Notes under the pieces: generated by a model
Seen by the model: the letters and a program-made list of their open reading frames with translations, nothing else
What the model was told of the DNA's origin: nothing
Database searches by the model: none
Source: Lophium mytilinum
Lineage: Eukaryota > Ascomycota > Dothideomycetes > Mytilinidiales > Mytilinidiaceae
Assembly: GCA_010093605.1 (NCBI GenBank)
Contig: MU004186.1
Span: forward strand, 637,765-701,764
Direction: 5' to 3'
Length of the DNA stretch: 64,000 nucleotides
Made by a program: the position numbers and the translations under genes
Part shown: piece after piece, positions 1-64,000 of the stretch
Position numbering within the stretch: position 1 is the first letter of the stretch
Layout of the letters: every line of letters starts with the position of its first letter

Positions 1-741
1 GACATCGAAAAGATCATCGTCAACACCCTGAGTGTTGTCAAAGGCGCCCTTTTTATCGCCGGCAACACGCATCTCACAGATATCTCCATGCCTAATCTCC
101 TCTCAGCTGGGAGCTTGGATATTCGGAACAATACCTTGGTTGAGTCGATCGATGGGTTCGGCCAACTTGGTAAAGTGATTGGGAATGTCGAGCTTGGTGG
201 CAACTTCAGCAAGTAAACGTTTTGGCCTCTTCTCGCGCATCGCTTTCATATCTGACCGCCGATTAGAGTCCTGCTTCCAGACCTGAAAAGCGCAGGCCCG
301 CTCTCAATCAACACTACGAATACCGCCATGGACTGCGCGACCTTCGACGACTATCTGAACGAAGGGATTCTGCAGTCCTACACCTGCAATGGGAAAGTAC
401 ACCAGGCAGTCGGTAGCCCGTCGACATCTGTGTCCTCGAGCACGTCTTCTCCTGCACAAACGTCTACAACCGGAAACAAAGGTCTGTCCGTGGGTGCGAA
501 GGCGGGGATAGGTGTTGGCGTCGCCGTCGCAGCTGTAGCCTTGCTCTCTGTCGGTGGCTTTCTTCTCTTCCGGCGGCGTAGACGGGGAGCTCAGCCCCCC
601 ACAGTTGACGCGGCTATCAAACCTGAACTCGACGGGGAGGATCATTGGGGGAAAACTCGAGTCGAAGAATCCCAAGAGCTACCTACTGGTCAAGATGCTG
701 TGGAGCTGGAGGCTCCTCATCATGTTAGTGAGCTTGGCTAA
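1..741 (+). CDS. Ecm33-like receptor L-domain membrane protein, C-terminal part
   Basis: Only the 3' end of the gene is inside the window; frame 1 is open from the first base. The first exon encodes a leucine-rich beta-helix repeat pattern (LFIAGN, SMPNLLSAGSLDIRNN) like the receptor L-domain of fungal Ecm33/Sps2 cell-wall proteins. A 54-base intron (213-266, GTAAAC...TTAG) joins it in frame to the second exon. That exon holds a Ser/Thr-rich stalk, a hydrophobic helix around 500-555 and a cytoplasmic start of five arginines. Ecm33 proteins usually end in a GPI signal; this one ends in a transmembrane helix plus an acidic tail of about 50 residues, so it is more likely a single-pass surface protein. 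The role in wall organisation is inferred from the family. Confidence 0.72.
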
Positions 742-1499
742 GTTTTACTCTACTTGTCAGGGAGTAGCAGTAAAGACTCCGACAGGCGCAAGTCACTTCT
801 TGTATATAGCCTCACCCTCCTCCAAATCAGTAATGTTATTGGACTGAAGTGGAGCCGCGGAAGTCTTTACTCTACTCCACTCTAGGAAAAACGTAATCAA
901 GCTCTGTATATAATGCTAAGATAAGGAGAGAGGGAAGAACCTAAGGTAGCCTAGCGCAGATACACCACGTGCAAGGCTGGAAGGGGGGAAAGCTAGCTAA
1001 AGGTTAGCTATTAAGTATTATAGACTTTACAACATTAATCCATATCAAGTAAATGTTCCTGTGATAACACTATCTCACTCCCTTCTTCTTCTTCTTCTTC
1101 TTCTTCTACGTCTTCCCCTCCTCTTCCTCTCACGTCTTGTTATCTAATTAAGTAAGTTCTTATTTCACGCAATGTAACATCAGTTGATATTCTCTTACAA
1201 ACCTTATCAGAACCCCTGCAGCCCTGATAGCCCTTCATCCATTTATGTAGCAGGCTATTGAGACTGGCTCCAGAAGTAGAAGTAAAGCCTCCATCTACTC
1301 ATTTCTTATTAGCTGCAGTGAAGAAAAAATCACGGCTCTAACCCTCTCTTTCTTCTTTATTATTATCACCTAATATATCACGTACACGGCCTACGTCTCC
1401 TCCTTCCGTGACACCACTGCTTCCGCTTACAATCGAAATCTACTTTGTCAGGTGCCCATTCTCGGCTTGAACTTCTTTTGGTATATGTAGCATCTGAAC
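742..1499. other. Intergenic, AT-rich, with CTT microsatellite
   Basis: No gene supported between two 3' ends. It contains a pure (TTC)n run at about 1082-1107 and several short AT-rich stretches. Confidence 0.6.
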
Positions 1500-3190
1500 T
1501 CATTTGTATCTACTAAAACACAAACTCGCATTTGTGCCTCCGAAGCCGAAGCTATTCGATAGTGCAACGTCGACATGATGGTCTTGAGGAGTGTGCGGGA
1601 CGTAATTGCAATTGAAATCAATCGCAGGGTCGCCGGGGTTATCAAGGTTGAGCGTTGGCGGCAGAGTATTCTAACGCATCCGTAAGTAGAGATATAGAAA
1701 AAAGAAATCAGCAAACTCACATGATGCAGTGCCAGAATAGTGAATATGGCCTCCACCGACCCAGCCGCGCCGAGCACATGCCCAATCGCGCCTTTAGTAC
1801 TGCTCACGTTGATCTCTGACGCCTTCGCCTTACCGTTTTCTCCGAGGAGTAGGTCTTTAATCGCTCTATTCTCCGCCGCGTCACCCAACGGCGTCGACGT
1901 GGCATGAGCGTTGACATAATCAACTTGTGCTGGTTCAAGACCAGCATGCTTCAGCGCCCGCCTCATCGCCAAAAACGGCCCCTGCCCATCCTCCCTCGGC
2001 GCCGTCATGTGGTGCGCGTCAGACGAGAGGCCATACCCGCTCAATTCAGCATAAATCTTCGCCCCGCGTGCCTTTGCGTGCTCGAGCTCCTACATCCCAG
2101 CATTAGCACTACCCCAAAACATCCTTCCAATCCTTCCAATCCTTTGTTAGGCTTTGTATACACGCACCTCGAGCACAACAACCCCAGCCCCCTCCCCAAT
2201 AACGAACCCCGCACGCTCCCTATCAAACGGTCGCGACGCCAGCTGCGGTGCATCGTTCCACGCCGTAGCGAGGCTCCTCGCGCGCGCGAAACCCGCGATG
2301 GCGAGCGGGTGGATGCAGGCCTCGGCGCCGCCGGCGACCATGACGTCTGCGTCGCCGAAGCTGATGAAGCGCGCGGCGTCGCCGATGCTGTGGGCGCCGG
2401 TGGTGCAGGCGGTGGTGGCGGCGTGGTTGGGGCCCTAGAGGATTCTCAGTAACGGAGCGCGACAGTGAGGAGATGGGGATGTACAGACTTTGAAGCCATA
2501 GCGCATGGAGATATGGCCAGCGGCTAGATTGATAAGGAGGCGGGGGACGAAGAGGGGAGAGACTTTGCGGTAGCCCTGGGGTAGATTAGACACGTATGTG
2601 AAGAAACGGGAGGAACGGGAAGACCTACCCCCTTCTCATATGCCAGCGTAGTATCATAAACATCATCCAAACTCCCAATCCCCGACCCAATATAAACCCC
2701 CTACCCCCCAATCAGCCTCACCATCCTCATCACGTGATATCATTCACGCCACACATACCGTCGCCATCAAATCCTCCTCCGCCGTAGGGTACCAACTCGC
2801 ATCCGCTAACGCCTCCTCCGACGCAACCATTGCATACTGCGCAAACTTCGCCATCTTGCGCTCATCCTACCACCCTAGTCAGCGTTTGAACCCCTTAGTA
2901 GTGCAAGAAGCTCACCCCAGCCCTCAACCACTCCTTCGCATTCCACCCGCCATCCGCGCGCGCTCCCTCAGCAACGATCCCAGCAACTTGGCTCGGTAGG
3001 GCTGCGAACTGTGGGCTGCGGGCGGCGATGGAGACGATGCCGCTGTCGCCGGTGAGGAGGCGCGTCCACGTGCGGCGGACACCTGGGCTTCATGTCGGCC
3101 GATGATTCGGTTCAGAGTTCAGTGAGAGGGGAAATTACCTATGCCGAGCGGCGTGATAGCGCCGAGGCCTGTTATCACCACTCTTCGCAT
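1500..3190 (-). CDS. CEM1: Mitochondrial 3-oxoacyl-ACP synthase (KAS II type)
   Basis: Condensing enzyme of mitochondrial type II fatty acid synthesis, which elongates acyl-ACP with malonyl-ACP. The N terminus [16 protein letters not shown] is the classic KAS start, encoded from the ATG at 3190. About six short introns interrupt the gene; joined exons give the full order. The active-site Cys lies in [15 protein letters not shown] just after an intron end near 2436. The first catalytic His is in [12 protein letters not shown] (about 1880-1920) and the second in [12 protein letters not shown] (about 1755-1795). The C terminus has the [11 protein letters not shown] motif with a TGA stop at 1500-1502. 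All three catalytic residues (Cys-His-His) are present, so the enzyme looks functional. No long targeting peptide is visible before the KAS start, as in several fungal CEM1 proteins. Confidence 0.88.
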
Positions 3191-3886
3191 TGCATGGTTT
3201 GATGGGTGGTGGTGGTTCGAGGGGACTTTTTTTGATGATGCAGGTGGTGGTTGAGGGATCGCAGGGATCGTTAAAGACTGGCACGCTACTGCGAAGCGAG
3301 GTATGCTGGTGGGAGATCGGGATCGGCGGGGATGAGTAAATACACTTCATGGGTATCTACGCGATGAGCGCGGGGATTTGGCGTGTGATTAGTGACATTG
3401 GTAATCGGAATATCCTCTGTCAAAGTCGTGCGTACTTGCTAATGCGATTCATTCGCACAGATATGCATGCTACGGAAAAAATCGCGATTTCGTTCCGATT
3501 CGCTTACCATCTTGTGGTTTTATGCATCATACTATTCACAGTCGTAGCATCACGAAGTAAGCAGGCAAGCAATTGAAGTACCCAGTAGTGTGTAGGCATC
3601 ATTTGATTGCTACTACCGTCCAGATAGCCTCCAGGATCAAGACCGACCGACATCGGTCACGAATCGAATATATATGTACAATTGGAAACCCCCAAAGCGC
3701 CGCGCATAAAGTGTCGGGCGCTTTTCCATTCCCCACAGATGCGCCATGTACTCGTAAACCCAAACCCCCAGACAAACATGACACACAATGACTGCTTAGC
3801 CAACACCGTAGTTAAGACCGAAGCATAGTTCCTGATATTCCCGAGTATTCCCCAGAACAGCTAGAAACTTGAACGGGTAAAAACGT
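3191..3886. other. Intergenic, divergent-side spacer
   Basis: Upstream region of the KAS gene and downstream region of the DUF1996 gene. I see no supported gene or repeat. Confidence 0.5.
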
Positions 3887-5851
3887 TCAGTGCTTGTGCA
3901 GATGCGCCGCCAAATGGCGGCGGTGCTTGGGCTTGTAGCCGCCTGCGCCGGGCCCTACAGTAACTGTCTCTGTGTTGGTCACGGTGGTGTAGATCGTCTG
4001 CTTTCCACCACATGCACCTGTACCAACTGCACCGGCTGTCACGTGGACAGTAGGAGTGATAGTAACATAAACGGGTGCCTTGCAACCGCCTTCGGATGGA
4101 GAAGTAGGAACGGCCGCGGCGGTAGAGACGGCAGCGAGGGATGACGCGCCATTGGGTGCGCCAGGGCTTGATGCCACAGGGCTAGAGACGACGGCCGCAA
4201 CTGAAGTCTCGCTGGCTACGGCGGGAGATGAGGCACTATAAGGGACCTCAGGGCCTCCGGGAACGGCGCTAGACTTGACAGCCGCAACTGAAGTCTCGCT
4301 GGCTACGGCGGGAGATGAGGCGCTATAAGGGACCTCGGGGCCTCCGGGAACGGCGCTAGACTTGACAGCCGCAACGGTGGTCTCGCCAGCTGGGGCGCTG
4401 CTGGCTTCGGAAAGGAAAACGAAGCTCGCGCTTCCGGTGCTGTATGCAGCGCCCTCAGAGGTAGCAGTAGCCTCGCCGACGCCTTTACCTGGGAGACTGA
4501 GGCTGAAACCCGCGTAGGTCTCGGTCGAGCTGACATCAGCTGCTTGGACGGACGTCGAGCTATAAGCGGCGGACGTATCAACCTTGGAAGAGACTGCGGA
4601 CGAGGCTGACGAAGCCGCGGATGACACGACCGAAGAAGCAGCCGCAAGAGACGTCGCAGCACTGACATAGCTAGGCTTGGGCGTGCTGATCGCGGTAGCA
4701 GAGTAGCCGGCGCCGGTGACGGCAGTAGCGAGCGCAGGACCGTACTGGAGAGGGTTGCAGCCAGGAAGCTTCTCCATGAATTCAATATCGTCACCGGGGA
4801 ACTCTGGGGTAGCGAAGCAGTTCTCGTAGTTAGAGTCATCCGAGTTGACGTTTTCTTCGCCGAAGAATGCGTTGAATTCGTCGTCGCCACAGCCGCAACC
4901 GCACTGGAGACCGTCTGCGCCGATGGCCTTTTCGAGGATGCCATCTTCCCATCCATTAGCCTGTTCGCGGCGTTAGTGGTGACAGACTTTGTTAGATCAA
5001 TAGTGACGGCAACTTACAAAGTCAGCGTGGAAGCCCTTGCCGGTGGGATCGCCGTTGGACAGCGCCCAGGGGGTCTCGTCGGCGGTGTAGGAGCCATCAA
5101 AGGAGGTGACGTCCCACCAGAACTCGATGAAGATGGCAGGGAAGCGAGCCTTTTGGAAACCAGTGGGGCACTTATCGATACCTGAGCCTGATCCAGTGGG
5201 GTAAGCCATGTGCGCATTGGGTTCTTTCGGGTCGATGGGGTTGCCGTTCCAGCATGACGGGAAGGTAAGCTGTGTAGCGAATCCCTCGCTGCAAGACGTG
5301 AAGCCCGACGGGAATCCAGGCTTGTCACCGATACGGCTGTAGTTGTCGCCCAGGCAAGCCCATGACACGCCAGCATCTGCTACCATGTCGTCGTCGCTAC
5401 GAGCCTTGGATTCTCCGGCAATCATCATGAAGTCCTTGGGAAACATGTCGGGCTTGTAGGTGACATCGTTGTCGCCGTACTTATAGTAGACCTTCTTGTA
5501 CAACTCTGGGACTTTGTAGAAGCCAGTGTCGTTCTTGAAGTGGAGGGTAGGGTTCCAGTAGATGGACTTGTCCTGCTTCATCTTGGCCGTGGTGCAGGTA
5601 CTGGCCTGCAGTTGGGAGGTGCTAATGGTCGAACCGATGTTGTTGCCACCGTCGAAGGAGTGCAGATGAGGCGACTCGGCGCCAGGGTTGATAGCGGGAT
5701 CGATCCTCTGGTAGCTCAAGGACTTGCCGCCGCGGTTGTACATGGAGAAGTATGGACCATAGCAGAAATCGCCAGGACCGGTGATAGCGGTGGCGGTGGC
5801 AGCGAGGCCGGCCAAGATGGCAACGGCCGAGGTTTTGAGATCGGTATACAT
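3887..5851 (-). CDS. Secreted DUF1996-domain protein with Ser/Ala-rich tail
   Basis: Two exons (4961-5017 is the 57-base intron, GTAAGT...ACAG) give 654 residues or slightly fewer. A signal peptide (about residues 1-22, hydrophobic core AVAILAGLAATATA) precedes a DUF1996 domain of about 260 residues. The domain shows the family features: HxH near LHSFDGGN, WNPTLHF, a long Cys-containing core and GFHADF at its end. A Cys-rich segment (CGCGCGDDE) follows, then a low-complexity Ser/Ala/Val stalk of about 250 residues. The stalk holds two nearly identical 29-residue units (about 4190-4370). DUF1996 proteins are fungal secreted or wall-associated proteins, often linked to WSC domains; their activity is not settled. 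The tail ends in a His/Lys-rich stretch without an obvious GPI signal. Confidence 0.82.
4188..4370 (-). repeat. 87-base tandem coding repeat in DUF1996 protein
   Basis: Two nearly identical in-frame units of 87 bases encode the 29-residue unit beginning SSAVPGGPEVPYSASSP. The first half of a third unit is recognisable on the downstream side. Confidence 0.75.
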
Positions 5852-7729
5852 GTTGGGGAGGTAAAGTGGGTCTCGTTTTGGTTAGGTCGCTAAAGGGTTG
5901 ACTGTGGTGGATCTGGGTTGCGATATTTCCTAATGTGGTAATGAGTGTGGTCGGAGTCTCAGACTCGCGAAGAAGAAAGGAGTGACTGAAGCGATGGACA
6001 AGAAAGAGAGCGGTAGGCCTGTACCTGAAGCTGGATGCCCGAAAAGAGTGAGGCAGAGGGTGGTGAAAGAGAGAGGTGGGGGGTGGAGGGAGGTTATTTA
6101 GCTGGCTGACGATGCAACAAACCGCTGGAGCCCTGCGTGCGCCACCGTCAGGGGTCTCGCGGGGCACACCAACACCGGGCCAGCAAACGAAACAGCCAGC
6201 GGAACGTTGTTTTGCAGCGCCAGCGCAAAGACGGCAGCATTCCCTAGTGTAATGCTTGGTGCTGTATCTTACAGCTATCTGTCGCTTACGGAGGACTACC
6301 TGGCCAATTGAGATGCCTGCTGCTGCTCCTTGCCGTTCCTTACCGCCAGGAACAGGAAAGACGCCATGCCACCGGGAAATGCTAAAAACGCCACGTTCCT
6401 CCCGCCAGGAACACGAAACAACACCATGGGCAGCGGGAGCGGCCCAGGCTTTTGGCGCTGACTGCCGAAATTGCCAGCCACAGGGGTCAAGGGGCCAAGG
6501 ATTGTGATATCTCCCTAGCCTAGAATAGCTTGACCCCTTGCTCAACACCAAGCGCGAGAGAGTTGCTTTCACCAGCGCCATCTTCGCATCGCGAGAGCCA
6601 AACACACGCCTTCAGCTCTTCACGCTGCGCTGTCACAACCTGCTGTGCGCCCTTGGGATAGCGGCGGTTGCATGGCTGGTGTGACCAGTCCAGCGGCTGG
6701 CGAGCGCGCGATTCGCTGTGGCTGATGCTCAAACACTGGCCCGATGCGAACCTCCTTCGTCAATCTCCTGCGTCTCACCGTGGCCCGTTTCCTCGACTCC
6801 CTTTCTTTCCACCGCCCCCGCGTCACCGACCCCATCTCGGAGTCTGCGCCGTCTGCATCGCCATCCGCTGGGATCACCGTTGCTTATTCCAGCCGTATTC
6901 CAGGCCCGCGAATCCTTTCGGTGCAGTCGAGCGACCCGACCGAGTCGGGATGCCGGCCGGAATCGTATGCCGATAGCTCGTTTTTCGGACCACATTGGGC
7001 ACGCGAGGATGCCTTGAAACATCGTCTCTAGCTGGATGAGTAAAATGTATGTTTATAGACTGGAACATAACTGTGCCAAAGAAAGGACCAAGCGATGCGG
7101 CTTTGTTTACCAGTCCAGCTCGTTAACCCAGGCGAGTTCACTTGAGCCAGCCTCTGTAGTTTTCTGGATCCCCACCAAAAGTATGACACGCGTGTTCTGT
7201 AACCTTCTCGGAAATAGGTGGCGTTCAATAAATAACCTCAGAATAGCCTTTTCATGGATAAAAATCCTCCTTATATAATGCACCGTACTTTTGCCAATGC
7301 CAGCCGCGTAGGATCAAAGCCCTACCTACATAGTATGTGCGGCTCGGTCTTTCGATCCTTTGAATAGGTCAGATTAACCAATAAGCTCAGGGATCTTCCG
7401 GTGGGTGGACTGGAAGAGGCCTGCGTCTTGTGGATGGGGGACGCCAGGTAGGCTATGCTGTAGCCCTCGCATTCGCACTGGCCTTTTCGATTTACGTCCG
7501 TGTCGACAGAGAAAACGGACGGAGCAAGTCCATGTTCTGTTGACATCCCAGCTCCCGTCAAGGGTTCTTCATTGAACCTCCTTGTTCTGCTGCTCCTAGT
7601 ATTCCTTCCGATGACCTCTTGTTTTATCTTCAAGAAAACAATCAAATAGGTCCACATGCGACATTGAAGACTTGCAAGCTCCCGACCGTTGTTTGAGGTG
7701 GCGCTCGATTGATGACGAAGAAAAAGTCG
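5852..7729. other. Long intergenic region
   Basis: About 1.9 kb without a supported gene. Just upstream of the DUF1996 start is a CT-rich stretch (complement of 5880-6090) typical of a fungal promoter and 5' leader. Several open frames in 6500-7050 are short, overlap on both strands and match nothing I recognise. Confidence 0.5.
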
Positions 7730-8525
7730 TCACGCGTCTGATGGAAAAGACCATTCGAACTCATGATAATGCCACTGCGCTCTACTCTTAATTTCGTGTA
7801 CAATCTCCTCGCCCTGTTCGCGATTCTGTGCCTCGAATATACATTCTTTCACTTCATTGCCATCAACAGCGAGCTTGACCTCGTCGGGACGTAGTCTCCC
7901 GGTTTTACGGTCCGATATTTTGCTAATTGGTATTTCCGTAGTCTTGCCCGGCTTGAGGTTGAACGGCAAGTCACTAGGCCGTATTTCTAGCCAGTCGTGT
8001 AGGTAGTCCCCATCCAGCATGACGGTGCACTCGCTCTTGGGACGGAGCCGTTTGATGCGCTTCACAGTATATTTGCGGATAGTGGGTCAGTCGTCTTTGA
8101 CGTCCTTGTTCTCCAGGCCTGGGCTCGGATCCTCGTCAAGATGGTCGAAAACATTCGGCCGGATGGCTTCCGCACTCGCGCTGGACGATTTTTGGCCCTG
8201 CTTTTAGGGATGAGGAGCATATTTTTATGAAGACTACCAAAGTGACGACTTACAGCTGAACCCACAAGAGTTTTACCACTAAGTGTATTGTCAAATTCCA
8301 TTTGGTTGAATAGCTCTTCCATCTTCTGCAACTTTCTCTTTTCGCGTTCAGTGAGCTCGGCGTCAGCATGTTGCAATTCGTCTCGATGTCGGTTCGGCTG
8401 CTCGCCAGTCATCACCTCCCCTTCACCGTCCTTATTGTTGGGAATAAAGGCTTCAACCGTTCTTTTCCCTCTCTCCTCACTTGGAACTGAGCTATGAACT
8501 ACTCCTCCGCTCCGAGAATCACTAG
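7730..8525 (-). pseudogene. 5'-truncated relic of an unrecognised gene
   Basis: A minus-strand frame begins in the AT-rich island near 8525 with no ATG of its own and runs through a Glu/Lys-rich helical segment (TEREKRKLQKMEELFNQ). It crosses a likely intron of about 57 bases (donor GTAAGT after GSA, near 8251) and continues in frame to the stop at 7730. One TGA interrupts the frame near 8086-8088, between VKDD and PTIRKYTVKRIK. The C-terminal part of about 110 residues looks like a real domain (VMLDGDYLHDWLEIRPSDL, HYHEFEWSFP). I do not recognise the family. Loss of the 5' end at the RIP-like island plus the in-frame stop suggests a decayed gene. A short product from the downstream ATG (8415) ending at VKDD is the alternative. 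Confidence 0.5.
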
Positions 8526-8617
8526 TATTTATTTATAGGCTTATAGAAGAAAAAAAGTAGCTTAATAGTAAAATTAATCTAGTAGAAATTACTTTTAATT
8601 AATATCTATTTTTTAAT

Positions 8618-9476
8618 GGGGGCTAGTACTGGTACCCCCCCTAATTAGTGCAAGTACACCCCCTTTTTGGTGCGCGTACACCCCCCATCTCGTCCAGTCT
8701 TCTGATTGGCCCGGAGGGGTCCTCCGAGGCCTCCAATTCGCTCGCTTAACTCGCCCACGATTTTTGAATGCTCTCGCCAAGTGCGGCGTGCCTACAATCT
8801 ATCACATCCTTATCCTCATCCTCCACAATACACCCCCTCCACCTCTCACCATGGCTCTCCTGCCGCCACAGCTTAGCTACTACGCTACGGCAGAGGAAGC
8901 GCATGCTGCTATATAAGCGCACGCCTCTGCGCAGGGCTACGGCTTAGTGAAGTACTGTAGTAAACCGGACAAAACTGCGGCTAAAGTCATTCGTAAGATA
9001 TGGTATAGGTGTGATATGGAGGGGTTGATGGATCAGGATAGCTAGGGAGGCGCGGCGGCGATGTAGGGGGGCCAGGTTTGATGCGGAGAGGCCGTAATAA
9101 GGTGAGGATTTAACTGTTTTGGCATGCTTATAGGCATATAGGCACGTAGGTAGCAATATAACCGCCTATATACACTATAGGAAACGGGAAGTATGCATGG
9201 TAAAACGGGTATGCTGCACAGCCTTGCCATAAGTAGCCTTATCTACGGCTTTATCTACGGCCTCATCTACGGCCTCACGCGCAGCTGAGTATAGGCTGTT
9301 AGAAACGGTAAGAATGCACGATGAAATGGGAAGGCTGTGCAGCCTTACTATGAAGCGCCGGAGCAGTGTTCCGAGCCCTCCGGGCCAATTAGAAGACTGG
9401 ACGAGATGGGGGGTGTACGCGCACCAAAAAGGGGGTGTACTCGCACTAATTAGGGGGGGTACCAGTACTAGCCCCC
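8618..9476. mobile_element. Non-autonomous MULE-like DNA transposon, 859 bp
   Basis: Terminal inverted repeats of 101 bases (8618-8718 and 9376-9476) differ at only a few positions and start GGGGGCTAGTACTGGTAC. The element is flanked by a perfect 8-base direct repeat TTTTTAAT (8610-8617 and 9477-9484). Just inside the left end, from the ATG at 8851, a decayed frame reads MALLPPQLSYYATAEEAHAA and, past one stop, AHASAQGYGLVKYCSK. This resembles the FAR1-type DNA-binding N terminus of fungal Mutator-like transposases (Hop family, about 100-base ends). No DDE catalytic region remains. hAT elements also make 8-base duplications but have much shorter inverted ends. Confidence 0.85.
9181..9347. repeat. 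Internal duplicated segment of the MULE-like element
   Basis: Two diverged copies of about 47 bases (9181-9230 and 9301-9347, both ending near GCACAGCCTT or GTGCAGCCTT) flank three short repeats of TATCTACGGC at 9239-9280. These are probably subterminal protein-binding repeats or slippage products. Confidence 0.5.
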
Positions 9477-9733
9477 TTTTTAATACTTCAATAGAGAAAT
9501 CTATATAATTAGAAAAAATAGCTAAGAGTAATTAGAAACTTAAATAACTAAGTAATTAATTACGCTATACTAGCCGTTTTCTACTAATATAATAGAGCTG
9601 TAATCTCTACTTAAAAACTAAAAACATAAATAAATAGTCGGCTGGTTAATTTCTTTGCATAATCTAGCGACAAGGTAGAGCTAGACCCGAAAAAACATCA
9701 AGCAATAACTTTCGAAAGCCATCAATAAGGCTC

Positions 9734-11437
9734 TTACCCCTCGGTCTCCGTCACATTATTTCCAGCATCTACAAGCTTTATAGCCTCCAAGATGGTTAAC
9801 CTCGGCTTCAGGTCTCTTACCTTAGGCTTTAGGTCTGAATACCCTCTTCGCAAAAACAAGAATTTGGAACTCACGGAACTAGTCGCACACTTCGTCCCTG
9901 TGACATCTTGACAAGTGCCAGCTTCAGATCCACAGTCGGTGTTGATGCAACGGTCGCTACCTGAACAGTCGGCGTCACTGTTGCAATCGGCCCCACAGCC
10001 TTCGTCACCGTCGACGCAGACTCCTGCGCCGGTAGAGACAAATGCGAAGCAAGTGCAATCCGTGCCCGATCCGCAGCTGGAGTACGAGCCACTGTTTCGC
10101 ACGTACGGGGATGAACAAGAATAAGAATCTGTTGTCGCCAATGGCGTTGCTGTTGCAGTGGCAGTCTCTGTGATGGTCAAACTCACGGTTGTCGTCGTAA
10201 TCATCGTCATAATAGTCGTAGCAGTTACGTCGATAGTTGACGTGAGGGATAACGTCGTTGTTGTAGTTGCCGTCACGGATCTGCGGAAGAGTCAGAGACC
10301 TGGCTTGGAAACTGCTGATTGGAAAATACTGATTTTTTAAACTTACGCGGTGCTTGTTGACGTGACGCTGGAAATTCCCGTCGCGGTGACCAAGTTGCTT
10401 ATTATTGGAACAGAAGTCACGGTGGTTGTGAGAGGTTTTTCGATGCAGGTACAGAGGCTGGCTACAACTGCACTGCCACTGAATAGCAAGCTGCTGAAAA
10501 TCGCTACTGGGCCAGCTTGCGTTGTTGAGGTAGGTGTGGTCGAAGGAGCCTTGGCTGAGGGAGACGTGCTCGAAGGAGCTTTGGCTGAGGGAGACGTGCT
10601 CGAAGGAGATTTGGCTGAGGGAGACGTGCTTGAAGGAGCCTTGACCGAGGAAGACGTGCTCGAAGGAACCTTGGTTGAAGAGTGCGTGCTCGAAGGAGCC
10701 TTAGCGGAGGAGTGCGTGCTTGAAGGAGCCTTCGCTGAGGAGTGCGTGCTCGAAGGAGCCTTAGCGGAGGAGTGCGTGCTTGAAGGAGCCTTGGCTGAGG
10801 CTGTAGGCATGGTTAAAAGAGCCTTGGTGGTAGTTCATTCGGTACAAGGCTTACTTCGGGGTTTAGGCGTGGGCGAAGTAGCCTTGGGGGCGGGGGTCGA
10901 GCTCGAATGACCCCCGTATGCTTGAGCAAAGCGCTTCTTTTTCTTGTCATTTGAGGCCGCCACTGTTACTGTTACCGTGACGGTGGTTTCAGTGTCGGTC
11001 TTTATCGCCGTGTAGGTCTGCGTGTAGGTAATCGTCAAAACAGTTACAGTAATGCTATCAGTTGAAACTGTGCTCGTGATTGTTGCGGTATCGACAGTGG
11101 TGGTCCTGTTCACTTGTTAGCTAAATTAAGAGATAAGTAGCCCATTCTAGCTAAAAACTCACGTTGCGAGCGAGGCAGACACGGTCGTAGTAGAGGTAGT
11201 AGTCGCCACTGTCGTTGTCACAGTTGACGGGACAGCCGTCAGAGTGACAGTCGCCTTGGGAACGGGGAAGTGGGAGGAACAGTAAGATTGAGCAACAGAA
11301 CAGCTAGCTAATTCTGAGACGATAACTTCATTAACACTGCCGCAGCTGGCTGCCGCAATAAGGGAGGGAAGGAACAGTAATGCAGACAAGGCATCGTAAA
11401 GCCGCGTTGATCGGAGAGAAACCATTTTTGGCAGCAC
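9734..11437 (-). CDS. Secreted mucin-like Ser/Thr-rich protein with Cys-rich C terminus
   Basis: Four exons joined at introns 11107-11162, 10801-10854 and 10281-10346. The start at 11437 (or ATG 11425) gives a signal peptide (YDALSALLFLPSLIAAAS). Then come a short Cys-containing segment, Thr/Val-rich stretches, a Lys-rich patch (NDKKKKRF), a block of about nine 10-residue repeats (KAPSSTHSSA type), a hydrophobic stretch (VAIFSSLLFSGSAVVASLC) and another Thr-rich stalk. The final domain of about 90 residues has some 14 cysteines (CSSPYV to GTKC). The 54-base intron 10801-10854 is inferred: its GTAAGC donor and CTACAG acceptor remove an in-frame TGA and keep phase. The composition suggests an O-glycosylated wall or adhesion protein. 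Function is otherwise unknown. Confidence 0.65.
10540..10800 (-). repeat. 30-base coding minisatellite, about 9 units
   Basis: Tandem 30-base units encode the decapeptide KAPSSTHSSA and variants (KAPSSTSPSA). Units nearer the 5' end of the gene are almost identical and later ones diverge, as expected of a repeat expanding at one edge. Confidence 0.85.
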
Positions 11438-11667
11438 TCAATGAGAGTAAGAAGGATGATGCTTTTACGACCCAAGGGGAATTGACAGACGAGAAAAAGT
11501 GCTTCGGCCAGGAGCCATATAGGCGAGGTAGGAGGTACTACAGCACAACTGCCTTACGCGTTCGAGAATTGAGGCTTTCGTGCCCATGCTGAGATCTGGT
11601 TCTGGCCATTGTAAACTACCCTTGCCGCCACCTACACGCTATCCACGACATGCGAGAAGGGGCTGTA

Positions 11668-12057
11668 CTGTGGTATCCGGCGTATCTTTTGTACAGTCTT
11701 TTGACACGTCCGGTGACCCAACGCTAAACTGAGTCGATCCTGGTATTCCTCTTTTCCGGGCTAGAACTTAAGCGACTCGAGAATTGGTTGGTCAGAAGGG
11801 TGCTATTCCTCCCTAAAGGCGCTCGGAGTCGCTCCTTTATACGGTAAGTTTGTGGCTTGGTATTAGAGGTCCACCGGACGTGTCAAGCTTTTGTAGGTGG
11901 AGCCGCTAAGGATGTCAGCAGCGGGGATCAAAACACAGACCAAAACAAGGGATTTCACCAATCAACTCTTCAGAATTCACGTTACCGAGAAGCCGTGCGC
12001 TTACCGAGATGAAAACACTAGCGGCTCCACCTACAAAAGATACGCCGGATACCACAG
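11668..12057. mobile_element. MITE-B, TA-flanked, split by a nested MITE
   Basis: An element with 39-base perfect inverted ends starting CTGTGGTATCCGGCG. The right end is continuous (12019-12057). The left end is split into 11668-11693 and 11896-11908 by MITE-A copy 1. TA lies on both sides (11666-11667 and 12058-12059). Without the insert it would be 188 bp. The TA target and short size fit a non-autonomous Tc1/mariner-pogo element. No coding capacity is visible. Confidence 0.87.
11694..11893. mobile_element. MITE-A copy 1 (200 bp), nested in MITE-B
   Basis: Starts CAGTCTTTTGACACGTCCGG and ends ...CACCGGACGTGTCAAGCTTTTG, with imperfect inverted ends. It is flanked by TA (11692-11693 and 11894-11895). 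It shares several blocks (ACGTCCGGTGACC, CTTTTCCGGGCTA, TGTGGCTTG) in the same order with copy 2 at 13195-13398. The uninterrupted right end of MITE-B shows the empty site with one TA, so the insertion boundaries are exact. Confidence 0.85.
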
Positions 12058-12558
12058 TATGTATTGAAAAGCGCCATTCGTCGCCGAAGCAAGCCTAGGC
12101 AGCCACGTGTACGCCACCGTCGTGGGAGAAGCCCGAAGGTGGCTGGCTGGAAGACCTGGCGTGCCTGGCTGTAGTCCAGAACGAGCAAGCGACTCTTAAT
12201 CGACGCGGTACCTGGGGGCATTGTAGCGCTAAAATTCTTCGTAACTATAGCGCGTGCGCTTGTCAAGCCCACGGGAAGTAGCTCAGGGACAAGCTTTGCG
12301 CCCAGAGCGTTGCGCCCAGCCGACTCTTCGAGATGGGGAGCTACTGGGAGCCTGTGAGCCTGCCACCGTTGACAGCCATGGAATCAGGGGGCAAAGTCTT
12401 CAATATCCGCAAGTAATCCCCGTACAGGATTTTTACGCGTCCAGGGAGTTAGCGCGCAGATCAAGCCACAAAGTAGCCGCTGAACAGTAGCATTGTTGTG
12501 AAAGTGACGCCTCATAGCCTCGAAGTACCGTCCTTTTAGCAAAATAAGCTCCGACCGG
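12058..12558. other. Intergenic between MITE-B and the giant gene's stop
   Basis: GC-balanced sequence with short open frames on both strands; none is supported as a gene. Confidence 0.45.
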
Positions 12559-15500
12559 TTACGAATCTGAGCGATGACCGGCGCGTTCCCAGGGCGTGTC
12601 GGGTTTCCGCCCTCTACCTCTAGGCTCTTCGTCTTCTCCATCTGATTCGTAGTCTCCACGTCGTAACCGGGCGAGTACAGTGTCCGCTATCCGTTGTCGC
12701 CTATGGTCTTGACGTCGTTTCCGAGCGTCATAACTCATCGCTTCCTCTTCCCTATCTTCCTCTTCGTTGCCAAGAAGAACTTCAAAATTAGCTGCGGCTT
12801 TGTCTTTCTCTCTTTGACTCCTTTCCCCTTTTTGAAATTGAAGGTAGTATTTTCTTCCTCTCAGCCTCAACTGCTCGTAATGGGAAATCGATCGATTCGG
12901 AGAATTAGGAGAACTCGGAGAACTCGGAGAACTAGGAGAACCGCCTATATCCACCTCCTTTCCGCGGATCTCGCCCAGAATCTCTGAAACCGATCTTTGC
13001 CGCATAGCTCCAGACGAAACACGAGTCAGCTGGCGCGGCGACCGGATTGTCGATTGGTCATCCTTCGTTACATGGCCATGCGCATCTTCTACTTCGACAT
13101 AGGCGTGAGTGGGCTTACCACCAAGGCTAGCCTCAATTCCCTTCAATGTCTCACTAGGTGCGCCTAGTAGGTGTGGGAAGTCGTTGTCGGAATACAGCAG
13201 TTCACTACGTCCGGTGACCTAGCGCGAAAACTGAGACGACCCCAGTCGACCACTTTTCCGGGCTAATGGTGATTTGGCTCAAAGACTGATTGGCTAGGAG
13301 GCTGCTAATTACCCTTAAGGCCGGCCGGAAAAGCTACCTTAAATGGTAAGTCTGTGGCTTGATTTTAGCGCTTGTTCACCGGACGTGGTGAACTGCTGTA
13401 TGCTCTGGTGGCAGCATCTCTAGGATCGGTATTTTCCTCGACCTACGACATAACGTTAGCTCAGCTCTCAAGCGCTCGGTCCCCAGCAGTTTCGGGGTCC
13501 TGAGTCGCCTTTGGCGCAAGCAGTGGCAGGCGGCGATGGATAACCTACAATTTTAGAGTGGCAATACGGGCAGAATGCCCCGTCCTCAACTCTAGAATCG
13601 GTGTTTTCCTTGACCTAGGATATAATGTTAGCTAGCTCTTGAGAGCTTAGTCTCCAGCCATTTCGGGGTTCTTGCTCGCCCTGAGCGCAAGCAGTGGCAG
13701 GCAGCTGTGTGAACTAGGCTTTGTTGGATAACTTACAATTTTGGAGTGGCAATACGGGCAGAATGCCTCGTCCTCATGTCTGGAATCGATGTTGTCCTCG
13801 ACCTAAAACATGATATTAGCTCAGCTTTGAAGCGCTTGGTCCCCAGCAATTCTGGGGTTCTTGCTGGCCCTTGGTGCGCAAGAAGTGGCAGACAGTGGCG
13901 CGAAGTCAACATCTCCGGACAACTTACAATTTCCGTGAAATCAGAGTGGCACTTGGGGCATGAGAGCCCGTGCTCGTCGCTGTACCATTCGTTTTTGCAT
14001 TCGTGACAGAACATCAAGTCGCGCGCAGCTGTCTGTGGCTGTTGCGCCAGCTGTTGAGGTGATCGGTTCATGTTGGGCCGGACTTCATCACCTGTGATAT
14101 TGTCGTCTACCGTCTTCTTTAAGCTGCCAACCGGAAGGCTGCCCTTCCGATATTCGGCGCCCATCCTCTTCCACTCTGCGACATTTGGTACTCCAGCATT
14201 CTCAATAGCTTCATGGGCGTTAGGAATGATTTGTAGGGTTTCCATGTCCCGCATCTCTAGATACGATAACGGAATCAAGCCGGGGCCTCCCAGGCGAGTA
14301 ATAGGTTTCGCAACGACCCACTCCTTGTTAGATTGCGCGACGATAATGACGGCTTCACCGTTGGTAACGTCCATTTCGTCGGGCCCCGCGGCTTTGAAAT
14401 CGTATAAGACCTCCCCATACAAGGTGGCCCTGGGATCGGGTTTGGGCGCCGGCTCCAAGTGATCAGTCTCAGTATCTCTTGACGGTAGCCCTTGTTCCTC
14501 CTGTTCGCTTGCTTGCTGCGTGTCGTTTTCCTGGAGCTCAAGCTCAGCAAGACGCTGTCGCATCTGATTCTCGAGTTCCTCTTCTTGCTTCTTCTTCTTC
14601 TTAGCCTTCTCCTCCTCCTCCTTAGCCTTCTGCTCTTGAAGGAAAGCCTCCCAATCGGCCTTCTCCTTATCTTCCTGCTTCTTTTTTTCCATCTCAAGCT
14701 GAAAGATGAGCTCCTCTTTCTGCTGCTTGGCCTTTGCTGCGTCATCCGACTTCTTCCTCTCATACTCGGCAATGGCGCGGTCGCGAGCCTCCTTGGCCTT
14801 TGCTGCGTCATCCGACTTCTTCCTCTCATACTCGGCAACGGCGCGGTCGCGAGCCTCCTTCGCTTCAGCCTCCTCTTCGGCTTTCTCCTTCTGGTAGGCA
14901 TCGATAAGACGCTGTCTTTCCTTTTTCTCCTCCTCATCTCGTTGCTCTATCTTCTGATTATATTCGGCGATGATTCGTCCCCGCTCTTCATCTCGGTCTT
15001 TCGCTCGCTGCTCCCTCGCCCTTTCATCCCTCCCCTGCGTCAGCTTCCCGTCCGTGTATCTCGCTGTCTCTTCCCTGGTACGGTCTTTGGGGTCGTCTGC
15101 ATCTGGTTCGTTGCGGAAGTTTCCATCGAGTTGATCATCTCGCCTGGCTTCATTCTCAATTGCTTCCTGGGCGTAAGGATCGCCTCCTGCTTCTACGCCG
15201 TCGACTTCAATGTTGTAATCGCCTCCCAAAGGCCCAAAGGCACCAGTGTCTTCTGCGTGAAGGAATGAATCGAAGTCGAAATTTTCGGAGACATCAGGTC
15301 CATCGACTGGTGGGAAATCGAGGCTGTTAAACTATTCATTATCAGTGCTGTCGTCAAATCTCGTGATAAAGCGAATCCTACTTCTTCGCCCAGGCTTCCG
15401 AACGGAGCCCTAGGATTGTCCATAGGAGGTTGTTGTACTTGAGGTGCAGGTGCCGCAACGGACTGTTGCGATTGCACGTTGCCCTGTTGCCCGTTCTTCT

Positions 15501-18500
15501 GGCTTGGGTTGAACAAGTCCGCCCCCGGATTGTCCATGCGGAGGTTTCCCTCGAGTTGATCATCTCGTCTGGCTTCATTGAAGACCGATGAAGTTTCAAG
15601 GCTTCGTTGTGGTTTCTCCTTAGAGCTAGTTTGCTCTGCCCTTGCCACAGAAGCCGTCGCCGGTAAGACTACCCACTTAGGCATTTCCTCGATTTTCCTA
15701 ACTATGTGCCTTTGCAGTGCCAGTGCTGACTCATCGTTTCGGTGATACTTCTGCAACATGCGCGCTACATCATCCACAAAATCGCTCGTAGCCAAGTAAC
15801 CGCCACTCTTGAGCTTCTGTTCCATGGTCACCAGATCTAAAGGCTGTTTGGTGAGATCGAAGCCACGCGGAACTGCATCACCGATTACTGGCACCAGGAA
15901 AAGCCTCGCGAAGGACTCCGTTTTCATCTCGTCGAGAAGCTTGACCAAATCATTGTAGCTAGATCCAGATTGAGTAGCGTGAGTCGAAGCATTGTCGTTA
16001 CCTTCCTCATCTCCGTCCGAGTCGTCTATGGGCTTTACTTTGTCATGGTCATATTCGGCAGGATCTCTCCAAGCAGCCATAGTTTTGATTCCCCCTTCAA
16101 GCTTCCCGTCGAAGTGTGCAAGAAGATGGTCGTTCCGAGAATCCCAAGATCCAAAGTAATTGCCGCACAATCCGCATCTCCGGCTAAAAGTCGCCGCATA
16201 ATCTTGCTTCGATTGCTCTACTACCTCGTCCGCATCGGCATCAGGGTGGGTGTCTTTGATGTGTTGTAGCATCTTGTCGCGGCTACCAACGACGAACATC
16301 TTTTGGGGAGAGGCAGTCCTGCAGATCTCACATACCCAAAATTCCTGTGGCCAATGGGTTTCCTCGTGCTTTTTCCAATCGAACGCGTTTTTAGTTGTGT
16401 ATCCGCAGAGAACTGTAGACATATACTGTCCCCTCCTGGCCGTCCCAGGACAATCTTCTCTTGTACTGTTCCTGACACGCTCCGCGTACTTTTCGATAGC
16501 TTCACGAGCGTTTTGGGACACGTAGTCATAAGGAATAGTGTCCTCTGGCGACACGTTTCTTTTTCCAGTTCTTTCTTTGGCATCAGCCGGAAAGTCGAGG
16601 GGTTTGTCGAGATCAGTATCTGAGAAGAGTTCGTTAAGATTCTGACGTACAGCGTCAGTTGTTCGACGGTCGGTGCGCTCGAAGCTGCCCTCTTTAGTAG
16701 CGGCCTGGGTGGAGGAGGTATCCGTGGCTTTGGCCGAGTCGAGTATGCTTCCAGCCACTTCCTTCGTACCATCTGCGGCTGCTTTTTCCGCTACTTCTTC
16801 TTCCGACTTCTTGATCTTGGCACATAGCTCGGTATCCGGGAAGTGGTAAGTAAAGTCAACCTTCAAGTAGGGGCCACGAAGTAACGACTTAGCGGTAGGG
16901 CGTTCAGAAGGGTCGCTAAAGGCCATCCAATTAGCTCTGGGTACGGAGTGACGCCAATCTGACTTGAAGACTTACACCGTAAAGCAATCATAAAGAAACG
17001 CAATGCCATCCATACTAGCCGCTGCCATCACATCGTCGGGTATTGGTGGTGCTTCGCTGAGAGAACCAAGCTTGTAGATCGCAGCAACAGCCTCTTCTTT
17101 AGACCACGGTCTACGACCCGCCATCATCTCTAGCACGATGCATCCAAGGCTCCATATATCGGTCTTGTCAGAGTAGCCCTTCCCTGAACTACGGACAACT
17201 TCTGGCGCCATCCAGAATACGGCACCCGTCATATCTGAGGACTCTTCGTCGGGCAAGTCGCTCATTCTGGAGGTGTCGAAGTTAAGGCAAAGCTTGCAAG
17301 TACCGTCTCTTGTGTCGAGCTGTATTTCGTCTGCTTTGAGGCTCCTATGGAGGACGCCCTCACGATGTAGATACTCAAGCGCCTCTGTTGTCTGTCTAGT
17401 GACGTTACGAGTGACAGAATCTTCGAACTTGCCATATTTCCGAAGGAGAACTCCAATGGAAGAGCCTGGCACGTATTCTTCAAAGACTGTGAAACTACTT
17501 TTGCTCTCCTCTTGACCCAGGATCTGCACCAGGTTAGGGTGGTCAAGGTAAAGATAAAAGGTGTCGATTTCCATAGCCAGTCGCTTCTGGTACTCCTTTG
17601 ACCTGACGGCATACTCTTTCACTACAAGGAACTCTCCGCTTGTCATGTTGATGCCTAGATAAGCCCGGCAATGTGGCCCTTTGCTTATCATTTGTCCTTT
17701 TCTCCACGTGAGAGTCTTACCTTTTTTGTTGGTAGTGAGATGAGTGGTATCCGAACCCGAACCGTCTTGTCTCGATGCTGATGTTTCCGAGGCATTCGTT
17801 ATACTCCCCGCTTCTTTCATTCTGCCTGCACTAAAGTCCAGTTTATTCTCAAGTCCGACATCTGATGGCACTTCCGGCACCTTCTGGGACGGTTCACCAG
17901 CACTTGCATTGCCATAGCTGCCGGGTGGTCGCAGGGGAACCCCGAAAAGTGAGTCATTGCTTGACCCCCCAAAAAGTGAGTCGGTGCTTGACCGAGCATC
18001 TGGATTTTCAGAGACGCTGGAGGATTGTGGGGGAGGCTCAGGAAACGTTAGAGATCCTTTTGACCAAGAATTTTGAGATCCATGACTGCGCGCTTGCGGT
18101 GCATTACTGCTGGCCTGCGAGTCTTCATCTCTAGCACCACTCCTCGGTAAGGAAAAGCAGGCGATTGCCTCTAGATGATAGGCTAAGTGAGTTTGCATGC
18201 TCTCATCCGACGGGAGTTGCACTAAACAAAACGGGCACTTCTTCCGCTCGTCTATTAGATAAGTCTCTGCGACTTCTGCAACGTCAGCTACCTGCTCGTC
18301 GGTCATATCCTGCGGATGGTGCGACTTGAGGTGGTTTCGAAATCCGTCAGCTGAGCCAAAAACCGCGCCGGAATGCTCGAAACATTGCCAGGCTTTCCGG
18401 TGCGCGGATCCTTCGTGTTCAAGCCACTGGCGTCGGCTACTGAACATAGTATTGGACTCCGCACAGTCCGGATAAGTGCACATGTATGGTTGTAAGTCTT

Positions 18501-19664
18501 GAATGATATGAGCCCTGGTGGTTTGTGAGTACGGGCCAAGTGATATAACCCAAATGCGAGCCAAACGTACCTCCAAGATCGTCCCGTCCCGTGCCTAGGA
18601 GGACAGAGGACCATGCAGTACGGACAGACAAATCCAGATCCGGTACCAGCCCCTGGAGGGGGTGGGGGTAGATCAACTCCTTTCCCATCGAAATTGTACA
18701 CCGTGGTAGCATAAGAGACAACGGATTGAGTCTCCAGGAGGTCATCAAGCTTTTTGTCATAAGTAGTCGCCTCCGTCCCAGAGAAGATGGATCTCGAAAG
18801 AACGCTAGGCGTGGCGTCAAGCCTAATGAGCTTTTCGCGAACTGTCAGTCCGCCAGTGTCTAGGCCACGAGATTGGTGTTGCCGGGCTGACTGACTTTCT
18901 CCATCATGGTGTTGTTCGAAGGGTGTGTGGGCCGTAGCAAGTTTGCTTCCATGTCTTTTCCAATACCTGAACTGCTTACGCCGCCGAGTAATAGCTCGAC
19001 CCAGTCGATCTATCAGAAAAGAATTTTCGACTTCATCGCTAGAGCTAGACTTTTGCAGGCTATGTAGCAGCTCGGAGACGTAAAGAGAATCAAAGACTGC
19101 GTACTGGGAGTACAGCTCCACGCCAGTATCTGGGTCTACCTCGGTATATGTTGCAGTTTTTCTCGTTTTTGCTCTTGTCGTAGTGCTTCGTATCTTGAAA
19201 GACAGCTTATAAAGGTCTGCTATGATGTTGTTGATGCTTGATAAGCGCTGCCGCAGCTCTGATCTAGGAACAGCAGGCTCGTCTTCGGAATCCTCACTGG
19301 AAGTTTCGGAAGCCTCATCGTCGTCGTCAGAATCGCTTGTCTGCGTTTGTAGCTCGAAAGGTAATCTCGATCCTGATACAACCGCCGCGCTCTCGTCTAG
19401 ATTGCTTCGAAGCTGGTCTAGGAGCTTGATGACGTGCGCCTGCATGACACTTGATTCTCGAAGCCGGAAGTCCAAGGAGCCATGGCCTTGCTGAAGTGCC
19501 CCGAGGTTCCCCAGCCAAACCTTGTAACGACCGTGGTTCTCTTCGACTAGACTCGGGGGCATGTGGTCGAGGAGCTCCGGCTTGATACCAGGCTCGGTAA
19601 GTGCTTTGCGCAGCATCCCGAACAAACGGAAGCATGCTGCGCTGGCATCGTATATGGAGGCCAT
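12559..19664 (-). CDS. Giant C2H2 / pseudokinase / bromodomain-like / SH3 / zinc-ribbon protein
   Basis: Seven exons (18571-19664, 16976-18514, 15382-16936, 13928-15331, 13737-13802, 13549-13614, 12559-13442) keep phase and give about 2,130 residues. In order, with rough residue positions: a helical N terminus with acidic Ser patches (1-330). C2H2-type fingers follow (about 345-490, CPYC...H, YMCTYPDC, CPFC). The kinase fold (about 635-880) keeps the VVK lysine and MAPEVV, but HRD reads HRS and DFG reads NFD, so it is probably a pseudokinase. A second finger cluster (about 970-1110) precedes a degenerate bromodomain (about 1205-1290). A conserved acidic motif (FDFDSFLHAED) and a long charged coiled coil come next. 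Then a Bem1-like SH3 domain (AKPITRLGGPGLIPLSY), an RNF126-like zinc ribbon (CHEC...CPKC) and a Ser-rich tail. The last exon carries a 204-bp MITE at 13195-13398. Without it the exon is in frame; with it the gene is either broken or the MITE is spliced. The function is likely a signalling scaffold; that is inference. Confidence 0.72.
13195..13398. mobile_element. MITE-A copy 2 (204 bp) inside a coding exon
   Basis: Ends CAGCAGTTCACTACGTCCGG and its inverted partner ...CCGGACGTGGTGAACTGCTG are near-perfect over about 23 bases. TA flanks both sides (13193-13194 and 13399-13400). Removing the element and one TA joins codons GCA TA/T TCC of the giant gene's last exon in frame (678 bases, divisible by three). 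Confidence 0.9.
13443..13928 (-). repeat. Tandem exon-intron duplication in the giant gene
   Basis: Two 66-base exons (13737-13802 and 13549-13614) each encode a 22-residue module with CPYCHSKI at its end and a variant of VEDNIDSR at its start. Their following introns (13615-13736 and 13443-13548) match each other and the preceding intron (13803-13927), sharing blocks such as GCCACTGCTTGCG. Unit length is about 188 bases. The start of the last exon (VEENTDPRD) is homologous to the module start. Confidence 0.88.
14727..14860 (-). repeat. 66-base coding duplication in the coiled coil
   Basis: Two nearly identical units encode a 22-residue charged segment (EARDRAVAEYERKKSDDAAK and EARDRAIAEYERKKSDDAAK) within the giant protein's coiled coil. 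Confidence 0.8.
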
Positions 19665-20148
19665 AAAGAGTGTTCGTAATGCATCAAATCTCCGAGCGGG
19701 CTCTTACAGCCCTTCTGGGTTTGTTGTGGTTGGCAAAGGCCCGTCTGGCGAGGCTGTGGTGGGATGAAGGATGCTTGGCCGCTGAGTCGAAATAGCAGGG
19801 GTACTAAAGCGGAACGAGCTATGCCTCTTTTGGCGACATTCACGTGAGATATATTTCTCTGAGGCCAAGAAAAACCGACATCAAAGGGTTTATGCTTGGA
19901 GAAACAATTTGTACTGACATGGATCATTCGACGCCTTTTTAGGTGGGCAAATTCGCAAACGAAAGTTGAAAGTTTTGTGCCCTTTTCAGCCCCCACCCAC
20001 GCTTTGCCGAGACGACGTTACGAAGCAAATCGCCTCTCCAAAACTCAGCCGTGCCACCTTTCCAAGTCAGCGTCCCCCGAGCGAAGGCTGAAATGGGCGT
20101 TCTGTTACGCCAGTCTCCGTCAGTTCTCCGAAGTCTGCAGCTGCTCCG
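19665..20148. promoter_or_regulatory. Shared divergent promoter region
   Basis: 484 bases separate the start codons of the giant gene (minus) and the DUF7580-type gene (plus). Both promoters must lie here, so the pair may be co-regulated. No clear TATA box or operator is visible. Confidence 0.45.
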
Positions 20149-21988
20149 ATGTCAGGCATCGAGATCGCCGGCCTCGTCCTGGGCGCGATACCTTTGGTAA
20201 TCGCAGGCCTCGAGTATTACGAGGAGGGCCTGGGAAAGGTGAAAGCGTTCTGGAAGTGGGAAGATGAACTCTCTGAAGCTATTCGCAAGCTTTGGGGCCA
20301 GTATAGCTCCTATGAGCTCACCATTCGCGGTCTTCTTGCGTCTATCACATCAGAGGCCGAGCTCGAGGAAATGATGGGCGACACCACCGGTAAACTTTGG
20401 AAGAGCGAAGACATGTGCGAAAGACTTCAGGAGAAGCTTGCAACTGCATATCAGCCATATTTATATACCGCGTCCGAGATAGAAAGGATTATCCTAGAGA
20501 TGACAGCGTGCCTAAATCTCAACAAAGCTACCCAGGTAAGAATATTGCCGTATCACGTTTACCATCGATGTTGACAAGAAATTAGATAACCCGCAATGAG
20601 CTCGAGGCAGTAGTAATTGCCAATCCCAGGATGATGAAGAGTGGCTCTTCTCGTGACTTCCAATTTCAAAAACGGATCAAATTCACCATGAAGAAGCAAA
20701 AGGTCAAACGACAACTAGAACAGTTGGAAAGTTGCATTGCCAGGCTTGATACCTTCACTGAAAAGGCTGAGAAGCTAGAACCATACAAAAGCAACAACAA
20801 GTCGAAATTCACAGTCCCTCTCCACCGCATACAGCAATATGCCAAAAGCTTGTACCAAGTTCTGAATCGATCCTGGGGTTGTGATGCTCATGCAAGTCAC
20901 GCGATCAATCTCTTATTAGAGCAACGGATGGTGCTTGCGAAAAAGAAAATGAGAAATTTGACATCTTCAATGGACAAGAGCTCCGACGGTGTCGCTCGCT
21001 TCGTGCTGTCGATTTCTGACCCTTCCTTACCTTCTGGATGGAGAGATGCTGAGGTTCAGGTCATGGAGGAGTCGGAAGTGTCAGCAAAGTACGTATAAAA
21101 CTTCTCCGGTGAGTGACTTATACGCGCTCACGCTCTGACTCGATACACAGTAGCAAGAGTAAAGTAAAAATCGCAGTCTCCCCGCCATCACCGACCACGC
21201 AGAGTGTCACGAATGCCCTCAAGGCACTCAAGGAGATCACGAGTGTCTGCTCGGCACTACAAAATTATCCGTTCGCTACGACGTGTCCAAGATTCTACTT
21301 AGACCATGACGGCAAACTCAAAGGGATATTTGGCGCACCAAAGCGGCTCACGGTCCATGACAGCAACTTCATGACTCTAGACGAACTGATTAGGGATGGT
21401 GCTATACCTGGTACGCAGAAACTGACTAAAGAAGAGGGCTATCTGCTCGCTGTGACGCTGTCCTCTTCTCTTCTACAACTTCATTCCACACCATGGCTGC
21501 GGAGCCGGTGGAGTAAGCGAGATATCTCCTTTTTAAAACTCACCCAGTCCCAAAAAGACAACGGCGGAAACCTTGTGCAAGTCAGATACCCCTATGTAAC
21601 GCAGGAGTGGTCTCCACAAGATCTCAGCGCTCAAGATCCTCTATCCGATGTAGAAGGCGATAGCTCGAAACTCCTCGCTCTTGGGATAGTTCTTCTGGAA
21701 ATCTACTTCAACCAGCCCATTGAGAGTCTCCGTGCCAAAACATCCAGCGGTATTTCTCAACAACCAAACGATTATGAGGACCTCAGTATTGCCAATCGCT
21801 GGGTTAGACGGGAAAAAGGGAATCTATCGTGGGCCTTTCAAAATGCAGTCTCGCATTGTTTGAAGTGCTTTGCGGACCCAAACGCCGATCTTCAAGATCC
21901 AGACTTTCGCCAAGGAGTGATTGATGAGGTACTTATTCCTCTCCAGGACGAATTGTCTCTTTGGACGGATGGACCCCCAAGAGGATAG
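20149..21988 (+). CDS. DUF7580-type protein with HeLo-like N terminus
   Basis: Three exons (20149-20535, 20586-21088, 21151-21988) give 575 residues in phase. The N terminus MSGIEIAGLVLGAIPLVIAG followed by LEYYEEGL is the hallmark start of a large fungal family: a short hydrophobic helix, then a helical bundle of about 200 residues resembling HeLo-type cell-death and signalling domains. The C-terminal half (about residues 330-570) fits DUF7580. It is a degenerate kinase-like fold (PFATTCPRFYL, VTLSSSLLQLHSTPWL, LLALGIVLLEIYF, CLKCFADPNADL) without HRD or DFG, so it is not expected to be catalytic. Its 5' end faces the giant pseudokinase gene 484 bases away. A role in non-self recognition or regulated cell death is plausible from the fold but unproven. 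No frame damage is seen. Confidence 0.75.
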
Positions 21989-22920
21989 CGTCATGAAACG
22001 TCATAGCCTTAACCTGATACTTTGTTTGGCGTACCTTGCGCCACCTTCGCGCGCTTCACACAAACAAGCGCTATCTGGAACACGAGCACTGCACAGGCCC
22101 ACAGTACTACCCGTGGACATCAAGCGGTGCCAAGTGCCAGTCTCGAGTTTCAAAAAAACGGCTATTGTAGTCTCCTAGAAAGGAGCTTTGGAGCGTTATA
22201 TAATGGTGGAGGGGCCGGGGAGGAAGACGATATTACGGTCCCGAGATTTTGCAGGATGGGGTAGAGAAATAATATAGGAAAGGTGGGAGAGGAGACAGAA
22301 GGGTAGGTATATACGAAGCTGCACAGGAAGTCCCTAAGGGAATAAGAGCAATGGGTCTTGATTGTATAAATCCATACTACTCAGCTGAGTATACAGCAAA
22401 CATGAAAAATCTAGTAGAGGTTGGGGGTTCTCTATTTAAAGGAGCAGGTCTACAAGCTCCTGCCACGTGCCCTGTGGTTGCTCAAGGCATGGATGCATCC
22501 TCCAATGTTTCTATTTTCGCCATCATCGGTCACCGCAGTGGCGTTTCTATTGTAACTACTATTTACACAGCCCGAACCCCTTGTACGACAGCGCACCAGG
22601 TACTGCCTCGTGAAACATTGAGCACCATTGGGCTCTCCTTGAAGAGGATAAGTTGATCCTGGGCTCAAATTGGTCGTTTTCACACCTTACTGATTTTATT
22701 TCACATCCTCCCGCCCCCTGAACTTGATCAAGCTCTCGTGCGCAAAAATTGAGCCCGATTTCCGCTATTCAAAAACTAAATCATATTTGATGCTTGCGAC
22801 AGCCCCTTAATCGTTCTCTCAGTGGTCCCTACTTCCTATGTGTTTCTAGACTGGTTTCTCGCTGATTATCTGCTTCCTAGTTCACTGTTCGATTACTTCC
22901 ATTCCTTTTTTCTGGTTACT
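21989..22920. other. Intergenic
   Basis: No supported gene. It holds the 3' flank of the DUF7580-type gene and a CT-rich leader (22800-22920) before the next start. Confidence 0.5.
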
Positions 22921-23951
22921 ATGGCCACGTTCGACCCGAACCAATGGTACCGTGTTACCACTGGTATCGACGTGAACCCCGGCCTCGCCATGGACGGCAC
23001 ATCCCTCTACCACGCCGGCCGCGGCTCCGTCCTCTTCAAATTGACAGACACCACAGACAGCGAGGAGCAGTGGCAAATCTTCCCCGTTAACGACTCGACC
23101 TACATATTGCGTACGAAAGCCTCGGGGCCTGGAGGATTTCTAGGCGCTTCATACTCTGCCAACGAGACAGAACCGGGGAACACGCGCCCGCGCATGGCGA
23201 ACCTCACGCTCAGCGATAAGACTATGTATTGGTCATTTACGTCGGCGGGAAATGGCTTGTTCTTCATGTCCAACGAGCAGAATGGGACCGGGTGGCGTTT
23301 ACATATGAAGGAGACCGGATTGATGTCGATTAGTGGGAACACGACGGCAACACAAAATGAGCAGGGTTTTATGTTCAAGGAGATTGGGCCGATTGATAAT
23401 GGAGAGTTTTCGAGTTTAAATGTGAGTAGGTTGGTGATGGACTCTGGGTTTGGGTTAGTGTGCTAACGCCGATGCTGTAGACTGCTGCTTATTCTGTCGC
23501 TGCGACAGTAGCTCCGAGTAGTTATACTACTCTAGCTTCATTATCCGCAACGTCTACATCGTCCGCAACGTCTACATCAGCCACAACGTCTAACTCATCT
23601 GCAACATCTACATTATCGGTTTCGCACAGCCTCTCCACAGGAGCATCTATAGCAATTGGATTTGTCGTTGGGTTTGCTGTTTTGACAGCAATAATAGCGT
23701 TGGTATGGCTACTTCTTCGAAGGAGAAGTCGAGCGCGCGCAAATATTCAGCATATGTCGGCATGCCCACAACACCCGCCACAAGAGTTGGATATATCTCA
23801 CGAGAGGCAAGAGATGCCAATCTCATATGCTACAGTCAAATACGAAATGGCCGCGCTACCCTCGGAGCTCCATGGGGATGCCGTAGTTGTACCAGTTGAA
23901 CCGAAGAACAAGTGTGAAGGTAAACCCCACAAGCGACGTAAGGAACAATAG
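22921..23951 (+). CDS. Lectin-like single-pass membrane protein
   Basis: Two exons (22921-23421 and 23481-23951; 59-base intron) give 323 residues. The first 165 residues look like a ricin-B-type beta-trefoil: QWYRVTTG at the start, EEQWQIFPVNDSTYILR and GFMFKEIG as spaced aromatic/acidic repeats. A Ser/Thr-rich stalk follows, then one transmembrane helix (SIAIGFVVGFAVLTAIIALV), an Arg-rich stop-transfer signal (RRRSRAR) and a cytoplasmic tail of about 75 residues. There is no signal peptide, so topology depends on the single helix. The pattern is shared by uncharacterised fungal surface proteins. Carbohydrate binding is inferred from the fold only. ATG 22921 fits the start of the trefoil; an upstream in-frame ATG at 22822 adds a hydrophobic segment and is the alternative. 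Confidence 0.65.
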
Positions 23952-24449
23952 TCACAACCATTCCGGCAGTGCCAGTCCCCTAGAGATGTATACTCGGAGC
24001 TATCTGGACATAGCCCTTGGGAAAGAAGCCCATCTTGTCCATGAACGCCATCCGGGGGCCGGAATCAACGCTTCCGTAAAAAGCAAGGAGACCATGAAAG
24101 CGCAGCAAAACTCATCAACCATCATCAGTTGAGTCGTCATTACCGGACAAGAGTAGTAATTTACCGCCGCTCCCATGATGGTCTTCGATACTCCCAGATG
24201 TCCGTTGACGAATGCCCCGTCCTCGAGATCCGGCACATTCATATGTAAGTGTACCTACCCTGCGCAGATCAACGCCACCTTTACTCGTACCCTCACACCT
24301 CCACGTGCTCCCCTGCCGCGGCGGAGCGATGGGAATTGACCCGGAAGCGGGTCCGGGGAACCTTTTAAGAACGAAACACCCATATATCAGACCATCCTCC
24401 ATCACCACTCCTCCCCGGACACTCGGAAACCCCCCACGCCATTCTCGCC
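23952..24449. other. Intergenic
   Basis: Spacer and promoter for the next plus-strand gene. No supported gene. Confidence 0.45.
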
Positions 24450-25419
24450 ATGGCCGCCTCAACATCCTCAACCTCCAGTCCCCCGGCAATCGGCAAGCCA
24501 AAGGAAACCCACCCATTCCTCCTCTCCCCTTCCGCTTTCGCCAAATTCGCCGCAATATGTGGTCCACTAGCCATCGTGTTCTTCTTCATCATGCTGCCCG
24601 CCGCCAGCTTCCTACCGCCCATCTCGCCTCACCGCAGCGCCGAAGCTGTAGCGCATCATTACCAGCGCCATGAGACCGGGCTCAAGGGCGGCATCGCGCT
24701 CATGACTTTCGTCGGCTTCTTCTTCCCAATGTACACGAGCGCTATCGGAGGCCAAATGTCGCGGATCCCTGGCGTCCCAACCACGGTGCTGAATGCACAG
24801 CTTCTCGGTGGATGCCTTGGCGGACTGTTCCTTACGCTGCCGGCGTACTTTTTTGCGACTGGGGTGTATAGGACTGATCGTGCGCCGGAACTGATTCAGC
24901 TGTTGAATGATCTTAGCTGGATCTTTTTTGCTATGGTATGCTTCCTTCTTTTTATAATGTGTCAGATTAAACAATATTTGAGAAGTGCACCGCTGATGTT
25001 GGTGATAGCCATTTGCAAGTCTGCTATGCCAGGATCTCGCGTTCAGCTGGGCAGTACTCTTGGACCGGAGGGAAAAGCCGCTATACCCGCGATGGCTGGC
25101 GTTCCTGACCACGGCGCTGACTTTGTGTTTTTGGCCGGCGCTGGGAGTGCATTGTGTCAAGAGCGGCGCAATAGCGTGGAATGGTGGTTTGGCATTCTGG
25201 ACAGCAGGTGTTGGAGGAGGCGCGCAAATCTGTATCATATCTTTGATGACATTTCTGGCAGCTGGCCGAACGGACTTGCCGAGCGAGGTGGACGTTAGAG
25301 AGGGAGCGTTTCTCGGCGAGGGGGCATCGAGTGGAAGATTTGTGACTAGAGTTGAAGTTGAGAGGTTGGTGGAAAGGCTGGTCGCGGAGAGGACCAAAGG
25401 TGTGAAAGAAGAGAATTAG
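24450..25419 (+). CDS. Multi-pass membrane protein, unrecognised family
   Basis: Two exons (24450-24935 and 25009-25419, intron 73 bases with GTATGC...GATAG) give 298 residues. Four to six hydrophobic segments are visible: FAAICGPLAIVFFFIMLPAA, the segment around IALMTFVGFFFPMYTSAIGG, LLGGCLGGLFLTLPAYFFAT, LLNDLSWIFFAM, then WLAFLTTALTLCFWPALGVH and AQICIISLMTFLAAG. The C terminus is hydrophilic and helical (VERLVERLVAERTKG). There is no transporter motif I can name. It resembles conserved fungal integral membrane proteins of unknown function. Its 3' end converges on the F-box gene 181 bases away. Confidence 0.7.
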
Positions 25420-25600
25420 ACCATGAGGGAGGCTGGGGACTAGATCGGGGCTGGTCGAAAAGGAAGAACGCAGAGCTAAATCCAATGTATTGAAGTAATC
25501 TGCAGTCTTCGAAATGGCAAGACCCATTCCGTGCAGTGCCATCATTACACGACTGCAACATCCCAATGTGTTATCAACCTCATACTTCCTCCGATCCATT

Positions 25601-27551
25601 TCAACCACCTGCACGAAGCATCATTATTTGTAGCTGCTTAGACCCACGATGCTTGCGGATCTTGCGGATCCAGTCGATGATGTCCCCTTCATAATTCCAT
25701 ATCCTGCGCCGGTTCTGTAGCCCCTTGAGACTGCGCCAGTTGCGCGTAATCTCAGAATAAAGCTGGTACCAGTTGATTCTCTCAGCTGGTATTGTCCAAA
25801 CTAGGTCTTTCAGAGCTTCAGCTTCACACTGAGCGATTAGTGCAGCCTCCCTGCCCTCCATAATGCTTTCCTCTGCGCCCTGCCACATGTCAAGAAGTTC
25901 GGGCATCTCCTCCCGTATCACCCTCTTGTAGCAAGCGAACTCTTCGTAGAAGACTTGCTTGTCGGCTTCCTCCTTCTTCAGCGCCTCGACTGGAACCGTG
26001 CTCCAGATATAGGGCTTCTGGTCACTCCAGATCTCCCACAGCCACGGCATATCTCGCTGAACAAATTCACGCCAAAGAAATATGGGCATTTGGTAGAAGT
26101 TGCGCGATGATAAACGTAAGCTCGCGATGTCTTTTGGACTGAGGTAGCCTAGAATTTCCAGCCTCAATTCCAAGGGTAGATTGTTGAATGGATCATCCTG
26201 GATTCGGCTAGGAGTCGACACGAGGCCCGTAAATGCTCCAGCTTGAGAATCAAAGTTTGGGCCGTCGGACACTACTGAACGGAGTATTTGGCTTAGTCGA
26301 GGCATGAAGACCGGATTGGCAGCAAGATACTCGGTGCCATCAGCGTGTATCCACCATTGGTTTTGGCAGGCCCTACGGTCCTTGTCCTCTATGGATCTAT
26401 CAGTCCAGGGGTATTTCGGTCCAGCGCGGTACCATGCACATAGATCATCGACATCGAATTCCCCGAATGCTTGTTTTGACATTCGCATGAAGATGTCTAG
26501 ACATGTTGTATGAAAGGGCATGCATTCTTCTCCATTCTGAATTAATCAGAAGTCAGCAACAGTAAGAGTGAGCGACGACAGTAATGAGTGGTATTAGTGC
26601 TGCATAACTTCAAATCTGAAGAACTTACACCCCATATATGGTCTGTTGCGTCGACCTCCTCAACACCGTGTCGTGCTGGGATGACTTGTGGGTAACCGCC
26701 ACTGTCCGTTGAAGGCATGTGGCCACAAAGTCCGGAGAGAAAATGAGTGCTCGCAGCTTCGAAATCTTGATCGTCTCCCTCGGGCCTCCACCCTCGAGAT
26801 TTCCGAACAAAGCATTGAAAGGTGTTGCAGCCACGCATTTCTTCGGCAGCAATGTTGTGGCCGTTGTAACCGCGCTCGCATGTACAAGTTGGTCCCGCTA
26901 TGTGTTCGTACTCTACATTCTATTAGCAAAGACTGTTATACTAGAGGTACCTATTTCGCAAGAGAAATTTGACAAGCGCCTACCTTGTGCCTCTTTGTCA
27001 TCCAATTTCGTTTCAAGTTTGATAACAAGCCCCAAACGTTCTTCCACGGGTAGTTTCTCGGCCGCCATGAGATTTGGATCAATTCGAAGGCGTGGGTTGT
27101 CATACTCATATGCAAGACCAGAATTGCTCTTGAGAAAACGGATGTACTCGGGCTCCGAGTCCGCATCTGTCATCTCCACATCATCTTCCATCCCCTCCGC
27201 AACCTCGCTCTCATGATCAACAAGGTCGTCGTCGGACTGAAACTCGTACTCTTCATCCCCGTCGGAGCTTGCATACACGTAGTCGGAATCGTTCTCGTTG
27301 TCCTCATCTATCGCGATCGCGCGCCATTTTCCGCTTCGCCGCAAATCTGGAGGATCTTTTCCTCTCCAAACGCCATAGCACGCATCCTCGCTAGTACAGC
27401 TCGAGTCCCATCGTTCTTCAGCTGGGACATACCGCATGTTTCCGTCTCCTGTGTTCATCCAAGCATGCGACTCTGGCTCGTCCGGTTTTCGGATACGGCT
27501 AATGTTGAACACAACGTCGCAGAGGCGACAATGCACTTCTGAGTAACCCAT
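25601..27551 (-). CDS. F-box protein with N-terminal Cys-rich region
   Basis: Three exons (26984-27551, 26629-26912, 25601-26536) keep phase and give 595 residues. The N terminus has a CxxC pair (HCRLCDVVF) and a long acidic region (about residues 90-150). A middle Cys/His-rich block follows (CTCERGYNGH, CNTFQCFVRKSRGW, LCGHMPS, and ECMPFHTTCLDIF across the last junction). An F-box lies at about residues 400-440 (LPLELRLEILGYLSPKDIASL). The C terminus is Trp-rich and helical. F-box proteins bring substrates to SCF ubiquitin ligases through Skp1. The Cys-rich plus F-box layout is common in Pezizomycotina, and the substrate cannot be guessed. The middle junction was fixed by phase: acceptor GAATGTAG at 26913-26914. 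Confidence 0.78.
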
Positions 27552-28074
27552 TGTTGAATGAATTGATGGTTTGGAGGAAGGAGGAAGCAGGAGGAAGAAA
27601 TTGGGGTTTTTGAATGCGGCAAGGATTTTAGGTAGCAGTCAGGTACCTAAAAGGGGGTCCAAATATAGTGCCAAACGCGTTACCTCTTTCGTGTTAGGCT
27701 TCTAGACCCTGGATACCATCCCGAGGTCTTATCTAACCTCAACCCATCATCACAACTGTACAACACGATTCTAGAGTTCCTTTCATGATATGGCAAGACA
27801 GCTCGTGCCCCAACGCGTCTTCATGCGTTGAGAGGGCTCTCTCAAGGCTTGGACGATGTCATACCACCAAACAAGTTTTCTAACCTAGCGTAAGCCTGAT
27901 TACACCAACCGTGGTAGAGATCAGGCCACGATATTAAGACAAAATCCCCTCAACTCCCAGTTTCTTCTCTCAATCAAACTTGTGCCTACTACCACGATAC
28001 CAAGTCAGCTCACCACCTTACTTACCATCATAACCACTTCCAGGATCCAGAAATCAACCCACCAAACCACTACC
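27552..28074. other. Divergent intergenic region
   Basis: Promoters for the F-box gene (minus) and the small gene at 28075 (plus). No other feature is recognised. Confidence 0.45.
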
Positions 28075-28602
28075 ATGGCGACCGCCGCAGACGTTACACT
28101 CTCTGACCTCCACGCCCCCAAGGAAGCCTCCATTACAGCTTTCACATCCGCCCTGCCTGAAATCAAGCGCAAACTCCTCTACCATCGGCACCAAGACAAC
28201 AGTAACCACCCCATTCCCTCAAGAACTCTTCTTCTCTCCTTCCATCCACCCGACTAACACACGAACTCAGTACATGATAAAGGGTACTTCCGCGCCGTCG
28301 CCTCCGTCGACAACAAGGACCTCGAATCATTCACTGCCTCCGACCTCGAAGCCGTCCGCGTTGGCTCCACCGCCTACGGTCTGCACCTCTTTTGCAAGGT
28401 CGCGCTGCCCGCGGCGCCGGGCTCGTACATCCATGTGAGGTTATTCATAGCTGCTGAAGATGGGACGGATGGAGCGAGTCTGGAGGACCGCGTGGCGACG
28501 GTGCATTGCATCCATACAGAGGAGGTCGTGAAAGAGGGTGCGCCTCGTGAATATCGGGCGATCTTTGGAAAAGAGGATGCGTTGGAGTGGTTTGATACTT
28601 AG
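28075..28602 (+). CDS. Small conserved-looking protein, 152 residues
   Basis: Two exons (28075-28201 and 28271-28602; 69-base intron GTAACC...CTCAG) give 152 residues. The sequence is compact and well mixed (HDKGYFRAVASVDNKDLESF, VRVGSTAYGLHLFCKVALP, GSYIHVRLFIAAEDG), looks like one small alpha/beta domain, and ends WFDT. There is no signal peptide, membrane segment or motif that I recognise. The splice keeps phase and fuses two parts with similar codon use, which supports a real gene. It may be a small cystatin/NTF2-sized fold; that is a guess. Confidence 0.6.
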
Positions 28603-29797
28603 ACTCGGTTCTGGTAGTGTGTCGGTGAGAAGGTCGAGACGTTTTTTCGCATGATGCTCTTTATTGATAGTAGCTCTTCATCTTGTAAAATGACCACATC
28701 GTTCGCAATGCTCTCTCAGAGAAAGACCTTGAGATCTTGGTGTTCTCCCATCTCGTTCTATTCTTCTTTCTTGAAGTGCAAAGTCCTTGGGGTTATCTTT
28801 TTGATTAACCAGCTTTCTCTGAAACGACCGACATCTGTAAAGGGACAGTTCGAGGCTGGACCAGATATCAACCTTGAAATCCGGTCTACGAGATAGCGCC
28901 ATGGCAAAAATCTGCGCGCTCCTGCTCACCACTGTCTAAGGTCCTTCGTTGTATTAGCGAAACTCAATTCAGATGTAAAGGTCACGACAATGCAGATCGG
29001 AGCAGCGCCAAACGCGTCTAATCGACATGTTTCCGGGGTTTGTTCGGGGGTGACCGAACGTTGCAACGGACGTACTTCGTTCTGTAACGACTGTAACAGT
29101 CGACTTTGCGCGTTGAAGTAAAGATTGCCGTCGACCCATGGCATGAGCTGCTATTAGCACAGTTACTGTTCCGTTTCCCAGGTTAGGTATCGATATGATT
29201 GGACGAAATCATATACCGGCTTCGAAAGGATTGAAAGGATTGAAAGGAGCTATAAGCACTTGACTCTATTCAGGGATAATTATCTCCGAGCCTCGGAGGA
29301 ATATCAGCTTACTCCCGAGTTACTACACGGATACCGCAGCCGTATGTGCAACCTAAAACATGGTCAAGTGCCTTTTTTCTACCAGACCGCCACTGACAGG
29401 GAAAGCCTTACGCTATCGTGGCGAGTTTATAAGAACTTATAAATATTACTGTTCGATACTACTAATTGAGTTATTGAAAGCGGTGACAGGGGCTGTATGC
29501 CAATCGCAGTCGGGGAGCCACGAGATGGTCCGTAACAGCAGGTACGGTATTATATCCGAGAGTATCTAACCTCTAGATCCGCGCTGCACGCACGGTCTTG
29601 ATACAGCAAGGGAGTAACAGGTTAGTATACAAGGGTACCGATAGCTCCTCTAAGCTTAGGTTTTGCGCTTGCACCCAACCCTTGTATGCGGTGCGGTATC
29701 CGTCTATTTAGTCTGCGCCTTTCTCAGACCTCACGTCTTTCGCAAGTAGGTTTCCCTCTCAAGCATCGAGGTTCACCATTTGTGTTGATTAGCCACC
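28603..29797. other. Intergenic
   Basis: About 1.2 kb without a supported gene. A short direct repeat (GGATTGAAA, 29227-29247) is the only local structure noted. Confidence 0.45.
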
Positions 29798-30776
29798 ATG
29801 ATAAAGCCTATCCGAGTTTGGTTGACGCGTGAGTGACATTCATGAACGAAACGCCACAGAGCGGTAACTGTTGCTGAACTCTACTAGCTGCCGGTCCAAA
29901 CCCTTATAAGGTATTTCATATGGACGGATTCGAATATGCAGACGTGTATTGACTTCTGGGCGTAGGTCATCATCGTCTTGGAGGAGTTGAGAGTACCTTA
30001 CGAGACTAAATCCTTCACCTACCCAGAGGTCAAGAAGAAGCCTTTCACCGACATCAATCCCAATGGCCGTGTTCCAGGTAGCTCTCATTTAACCCAGAAA
30101 ACCAGTCAAGTCGGGGTGCTGATAAAACTAGCGATTGAGGATCCTAACACGAACCTTACACTTTGGGAGTCCGGTGCCATCGTCCAGTATTTGGTCGAGC
30201 AGTACGACCGGAGAAGCTCTTAACGTTCGATTCTCTGGTAGAGAGGCATCACTGCAACCAATGGCTGATGTTCCAGATGAGCGGGCAAGGGCCTTACTTC
30301 GGACAAGCCACGTGGTGAGCATCCACAAATAGCAGGAGTGTCTTGGGCACTAACATCTCAGGTTCAACTTCCTGCACGCTGAAAAGATACCATCGGCCAT
30401 CGAAAGGTACAATAATGAAGTGAAGCGCGTTGTTGGACTTCTGGATAGCTGTTTGGACGGGAAACAGTGGCTGGTTGGCGATAAATGCACGTTTGCCGAC
30501 CTTGCTTCCGCGCCTTGGAATAACGTAGTCGGAACCATTTTTTCGCTCCCCACAGATCAAATGTTTGATGAATTTCCCAATGTTAAAGCCTGGCATGACA
30601 GGATAACTTCCAGGCCCTCGTAGAAGAAGGCGATGGAAACTCGGGCGAGGTTGATGGATGAGCAGGGTCTCTAATGGAAGGGCATGCCTAAGGACATTAG
30701 CAGCATTCAGCAGTACGAGGAGAACACAGAGCAAGACGGCTTATCGAAGGCTACTGAAGGAAGTCTTGTATGCTAG
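29798..30776 (+). pseudogene. Glutathione S-transferase (Ure2-like) pseudogene
   Basis: Five exons with good splice sites (29798-29828, 29888-29910, 29966-30077, 30132-30314, from 30362) spell a GST. The N-terminal thioredoxin fold reads MIKPIRVWLTP, AGPNPYK, VIIVLEELRVPYETK, DINPNGRVP and LWESGAIVQYLVEQYD. The C-terminal helical domain includes NQWLMFQMSGQGPYFGQATW, CLDGKQWLVGDKCTFAD and FPNVKAWHDRI. The frame is broken by a one-base loss near 30212 (after EQYD) and by stop codons at 30621-30623 (before KKAMETR) and 30672-30674 (before WKGMPKD). Family members detoxify electrophiles with glutathione, or act as Ure2-type regulators. With three lesions, a functional product is unlikely unless the assembly is wrong at these sites. 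Confidence 0.82.
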
Positions 30777-31502
30777 AGTATAGCGCGATAGAAACCCTGA
30801 CATCGAAACCGAAATCTACATGATACATGAAGCTTGAAGTAATAAGGCTAGAAAATGAAGGTGGATACGCAAAGTATCATAACAAAAGTGAACAGAGTGA
30901 TAGCTACCGAGCACATGAGGTGGCAACGTAGCCGTTAGTATTTTTGGTCAGCAAGACATTATGGGTTGTCTCGTAAAGATCCAACAATCAAAGGAGCTGT
31001 CTGAAGTCTCTACAGAGCCCGAAGATGCTCATCGGAAGAACTTACTGTGCATATTTATAGTGACGGGACGGGATGTTCGTGGCGCCACGGAGCCTACGAT
31101 GGTACCATGCTCACAGTCAACCTTTCCTTATTAGGTCCGCTGTTACTGTTACTAGTGCTTCTAGTGAAGCCGAATCTAACCGGAAAAGTACATCGTCCAT
31201 GGGAGGCGGGAGCGTCCGCAAGCTCAGCTCGACATGGAAGACAATAGCTATTCTGGCCGTCGAGCCATGGAAGGATAGAAACACGTACCTGTTTCGCCTA
31301 TTTCGCCTTCCCTACTTCTATACTTCAAGTTAGTTGTCAAGGACAGGCATGGTCATCGTATGTCTCATAGCTCATATCCGTTTCCAGTGCCTATTCGCTT
31401 CCAATGCCTATCCGCTTCCCATGCATGTTCGCTTCCAATGCTCGTGTCGACTCTCATTTCTGCAGTCTCCCTTTCGCTTTCAGGGGGTGCTCCGAACAAC
31501 CC
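30777..31502. other. Intergenic
   Basis: No supported gene. A run of short imperfect repeats (CGCTTCCAATGC/CCGCTTCC types) is present at 31378-31440. Confidence 0.45.
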
Positions 31503-32431
31503 TCAATAGTTGTCATCGTACCTCTCCTGGTTCCTTCCCTGATCGTAGGCATTATCGACGTTATCATCGAACCTCTCGACCCTTCCATCCTCACGTCCCG
31601 CCCATCCAGCAATATCCTCCGGAACGTCCTCGACGTCCTGGACGCCATTGTCCCACTTGTTCTCGATATCCTGAGGAATATCCTCCACCTCCTGCGTCTT
31701 ACGCCCAGCCCAGCCCGCAAGCTCCTCAGGAGCATACTCGACGTCCTGGACGCCGTTGTCGAACTTGTTCTCGACGTAGTTGCCTGCGTTGTCGGCGTCG
31801 TAGTCCAGGCGCTGTTCGTCGCGGTCCCAGTCCTGCTCTGCATCTTATCAGCTCAATCCATCAAGCAGGTCAGGATAACACTCACTGACGTCCTCCCCCT
31901 CGTGCATCAGCAAAGCTCCACCCGCAAGTCCAGCAACACCTGCAAGCGCCATGTTGCGGCCGGAATGGTCAGGCTTCTGCTGCTGCTGTTCATATTGGCC
32001 ACGTTGTTCTTGGTCATAGCCCCCGCCATACTGTTGGCCTCCTCCATACTGCTGCCCTCCGCCATACTGCTGGCCACCGCCATACCCCTGCTGCGGGTGC
32101 TCGAAGGTGCGCTGACCGGTTTCCCGGTTGATGTAGATCCAGCTGGAGCCTTGTTAGCTTGGCTTACTTGGCATACTGCTTGGCAATCCGCTTGGCATAT
32201 TTTCCCAGACGGGTATCCTCCGAGGTCATGATAAAGTATGGATACTTACCGATCATCCTGTCCATCCCACTCAGCAATCCAGGGCGCCGGAACAGAAGGC
32301 GGTCCGTTGTTGGACTGCTGGTAGGCTTGCTGGCCGTAGCCGCCCTGTTGTTGGTAGCCCTGGCTCTGGCCTTGAGACTGGCCTTGGCCCTGGTGAGTGA
32401 AGTCTTGGACAAGTTCTTTGAGGAACGACAT
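31503..32431 (-). CDS. WW-domain protein, Gln/Gly-rich with C-terminal repeats
   Basis: Three exons (32250-32431, 31886-32142, 31503-31837) give 257 residues in phase. The first 45 residues are Gln/Gly-rich. A WW domain spans the first intron: APWIAEWDGQDDR joined to WIYINRETGQRTFEHP supplies both conserved Trp and the final Pro. It is followed by four GGGQQYGG-type repeats, a small hydrophobic Gly/Ala helix (MALAGVAGLAGGALLMHEG) and two copies of a repeat around NKFDNGVQDVEYAPEELAGW and NKWDNGVQDVEDVPEDIAGW. WW domains bind Pro-rich peptides. This overall layout (WW, Gly-rich, glycine-zipper-like helix) is common in uncharacterised fungal proteins, possibly stress-related or membrane-associated. 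Exact function is unknown. Confidence 0.78.
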
Positions 32432-32617
32432 CTTGGATACAGGGGTATGTTGTGCTTGCTATTCCAGTGATTTGGAGTCTCGCTGATATCAAGTGGGGGA
32501 CTGAAGTGACAGCTGGCTAGTGCTCTAGCGCCCGATCGCCATGGGTTTATCCGGCGCTAGCTAAAACTTGCCTATCTAGCGCTGCTCCCTATCACCGTAT
32601 CTGGCTGTTGATCAATA

Positions 32618-35600
32618 TAGCGGTTTTTCTCCCACACCCACACGAGATTGCCCACACGCCCGATGAGGCCTGGCGGCCTCGCACGGGCGTAACGCCTATA
32701 TAAATTAAGGTTAGCCACGTATTTAGTGTATAAGGAATATAGCAAGGGGGTCCCTATAATTTAGCTAGCTAAAAAGGGCAATATTAGAGGGATTTTCAGC
32801 TAAGGTTCCGCGGCTAAGAAATTACTATAGAAAATTTAGTTTTTTAAGGTTTTTTATAAGAATAAGTAATAATAAGTTTAATAATAGGTTTCTACTACTT
32901 TAGGCAGCCTTAAATTAATAGGAAGATTAACTCTATAAGGCTTAGCGTAGTATTTAAGCTCTAGATAGGCGTGCGCACTTCTAAACGCCTTATTTTAAGT
33001 AGAATCTTAATAATATAGATAAGAAGGTTTACTATTAAGAGACCTAGTAAGTATATATATAGTAAGGCTGTATAGCCTTACTATATATATATTATAGCCT
33101 ACCTATTTTAATGCCGCGGCTAATAGTTTATTAGGTTCCGCCCGCATAAAATCTAATAGCTAGCACCTATATTATTTAATATAGATAAAAAGATAAGGTT
33201 TAATATATACTCTACTACGCCTAAAAAAGTAATATATACTATAGCTAAGCGCCTAGCATACCTAGAGAGGTACTACTCGCATATAATATGCATGGGGCGA
33301 AGTAGATTCTAGATATTAGAGGTTTTTAATAGCTTAATTAAGCGGCTATATAATAAGTAGAAGGACCTACTATATTAAAGGCCTTAGCTTAATAAGTATA
33401 TAATACTTAAGAGGTATACTAGAGCTCTCTAGAGACAGGGGTATAGTAGAGGGCGAGTATAGGGCTCTATAGATAGTACTTTCTTTAGATTCTATAGGCC
33501 TAAGAATAGTTAGCGCTAGCTTACTATATACTCCGGATATTATAAAGAAAACGGGCTAAAGTATTAGTTAATTATAATACTAGATAGACTCGCTTCTTAT
33601 ATATCTATGCCCTTCTTAGCGCTAAGTAATAACTAGAATATCTATTTATAATTAGAAGTAATTAAGAGGCTCTAGAATATCTTTATTAGTAAGCCTATAT
33701 TATATTTATATAGTAATAATATATATAGAGAGAGCTATAGTTATATTTCTCTATAGAGTAACTAGAGAGGGTTTAGATAGTTAATATATAAGCAACTATA
33801 GTTAAATTATAAGCTTAGTAGCGCTAGAATTATAGTAGAGAATACCTTTAGAAAGATTAAATAGCTATTTACCTATAATTACCTTAAATAGAGCCTCTAG
33901 TATAGTAGCTAGCCTCTTGCCGCGTATTTTATAGTGTTAGTACTCTTCTATAATATTTTAACGTGCCTCTAGGGCATAATAGATCTAATTGCAAAGTAAT
34001 TTAAGTGCGAGCCGCCGTCTATAATAGAGTATCTAGGTATAGAAGTAGTAGAAAATAGGCCTAAGAATAAGGCTATAGAAAATAGGTAGTATATAGAAAA
34101 TAGGTTATATATAGAAAAATAGGTAGTATATAGAAAGTAGATAGTTTCTAGGCTATAGAATAGAATAGAAGTATTAAAATTACGCTAGTATATACTAATA
34201 GCCTCTTAGTAATTTACTTAATTTAAACTCTACTAATTAGAATATATAGATCCTTGCTAAACCCGCTACTACCTACTATTACCTAAACCTTATTCTTGCA
34301 CCTACCTAGCTTAGTAGCTACTAATTAGTTAGATTCTCTTATTAAAGCTCTTTTAATATACTTAAACCTAACCTCCTATACTAATCTACTACCTATTCTA
34401 CCTACCTCCGCGCTCTAATAGCTGCCTTATTATTGCCCGTAGGTTATTATTTACCTTCTACTACTTAGTACGGTCCTTCTATATCTCCTAGCAAAGCCCG
34501 GCGATGTTAGCCGGCCTAGAAACTATCCTCTTATAAAGTTTAAGCTTACGGCGCCTTATTTCTAGTTTCTTCTTTCTCTCTTTATATTAGATAGCCTCTT
34601 AAGACGCTATAGCATTAAAATAGCAGTTAAATAGCTAGTTTATAGCCTCTATAGAATACTAAGCGTCTACTATAGCTTAATAGTAAGAAGTATCTAGGTT
34701 TATACTAGTATATAGCACCACGCATCTCTCTCTATTCTCTTTCTCTTCTCTCTTTCTCTTTACTACGCGCTGGAGGCAGCTAATAGCTATCTTATTCTTC
34801 TCTCTCTTCTCTCTATCTAGCTCTTCTATTAATTTCTTTTTATCTAAAGCTTTCTAGTTTACTATTGCAATAATATTATCTACGCGCGCGTTAAATTAAT
34901 TAGGATTCTTACGCCCTATGCCTTTATTCCAGCCTATAAGATAGGCCTCTTAGTGCCTAATCTAGCCCTTTAAGTAGATCTACTTACTATCTAAACCTAT
35001 ACTATTTTTCTAGCTAAAAATTATATAGTAGAGGTTTATAGGTTTAAACCCTATTTTCTTCTTATATTCTACTATTATATCTCTATAGAAAGCCTTATTA
35101 CTCTTAGCCTTTATATATAGCTTCTTACGGGCAATAAAGAGAGTAGCTACCTCTAGCTTAAGGCTATCTTTCTACTCCACAGCTTTACTACGCATCTTCC
35201 GCTTTCTACGTGTAGTTATATAAAACTTCTAAATATAGCTAGTAACCGGTGCAATATTCTTATCTATAGGTGCCTTAGCGGCCTTTCTAGCGGCAGCTTA
35301 TTTCTTTAGCGCTACTGTTTTAGTAGGGGCAGAAGAAGGTAGGTTCTTCTTCTTATCCTTCTTATTATTATCTATTATTATAGGCTTATTCTCTTTAGTT
35401 TTCTTAGCCTTGCTATTATCCTCTATAGCCTTTCTATTCTCTTTTCTCTTTCTCCGTGGTGTAGCCTTTCCTTTGCCCTTTAGCGCGGCTACTTCCGCAG
35501 CCTAAGGCGCGCCCAGTTCCGCAGCCTAAGGCGCGCCTAGTTCCGCAGCCTGCGGCGCGCGCGGTTCTGCAACTAGAACTGGCGGCGATAAAGCTATTAT

Positions 35601-36433
35601 AATAGGCGGCCGTAAGGGCGTTAATATAGTAGTTAACTATAGAATATACTAGAGAGAAACTAAATAAGTTTAATACATCTTATAATATAGCGGCAGTATT
35701 AGAGCTAGTAAGCTTGCAAGTATTAAAGTAATAGGCGATAAAGAGATTATATATACTTTTAGCTAACTATTATTATAGTATAGTTGCGGCGCGTACTACT
35801 ACTGCCTCTATAGAGGACTTAAATTCTATAGCGTAATATTATATATATTACTATACTTATAGCCTATACTATTATAGATAGAAGGGGGGCCTTATAGCTA
35901 AGGTTAAGGCAGGCTATAGGCCTAAGGTTAAGGCAGCCTACGGGCCTAAGGCTGCTAGCTAAAAGGCGTAGAAGGATTATATACCGGCCGTGTAAGGTAA
36001 AGAAAAGGTAATTAGGTAGCTATAGGTATATATAGGTTACGCCCTATATATAGTAGCTGTTTTAAATTATTTAAATTACTATAAGAACTTATACTAATAA
36101 AAATATAGGTGTAAATTTAAATAGTATATATAACGCGTTAATATATAATATATATAATATTAATTCTATCTATATACTAAGCTACTATATTATTCTACTA
36201 AACCTTATATAGCCTTCTCTCTATATAGGTAAGCTACCTATATTATAGGTGAGCCGCCCACTACCCACTAATTTGTAAAGGAGTTGTGTAAGCCCCTTTA
36301 TTTCCGTGCTAACGTGTTAATTTGGTGGCGTACAGGGGCCTCAACACCAACCTTTCCTCTCACGGGCGAGCTAGCCCGTGCGGGGTGTGGGCGGCGTGTG
36401 GGCAGCCGTGTGGGTGAGGGAGAAAAACCGCTA
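32618..36433. mobile_element. RIP-saturated DNA transposon relic, Harbinger-like (DDE_4)
   Basis: Ends carry imperfect inverted repeats of about 44 bases (TAGCGGTTTTTCTCCC... at 32618 and its complement ending 36433). They sit in a TATA context, so the target duplication may be TA or TATA. The interior is very AT-rich and nearly lacks CA/TG. On the plus strand, 33440-34020, decayed fragments (GSIDSTFFRFYRP, LTIYSGYYKENGLKY, ARIIVENTFRKIK) follow the order of a DDE_4 / PIF-Harbinger-type transposase. A second decayed frame with charged helices lies on the minus strand (about 35230-34300). Dozens of stops are present. The family call is from motif order; the exact superfamily is open. Confidence 0.7.
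35495..35575. repeat. 24-base GC-rich minisatellite inside the RIP relic
   Basis: About three units of TTCCGCAGCCTAAGGCGCGC plus four bases, GC-rich within otherwise AT-rich DNA. CpG is kept while CpA is largely lost around it. Confidence 0.65.
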
Positions 36434-36567
36434 TAATAACCACTTCTGCGACGTCAACATTGCATGTCCTATACGTAGGAGCGTTGATATCACAGAGCCA
36501 GCTACGGAAGTGACGGGTTCCTGCTTGGCGTAGACATATCGTAAAGTTTTAGCCCAATGGACAGCTC

Positions 36568-38443
36568 CTACACCAGCCTTATGCTTTCTCTAGGTTCTTT
36601 AAATGCGTCCATCGAATCCTTTACAAAAATCCTGCCCAACCCGATTCTTTCATATGTATTCGTGTTCTCTTTGCATTTCCTGAGGAGTAGCACTTCTCTA
36701 ATTGGATCAGCAGTACGGTTAGGGGGATGAGACAGCCGCAGCCGGGTACTGATCTGGATGCAGGAGACCACCGCGCCCGCTTCAATCAATGACTCATAGT
36801 CAGTTTTGAGATCAATCATACAGTACCCTGGATTGGAGTACTCTGCAGTGCTCGAGTCTTGACCCTCGATATGCCGTCTTCCTCTAACAAACGATAGAAG
36901 CCCGCATCCTGTGCCCTTATAATTCCAATCATGGGATGCCTTAGCGAACTTTTGCCTGCAAGCGTGGTCCGAAGAGATCTTACGCACTTCGGCTATGTCT
37001 AGACAGCCTCGAATTACGAGATCATTGCGGACGAGTCGTCCAGTAAACTCAGGTCCATCCCAATCGCACTGTAACTTTTCAACCTCGGCATTTAGTACAT
37101 ACTCGACTCTGGTTATTATATCTTTCGTGCGTCGGTGGTCAATTGCTTCGTTGACTGACAGCCAGGACCACGATGGCATAGGGAATTCGTAACTGTGAAA
37201 CCGCGTTCCAAGGTCGGAGGCGTTCCAAAGTAATCCAAGAATCAAATCACTTTTCCAAAGCCCTAGAACTGGTATATCTTTGGTCCGCTGGGCGAAATAC
37301 TTTATCACGCCGGTGATTGCCGCCAACCGATCAGACTCATAGGTGAGTTGCCTTCTTGTGTAATCCTCGATCCAACGCCACCATTGAGCCTGCGATATAT
37401 CATCGCTGGATCTAGTTCTAACGTAAAAGGAATCAGCAAGCAGATCCTCCCCTTCGTGGGTCACCATCTGCACCCTGGTCTTGCATCCCCACTGGAGTAC
37501 TGGTGCACAGAAGGTTATCGATCTAAAAGAAAGAAGATCCTCTTGAAATGCCCAAGCCCGACCGTAGAGTGGAGAGTCTAATATTTGCAACTTGCGATAG
37601 ATTTCCTCTTTCCACTTTTGTTCTTGTGTAAACCAGTCATTTCTCAAGAATCCGTCTTGACAGTCAGCAGCTGAGGCAGCCGTAATCGTTATGGACGCGT
37701 TCTGATAGACTGAAGCCATTTTCCCAGCTTCGATAGCCCAGTCCCCTGGATGTGTCCTAATGCCATCGTCGTCTTCCAACAATACCTTCTGAATGATGCA
37801 CAATGCATCGACGTAAAGGTATTGAAGACCGAGCTCCCAGGTGACGAAGATGGCGTCTTGGATTGTCCGCGGCAGACGGTTCCATGGTATGCATTTCTTA
37901 TGCTCTTCTAGCCTATTGATGGTAGTTTTGTAATTGGCCCCCGAGGTCCCCCAGCAGTACGACAAAGCAGCATAACTACCCTTTTTCCCGTCTCTCAATA
38001 AGACGAATTGAGTCTATCTCGTTTGCCTGGCCAACGTCAATGACCCTGGTGGGTAAAGTAGTGATGCCGACTCGAGACGAGCCACATCTGGGATGGTCTG
38101 CGTTGCACTTATCAACCCATTTCCGTACAGAAGAAAGAAGTAGAGTGACTTTATCATCTAGGAGAAGGGCCTCTAAATGCGCGCCATTAGATGAAACAGC
38201 TGGAGCCAACGAGACCGAGGAATCACTGTCATCGGGTCCTAGATCAGCTCTTTTGCTCAGGTTCTCTGATATGATTCGACTTCTGCTAGAGTTCTTCAAA
38301 TGGCCTTTTGCGAGGAGCAAGGGCTTTGTCGACTCCTCCGAGTCGCTGATGGGCAGTCGCCGGCGTTTGTTCGGAGGTGGCCCCACCGGCATGGGATGAT
38401 TCCAAGGGCTCCTTCGTGGCCTCTTGGATTGGTAGCCTGACAT
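36568..38443 (-). pseudogene. HET-domain (heterokaryon incompatibility) gene fossil
   Basis: A HET-family gene, nearly full length. The start at 38443 is followed by a basic, Pro-rich N terminus and a Cys/His segment. The HET core follows: SYAALSYCWG, then LQYLYVDALCIIQ and ASITITAASAADCQDGFL, the three classic HET blocks. A variable C-terminal half of about 300 residues follows. No introns are needed. The frame shows about one break, so I treat it as a broken copy that may be recent. HET proteins trigger vegetative incompatibility in filamentous ascomycetes. It lies directly beside the RIP-altered transposon relic (134 bases away), a usual setting for such genes. Confidence 0.8.
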
Positions 38444-39331
38444 CCTGTAAATCCAGATAGAAAAACGTGGCCTCGACGGCAAAGAAATAGTAGGCTGACA
38501 GCTCTGTCGAGGTATGGTGTCTAAACAAAGATTCGGTAGAAGAGGAACGCGATTAGAAGACGAGCCGTTCGCGGGCCGAAAGCGAAACAGAAACTGTATG
38601 AATCAATAGACTTGGGAGGGTGAAGAAGTCTAGATGTTTGATCACTGTAGCGCGATCTAGGGTGCAGTCGCTCTGTTCTAGTACCCTGTTATTCATGCAG
38701 ACTGACGTGGCGTGAGGGGCTCATCATCTCTTGGAATCTCAGCCTTGTCGACGCTGGTAACTTGATAGGTCATGAGATACGTAGCTGCGCGTGCGGCTGT
38801 AGGTGCCGTTGCAGCCTCGTCCGCCCGGTGAAGGCACAGCCCGTGTGGTGGCTTGTTTAGGTATCCATGCTGCATGCGGCGCAGCACTCGACCCTCCAAA
38901 TTCCAACCTTCTTGCGATGCCAATCCCACGATACTGATAAGGGTCGCTGTGGGCGGCAATGATTGTATTTTTATTGGCGAAAAAGCTAGCTAATCCACGA
39001 GCCGGAGAAATGCATGATAGAAGTTGCTGTGTAAGCTACTAGACGAGAACCTACGACACGCCGACTGGCCTTGCAACTTTCAGTAGCCTTGAGATTTGCA
39101 GTCGGGATTGGGACCGTGATGTGAACGATGAGACAAAGTAGTGCAGCAAACTTCGTGGCCAAGGTGGCGGATTGCTTCCTACATTTGCAGATGGCATTGA
39201 TACTCTTGGTCTATCTTGTGAGTCTTTCAGAATTCCACTTTTTACGCAGACAAGTATACCGTTCATATAACACGAAAGAGCAAAGCTCTTCTTCAAGCTC
39301 CACCACTAGACACTGCCAACCACCAGGCCCT
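38444..39331. other. Intergenic
   Basis: About 0.9 kb. An 88-codon open frame on the minus strand (38693-38959) has no recognisable features and no supporting context. Confidence 0.45.
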
Positions 39332-42300
39332 CTACTTTCCACTTCGTCCTCCCAACTTGGCAAGCAACCTCTTCTGAGTATCGCCTAACCTCACGAATGG
39401 CAGAGTCTTCTCCGTCGGCTGCGGCAAGAAGCCCACCTCAATCAGGAACGCAAGATACACCTCCACCGTCTGCAGTTCTACCGCTGCTCCCTTCGAAACG
39501 TCATGACCAGTCCACTTGGCATCCAGCTTAAGCGCCTTCGCTGCGTTAGCGTCGTCGAGTTCCGGGGCGCGCGTGTCGCTGGGCAAATCGCCGGTGACGA
39601 AGTGGTAGAGAGGTAACAGTGCATGCTCCTCCTTGCCCTCTCGGATGTAATCATCTAGCTTCTGCTTCCATTCCTCGTATGATACTTTCTTAACCCCATA
39701 GGCAGCTAGTGCCTCGGTGAATTGATTGAATGTCAGGCGGGGATGCGAAGTGACTTGGGCAACACCAAGGGGCTCTGTTGGTGGGTAGAAAGAGGTTGCC
39801 ACGACCACGCGAGCCACGTGCGTGACAGGAACCATGTTGACGGTGTTATTCATATCGATGGACACGCCGATTTGGATGCTGCCTTTCAGCATACGGACGA
39901 GGAAATCATCCGTATTGGTAGCTGGTGAATGTTAGCCTTGCACGTCCTCAAGGATGAAGTCCAAATGAGATAGGTAACTCACTTCCTTTCTCCGGATCGC
40001 CAGTCACATAACCTGGCCTGATAATACACCCTTTCAGGCCTCTTTTTCCAGCGGCGCGGACGAGATATTCGGCAGCCCACTTGCTCTGGCCGTAGCCGGA
40101 TCCGAGACCCTTCCTCGACCCTTCTAGATCATCGGCTTCGCTGACTCCAGCACCGCCTTCCGCAATGCTCTGCTCTGACACCTTGATATAGTGCTCATTG
40201 TCAAGAACAGATGTCGAGCTGACGAACCCGAGCTGCTTGGCCTTTCCTGTCGCACACAAGGAGAGGATGGTCATGGTACTGAGGACGTTCGGGGCACGTA
40301 GTCGCGAGTAGGGAAGAACCCAATGGACTAGTGCTCCATTGTGAATAACCACATCTACGGTGTCTGCGAGCCGATTCCAGACGTCCGGGGCGAGTCCAAA
40401 GTTTGCTTTTTCGAGATCGCCAGGCAAGCACTCCAATCGAGACTTCCAGTTGTTACTCCAGACATCCCATATACCGTAAGCTTGGCAGATATCCGTAATT
40501 CTGCTGAGCGCTGCTTCTCCGTCTTTCGCTCGCACAAGGGCAACGACTTTGACTGTTGGAGATTTCCTAGACAGCAGATCTTGAAGGATGAAAGCCCCTA
40601 AGAAGCCTGTAGCTCCAGTAAGGAACACAGTATGCTCCTTTGTAGGATCCAGGTCGCGGGCTTCGAACTTCTCGATCAATTGCTTGCTGAGATCTCTTGC
40701 GTCGGCTGAATAATCTTCGTCTTCTGGGTCGTCATCAACCGCCTCGCCGACGTCAAGTCGAAGACCGACAGGATCTAATGCTTGGTCTACATTCGCTGAG
40801 AAGCCACGAAGTGTTGGGTATTGAAAAATGATGGACATCGGGACATCGATATCCCTCCACTTCTTCCTCACAGCCATAAGCATTTGTTGGGCAATAATGC
40901 TATGGCCACCAAGGTCAAAGAAAGAGTCGCTTCCGCCAATGCTATCTGGGTTTACTCCCCGGATTAAGTTGGCCCAGATTTCGGCCACGGCCTTCTCTGT
41001 TGGCGTGAGTGCTTTGCCCAATTGTGAAGGCCTTCGAGCTCCGGCAGCGGCTAATTGTCCTGGCTCGGGGAAAGGTAATGCGGGACGGTCAATCTTCCCA
41101 TTAGGGTTCAAAGGGAAACGGCTGAGCGGAACCAAGACGGACGGAACAGCATACGCTGGTAGCTTCTTTTTCAAGTGCTCCCTTACGTCGTCTCGCAGAA
41201 ATTTGAAACGCTTCAACATGCCTACCATGCTGGTGTCAGTCGAGTCATCGATCCTACCATGGTCTTCGAGCCATTGATACCACCGCTTCATTTCGGGAAC
41301 GATGTAGCCTTGGCGCGTTAGCATACGGTTGCAACCATAGTCTGAAGTAATACTACTCACTAACGAGTGTCGGTTCTTCGTAAGCGTCACGCTTCAGCAG
41401 GGTGACATTCTCCCGAACTAACGGGTGGGCGGCAAGATGGGAATCGATTTCTCCCAATTCGATCCGGAACCCGCGAATTTTGACCTGTGAATCAACCCGT
41501 CCCGAGCAGTGCACGTTTCCATGCTCATCGTAATATCCCAAGTCACCAGAACGGTACAACCTGTCCCTTGGGCCCTTCCAGAACTCCCGCCATGGGGCAG
41601 GGTTCTCAGCTGCTTTGACGTTATCCTCCTTAACCCATTTCTCGTTGTCGACAAACCAGTTCTTGACAAATTTCTCAGATGTCAGGTCTGGAAGCCCTAG
41701 ATATTCTTCTGCTAGACCTCCTGCACGAACATATATTTCGCCACTCTGTCCCACCTTGCATATTTTGGTTCGGTCCTCACGGTCGACGACAAGTAGTTGG
41801 ACGTTGTTCATACCTCGTCCCGCAGGAATGACTTCGGGCATCGTATCCAGGAAGTCAGGCGAGTCATTACGGCTAGGAAGCTCGTAATAGCTCACCGCTC
41901 GCTGGGTTTCTGTGGTTCCGTACATGTTCACGATCCGCACATTTGGAGCCAGCTCCTGCAACCTTCTGCAATCCCGCTTGATGAGCAAATCCCCGACGAA
42001 GAACGAGTGGTGCAGGCTTTCGAAGATTGCTGCCGCGCCCCCGACCAGAATTTGTCCCATGGCAGGTGTCAGGTGGGTTACAGTCGGCTTGTACTTCCGC
42101 ATCCATTCAGCTAGCTTCTCATGCTGGATGTCTTCTTTGCTTGGGACAAGCAATTGTGCTCCGAGGAAAAGCGGCGTGAATATGTCCCGCTGAATAGGAT
42201 CATGGGCTATACCTGAAAGCATCGTGAACCTGTCATTGTCCGAAAGTCCGAACCTCTCGGCCATCCACGGAAAGTAATGTGTCAGCGAGAAGTGCCGTCC

Positions 42301-43021
42301 TCTGACGCCCTTTGGACGCCCTTCAGAGCCAGATGTAAAAGACAATGTCGGCGTCGAGTCTGGGCCGACAACAACGGGTGTGAACGTGTCTAGTTTCTGC
42401 TGCTCATCTAGACAGTCTTGCTCATTGACCTGCCCTCCTACCACTGTTCCATCATCAGCGAGACGTAGGCCAGGAACTTCCGTGCGCAGATCTAGATGTT
42501 CCGATATATATGAGCGAACTTGCTCGGACAGGGGCCCTGCTTCTTGTGTGGCTTTGTCGATAACCACTAGGGCTCGTGGTTGGGAGACTTCTAGGTATAT
42601 GCACTGACGGTCAGGAGGGTATCTGGGAAGAAACAAGTCTGTTAGCATCCGAAATAAGACGTTCACAATGTGAAAGGCCTTACAGAGGATCTAGAACAGA
42701 GAACGTGGCTCCCGCAGCCAAAGCAGCCATGATTGCAACCACCAGATCAACACCTCGGTGGGCAAAGATCATGACCACATCTCCCCGCTGTATGCCGCGT
42801 TCTACGAAGTGAGTAGCTAGAATTGCAGATGCCCTATAAATCTGCTTGTACGTGAATTCGCGCTGCGGTGAGGAACTCGAGGCCGTCTCAACCACACATG
42901 TTCGCTCTGCGTACTGTCCTTGGGCATTTCGTCCAAAGATATCGAAGATAGACCCCTTGAAATCCGACCAGTATAGATCCGCGGTGGGATCCGGCAGTAC
43001 TGGCCCAGACTCCATGGCCAT
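39332..43021 (-). CDS. LYS2: Alpha-aminoadipate reductase (NRPS-like A-T-R), short N terminus
   Basis: Four exons (42684-43021, 41361-42622, 39983-41308, 39332-39921) give 1,171 residues in phase. It catalyses ATP- and NADPH-dependent reduction of alpha-aminoadipate to the semialdehyde in lysine synthesis. The adenylation domain shows [21 protein letters not shown] and [13 protein letters not shown]. The carrier domain has FFDLGGHS with the phosphopantetheine Ser. The reductase domain begins [15 protein letters not shown] (NADPH loop). Fungal Lys2 proteins are usually about 1,390-1,420 residues; here the start at 43021 ([15 protein letters not shown]) lies where the canonical protein is already 200 or more residues in. 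The frame stays open somewhat upstream but does not resemble the usual N-terminal region. The carrier protein needs activation by a Lys5-type transferase, which is not in this window. Confidence 0.88.
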
Positions 43022-43613
43022 TGTAAGGGTCAGTTGGGTATCAATGAAAGGTGCAAACGGTAATTCTCTGCTCCAGCGACGGGAGTGGTGGAGACCAGTC
43101 TAAAGACGATGTTTGGAGCTTGTAGAAGGTCAATTGAACTCCATGTCATCGGGGTTTCCGCTCAAAATCCTTTTCGAGTCACACATACAGGAAATGGCGC
43201 AACAAGGTGGGATGGATGGAGTCATGCGAGATCGGCCTGTAGAAAAATATCTGGGGAAAGGAACAAACCTCCGCCGACGCCGAAGACTTGGCAAAAGCAG
43301 GGGGGAACCTTCCATTGGGACACCAAAAAGTTCACCGCGATCGTCACTCCGCATCTTGACACGACGCCTCTTTAGACACCCCCTCTACTCCTCGCTATAT
43401 CATTTCTTCGCGTCTTGCCTACGCAGCCCCTCCTTGTCTCCACTCTCTACGTCCACTTCTTCTTCCATTATCTCAGGCCGCGTCACTGCGCCAGGGGGCT
43501 TTCGGACTGCAGACGAGCACAAGACGTGGCCGTATCCTCTTCATTGAGTGACTTCTGATGCGGAACTAAGCCTTCTGCGCCCTCTCTTTCCTCGTCGAGT
43601 CCAGTCTGCCATC
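43022..43613. promoter_or_regulatory. Divergent promoter between LYS2 and membrane-protein gene
   Basis: 592 bases between two opposed start codons, with CT-rich stretches at 43375-43470 upstream of the plus-strand gene. No specific factor site is claimed. Confidence 0.45.
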
Positions 43614-45488
43614 ATGCCTGTTCAGCGCACCTGCTGTGGGCACCCCATTGTCCTACGGATGCCGCCCCGACGCTTCCAATTACTCTTTGGCATTATAACA
43701 TTCATAATTCTCTCTCTAGTCCTGTTTGGACCACCTTCTAGTGCGGACATACCCACTGTAGAAGAGCTCAAAGAAACCATCAAGAATCCAAAGCTTCCGA
43801 AGGTCCCATCCGTGCACAACCCCTTCGGCCAAGGGGCTCACAAGTCGCCCATCCAACCAAACAGCACTAGTGGCGATGCCACATGGTTCTCGGATTGGAC
43901 ATGGAAGAACCCTTTCTCATCATCCATCACTCTGGACGAAAATCGCGCTGTCTTACCTCCCTTGACCAATCGACCGCCGATATACACATACTACGAGTCG
44001 GGGAAGAAGCAGGACGAGGAGCTCTCCAAGGCAGAACACGCGCTACTTCTAGCATGGAGGCGGGCTTGGTGGGCACAAGGCTTCAAGCCACAGGTTTTGT
44101 CGCGTGCGGAGGCTCAGAAGAACCCGCTGTACGAGTCTTTGCAGCGCCTCCGACTTGATTCCAAATTGGAAATGGAAGTCGTGAGATGGCTGGCGTGGGG
44201 CCACATGGGAACAGGAGTGCTAGCTAATTGGCTGGCCTTGCCAATGGCATCTCATGATAATCCCATGTTGGCCTACCTGCGTCGAGGGGAGTATCCTATC
44301 CTGAGTCGCGTGGAGAGTCTCCAGAACGGCATTTTCTTTGGAGAAAAGGCCGCCATCAACGGTGCGATTAAGAAAGTCCTGGAGGATTCTATTTGGGCAA
44401 ATGCAACCGCGAACAAGGACAAAATTGAAGGATTAGCGAAAGACGGTGGTGTAATGATCAACCTTCTCGACAAGGATACGCTGGACGAGGACAGAAAGGC
44501 GGACGGCATTGCCTTCTACGACACGAACACGATTGTATCAAAATACAAGACCGTCGCCGAAAAGATAACCAACACCACGAATCCCGAAGGGCTAAGAAGC
44601 CTCGCAACGCTCATAAACTCCCACCTGCATCTAACGTGGCAAGAATCGTTCCCGTCCGGCGTCGCAATCCTCAAACCCCTTCCCGAACACACCACCGCTC
44701 TTACCGAGGAAGCTATCGACATCGCTAGGAACCTCACCCAATGTCCCGACTCCCCTATCGTTGCATCATGCCCACCAAACAAACCAAAGTGCAAACCGTG
44801 TGTCGCTTCGAGCCGAATGCGCATGAAGCTCCTCCCCCACTTCCGCAACGACACTACCCTATACACCATCGGCTCCGTCCCGCATCCATACACCCTCACC
44901 AGCCTCCACTACACCCGCGACAACATTGACAAGACCTTCATCCGCCGCAAAGCGGAACGAGACATGTGGATCTTCGCCGCCACCCAAGAAATCCTCGGCT
45001 CCACGTCATCCGGCCAACGGCGCGTCGTGCGCTTCAAGGAAGCAGTTGCGTCCCCTCGCACAGCATCGCACTCTCTCTGGCTGACCGCCGAGCGCGAGTC
45101 GCAGGTCGATCTGGACTGGATCTTCGGCTTCAACCTCCCCCAGTCCTCGTGGAACGGCCAGTCGGAGCCCCCGGTGCCAGGTCCGGAACGGCGGCCTCCC
45201 CCGCCAGAAGAAATCGAGGGCGTCAAGAAGCCGCAGGATAATGAGCTGCGCATGGAAAAGAACAGGCTGCGGAAGGCGAGGGAAGCGATTAAGAGCAAGG
45301 ATCGCAGGATGCAGGAAGCGGTTGGTGTGATAGAGGCGTGGAATCTGGCGGACACAGAGGCGTGGCGGTTCGCAAGAGCTTTCAGCGCAAGGAGGAGGGT
45401 GGAGCGGAGGAAGTGGGAAGAGGAAGAGCAGGGGTTTGCGGGTGCGGAGAAGAAAGCTGGTGTGGGCGGCGGGAGGTGGGAGGACTGA
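43614..45488 (+). CDS. Type II membrane protein, large lumenal domain, unrecognised
   Basis: A single-exon gene of 624 residues from ATG 43614. A basic N terminus (RMPPRR) precedes one transmembrane helix (FQLLFGIITFIILSLVLFG, about residues 21-40), the layout of Golgi/ER type II proteins. A large soluble domain follows with several N-glycosylation sites and a Cys cluster (CPDSPIVASCPPNKPKCKPC, about residues 380-400). The C-terminal 120 residues are charged and helical (LRKAREAIKSKDRRMQEAV). It looks like a conserved fungal secretory-pathway protein. I cannot name a family or an activity. It shares the upstream region with the LYS2 gene. Confidence 0.75.
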   Translation: MPVQRTCCGHPIVLRMPPRRFQLLFGIITFIILSLVLFGPPSSADIPTVEELKETIKNPKLPKVPSVHNPFGQGAHKSPIQPNSTSGDATWFSDWTWKNPFSSSITLDENRAVLPPLTNRPPIYTYYESGKKQDEELSKAEHALLLAWRRAWWAQGFKPQVLSRAEAQKNPLYESLQRLRLDSKLEMEVVRWLAWGHMGTGVLANWLALPMASHDNPMLAYLRRGEYPILSRVESLQNGIFFGEKAAINGAIKKVLEDSIWANATANKDKIEGLAKDGGVMINLLDKDTLDEDRKADGIAFYDTNTIVSKYKTVAEKITNTTNPEGLRSLATLINSHLHLTWQESFPSGVAILKPLPEHTTALTEEAIDIARNLTQCPDSPIVASCPPNKPKCKPCVASSRMRMKLLPHFRNDTTLYTIGSVPHPYTLTSLHYTRDNIDKTFIRRKAERDMWIFAATQEILGSTSSGQRRVVRFKEAVASPRTASHSLWLTAERESQVDLDWIFGFNLPQSSWNGQSEPPVPGPERRPPPPEEIEGVKKPQDNELRMEKNRLRKAREAIKSKDRRMQEAVGVIEAWNLADTEAWRFARAFSARRRVERRKWEEEEQGFAGAEKKAGVGGGRWED

Positions 45489-46147
45489 TCTTGGAAGTTC
45501 AGGTGCGTTGTGTATTATACGGGACGCGTTTTTTGCGGGGGCGTTGGGGTTTGCGACTCAAAGAGCCGGTTAGGGCGTTAGGTAGAGTCGCCGCATTCCT
45601 ATTCGGAGTGTGGTTGGCATTAGATCATCTGAAGAATCCAGAAAGAGTTGAGGTCTCTGTTCTCTTTAAAGTCGCATTGCCTTGGCCACATCCAGAATAT
45701 GTTCCTTGTCATGAGGAGAGCTTCTACCTCGTCAAGTATTCGAGTTCCATCTTTTCGAGGACATGACCGTATTGCTGGCAACGCTCAAGACTTCTAAAGG
45801 CGGCTTCACCCTGTCCACACCGACGCCGCAGGGACTGGTAAACAAAGCTTTGCGAGTTATTGTTGAAACGCCAGTGGACAACCTCACAGTGACACTCAAA
45901 TGTAAGCAGACCGTCTCAATACTGTATTCAGCTACTGTGCCAGTAACAAACGCGCCATAAAGCCGTCAATCAGAACTCATGTGGGAATCATAACCCCCAA
46001 AACGCCGACGGTTGTACACACAGTGTATCCTCCAAGTCCCTTTTCCTGCCCAGGAATCAAGAAACGCCATGCCCATGCCCATGCCGCTGAAAATGCAAAA
46101 ATGGTCTCCACCAGCCAGAATGGCCCCGCGGAACCAATTCGGTCTTA
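45489..46147. other. Intergenic
   Basis: Between convergent 3' ends. A 65-codon plus-strand frame (45763-45960) is the only candidate and is not supported by motifs. Confidence 0.45.
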
Positions 46148-47238
46148 TTAGACGTGAGCGATATCATCGTCCCCCCTAGGACCAAGACGACACGCCCGGA
46201 CCAACCACGCCTCCCACCAATTCCGCACGCCCATCACCGTTGCGCGCCCGTCATTGTGCCCGTCCTGGCCAGCGGGATCGCCGAGGATGGCGGAGAAGAA
46301 CCAGAAGAAAGCTGCCACCCAGCTTGCCACCGCAACGCCTACAGCAACGAAGGGAGCGAACAGCTGTACGATGACAAGCATGGACGCACTGTAGCGATTC
46401 GGTCGAGCTCTGGATTGTATAAAGCGTAGTTGCTGATTTAGCGGAGGGGCGAGGAATATAGCGAGCTGTTCGTTGAAAGTCGGTCGAAAGCTGCAGAAGC
46501 GAAGGGGTTGGAGTATGCAGGTGATGACGATGGCGAGTAGAGTCCATATCATAAGAACGAATGAGAAGATGGCGCAGGGTGCGGCGAGGTAGAGCTGTGG
46601 GTCTGTTAGCTAGCTTGTCACGACGGCTGACAGCTCTGCCGTGCACTCCTCCTGCTGTTCGAGGTGCCTTTGGGAAGTTCATTCAGGGTTCAACAAGATG
46701 AACTGCAGAGTGCTAAGAATACATCCAGGGCCTCTCAACAGCGGTCTACCTCGAGACAGTCTCATAGTCCTACAAAGATTATACGTACATTGACTCGTAA
46801 AACATCCATCTCTGGAGCTTCGTCGTGGTGTCCCTGATCGGAGGTGCGTCTTCGTTCTGGGTCGGATAGTGATGGGTGGGTTCGTGATGTTCGTGGTTGG
46901 GGGCTCGGTGGGAAGCCATTCTGCTTTTCCAGATCCAATTGGGCGCGCGGAGGGAAGGTGATGCTGGGATGCGATGTTCCTTCTGTTTGCGAGTGTCTAG
47001 AGGTGATGGAGACAGGGCTTGGCGGCGAGGAGACCTTCGGCGAGAAAGGGTGCGATATGACCGAGTCCCGACTTGGAACAGACGAATGCATCCGCGGCGA
47101 GCGCGAGTATTCCGATATAGGCGTTCCATAGGCACAATTGGGCGGATGGGGTGCGTTGAAGGTTGCTGCGCGACGTCGGTCGATGTCGCTGTCGGGAGCC
47201 ATGGCCATGGCAGGCCGGGAGCGCGGCGGAGCAGCCAT
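46148..47238 (-). CDS. Two-helix membrane protein with Ser/Pro-rich N terminus
   Basis: Two exons (46789-47238 and 46148-46594; intron 194 bases, long for this window) give 298 residues in phase. The first 150 residues are Ser/Pro/Arg-rich and disordered (VISHPFSPKVSSPPSPVS). Two hydrophobic spans follow: LYLAAPCAIFSFVLMIWTLL, continuing into AIVITCILQPL, and SASMLVIVQLFAPFVAVGVA, continuing through WVAAFFWFFSAILGD. The tail holds a Trp-rich segment (VRNWWEAWLVRACRLG). It resembles small conserved Pezizomycotina membrane proteins of unknown role. ATG 47238 is chosen as the first; 47208 (MAMAPDS) is a possible alternative. Confidence 0.66.
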
Positions 47239-48554
47239 AGCGGAGAAGGTGCAGTCGAAGCGGGCGGCAGTCGTCTATGGGTTGGGTCGCGGAGGGAGAG
47301 ATGGGGATACCATGATATAGATGGCTTCCCCTCAGGAGAGGCTTGGAACAGAGGTTACATGCCGTCAACCACGAAGTGTCTCTTGGAAGCCCGCTTGGCA
47401 CTCCAGGCTCTTTCGACACTTCGCCTGCTGCCAAGTCTGCCGAGGGCTTGGTAGTGGGTGTGTTGAGGGCGGTGGCCAATGGGGTCGCCTGCGCGGAGGA
47501 GGCCTGCACGATTGTGCTTTTGCTTCCAGCACCACAAGGCTGATGCAGAGCGGACAAGACGGATTGCCCGGCACGCCGCGCATTCGCCGACAAACTGCGC
47601 GCACTTGGCCGCTTGGTGTTGTGCTCTGTTTGCTCGGCCTGATGGTCACGGTCGCCGCGCCAGCTCCATCAGGAGCGCCAAGGGCCGCCGTGCTCGCTGG
47701 GCGCGTTTGTGATACGTCCGCTGGCCTTGTGGATGATATATCCTCAGGAGTCCAAGCGGATGCGTGATGCCCAGGCTTCTCCGCCCAGCGCTCAGGATGC
47801 AAACGTTTCAGGGCCCCGCGTACAGGCGTGCCGTGTGACTGTGACTTGCGCATGATGGAAAACCAGTAGGGTGCTCGTCCGTGGTATGAGAGTGGCCAGG
47901 TCCAGAATTACTCGCCGTTTGCGTTGCATTTTGTCTTTGGGTCAATGACGCGGTGCGAGGCTCCAGAGATGTGCCAGCCGAGGGACGAGATTTGGTGGCT
48001 TGGCAATGTGAGATCGGTGAAGGTGATGCGACACAAGGGCTGAACGCAGGCGAGGCGATGGCGAAGGCGTAAGCAAGGGCAGCAAGCCCGATTCTCACGA
48101 TGCAGTCCTGGTGTTGAGTTCCAGAAGGCTTCCCGTCGTCGTCCGCGACACCACGCCATCCAAGTGTGGGCTAGCTTACGGTCACGTGATGTTCTTACTA
48201 GCGTGTCCCGCTCGTGTAACATCGCCAGGCAGCTGCCATTTCAGCTTCAGCCTGATGCTGCCTCCTCGCTGCCTGCGGCCATAGTATAGATCAACAACTC
48301 TGTAGTCAATTGGTTTTGTTCTGCTTTGCATCTCCTTCCTTTTCATCTGTCAACAAGCCTGATCTCAGTGGAGAGCAGACACGTCTTGACGCCTGCGAGG
48401 TCTGATTGCATTATCACCTTCAACAATCGTTCACCACTCTTGACGCCACTCGTTTCTTCTCCTTAGCTCTAGTAATCTAGCCAGAGCTTTCCATTCCAAA
48501 TTATTCCCTGTGTTATCCTAAACTTGAGGACACTCCTCGACCCCACCAGCAAAC
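47239..48554. other. Divergent intergenic region, GC-rich then CT-rich
   Basis: Promoters for the membrane protein (minus) and the FG-repeat protein (plus). Open frames at 47321-47853 overlap on both strands and are GC-driven. The segment 48290-48550 is CT-rich, like a 5' leader. Confidence 0.5.
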
Positions 48555-51500
48555 ATGGCTAGAACTGTTGCGGATACCCTGCGAGAGGTCACGGAGGAGA
48601 TGACCGACCTCGCAACTCGCGGACAGCGCATCGCGTTCGGCTTGATGGCAATCAACAATGTCACTGCCGATCACAATTCCACCCTGAATTCGGTCGTCTG
48701 CAAGCTTTTTGCCCTTGTCGGCGTGTCCAACCTCTTGAAGGACCTCCTCAAGGTTGGATCCCGTGACAAGGATCCAGTTCTACCTCTCTTAACTCTTCAA
48801 GATCTTCGACATGCAACAGATTTGCTACAGACGTGGAAAGTCGCGCTTCTGAACGTTGGGCCGCTCATCATCGAGTCGGATACCCACATATATTCTCAAC
48901 GATTTCGATCCCCTACCACTGGTCCACCTAATTGCCGTTTCCCTGAGATAGCGATGGCAAACTCACTCGTTCGCATCTCGGATTGCTTGAAGGGCTTCTC
49001 TCTTCTCGTCAGTTCTGCACGTATACAGGAACTTCAGCGACAATTTAGTGGTAACTATTCTACTGGGTAAGTGTTCAATTTCTGCTATCGCTGCTCATTT
49101 GCCTCGGCTCCTAGCTTTTCAGCGGCGTCTTACTAATATTGCCTTGCAGAAACGACACGCTCGAGAGCGAGTCGAGAAAGGAAGAGTACAGACTCGTAGA
49201 GACTACACAGAGCCTCAGACGCCAGAACGATCGCACGTCCGTGCTAGGGACCGGACCGCCACTTCTTCAGTCCCAGCAGTCTAGTGGGGGGGTATTCGGC
49301 TTTCAGACCCAAGCCCCATCTCTCGTGAGCTTGAATCCCTCACAGACTTACACCGCCGTCGACATCAAAGAACTACAGCACCCACGCGGATTCCGAGGAC
49401 GATATGGAGAGCCCGACTACCCATTCTTGGATAAGCGACCACACGTCCAGCTAAACCCGCCTGAATTCGGGTTGACGTTTAACAAAAGCTTTGAAGAATG
49501 CGAGTTGGAACGAAGGGAACTCAGGTTTGTCCGGAACATGCCTTACAGTCACGAGCTAGCTACTGATGCCTGTCACAGCCGCAAAGGGAAGTATCCTGAA
49601 TCAGTGATGTTTTCGAATTGGCCACCTGCGTTCGTCAAGAACACCGTTCAAGGCCCGCAAGAGGTGCCTGAGAAATTACCCGAGAAATCCGACAGCAAAG
49701 CACAAATCTCACAAACCATTGAGAAAAGCCATGAACAGGTGACGAAAGAAGCAGATTCGACACCTAGGTAAGCAAACAACGCACATTGAAGGATCCCACA
49801 AGCTAACAAGATGAAATAGACTCCACCGGGAAGTCTCTGTTGATACTAAATCCGAATTCGAGGTCCTCTCGCACTCCGAGGCCGGGGTCAACACGCCGAA
49901 CACTACCCGCGATAACACTCCAGTCCCAGAGCCGAAATCCGGAACACCCGTGAAAGAAGAAGAATCTCGCCAAGATCAGAAGACTGTCATGCCTGTGTCA
50001 GCTACAACTCAAAAGTCCAATGGACCTCAGCCAATCAAAGAAGATGTTGCTACATCTACCGAAAAAGCGGATTTTGAGGATGTCATGGAGGCCTATATGC
50101 TTACTCCTTGTGGGGAGCAGATCCGTGATATCGTTGAATGGTCCACTAAAATTCACAAGATGCCTCTGGAGCCGGAGCAAGTTGCCGCTCATGTGAAGAA
50201 GCTGGGTAAAAAGTACTCCGTAATTGACACAATCGCAAATATAAGCCCAGAGGAATGGAGGACCATCCGAGCTTATGCCAAACCGCGAAGTGGAACCGTG
50301 GTGTCTATTCAGAGATCCCACATGTCCAACATGCCTACTATGCTTGGCGTTATTGCAATCCCATCGCTCATGTTTGTTATGAAGATCCCTAAGATTCCCA
50401 GTAATATACGATCTGGAGACAACGCATCCATTGCATCTGAACCGTCTTCTCAATTCGGCGGGTTCAGGGGTGGCCTTTTCGGCCGCAGCCAACCCAACAC
50501 CATGCCCAGTGGTTTCTTTGGTACAAAGCCAGAGGAAGAGGAGCATATCGGAATGACGCGACGCCCGTCGTGGGACCCTGAAGCTACAAATGGATTCGCC
50601 AACACTGGAAGGCTAGGCGGGCTTTTTGGCTCCCATCAACCTACAAGTAGTCTGTTCGGTAATCCTAGCAGCAGACAGCCGTCGCTCTTTAGCAACTTCA
50701 GCAACGCTCGCCCATCGCTATTTGCCAATACAACATCATCTACTGTCGAGAACGCGCAACCAATGTTCCACAGCATGTCCAACGATGCACTGCCGTCGCC
50801 CTTCAGCAACTTTCAAAACGCGCAGCCGTCGCGGGTCAGCAACTCTCAAAATGTGCGACCATCGCCGCTCAGCAACGTACAGCCAACAGCTTGCAGTAAT
50901 CCTCAGCCATCGCCCTTCAGCCAGCCCAACAACAATCAGCGGACAGGGGGTCTTTTTGGCTCATTATTTGGGGCCACGCCAAGACAGCCAGCACAACATT
51001 TCTCTAACTGGGGAGTTCCTGTCTCTAAGCCAGCTTCTGCCTCTACAGGAGGCTTGTTCGCAACCCTCGGTGGAGTTACAACGGCTGGCAATACTAGCAG
51101 CGGAGGTTTCGGTGCCAACTCCGCTAGGAACGATGCTCCAAATACTAGCACAGCCGATTCTAAGGTCGTTAACTTAGGTGAGGGACCTAAAGACTTAGCC
51201 GCCACAGCCGGTGCAGAGTCATCTCAGCCCAAAGCTCCAGAATCGAAGAAGGAGGGACCTCGCGCCACTCCCGTCGAGGGTCCAGACTCGAACATCTCTC
51301 CATCCGCAGAATGGTTCGATGAACTTCTCTCAACGCCGTTCGGTCACGTACCCTCATTCAGTCTCTTTACACCTGCACCGCCGAACCCCCAGCCAAAGCC
51401 GTCCCTCTTCGGAACCCCTTCCTTGCCTGGCGCAGAAACCCCAAAGCCCTTCGGTACACCACCCTCCTCTGGCCCGTTCGCCCAATACGCCGGTCCGACC

Positions 51501-51965
51501 TCCGCGTTCGCGACCTCCGCGCCCGAGAAACAGGAGTCCGTTTTCACGAAGAAGACCAGCGAGCCGGTCAAGGGACCGGGCCCAGCACGGACGTTTGGGC
51601 GGAAGGAGCACTTTAGAGCTGGGCCGTTCCCCCCAGTCCCAGGTGTTGCGCCGCCGCAGAATCTGCGGGACCAACGACAAGAGGCAGATAGTCAAGTCAT
51701 CATGGGAAGGGAGGCGCAGGATTTAATGATGACGATGCAGATGATGTGGCAGGAAAAGCGGATCGCCGGCATAATGGCGGCGCAGCAGGCTGAGAGCGCC
51801 AGCGCTGGTGCCGATGCGAGTGCCAGTAGCTCTCCTCAGACGGAGATGCGGAAATCCCTTTTTGGTGCTGCGGAGTCGGCGACGCAGGAGGAAGAAGAGG
51901 TTTCGAAGACTCCGGAGGAGGCGGACGAGTCGGTGGAGGGGAAGGTGAAGGAGACCCCTAAGTAG
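48555..51965 (+). CDS. FG-repeat, nucleoporin-like protein
   Basis: Three exons (48555-49066, 49150-49767, 49820-51965) give 1,091 residues in phase. The N-terminal 170 residues form a helical domain (TVADTLREVTEEMTDLATRG, GVSNLLKDLLKVGS) without a name I can give. The middle is disordered and Glu-rich. The second half carries many GLFG/SLFG/GFFG motifs (GGLFGRSQ, SGFFGTK, GGLFGSHQ, SSLFGNPS, GGLFGSLFGA, SLFGTPS) within Asn/Ser/Pro-rich repeats (SPFSNFQNAQPS). FG repeats are typical of nuclear pore proteins, where they bind transport receptors, but also occur in unrelated fungal low-complexity proteins. The domain order does not match Nup98, Nup100 or Nup57. It is best described as FG-rich, possibly pore-associated. 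Confidence 0.7.
50455..51100 (+). repeat. FG/NxQPS coding repeats
   Basis: Degenerate 24-48 base units encode SxFSNxxNARPS-type peptides interleaved with GLFG motifs. Confidence 0.6.
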
Positions 51966-52280
51966 AGTGACTAGTTTACAGCGTTGATCACAGGGATATT
52001 GGAGATTGATTGATCGATCGAAGGAGTTGGAATATATCGCTCTGGAGCCATGGAGTTTTGCGATTTTAGCGGGAATACCAGAATGAATTAGAGATGGTTT
52101 ATTTTCAACGGAGAATGCCTGGAGGGTAGGCTGATTGGGAGAAAGTCACATTTCTAAACATCAAAGTGATGGAAGCGGAGAGAATTTTACATTTCGCAAC
52201 TATGTATGTGAATTTTGAGTGGTGTGAATTAGACACATGTGAGTTGTGAAAGACCGGCGGGATGTGAATTGATCAACAGT
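51966..52280. other. 3' flank of the FG-protein gene
   Basis: No gene. It leads into the tandem repeat array; motifs such as GTGTGAATTAGAC already appear at 52221-52240. Confidence 0.5.
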
Positions 52281-53125
52281 GACTTGAGACATATGAGCGG
52301 GGGCTTGTCTGGAGTTTGCAGTGAATCGATGCATAGTATTGCTTTGGACTGTAAATTAAGAGAATGGCGGGGGTAAACGAGGGGTGTGACTTTGATATTA
52401 GATAAAGGGTGAATTGCAAAGACTTAGAAACAAATTACTTCGTAAGGCTGGCTCTTGCGACTAAGAGCAGAGCTAAGCAAACCCTTGCTCGAACCTATGA
52501 ATTAAACTGTGGAATTGGGGGAATGTTGGAGGGTGTGAAATGTGCTAACGGGAGCCAGTCCGCGCGATTTGGAGTTAGTTTGGGCATACTATTGCTGGAG
52601 TCTACAAATTAGACAGCTGCACGATGTGAAAGACTAGCTAATGTGAATTAGACGTCAGGAAAAGGGTAAATTACAGTGTGGTGAGGTGTGTTAACTGGAG
52701 CCAGTCCGTGCGATTTAGCAACAATTTAGGCATACTGTTGCTAGAGATTGTGAATCACACACTTGCCTACAGTAAGAGTTTGGCGGGTGTGAATTAGACG
52801 TCGAGAAAATGCTATTTTACAGTATGATGAGATGTGCTAACGGGAGCCAGTCCGGGTGATTTCAATTCAATCTCAGCATACTATTGCTCGACACTTTAAA
52901 TTAGAGCGTTGAATTGGGTCACTTTTTGACGATGTGAGATGTATAAACGGGAGCAGTCCGTGCGATTGAGTGTCGGTTTTGGCATGCTATTGCTCGACGC
53001 TTTAGATCAGAGCATCGATTTTAAGGTACCTTTTAGGGGTGTGATATGTCTAAGCGGGAGCCAGTCCGTGCGATTTGGGGGTCGATTTTGGCATATTATT
53101 GCCCGAGCGTGGGAATGAGGGGGAG
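52281..53125. repeat. Degenerate tandem array, 146/107-base spacing
   Basis: Five clear copies of a core (GGGAGCCAGTCCGTGCGATT, then about 14 variable bases, then GGCATACTATTGCTCGA). The GGAG of the core falls at 52551, 52697, 52843, 52950 and 53057, so spacings are 146, 146, 107 and 107. Two weaker copies near 52300 and 52446 fit the same register. Longer units carry an extra 39 bases around GTGTGAATTAGACGTC. No open frame runs through it. The array lies between the convergent FG-protein and mL46 genes. Confidence 0.8.
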
Positions 53126-53556
53126 TTGTGATGGGTATGGAGATTTTGTTCGAGTATTGTAGATTAGGTTCTCTACTACGCATTTGGTATTTATTGCGCC
53201 GGAAACCCCCGTAGCCTATCATTGCAATTCACACGCACTTGTAAGGATGTGAGTGAGCTTCAATGATGACCCACTAATTGAGCATCCAGGACGTATTTTG
53301 CTATTGTGACTGCTTCTGCTTGTGGCTTTTCTTACTACAGGCATGGGTTGTAGCCAAGCGAAAGCGGCGTTGATTTTAGGTGCAGAAACATGATAGATGT
53401 GGAGACTCACTTGATACACTAGGCTTGGAGAATCTTGCTTTTGAGAAGTGACTCGCTTCATGATTCCAGATGTGACCAAGACCTTCCCAATGCCATATAT
53501 TGGACCAGTATGATACAAACTATTTCTACAAAAGTTACAAGTTGTACAGCGCTGGC
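53126..53556. other. 3' flank of mL46
   Basis: Downstream region of the minus-strand mL46 gene. No gene is supported. Confidence 0.5.
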
Positions 53557-54746
53557 CTACCTGTCCGTCAACATGTTCTGTATCGCGCTCCAGTATTTTT
53601 GGTTGACCACTTTTTGCACCTCCTCTTTTGTAAGCCACTTGAAGTCTTTAATACCGAGCTTGTTGTCCTCGAGACTTGCTTGGCCTGCCATTATCCGCGC
53701 CTTCATGAAGAAGATTTTCTCACCCAGCGCTTCCACGTTCGCGCGCTCCGGATGTGGTCGCCGTTTTACGTAGTCGAAGCTGTAGTGACCGACTGGCACA
53801 TTGCCAACAACCCAGGTGTTCATATTGAGGCCACCGTTGTGAACAAGAACACGCTCTGCCGCCTGCACATCATCACGTTAGCCAGCGTCTCTCCCAAACA
53901 TCTCCAGACCATCCACTCACCTGATGCAAGGTCTCCCTCCCTTGAATTTGATCATCGGGCAACACCCACCGGCCCTCCTTATTCTGCACCACAAGATACA
54001 AGCTCCGCTGCATCAACCGATCCAAGCTCCTCTGATCTCCCTTCCGATCCGCCTCCGTCTCCCGTGGCATCGGCCGCTCTATAGGCTCCGCCTTCTTCTT
54101 ACTCGCCTCCGCGGCGATCTCCACGCCCGCCTCTGCTACCGCCGCCCCCTCCATCCCCTTCGCCGCATCAGCCCCCGTGCTCTCCGGCGCACTCGCATCC
54201 GCATCCTCCAGCAGCCGCTCCACCTGCCACGCGGGCTCCGCCTCTTTCGCACCCACCAACACCTCATCATTCCAGCCCTCCGGGCCATATGGATTGTAGA
54301 CCCCAATGTCACGGGCGGGCGTGAGGCGCTGCTTCATCTTGCGCTTCCAGTCGATGTCGGCAGGTGTGTCTTTCTTGAAGTAGAAGTATCTCGGAAACGG
54401 GAGTGCGAGGCGCTCATTTAACCGCCGTTGATAGAGAAAGAAGGATTTCTCGAAGGGGTGGAGGTCGCGGGTCAGGAGGGGCGGGCGGGAGAGCACGACG
54501 CCGGCGCGGACTTGGTAGGATTGGGCGAGGGAGGTCGAGGTAACGGGAGGGATGGAGGAGAGCTGGGCTTGTGTTTCGGGCGCCGGGGCGGTGGCGGTTG
54601 CGGCGGAGGAGTAGGGGGAGATGCGGGCATGGCATATTGAGGGCCCTGGGATGGAGGTTAATTGGGGGTTGGAGGGGATGGGGGAGGGCATTGGGTGTAC
54701 CTTTTCGAGAGGCAATGTGCCTCGCGCTTCTGTGACCGGCGTTCAT
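53557..54746 (-). CDS. MRPL17: Mitochondrial large-subunit ribosomal protein mL46 (L17)
   Basis: Three exons (54701-54746, 53921-54645, 53557-53862) give 358 residues in phase. The short first exon supplies a basic mitochondrial targeting start (MNAGHRSARHIASRK). The protein core is typical of mL46: AGVVLSRPPLLTRDLHPFEK, FFLYQRRLNERLALPFPRYF, then a Nudix-like fold (SLYLVVQNKEGRWVLPDD, ETLHQ joined to AAERVLVHNGG, NTWVVGNVPVGHY) and FFMKARIMAGQ, DFKWLTKEEV, NQKYWSAIQNML at the end. mL46 proteins have a degenerate Nudix hydrolase fold and act structurally in the mitoribosome. A disordered Ala/Glu insert (about residues 180-225) is lineage-specific. Confidence 0.9.
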
Positions 54747-55929
54747 GATGGCGGTTGCATTGCCTGGTGTGGTGATAGGTCTGGCGCGCTCAATCCTCAA
54801 TATCATGCCGTGTCGTTTGGAGTCTCGCGTCCAAAAATTGTGAGAGATGAACTAGCGGCAGCACGTGATGTAAAACGCACGGGCCCTCCCTTCGAGACTT
54901 TTCTTCGAGATTCTCGAGTTCTGTTCTTCTTCATCTACACGGCACAATTCCTTATCACCAACAGCTCGTAATTCTCCGGAGCTTTTGGCCATTTAAAGGT
55001 GCCTAGAGAAGATGAGGGCAGTCTTTTTCGCTAGCGATACCTGAAGCTTTATGGTGTATGGCTAGATAGATTTTGCGCACATATTATCCTGCTGAGGGTG
55101 TTTTGACATCAAGACCATTATTCGTATTCAGGAAGAATAACTTAAGAGAATGCAATTCGAGATGGAAAGATTGTAATTGTTGCTGCGGACAGAGTATCCA
55201 AGCAAATGCCTGGTCGAAAGGATATCTAGTGAAGGGACCCGTAGACGACCAGCGTCGGTTGATATTTTCTACGTTGTATACCAAATTTTATATTGATCTA
55301 CAGGAGTATCATTGCACTCATTCGTGCAAACCACATCCTATTGAAAAATTCCAAAACGCTTCTCACTACGCTCCTCCTTGTTCTTCCAGTTGGTAAGGAA
55401 GCATTCCATCTAGACTGTGAGACTTCGTGTCTGTCCCCGCGCCCACGCCTTGTTGATGACTCCTCCTAGCTCAGTGCTTCCACACAGGCAATTGGACATT
55501 CAAGACTAGGAGGGCTATCAGAGGGGAAACAGCCATTGTGTCTACGGCCAACTCTTCTGTTACAAAAGCGCAAATTAGCCTCCAGTAAAGCAGTAATTTT
55601 ACCAGATATAGGCGCTGGTGTTTTCAAAGATTCTTAGAGTGGTTTGAAGAATAGCGTGATGGAAGGAGTGCCTTAGTTGGAAAGAATCGTTGCTTTCATG
55701 TCAAGGTAGTAAAAGCAGACGACAATTATCCTGTATGATTTACTCACCAGTATGGTCAATCTCGAGTGCTTTAGGATTGAGTGCTTAGCCAAAAGACGCA
55801 TTGCCTTAAAGTGCCCCAGAGGAGAAAATGCTATTGGACATCATAACTAGTGTTACACTACTCACACAATCATAATATAAAACAATTGAATAGTCATTTA
55901 CAAGAAAACTCATCCCTACCGAGAAACCT
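54747..55929. other. Intergenic
   Basis: About 1.2 kb between two minus-strand mitochondrial-protein genes. No supported gene; the overlapping short frames have no features. Confidence 0.5.
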
Positions 55930-57008
55930 CTACGCATCCGCCTTCATCAGCTTACTCTTGAGCTCGACAGCCGGAGCTTCTTCTCCAGGATCCCCTTTAA
56001 ACGTCCACCCAGCCGCAATCTCAGCATCACTCGCTTCCCCCAGTCTCCTCACCTCCCTCCGCATCCAGCTCACAATCTCCGCAATCGCCTTCACATCGGC
56101 GGCGGGGTCGGCTTTAAAGACATTCCGCCATACCGCAGCGGCCAAAACGGCATCGCCCTTCACTAATCCCTCGTCATAAGCGGCCAGCACGCCACGCCAC
56201 TGGATCCACAAGTCTTTGAGATACTTGTTCCGCACTCCGCGCGCAACCATGCCGTGGTAGGTCTCCATGCGGTCCTCCGCATTGTGAAAGAAGTGGTCCA
56301 GGAGATGCTGGTGCCAGGCTGGAGCATGAGCTTTAGGGAAGAGGCGGAAGCGCACAGTAAGGAGGTACATATGAAGGAAAGTAACTTGGGCCCAGGTGTT
56401 GAAAGTCGGAGTCAAGCCCAGAGCTGGATGGTATTAGCGATTGATTCCCGCACTCTGCATAGAACTCAAAGGTGCTCTTACAATCATACCACCAACCCGT
56501 GCCCACGCCCAAGTCTTCGCCTGCGTCGTTCTTCGGCGCGACGCCCCCTTCGTCAATCTGGGGTACTGTGTAGTTGCCGGCCCGCGAGCACTCGAGGAAT
56601 AGTGGCTGGGTGGCGCCATATGCGATATAGGTTTCCGTGGTTCCCGAAGCTCGTTTCCTGAGCTCGCTTGCTAACCTTGCTGTTGTGGAAGCTGGTAATG
56701 GCGACTTCCCAGGAGATGCGACCTTGGGGGGTGCGGTGATAGACTCGGCACCTTCGATCACTTTGTCGGACTCTGCGGGCGCACCGGAGGTAGGTTTCGA
56801 GTTGGATTTTCGAGGCAGCTGGATTTCAGAGGCGAAGGCTCTTAAAGAGGTATTGGGGAGGAGATGCGATGGTTTATGCGGTGCTCGGCGGGCCTACAGA
56901 AATTAGAGGTGGTACGTATAGGAGAAGGGCATTACGGACCGGCGCAACGACCTTCGTCCGTTTGACAAGAGCGCTTAAGCATGCGCTACAGGTGTAGTTG
57001 GAAGCCAT
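55930..57008 (-). CDS. CBP3: Ubiquinol-cytochrome c reductase assembly factor CBP3
   Basis: Three exons (56940-57008, 56482-56893, 55930-56423) give 324 residues in phase. The first exon encodes a targeting start (MASNYTCSACLSALVKRTK). The chaperone domain is clear: ETYIAYGATQPLFLECSR, GTGWWYD joined across the second intron to SLGLTPTFNTWAQVTFLHMY, RFRLFPKAHAPAWHQHLLDH, FFHNAEDRMETYHGM, LWIQWRGVLAAYDEGLV and LAAAVWRNVF. CBP3 works with CBP6 at the mitoribosome exit to bind new cytochrome b and start bc1 complex assembly. The first intron (56894-56939, 46 bases) uses the less usual donor GTCCGT; phase and the product support it. Confidence 0.88.
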
Positions 57009-57325
57009 TGATAGTGAGGTGGGGTGGACTGCTGGCTTTTGCGCGGTGGTGGAAGTTACACATGCAGCTTGAGAAAAATCGCGAGTCGTGTATGGATGAT
57101 CTCACCATTCAGGCGCCCTTTTTGTCTGTGCAGAATTCTCCACCGTCGTTCGGAACCAATCAAATAATCTTAAATATAATAAAACATTGTATGTTTAGAT
57201 TAAAGTCATGCTTGAAGAAGAGCATGCTAGATTGCATAAAACTCTATTTGTTGCATTGATGCTAAGTTGAAAGCACTTCTTTATTCACCTATATACACAT
57301 GATCGCATCACGTCGTGTCCACCCC

Positions 57326-58228
57326 TTATAGGGCTCCCAACTCCTTTAGCTTTCCAATCATGCCATCAACATCATCGACCTTCACGCCGCCCTTCCTTGG
57401 TGGTGGTTCCGTCACCTTGAGAGTCTTTAACCTCGCCGAAAAATCACCCTCATAGTCCTTCAACGTCTTCTTCGCCAATGGCTTCTTCTTCGCCTTCATG
57501 ATATTCGGCAAGCTGGCATATCTCGGCTCATTCAACCGCAGATCCGTCGTGATGATTAGCGGTAGCTTCGCCCTCAGCGTCTCCACGCCCCCATCCACCT
57601 CCCTCGTAACCGTCACACTATCCCCCTCGATCGTGACCTTCGACGCCTGCGTCGCCTGCGGCCAATTCAACAGCCCCGCAAGAACCTGCCCCGTCTGATT
57701 CGCGTCATCATCGATGCTCTGCTTGCCCAATATGACCAAGTTGCTCTTCTCCTGCCCCACCACCTGCTGTAGTAGCTTGGCGACGCCTAGCGGCTCTAGC
57801 TGTTCCGATTCCTCGACGACAACGTGGATGCCGCGGTCTGCGCCCATGGCCATGGCGGTGCGCAGTACGTCTTGCGCTTTTGGCGGCCCGGCGCTGAAGG
57901 CGACGATTTCCTCGACGGGGACTTTACGCTCGCGGAGACGCACGGCTTCTTCGATGGAGAGCTCGTCGAATGGGTTCATGCTGTGTTTTACATTTGCGGT
58001 TTCGACGGCGGTTTGGGCGCGGTTGACTCGTGGTTTGACCTGCGGTATCGGAGCTGTTAGCAAAGGATAGTTGGGATGAAAGGTAGTAGATTTCGAAGGT
58101 CCCAGGAGTTATATTGTAGAGCCAATGTAGCATATGTCTTTGAAGTGACTTGAAAAGAGGGAAGATTCAGTGCGTACAGCATAGTCGATGACCCGTTTGA
58201 TGGGTACTAATATCCTGAGGCCAGACAT
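57326..58228 (-). CDS. Electron transfer flavoprotein, beta subunit
   Basis: Two exons (58178-58228 and 57326-58039; 138-base intron) give 254 residues. The N terminus MSGLRILVPIKRVIDYAVKP, the signature NPFDELSIEEAVRLRE, and LGKQSIDDDANQTGQVLAGL (AMP/FAD-contact region) are diagnostic of ETF-beta. The C terminus shows DLRLNEPRYASLPNIMKAKK, including the recognition loop that docks dehydrogenases. With ETF-alpha it carries electrons from mitochondrial acyl-CoA dehydrogenases to ETF-ubiquinone oxidoreductase. Length matches the family (about 250-265). It shares strand and neighbourhood with CBP3 and mL46, all mitochondrial. Confidence 0.95.
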
Positions 58229-59030
58229 GGTGCGATGTGTGGGAAGAGTGGTGGTGAAGCTTGCTCAGGAGCTATAGGGATTCTCTGTAGTGCCAGGGTG
58301 CAATTGATAGCGTTGTCAAGCTTCAAGAGGCGTCAAGGTGACAACAAGGTGGAAAGTCGTCGAGCTTTGGAAGATCTCGGGCCAAAGTCGTGCACGAAGT
58401 CCTCGGCTGCGGGGAAGAGCCGGGTTTAGCCACGCGATCACCGCCTCCTTTGGCCCTTGACAACACCACGACACAAGTTCGTTTTAGAATTATATTTTGT
58501 CTCTTTCGGGAATACTTTGCTACTAGTCTCATCACTACTCCTCGAGGGTAGCTCTCTAAACGCGTAACTAATAAGAATATCTACCAAGTGCATCCCTTCA
58601 AGCTATCCAGTCGGGCAGAACCAGGCTCAAAAGTCCCTGGGTAAGCTGCAAATTTAATCTAGCATCACCAGACAATGTCGAACGAAAAAGAAGGAAGAAA
58701 TCGTTAGACACTTTAAACTGTCCTCACTACGCAAATGCGAAGTTCATCCTGATATCCTTTTCACTCTATTACCGCTTCCTGAAGTCCTCCAATATCTTCC
58801 CAGATATCCAGACCATATCTAGAATGCGAAAGCGCGTAAATCAGACTCCTAGCAATGTAGATTTTGATACTCTCCTGCCAGCGTCTGTTGTCCTTCGTTG
58901 CTTTTTCTAGTCCAAGCAAAATGTCAAGAGCTAGACAACGCAAACAAACAGCGTTCCCGAAAGGCTATGATCTATTACGGTCACATATTTCTAGAAAGCA
59001 GAGGATATACGGAGTAGGTACTATCCCTTT
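58229..59030. other. Intergenic
   Basis: Upstream of ETF-beta and downstream of TAH18. A 60-codon minus frame at 58761-58943 is not supported. Confidence 0.45.
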
Positions 59031-61261
59031 CTACCAGGTCTCCTGCTTATATCGTCCACTCTTTTCCATGCCATCCATGTATGCCTCCGCGTCCTCACGG
59101 GTCAGACTGCCTTGTTGCTGAAAGACCTCAATGAGAGCTTCCCGTACGGCCTGTGGCATTTTACCAGAAGATCTGTGCATCCACTCGTCAGCTCGAGGCT
59201 CAAGGCATTTGGAGATTCTCTACTAGCGTCTGCTTACCCACAAATATACAGGATTCCATTCTGCGTTGCAAGCGCCTCGTAGACTCGGGATGCATGAGTG
59301 CGAACGAGATCCTGAACGTAGACTTTACTCCTCTACCGAATGGGTCAGCCAGGAATATCACGCAACCAAAAGCTGTTCCAACGTACTTGGTCTCTCGAGA
59401 AAGCGGGAAAGACATCAAGCGCCACGCCATCGCTCTGTAGCCCTGCCCACTCGTCTTTGAAGAAGAAATCCGCCTCCGCGTTCCGACAACCGAAGAACAA
59501 GACATCTCTCAGGCCGTGTGTATCTTTATTTTCGTTCGTACCATGGAGCACGTCGTGCCTTCTCCAAGCCACCCGCTCATATATGAGCGCCCTCATCGGC
59601 GCCACACCTGTGCCCGGACCTACCATAACGACTGGCCGGTCACTATCTGCGTTTGACACGCCCAAACCGCCTTTCTGGAGCGTGACACTGAGAGATTGGC
59701 CTGGTTGCAAAGAAGCAACGTAGCGTGTGCAGACTCCTTGCCGTAATCGTTTGATGACTGTACGGTATTTCACTATGGCAATCAGAAGTTCGAACCGAGT
59801 CTCGCTTGCATGGTCCTCCTTCTCACTTCCATGTTCTTGACCATCCCTAAAAGCCGCGTCTTTGAGCCTACCACCGCTTGCAATACTAAACTGACGCCCC
59901 CGCATCGCAGGTATGACCGAGCATACGCGTTGCCAAGGTATCTGTACGCTTTCGAATTCCTGCAGCACCTCGAGGATGCTTCGACGGGGTCGGGTGGTGT
60001 AGTCGTATAGCTCGTCGATGTACTGGGGATCTGTGAATTCCAAAAGTCGGTCTCGGTGATAAGTATCGGCTGTGTAATGGGCTAGCTGCGAGAAAAATGA
60101 GCGTCTCGGGATAGCCATTATATCGAGGTGTTTAGTGAGAAGTGATCGGAGGGTTGTAGACGAGCCGGGCGTCAGGTTTGGGAGCGGACGTCCTTGAGTG
60201 GTGGTGTTTTCGGTGGTGGATGTGGAGATGAACTTGATTGAGACATCGGCTATATCGGTCCAATTCATTGCGGTCAAGAACAGGTCGACGTCGGGTGCAA
60301 AGTTCTTGGGGTAGATGGTTAAGATATCTCCTGGATTGTAGGTTTGGTGTCCTGGTGTGGTAAGAGTGAGATGGCGGACATCTTGCCAGTGAGTGTCGGG
60401 CGTAACGCGGGTGTTCGAGGCAACTGTTGCGGTTAGGCTGTTTGTCACAGCAAGGAGGTCTTCGAATGGGATATCCGGAGCCCCGATGTGATCAGTAGGT
60501 CGAGCAGAGGGAGTGCGAGAGACATCTACGGTATCCGAAGTTTCGAGGAGCCACTTCGGTTCAAGCAAGACGTCATCGTGAATTGGTTTAAAGTCTCCCG
60601 GGAGAGGGTAGGCTTGCAGCAAGGACTCGCGTAGCTTCAGCAACCAAGGAATAAAGCTGCCGTCTACCCTGGATAGAGCGTTAGCATGTCTGACGTTGGT
60701 CCGGAGTCAAAGACAGGTGACGAACCCTTCAGGATGCTGTTCATCAGACTCCCCGCGGTCGCATATTGTGTCTGCACCAAGTTGGATGAGGCGGTTATAC
60801 AGCTTCCTGTGCGCCCAGTTGAATCTGTGCAATGTTCAGTACCCCTGGAATGACGGTTCGGGAAGCTAGGAGCTCACTTGGGATACGATGTATCTCCCAG
60901 ACCAAATGAGGCAAACCGTAACCGACTTAAGCATCCCGGCTGCAGCCGCTTACTGCGCAGAGCTCTCCAAAAGGTGAGGGCATTCGCCGGCAAGTCGCCT
61001 TGGCCGGTGGTGGAGATGCTTATGAGGACAACAGAGTACTGCAACAGTTGCTTCTAAAGATTCTATCAGCTACAGAGAGACTACGAACGCTACCCCTATA
61101 TCACATACAATGCTAACCGAATTGAACTCGCACACCTGAGTGCTAAATCGAAGACGCTCTGCCGTCCGGCCCAGCTCCTCGGCCACCTCCTGGGAGTTGC
61201 CTGTCTCGGAACCGTACAGAACGAGCGCAGTCCTACCAGCAAGCGCAGCCTCCATAGCCAT
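59031..61261 (-). CDS. TAH18: NADPH-dependent diflavin oxidoreductase (Tah18/NDOR1)
   Basis: Six exons (61109-61261, 60878-61053, 60726-60824, 59387-60668, 59238-59332, 59031-59172) keep phase and give 648 residues. The N-terminal flavodoxin domain has ALVLYGSETGNSQEVAEEL (FMN phosphate loop), STTGQGDLPANA and SFGLGDTSYPKFNW. The FAD-binding ferredoxin-reductase domain has RQFSIAS (RxYS type) and GVCTRYVASLQPG. The NADPH domain shows VGPGTGVAPMRALIYERV, LFFGCRNAEADFFFKDEW and ILYICGSSGKMPQAV, with a terminal Trp that stacks on FAD. Tah18 passes electrons from NADPH to Dre2 in cytosolic Fe-S cluster assembly. The donor of the third intron is GTTCGT; phase and the conserved GVDGSFIPW junction support it. 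Confidence 0.92.
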
Positions 61262-62137
61262 TCCTACTCACTTCAGAACTTGTCTCTCACCTGCAGCTTG
61301 AGAGCGAGGGCCACGGGTCTTGCCGTACCGCAGTGGGGTCCAAGGGCCTTTCTATAGGTAGTTCTTTGCGCTTGCAACAGTGAGAAAAGGTGGCGGCCGA
61401 CATCGGTCCCTTTGGCTGGCAGGCGCGATATATCTGTCTCAAGGGGCTAGTCAAACAACGTCCAGGTGGATCATAGGCTTCCTATAGGCGCCTTCGTACT
61501 GCCTGGAAGTGTGCAGAGTGCAGGGCAGGAGGGTGTGCACAATGAATCTCGTAATAGAGTGGAGCTGTGGGCTGTGGCGGCTTCCACCCGACTTCTAGCG
61601 CGTCCACGGCGCCCCAGTGTTCCTCCTGCACCCAAGCAAGATGCAGCCTCGATGCCGCTGCAGCAGAGTGGAGCTGTCGCTCTATCAAGGCGGAGGCAGC
61701 TGTGACGAAGTAAAATACAGTAAGATACAGCAGCGGCGCAGGGCGGACGCGCTCCCATTGGCTGCCCTGCCGCATCATCGTTTCGCCGGCGGCTAGCGCA
61801 CCTGGCACCTTATTATTTTCTCCTGCGAGACTCCTTTCCAACTCCTCGTCAACGTCAAGTCAAACACAAGTCCACCAAGCTCCCATCAACCCAGCACCCA
61901 TCCACGCTCTTCGGGCACCTAGCTACCCAGCACAACTCCCTCTCGTCAACCAGTTCCACCACCCGGCGGTCAACGACAACCCCCTTCCACCTCCAAAACC
62001 AGTTCACAGGCAGCCCTCACCGGCCACCAAGGACACCAGAGTTTTCCTCAACCTCTGCACGACTCTAGTACTTCGCTCCAAGAAGTACTTCAGCCCATCC
62101 ACTTCAGTTCGTGTCATCAACCAAAACTTCAAGCACC
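61262..62137. promoter_or_regulatory. Divergent promoter; CT-rich leader of RRM gene
   Basis: The segment 61840-62137 is strongly C/T-rich with many CCACC and CTCC runs, typical of promoters and 5' leaders of highly expressed fungal genes. 61470-61760 holds overlapping open frames without features. Confidence 0.5.
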
Positions 62138-63431
62138 ATGTCTGCACCTGTCGAAAGTGTTACCGCCCAGTTGGCAAACACCACCCTCAATGAGCCTTCC
62201 GCCGGCGCGGAGGGCGACAAGTCCACCAGCGCTGCCCAGGACGAGGCAGTCATCGCCAGCGCTGCTGAGGGCAGGAGACTCTATATCGGGAACCTCGCCT
62301 ACGCGACCACCGAGGGGGAGTTGAAGGAGTTCTTCAAGGATTACCTCGTGTGAGTTCGGCCCCAACACTGACTCCCTTGCGTGTGTTTGACTGAAACTGA
62401 CCTCCTACTCTCCAGCGAATCCACCTCTATCCCCACCAACCCTCGCACTACCCGCCCCGTTGGCTATGCCTTCGTTGATCTCTCCACCTCCAACGAGGCC
62501 GAGCGCGCCATCCAGGAGCTCAACGGCAAGGCCATCCTTGACCGTAAGGTCTCCATCCAGCTGGCCCGCAAGCCGGAGGCTCACGAGGGAGCTGGCAGCG
62601 GCGCAGAGGGCGCCAACGGCGAGACTCGTCGCCGCTCATCCACCCGTGGCCGTGGTCGCGGTCGTGGACGCGGTGGGCGTGCTGGCCGTGGAGGCCGCTC
62701 GGTATGTTTGGCAACATCCGTCGCATAGCTTAGATCTAGACTGACAAATCTCGCAGCAGAAGGACGGCGCCGAGGGCGCTGAAGCTGTCGAGGGCGAAGC
62801 CGCTGCTCCTGTCGAGAGCGCACCGACAAATGTACCCGGCCAAGTTATTCCACTCACCGACAGCACGAACGAATCGCTTACAGCTGATAAGGGCGCTGAG
62901 ACTGGTGCCACTGCTACCGCCAAGTCCAGCAAGCCTCGCGTTCCCCGCGAGCACAAGCAGCGTGGTCCTCCCGAGGACGGCGTTCCTTCCAAGACCAAGG
63001 TCATGGTTGCCAACCTGCCGTATGACCTGAAGGAGGACAAGGTAATCATGCCGGTTTAAGTTCCAGATGGACATGGCTAACCCTACCGACAGCTCATGGA
63101 AATCTTCAAGGACTACGAACCCTCTTCAGCCAAGATCGCGCTCCGTCCCATTCCCCGCTTCATGGTCAAGAAGCTCCAGGCCCGCAACGAGCCCCGCAAG
63201 GGCCGTGGCTTCGGCTTCGTTACTCTGGCTTCCGAGGACTTGCAACAGAAGGCTTGCTCTGAGATGAACGGCAAGGAGATCGAGGGCCGCGAAATTGCTG
63301 TCAAGGTCGCCATTGACTCTCCCGGCAAGGAGGACGAGCACCCCGAGACCCACACCGAGGGCGAGGAGGCTACCGCGACCACCACCGAGGCCACCACCGA
63401 GACCCCAGCTGCTGTCGAGGCTGCTGCTTAG
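62138..63431 (+). CDS. Two-RRM RNA-binding protein with RGG linker
   Basis: Four exons (62138-62349, 62416-62701, 62757-63041, 63093-63431) give 373 residues. RRM1 (about residues 47-125) shows RRLYIGNLAY (RNP2) and VGYAFVDLS (RNP1, RNP-type aromatic Phe). An RGG/GR-rich linker follows (RGRGRGRGRGGRAGRGGRS). RRM2 shows VMVANLPYDL and GRGFGFVTL with its two Phe, typical of RNA contact. The tail is Glu/Thr/Ala-rich. Introns cut both RRMs. A tandem NAG acceptor before exon 3 (TCGCAGCAG, 62751-62759) could include or drop one Gln. Strong codon bias and the CT-rich leader suggest high expression. The family is a fungal nucleolin/Vip1-like class; the RNA target is unknown. Confidence 0.88.
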
Positions 63432-64000
63432 ACAAACTTCCAGCACCCCGGGAGCAAGCCGGTGAATATCTAGTTGTGCCTTCACTGGCAACAGCTACGC
63501 TTATGCATCACGTTTAGTTCCCCGCATGGAGTTTGTTTAGGAACGTTGGAGGACATGAGTGGTAAGGTATCTTACTTTTTTTTCTCGGTGGTTTTCCCTC
63601 CTCACGTCTTGTCTCATTGCATTTCGGGGGGAACAAAACTTAAAATTCCGGGATTGCGCTTCTTTAGTGATGCAGCCTCGGCAGGTCTGGGAAAGGCTTA
63701 GGATACTTTATTCACGAAACACAGACTTTCACTTGATGGATTGAGAGTGGGGAAATCTTAAGCGGATTTTGAATTAGTTTAGCATCTTCTCACACCAATA
63801 CCTGATAGGAAAACAAGAAAAACTTCGTCCAACTCTTGTTGTCTTTCTCTTAATCTGATTTCACTTCTTTCTTGGTTGCGAAGGGGATGAAAATGAGTGA
63901 AAGCTCCACGTGTACGATTAGAATTTCTCTTTTCCCTTGGGCTTTTGGCAAAAGGAAATGGGAGTTTTGGCGCGTACGGTAGTGCTTTGCTATGGTTTTC
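63432..64000. other. 3' flank of RRM gene
   Basis: No supported gene to the end of the window; T-rich stretches may include poly(A) signals. Confidence 0.5.

Follow-up and report, generated by a model that had tools for sequence, protein, structure and literature searches.

A predicted fungal gene joining a MAP3K-like pseudokinase, a bromodomain-like fold, a Bem1-type SH3 and an RNF126-type zinc ribbon: a possible non-catalytic scaffold

Can a single fungal gene hold C2H2 fingers, a kinase fold, a bromodomain-like fold, a coiled coil, a Bem1-type SH3 domain, and an RNF126-like zinc ribbon, and what might such a protein do? In the window (the whole 64,000-nt stretch of DNA that was analysed), a spliced model on the minus strand, 19664-12559, joins 8 exons into 2,141 residues with the reading frame intact. 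The ATG lies at 19664 and the stop codon at 12561-12559, no in-frame stop interrupts the 2,141 codons, and introns 1-7 (56, 60, 50, 125, 122, 106, and 161 nt, in this order) all have GT-AG ends and keep the phase. Start, stop, phases, and module order agree with the original prediction of one phase-consistent chain of the named modules of ~2,130 residues. The exons, and two introns that matter below, are:

18571..19664, minus strand: exon 1, with the start codon, the N-terminal region, and the first Cys pair of C2H2 cluster 1 (FVCPYC); codon score 0.118, the other five frames at most 0.059.
18515..18570, minus strand: intron 1, 56 nt, within C2H2 cluster 1; GTACGT...CAG, joining SWR-AHIIQDLQPY.
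16976..18514, minus strand: exon 2, one open frame with C2H2 cluster 1, a linker, and the bulk of the pseudokinase.
15382..16915, minus strand: exon 3, with the kinase end, C2H2 cluster 2, the bromodomain-like fold, and a linker; codon score 0.199.
15332..15381, minus strand: intron 3, 50 nt, separating the bromodomain from the coiled-coil part; GTAGGA...AATAG.
13928..15331, minus strand: exon 4, with an acidic FDFDSFLH segment, the coiled coil, the Bem1 SH3b-CI, and the first two zinc knuckles; codon score 0.335.
13737..13802, minus strand: exon 5, a 66-nt cassette (VEDNIDSRHEDEAFCPYCHSKI).
13549..13614, minus strand: exon 6, a 66-nt cassette and copy of exon 5 (58/66 identical).
13380..13442, minus strand: exon 7; left unspliced at 13379, it runs into a stop a few codons on, giving a 1,926-residue form.
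12559..13218, minus strand: exon 8, a charged, low-complexity C-terminus in a 219-codon open frame.

In exons 1-4 the assigned frame has the highest codon score of all six frames (0.113 to 0.335). In exons 5-7 (63-66 nt) it is the best of the three forward frames, with the antisense strand of exon 5 scoring 0.199 versus 0.152 for the assigned frame; introns of comparable length score up to 0.182, which makes the codon score uninformative for these three exons. Exon 8 is the least certain part of the gene: its frame is not favoured by the codon score (0.080 versus 0.094), its splicing relies on a weak donor, GTGAAC, and the preceding intron has no matching branch motif. Its 219-codon frame was not equalled in any of 1000 dinucleotide shuffles (longest, 198). 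A search of intron 1 for a CTRAY-type branch motif also found none.

The kinase fold is the most strongly matched module:

16813..17712, minus strand: MAP3K-like pseudokinase, residues 633-912, spanning intron 2, with MAP3K5 and Pkinase matches.

Pkinase matches exon 2 alone at 7e-38 and, once exons 2 and 3 are joined, at 1.2e-44 over positions 3-263 of 263, confirming the predicted fold. The best PDB matches are MAP3K5 (3.3e-41) and MAP3K2 (5.2e-37), and among the 60 best of 89 matches the 14 top sequences are all one or the other. The fold of the human MAP3K5/MAP3K2 catalytic domain is complete, but the catalytic Asp, the metal-binding Asn/Asp, and two of the three Gly-loop glycines are missing. 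In the alignment HRD reads HRS, with Ser756 in place of the catalytic Asp, the catalytic-loop Asn is replaced by Glu761, DFG reads NFD (Asn776-Phe-Asp778, so that its Asp and Gly are both replaced), and the Gly-rich loop is SKGPHC. Judged by sequence, the kinase is thus MAP3K-like yet catalytically dead. Pseudokinases may retain ATP binding or residual activity. The original prediction had missed that the kinase is a pseudokinase. NCBIfam returned only bacterial kinase models for exon 2, far under their cut-offs, and nothing at E <=0.01 for five other query proteins; the kinase and its C-terminal tail presumably resemble fungal Bck1/Mkh1-type MAP3Ks.

The second fold with altered key residues is the bromodomain:

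15664..15963, minus strand: Gcn5-type bromodomain-like fold, residues 1196-1295, with PF00439 and Gcn5 matches.

Its assignment holds at 1.5e-7 (PF00439, 31.7 bits versus a cut-off of 21.7), and the Gcn5 bromodomain matches at 2.8e-13 over about 100 residues. Bromodomains bind acetyl-lysine via a conserved Asn. In a gapped alignment, which is evidence from sequence only, His1269 is placed at this Asn of the Gcn5 KYN motif, and the loop is shortened by seven residues, three before and four after the His1269 position. Also unlike Gcn5, the protein has no acetyltransferase domain in the Pfam scan. A single-sequence structure model of the region is poor (mean pLDDT 49.6).

The claim of C2H2 fingers stands only in part: the Cys/His pattern is visible, but no C2H2 model reaches its curated Pfam cut-off. 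Cluster 1 (residues about 345-500, begun in exon 1 and continued in exon 2) matches zf-met best (6.6e-4, 20.4 bits versus 21.2), and cluster 2 (16452-16099, in exon 3) matches zf-C2H2_4 (1.3e-3, 19.7 bits versus 27). The N-terminal region of exon 1 has no profile match (best Pfam E 0.097, taken as noise; no PDB match at E <=10). Presumably many proteins in fungal genomes resemble the N-terminal region and C2H2 cluster of exons 1-2, and we assume that cluster 2 resembles another group of fungal proteins.

Exon 4 contributes a coiled coil, read by eye at about 15031-14519, and the SH3 domain:

14723..14854, minus strand: two tandem 66-nt (22-residue) coiled-coil units, 97% identical, also found by Tandem Repeats Finder.
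14120..14431, minus strand: Bem1-type SH3b and CI extension, residues 1690-1793, with a PDB 2rqv match.

The match to 2rqv (1.4e-20) covers residues 2-107 of the 108-residue chain, which secures the Bem1-type assignment. That it extends over the Bem1 CI extension had been missed in the original prediction. As in the Bem1 SH3b-CI structures (PDB 2rqv, 2rqw, 2kym), an SH3 is followed by a C-terminal extension over nearly the whole chain. The SH3b ligand residues are kept, W1727 corresponding to Bem1 Trp192 and P1743 to Pro208, the latter with a role in SH3b ligand binding; unlike in Bem1, the Asn253 position is Ser (S1787), all Bem1 numbers being assigned from the alignment. PMC7409549 describes that the yeast SH3b-CI contains PxxP and Cdc42 sites, that W192K loses the PxxP partners, and that Asn253 was changed to Asp to break Cdc42 binding. 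The protein also differs from Bem1 in having a single SH3 stretch, placed between the coiled coil and the zinc ribbon; when the five long coding segments were scanned with Pfam, no PX, PB1, or further SH3 appeared at E <=1.

The ribbon follows and continues into the duplicated cassettes:

13558..14014, minus strand: RNF126-type zinc ribbon, four CxxC knuckles, encoded by the end of exon 4 together with exons 5 and 6.

With the cassette exons included, Zn_ribbon_19 (PF14369, which we take to be the RNF126 ribbon) matches in three stretches at 47.7 bits versus a cut-off of 30.8, in line with the predicted RNF126-like ribbon. Without exons 5 and 6 a single stretch remains at 29.6 bits, just under the cut-off, and exon 4 alone reaches 24.1. 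All eight zinc-knuckle cysteines are kept. The spliced ribbon matches 95 Pfam families at E <=10, several unrelated Cys-rich ones above cut-off, so part of its score reflects composition; the 15 PDB matches of the ribbon at E <=5 do not include RNF126. The RNF126 ribbon binds ubiquitin-like domains. Compared with RNF126/RNF115-type RING E3 ligases, the ribbon family is the same, but here duplicated exons bring it to four CxxC knuckles and the RING is absent, since no Cys occurs after residue 1897. Neither the absent RING nor the lengthened ribbon had been noticed in the original prediction.

Together, a dead kinase, an altered bromodomain, and a RING-less ribbon in one protein suggest a scaffold or decoy that works by binding, not an enzyme. 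The proposed role, a fusion scaffold in signalling or recognition, has partial support and fits best, because key residues of kinase and bromodomain are lost while the SH3b keeps its ligand residues and the ribbon its zinc ligands. Our preferred reading, held with middling confidence, is one intact gene of a filamentous ascomycete-like fungus, whose product would serve, without catalysis of its own, as a scaffold or decoy for partners of the polarity/MAPK and ubiquitin type. A C2H2 chassis would have acquired copies of a MAP3K catalytic domain, a Gcn5-type bromodomain, the Bem1 SH3b-CI, and an RNF126-type ribbon, and the product would act via binding, without catalysis. If partners carry over from the yeast and human relatives, the SH3b-CI may bind PAK/Boi-type PxxP ligands, perhaps also Cdc42, the pseudokinase may hold MAPK-cascade partners, and the ribbons may bind a ubiquitin-like fold. 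The coiled coil would oligomerise the protein, which could then scaffold, compete with, or replace parts of the polarity/MAPK machinery. Counting against this reading are the Ser at the Bem1 Asn253 position, the lack of codon-position bias between exons 5 and 6, the compositional part of the ribbon score, and the ability of pseudokinases to retain ATP binding or residual activity.

A young, recently shuffled chimera with no settled function, open but little constrained, in which decay and not a new role accounts for the dead kinase and the altered bromodomain, is a fairly unlikely alternative. Its internal copies look recent (97%, 93%, 90%, and 89% identical), whereas across eight further stretches of the window repeat families are at most 85% identical among the 17 listed of 21. 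Exons 5 and 6 belong to a 106-nt repeat (83%), and their eight differences fall at codon positions one, two, and three in the numbers 2, 3, and 3; they are not concentrated at third positions and thus give no sign of purifying selection. On the other side, the 2,141 stop-free codons, the GT-AG ends of all seven introns, and the preserved SH3b Trp/Pro and zinc-knuckle cysteines argue against this alternative.

We consider it unlikely that two or more ordinary neighbouring genes were misread as one, with a split at intron 3, before the last exon, or through internal starts. Apart from the one before the last exon, intron 3 is the only intron between modules. In exon 4 no Met occurs before codon 214 (14692), and a start there would leave 255 codons holding SH3-CI and ribbon; exons 2 and 3 contain internal Met codons, so internal starts could be used. 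The weak exon 8 donor with its ambiguous coding score and the early alternative stop in exon 7 (after residue 1926) also favour separate genes. However, a split at intron 3 would leave 213 well-scoring first codons of exon 4 without a start, and a 43-nt stretch, 93% identical, flanks intron 3 on both sides and links exons 3 and 4. The remaining module borders sit inside single open frames, which carry C2H2-kinase, kinase end-C2H2-bromodomain, and coil-SH3-ribbon, and dropping exon 8 alone keeps every named module joined.

The two C2H2-like clusters and the Gcn5-type bromodomain would suit a chromatin-associated regulator that finds its targets through them. We regard this as improbable: the C2H2 matches lie under their cut-offs, His occupies the acetyl-lysine Asn position in a shortened loop, and the Bem1 SH3b-CI localises to the cortex in yeast, according to PMC7409549.

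A decoy function might also involve the neighbouring gene:

20149..21988, plus strand: DUF7580 protein gene, 575 residues, three-exon model, DUF7580 at 3.4e-27.

This gene lies head-to-head with the chimera, their start codons 484 bp apart. It is conceivable, at long odds, that the chimera guards the fungus, its inactive hub-domain copies (MAP3K, Gcn5 bromodomain, Bem1 SH3b-CI, RNF126 ribbon) baiting foreign proteins that attack or hijack the true hubs, with the product of the DUF7580 gene as partner or executor; a functional link between the two genes is unproven. In the DUF7580 protein no HeLo/HELL N-terminal profile, which would mark an MLKL-like executor, was found at E <=10, the only matches besides DUF7580 having E 0.26 and 0.29, and a structure model of its first exon is helical with low confidence (mean pLDDT 50.3). 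No segment common to both proteins, of the sort that amyloid-coupled pairs should have, turned up (best E 0.55). By analogy, plant immune receptors with integrated decoys may be similar in carrying modified copies of signalling domains within a single protein, with a possible partner gene next to it, but the five long coding segments of the chimera contain no NACHT or NB-ARC at E <=1 in the Pfam scan. The rest of the window has no paralogs of the chimera at E <=1, and the window as a whole has no Rfam families and no tRNA; Pfam matches near E 0.1, including D123 and YgjP-like, were dismissed as noise. Scans that reach close relatives only found none in viral contigs (three coding segments) or prokaryote contigs (SH3-ribbon segment), where fungi are not expected.

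A catalytically active atypical kinase with targeting modules is very improbable: Lys664 of β3, Glu680 of αC, Glu803 of APE, and the DxWSLG motif are retained in a full-length fold, but substitutions affect the HRD Asp, the catalytic-loop Asn, both the Asp and the Gly of DFG, and two of the three glycines in the Gly-rich loop.

We found no paper combining Bem1, SH3, and C2H2 in a fungal domain architecture. Among the matches listed for fungal kinomes, bromodomains, and pseudokinase/SH3/C2H2, none describes the chimera in its title or the opening of its abstract, and two papers on fungal kinomes (PMC2838846, PMC6001611) lack the words C2H2, zinc finger, and SH3 in their main text. The fungal proteins PUK1 (Fusarium graminearum) and SltB (Aspergillus nidulans) are likewise discussed with the term pseudokinase, but the listed descriptions mention none of the other modules, which sets them apart by description. 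Matches on integrated decoys with a bromodomain in fungal NLRs were plant papers only, and the match on fungal pseudokinases with C2H2 fingers in NLRs was a wheat paper.

The ribbon provides a clear case of a metal-binding fold extended via a duplicated intron and exon edges. If the exons lie on one transcript, a fungus would have pooled modified copies of conserved parts of the polarity, MAPK, chromatin, and ubiquitin machinery in a single protein that is not catalytic. A decoy or dominant scaffold would look like this, and integrated decoys in fungi, as in plants, would become directly testable.

On the minus strand, an open spliced model running from a start codon at 19664 to a stop codon at 12559 comprises eight exons and encodes 2,141 residues, close to the about 2,130 of the original prediction, which had also called phase-consistent exons over this interval. 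Each of the seven introns, which measure 50 to 161 nt, has GT-AG ends, phase is kept at every join, and a CTRAY-like branch motif is present in five of the seven (absent from introns 1 and 7). Short introns, a HET-domain gene and a GC-poor stretch with a strong RIP-like dinucleotide signature give the window the look of filamentous ascomycete DNA. Codon scores, trained on ten large open frames from other parts of the window, rank the assigned frame first among six for exons 1 to 4. The scores are uninformative for exons 5 to 7 (0.120 to 0.152) because values up to 0.182 also occur, in one frame or another, in introns of comparable length, and the antisense reading of exon 5 outscores its assigned frame. 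Exon 8, preceded by an intron with donor GTGAAC and no detected branch motif, is not favoured in its assigned frame (0.080 vs 0.094 in another). Its frame spans 219 codons, and none of 1000 dinucleotide shuffles of the region was as long (longest, 198). We are less sure of this last exon than of the rest of the chimera; without it the protein terminates at residue 1926, and none of the named modules needs it.

The predicted kinase fold was recovered as a full-length Pkinase match (1.2e-44, positions 3-263 of 263), with MAP3K5 (3.3e-41) and then MAP3K2 as its best solved relatives in a PDB sequence search. In the alignment with MAP3K5, Ser756 turns HRD into HRS, Glu761 stands in for the catalytic-loop Asn, NFD (776-778) takes the place of DFG, and SKGPHC that of GKGTYG in the Gly-rich loop; the β3 Lys664 and helix C Glu680 are retained. 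Judged by these residues, the domain is a pseudokinase, lacking a feature by which active kinases are defined. The bromodomain, which by its profile score (31.7 bits, cut-off 21.7) is real as a fold, had also been called correctly. In the alignment with its closest solved structure, Gcn5 (2.8e-13), the Asn of KYN lies opposite His1269, and three residues before it and four after it are gapped in the chimera; a single-sequence structure model was poor (pLDDT 49.6). Acetyl-lysine binding has likely been lost, and with respect to acetyl-lysine readers the chimera would fail a defining feature.

The Bem1-type SH3 held as well: the segment matches 2rqv at 1.4e-20, spanning residues 2 to 107 of the 108-residue chain, and by alignment is Bem1's second SH3 plus CI extension (SH3b-CI). 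A study of yeast Bem1 reports that W192K in SH3b abolishes interactions with partners that include Boi1, Ste20 and Cla4, and that CI binds Cdc42-GTP, N253D being used to break that binding (PMC7409549). In our numbering of Bem1 equivalents from the alignment, Trp192 is kept as Trp1727, and Asn253 corresponds to Ser1787. Pro1743 aligns with Bem1 Pro208, which we take to be an important residue. Since Trp1727 is kept and Pro1743 matches Pro208, PxxP binding by SH3b is a fair prediction; Cdc42 binding by CI, with Ser in place of Asn253, may occur. Relative to Bem1, the chimera fails a defining feature. The two C2H2 sets fared less well: a Cys/His pattern can be made out in both clusters, but none of the C2H2 models reached its cut-off (top zf-met, 20.4 bits vs 21.2). 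Exon 1, read as 364 residues, gave nothing in Pfam except one match at 0.097, and no PDB match at E up to 10.

Exon 4 carries the ribbon knuckles CHEC and CPKC, and two cassettes, exons 5 (13737-13802) and 6 (13549-13614), then add one CPYC knuckle apiece. With the cassettes, the profile PF14369 (Zn_ribbon_19, presumably the RNF126-type ribbon) scores 47.7 bits in three stretches, in line with the ribbon originally proposed; without them it scores 29.6 bits in one stretch, slightly below the cut-off of 30.8. Part of this gain is owed to Cys-rich composition, because, at E up to 10, 95 families match the spliced ribbon, some unrelated ones above their own cut-off. No Cys follows residue 1897, and the chimera therefore has no RING, a defining feature of RNF126-type ligases. 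The cassettes, 66 nt each, share 58 of 66 bases and form a tandem array with their introns, which are 74 to 81% identical. Their heads resemble exon 7 (19/24 and 21/24 bases). The bases around CPYCHS match those around exon 4 CPKCHS at 19/30 and 21/30, whereas three other knuckles in the chimera reach 13 to 16 of 30; the last 33 bases, ungapped, are unlike exon 4 (14/33 and 15/33). Unequal exchange around an intron is the likely origin. Skipping of either cassette leaves the phase intact, and differences between exons 5 and 6 per codon position (2, 3, 3) gave no sign of selection on the cassettes.

The gene contains further internal repeats:
Coiled coil of the chimera: 66-nt tandem unit, 97% identical
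Chimera: 27-nt unit, 89% identical
Across intron 3: 43-nt copy, 93% identical
14197-14225 (CI segment) and 15151-15179 (exon 4): 29-nt copy, 90% identical

Repeat families elsewhere in the window do not exceed 85% identity among the 17 of 21 listed, in a comparison of eight other stretches (7.2 kb each except for one of 5.3 kb, two overlapping by 800 bases, with 34401-35999 left out). The gene thus compared appears recently reshuffled. The exon 4 copy of the 29-nt CI stretch lies where the exon 3 repeat copy begins, with a 4-base overlap resembling a mosaic join; a third copy (69% identical) lies at 16488-16516. The fusion scaffold for signalling or recognition originally proposed stands as a binding role, the best fit with SH3b and zinc ligands kept, but not as a settled one: the strongest rival, which we consider unlikely, is a young chimera without a settled role.

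Three single open frames link neighbouring modules: C2H2 cluster 1 with the kinase; the kinase end with C2H2 cluster 2 and the bromodomain; and the coiled coil with SH3 and the first part of the ribbon. Intron 2 interrupts the kinase, and splicing it out improves the Pkinase match from 7e-38. Besides the last intron, only intron 3 falls between modules. Exon 4 has no Met before codon 214, which lies at 14692; if a gene of its own began at that codon, it would still contain SH3 and the ribbon, but would strand 213 start-less codons of the best-scoring exon. The 43-nt copies lie on either side of intron 3, and the two halves therefore share history. That two or more neighbouring genes have been read as one is accordingly quite improbable in our estimate. 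Internal starts may also be used.

The chimera is accompanied in the window by the following features:
20149-21988, plus strand: DUF7580 gene (575-residue protein), head-to-head with the chimera, start codons 484 bp apart
36571-38013, minus strand: HET-domain protein, heterokaryon incompatibility profile at 9.2e-22
39951-41393, minus strand: NRPS-like reductase fragment with carrier and reductase (male sterility) domains; AMP-binding C-terminal match sub-threshold
52531-53087: tandem array, usually 146 nt from copy to copy, with 63 to 80% identity to the reference copies
10494-10830, minus strand: array of 30-nt repeats in eight registers, with 65 to 85% identity to the reference

Near the HET gene, the GC-poor stretch 33001-36000 (GC 0.30 to 0.39, TA/AT up to 1.94, (CA+TG)/(AC+GT) down to 0.25) resembles a relic mutated by RIP. 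The 10494-10830 array encodes Ser/Thr-rich 10-residue units in a probably secreted or wall protein. Read by eye, the N-terminus of the DUF7580 protein is glycine-rich and hydrophobic. A functional pair of chimera and DUF7580 gene is speculation, because the DUF7580 protein matched no HeLo or HELL profile, its best PDB match was only 0.072, and the best segment shared with the chimera had an E of 0.55; a literature search did not find DUF7580 as a term. A guard protein with integrated decoys, partnered with the DUF7580 gene, is the boldest reading and an improbable one.

Among the papers listed in literature searches, none describes this architecture as judged by title and opening lines of the abstract, and two fungal kinome papers (PMC2838846, PMC6001611) do not use the terms C2H2, zinc finger or SH3 in their main text. 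By profile and alignment, every confirmed module belongs to an already known family. Because the kinase looks dead, the bromodomain is altered and the RING is absent, with the SH3b ligand residues and zinc ligands kept, the chimera most likely works through binding, in the role of scaffold, competitor or decoy towards polarity and MAPK partners and ubiquitin-like folds.
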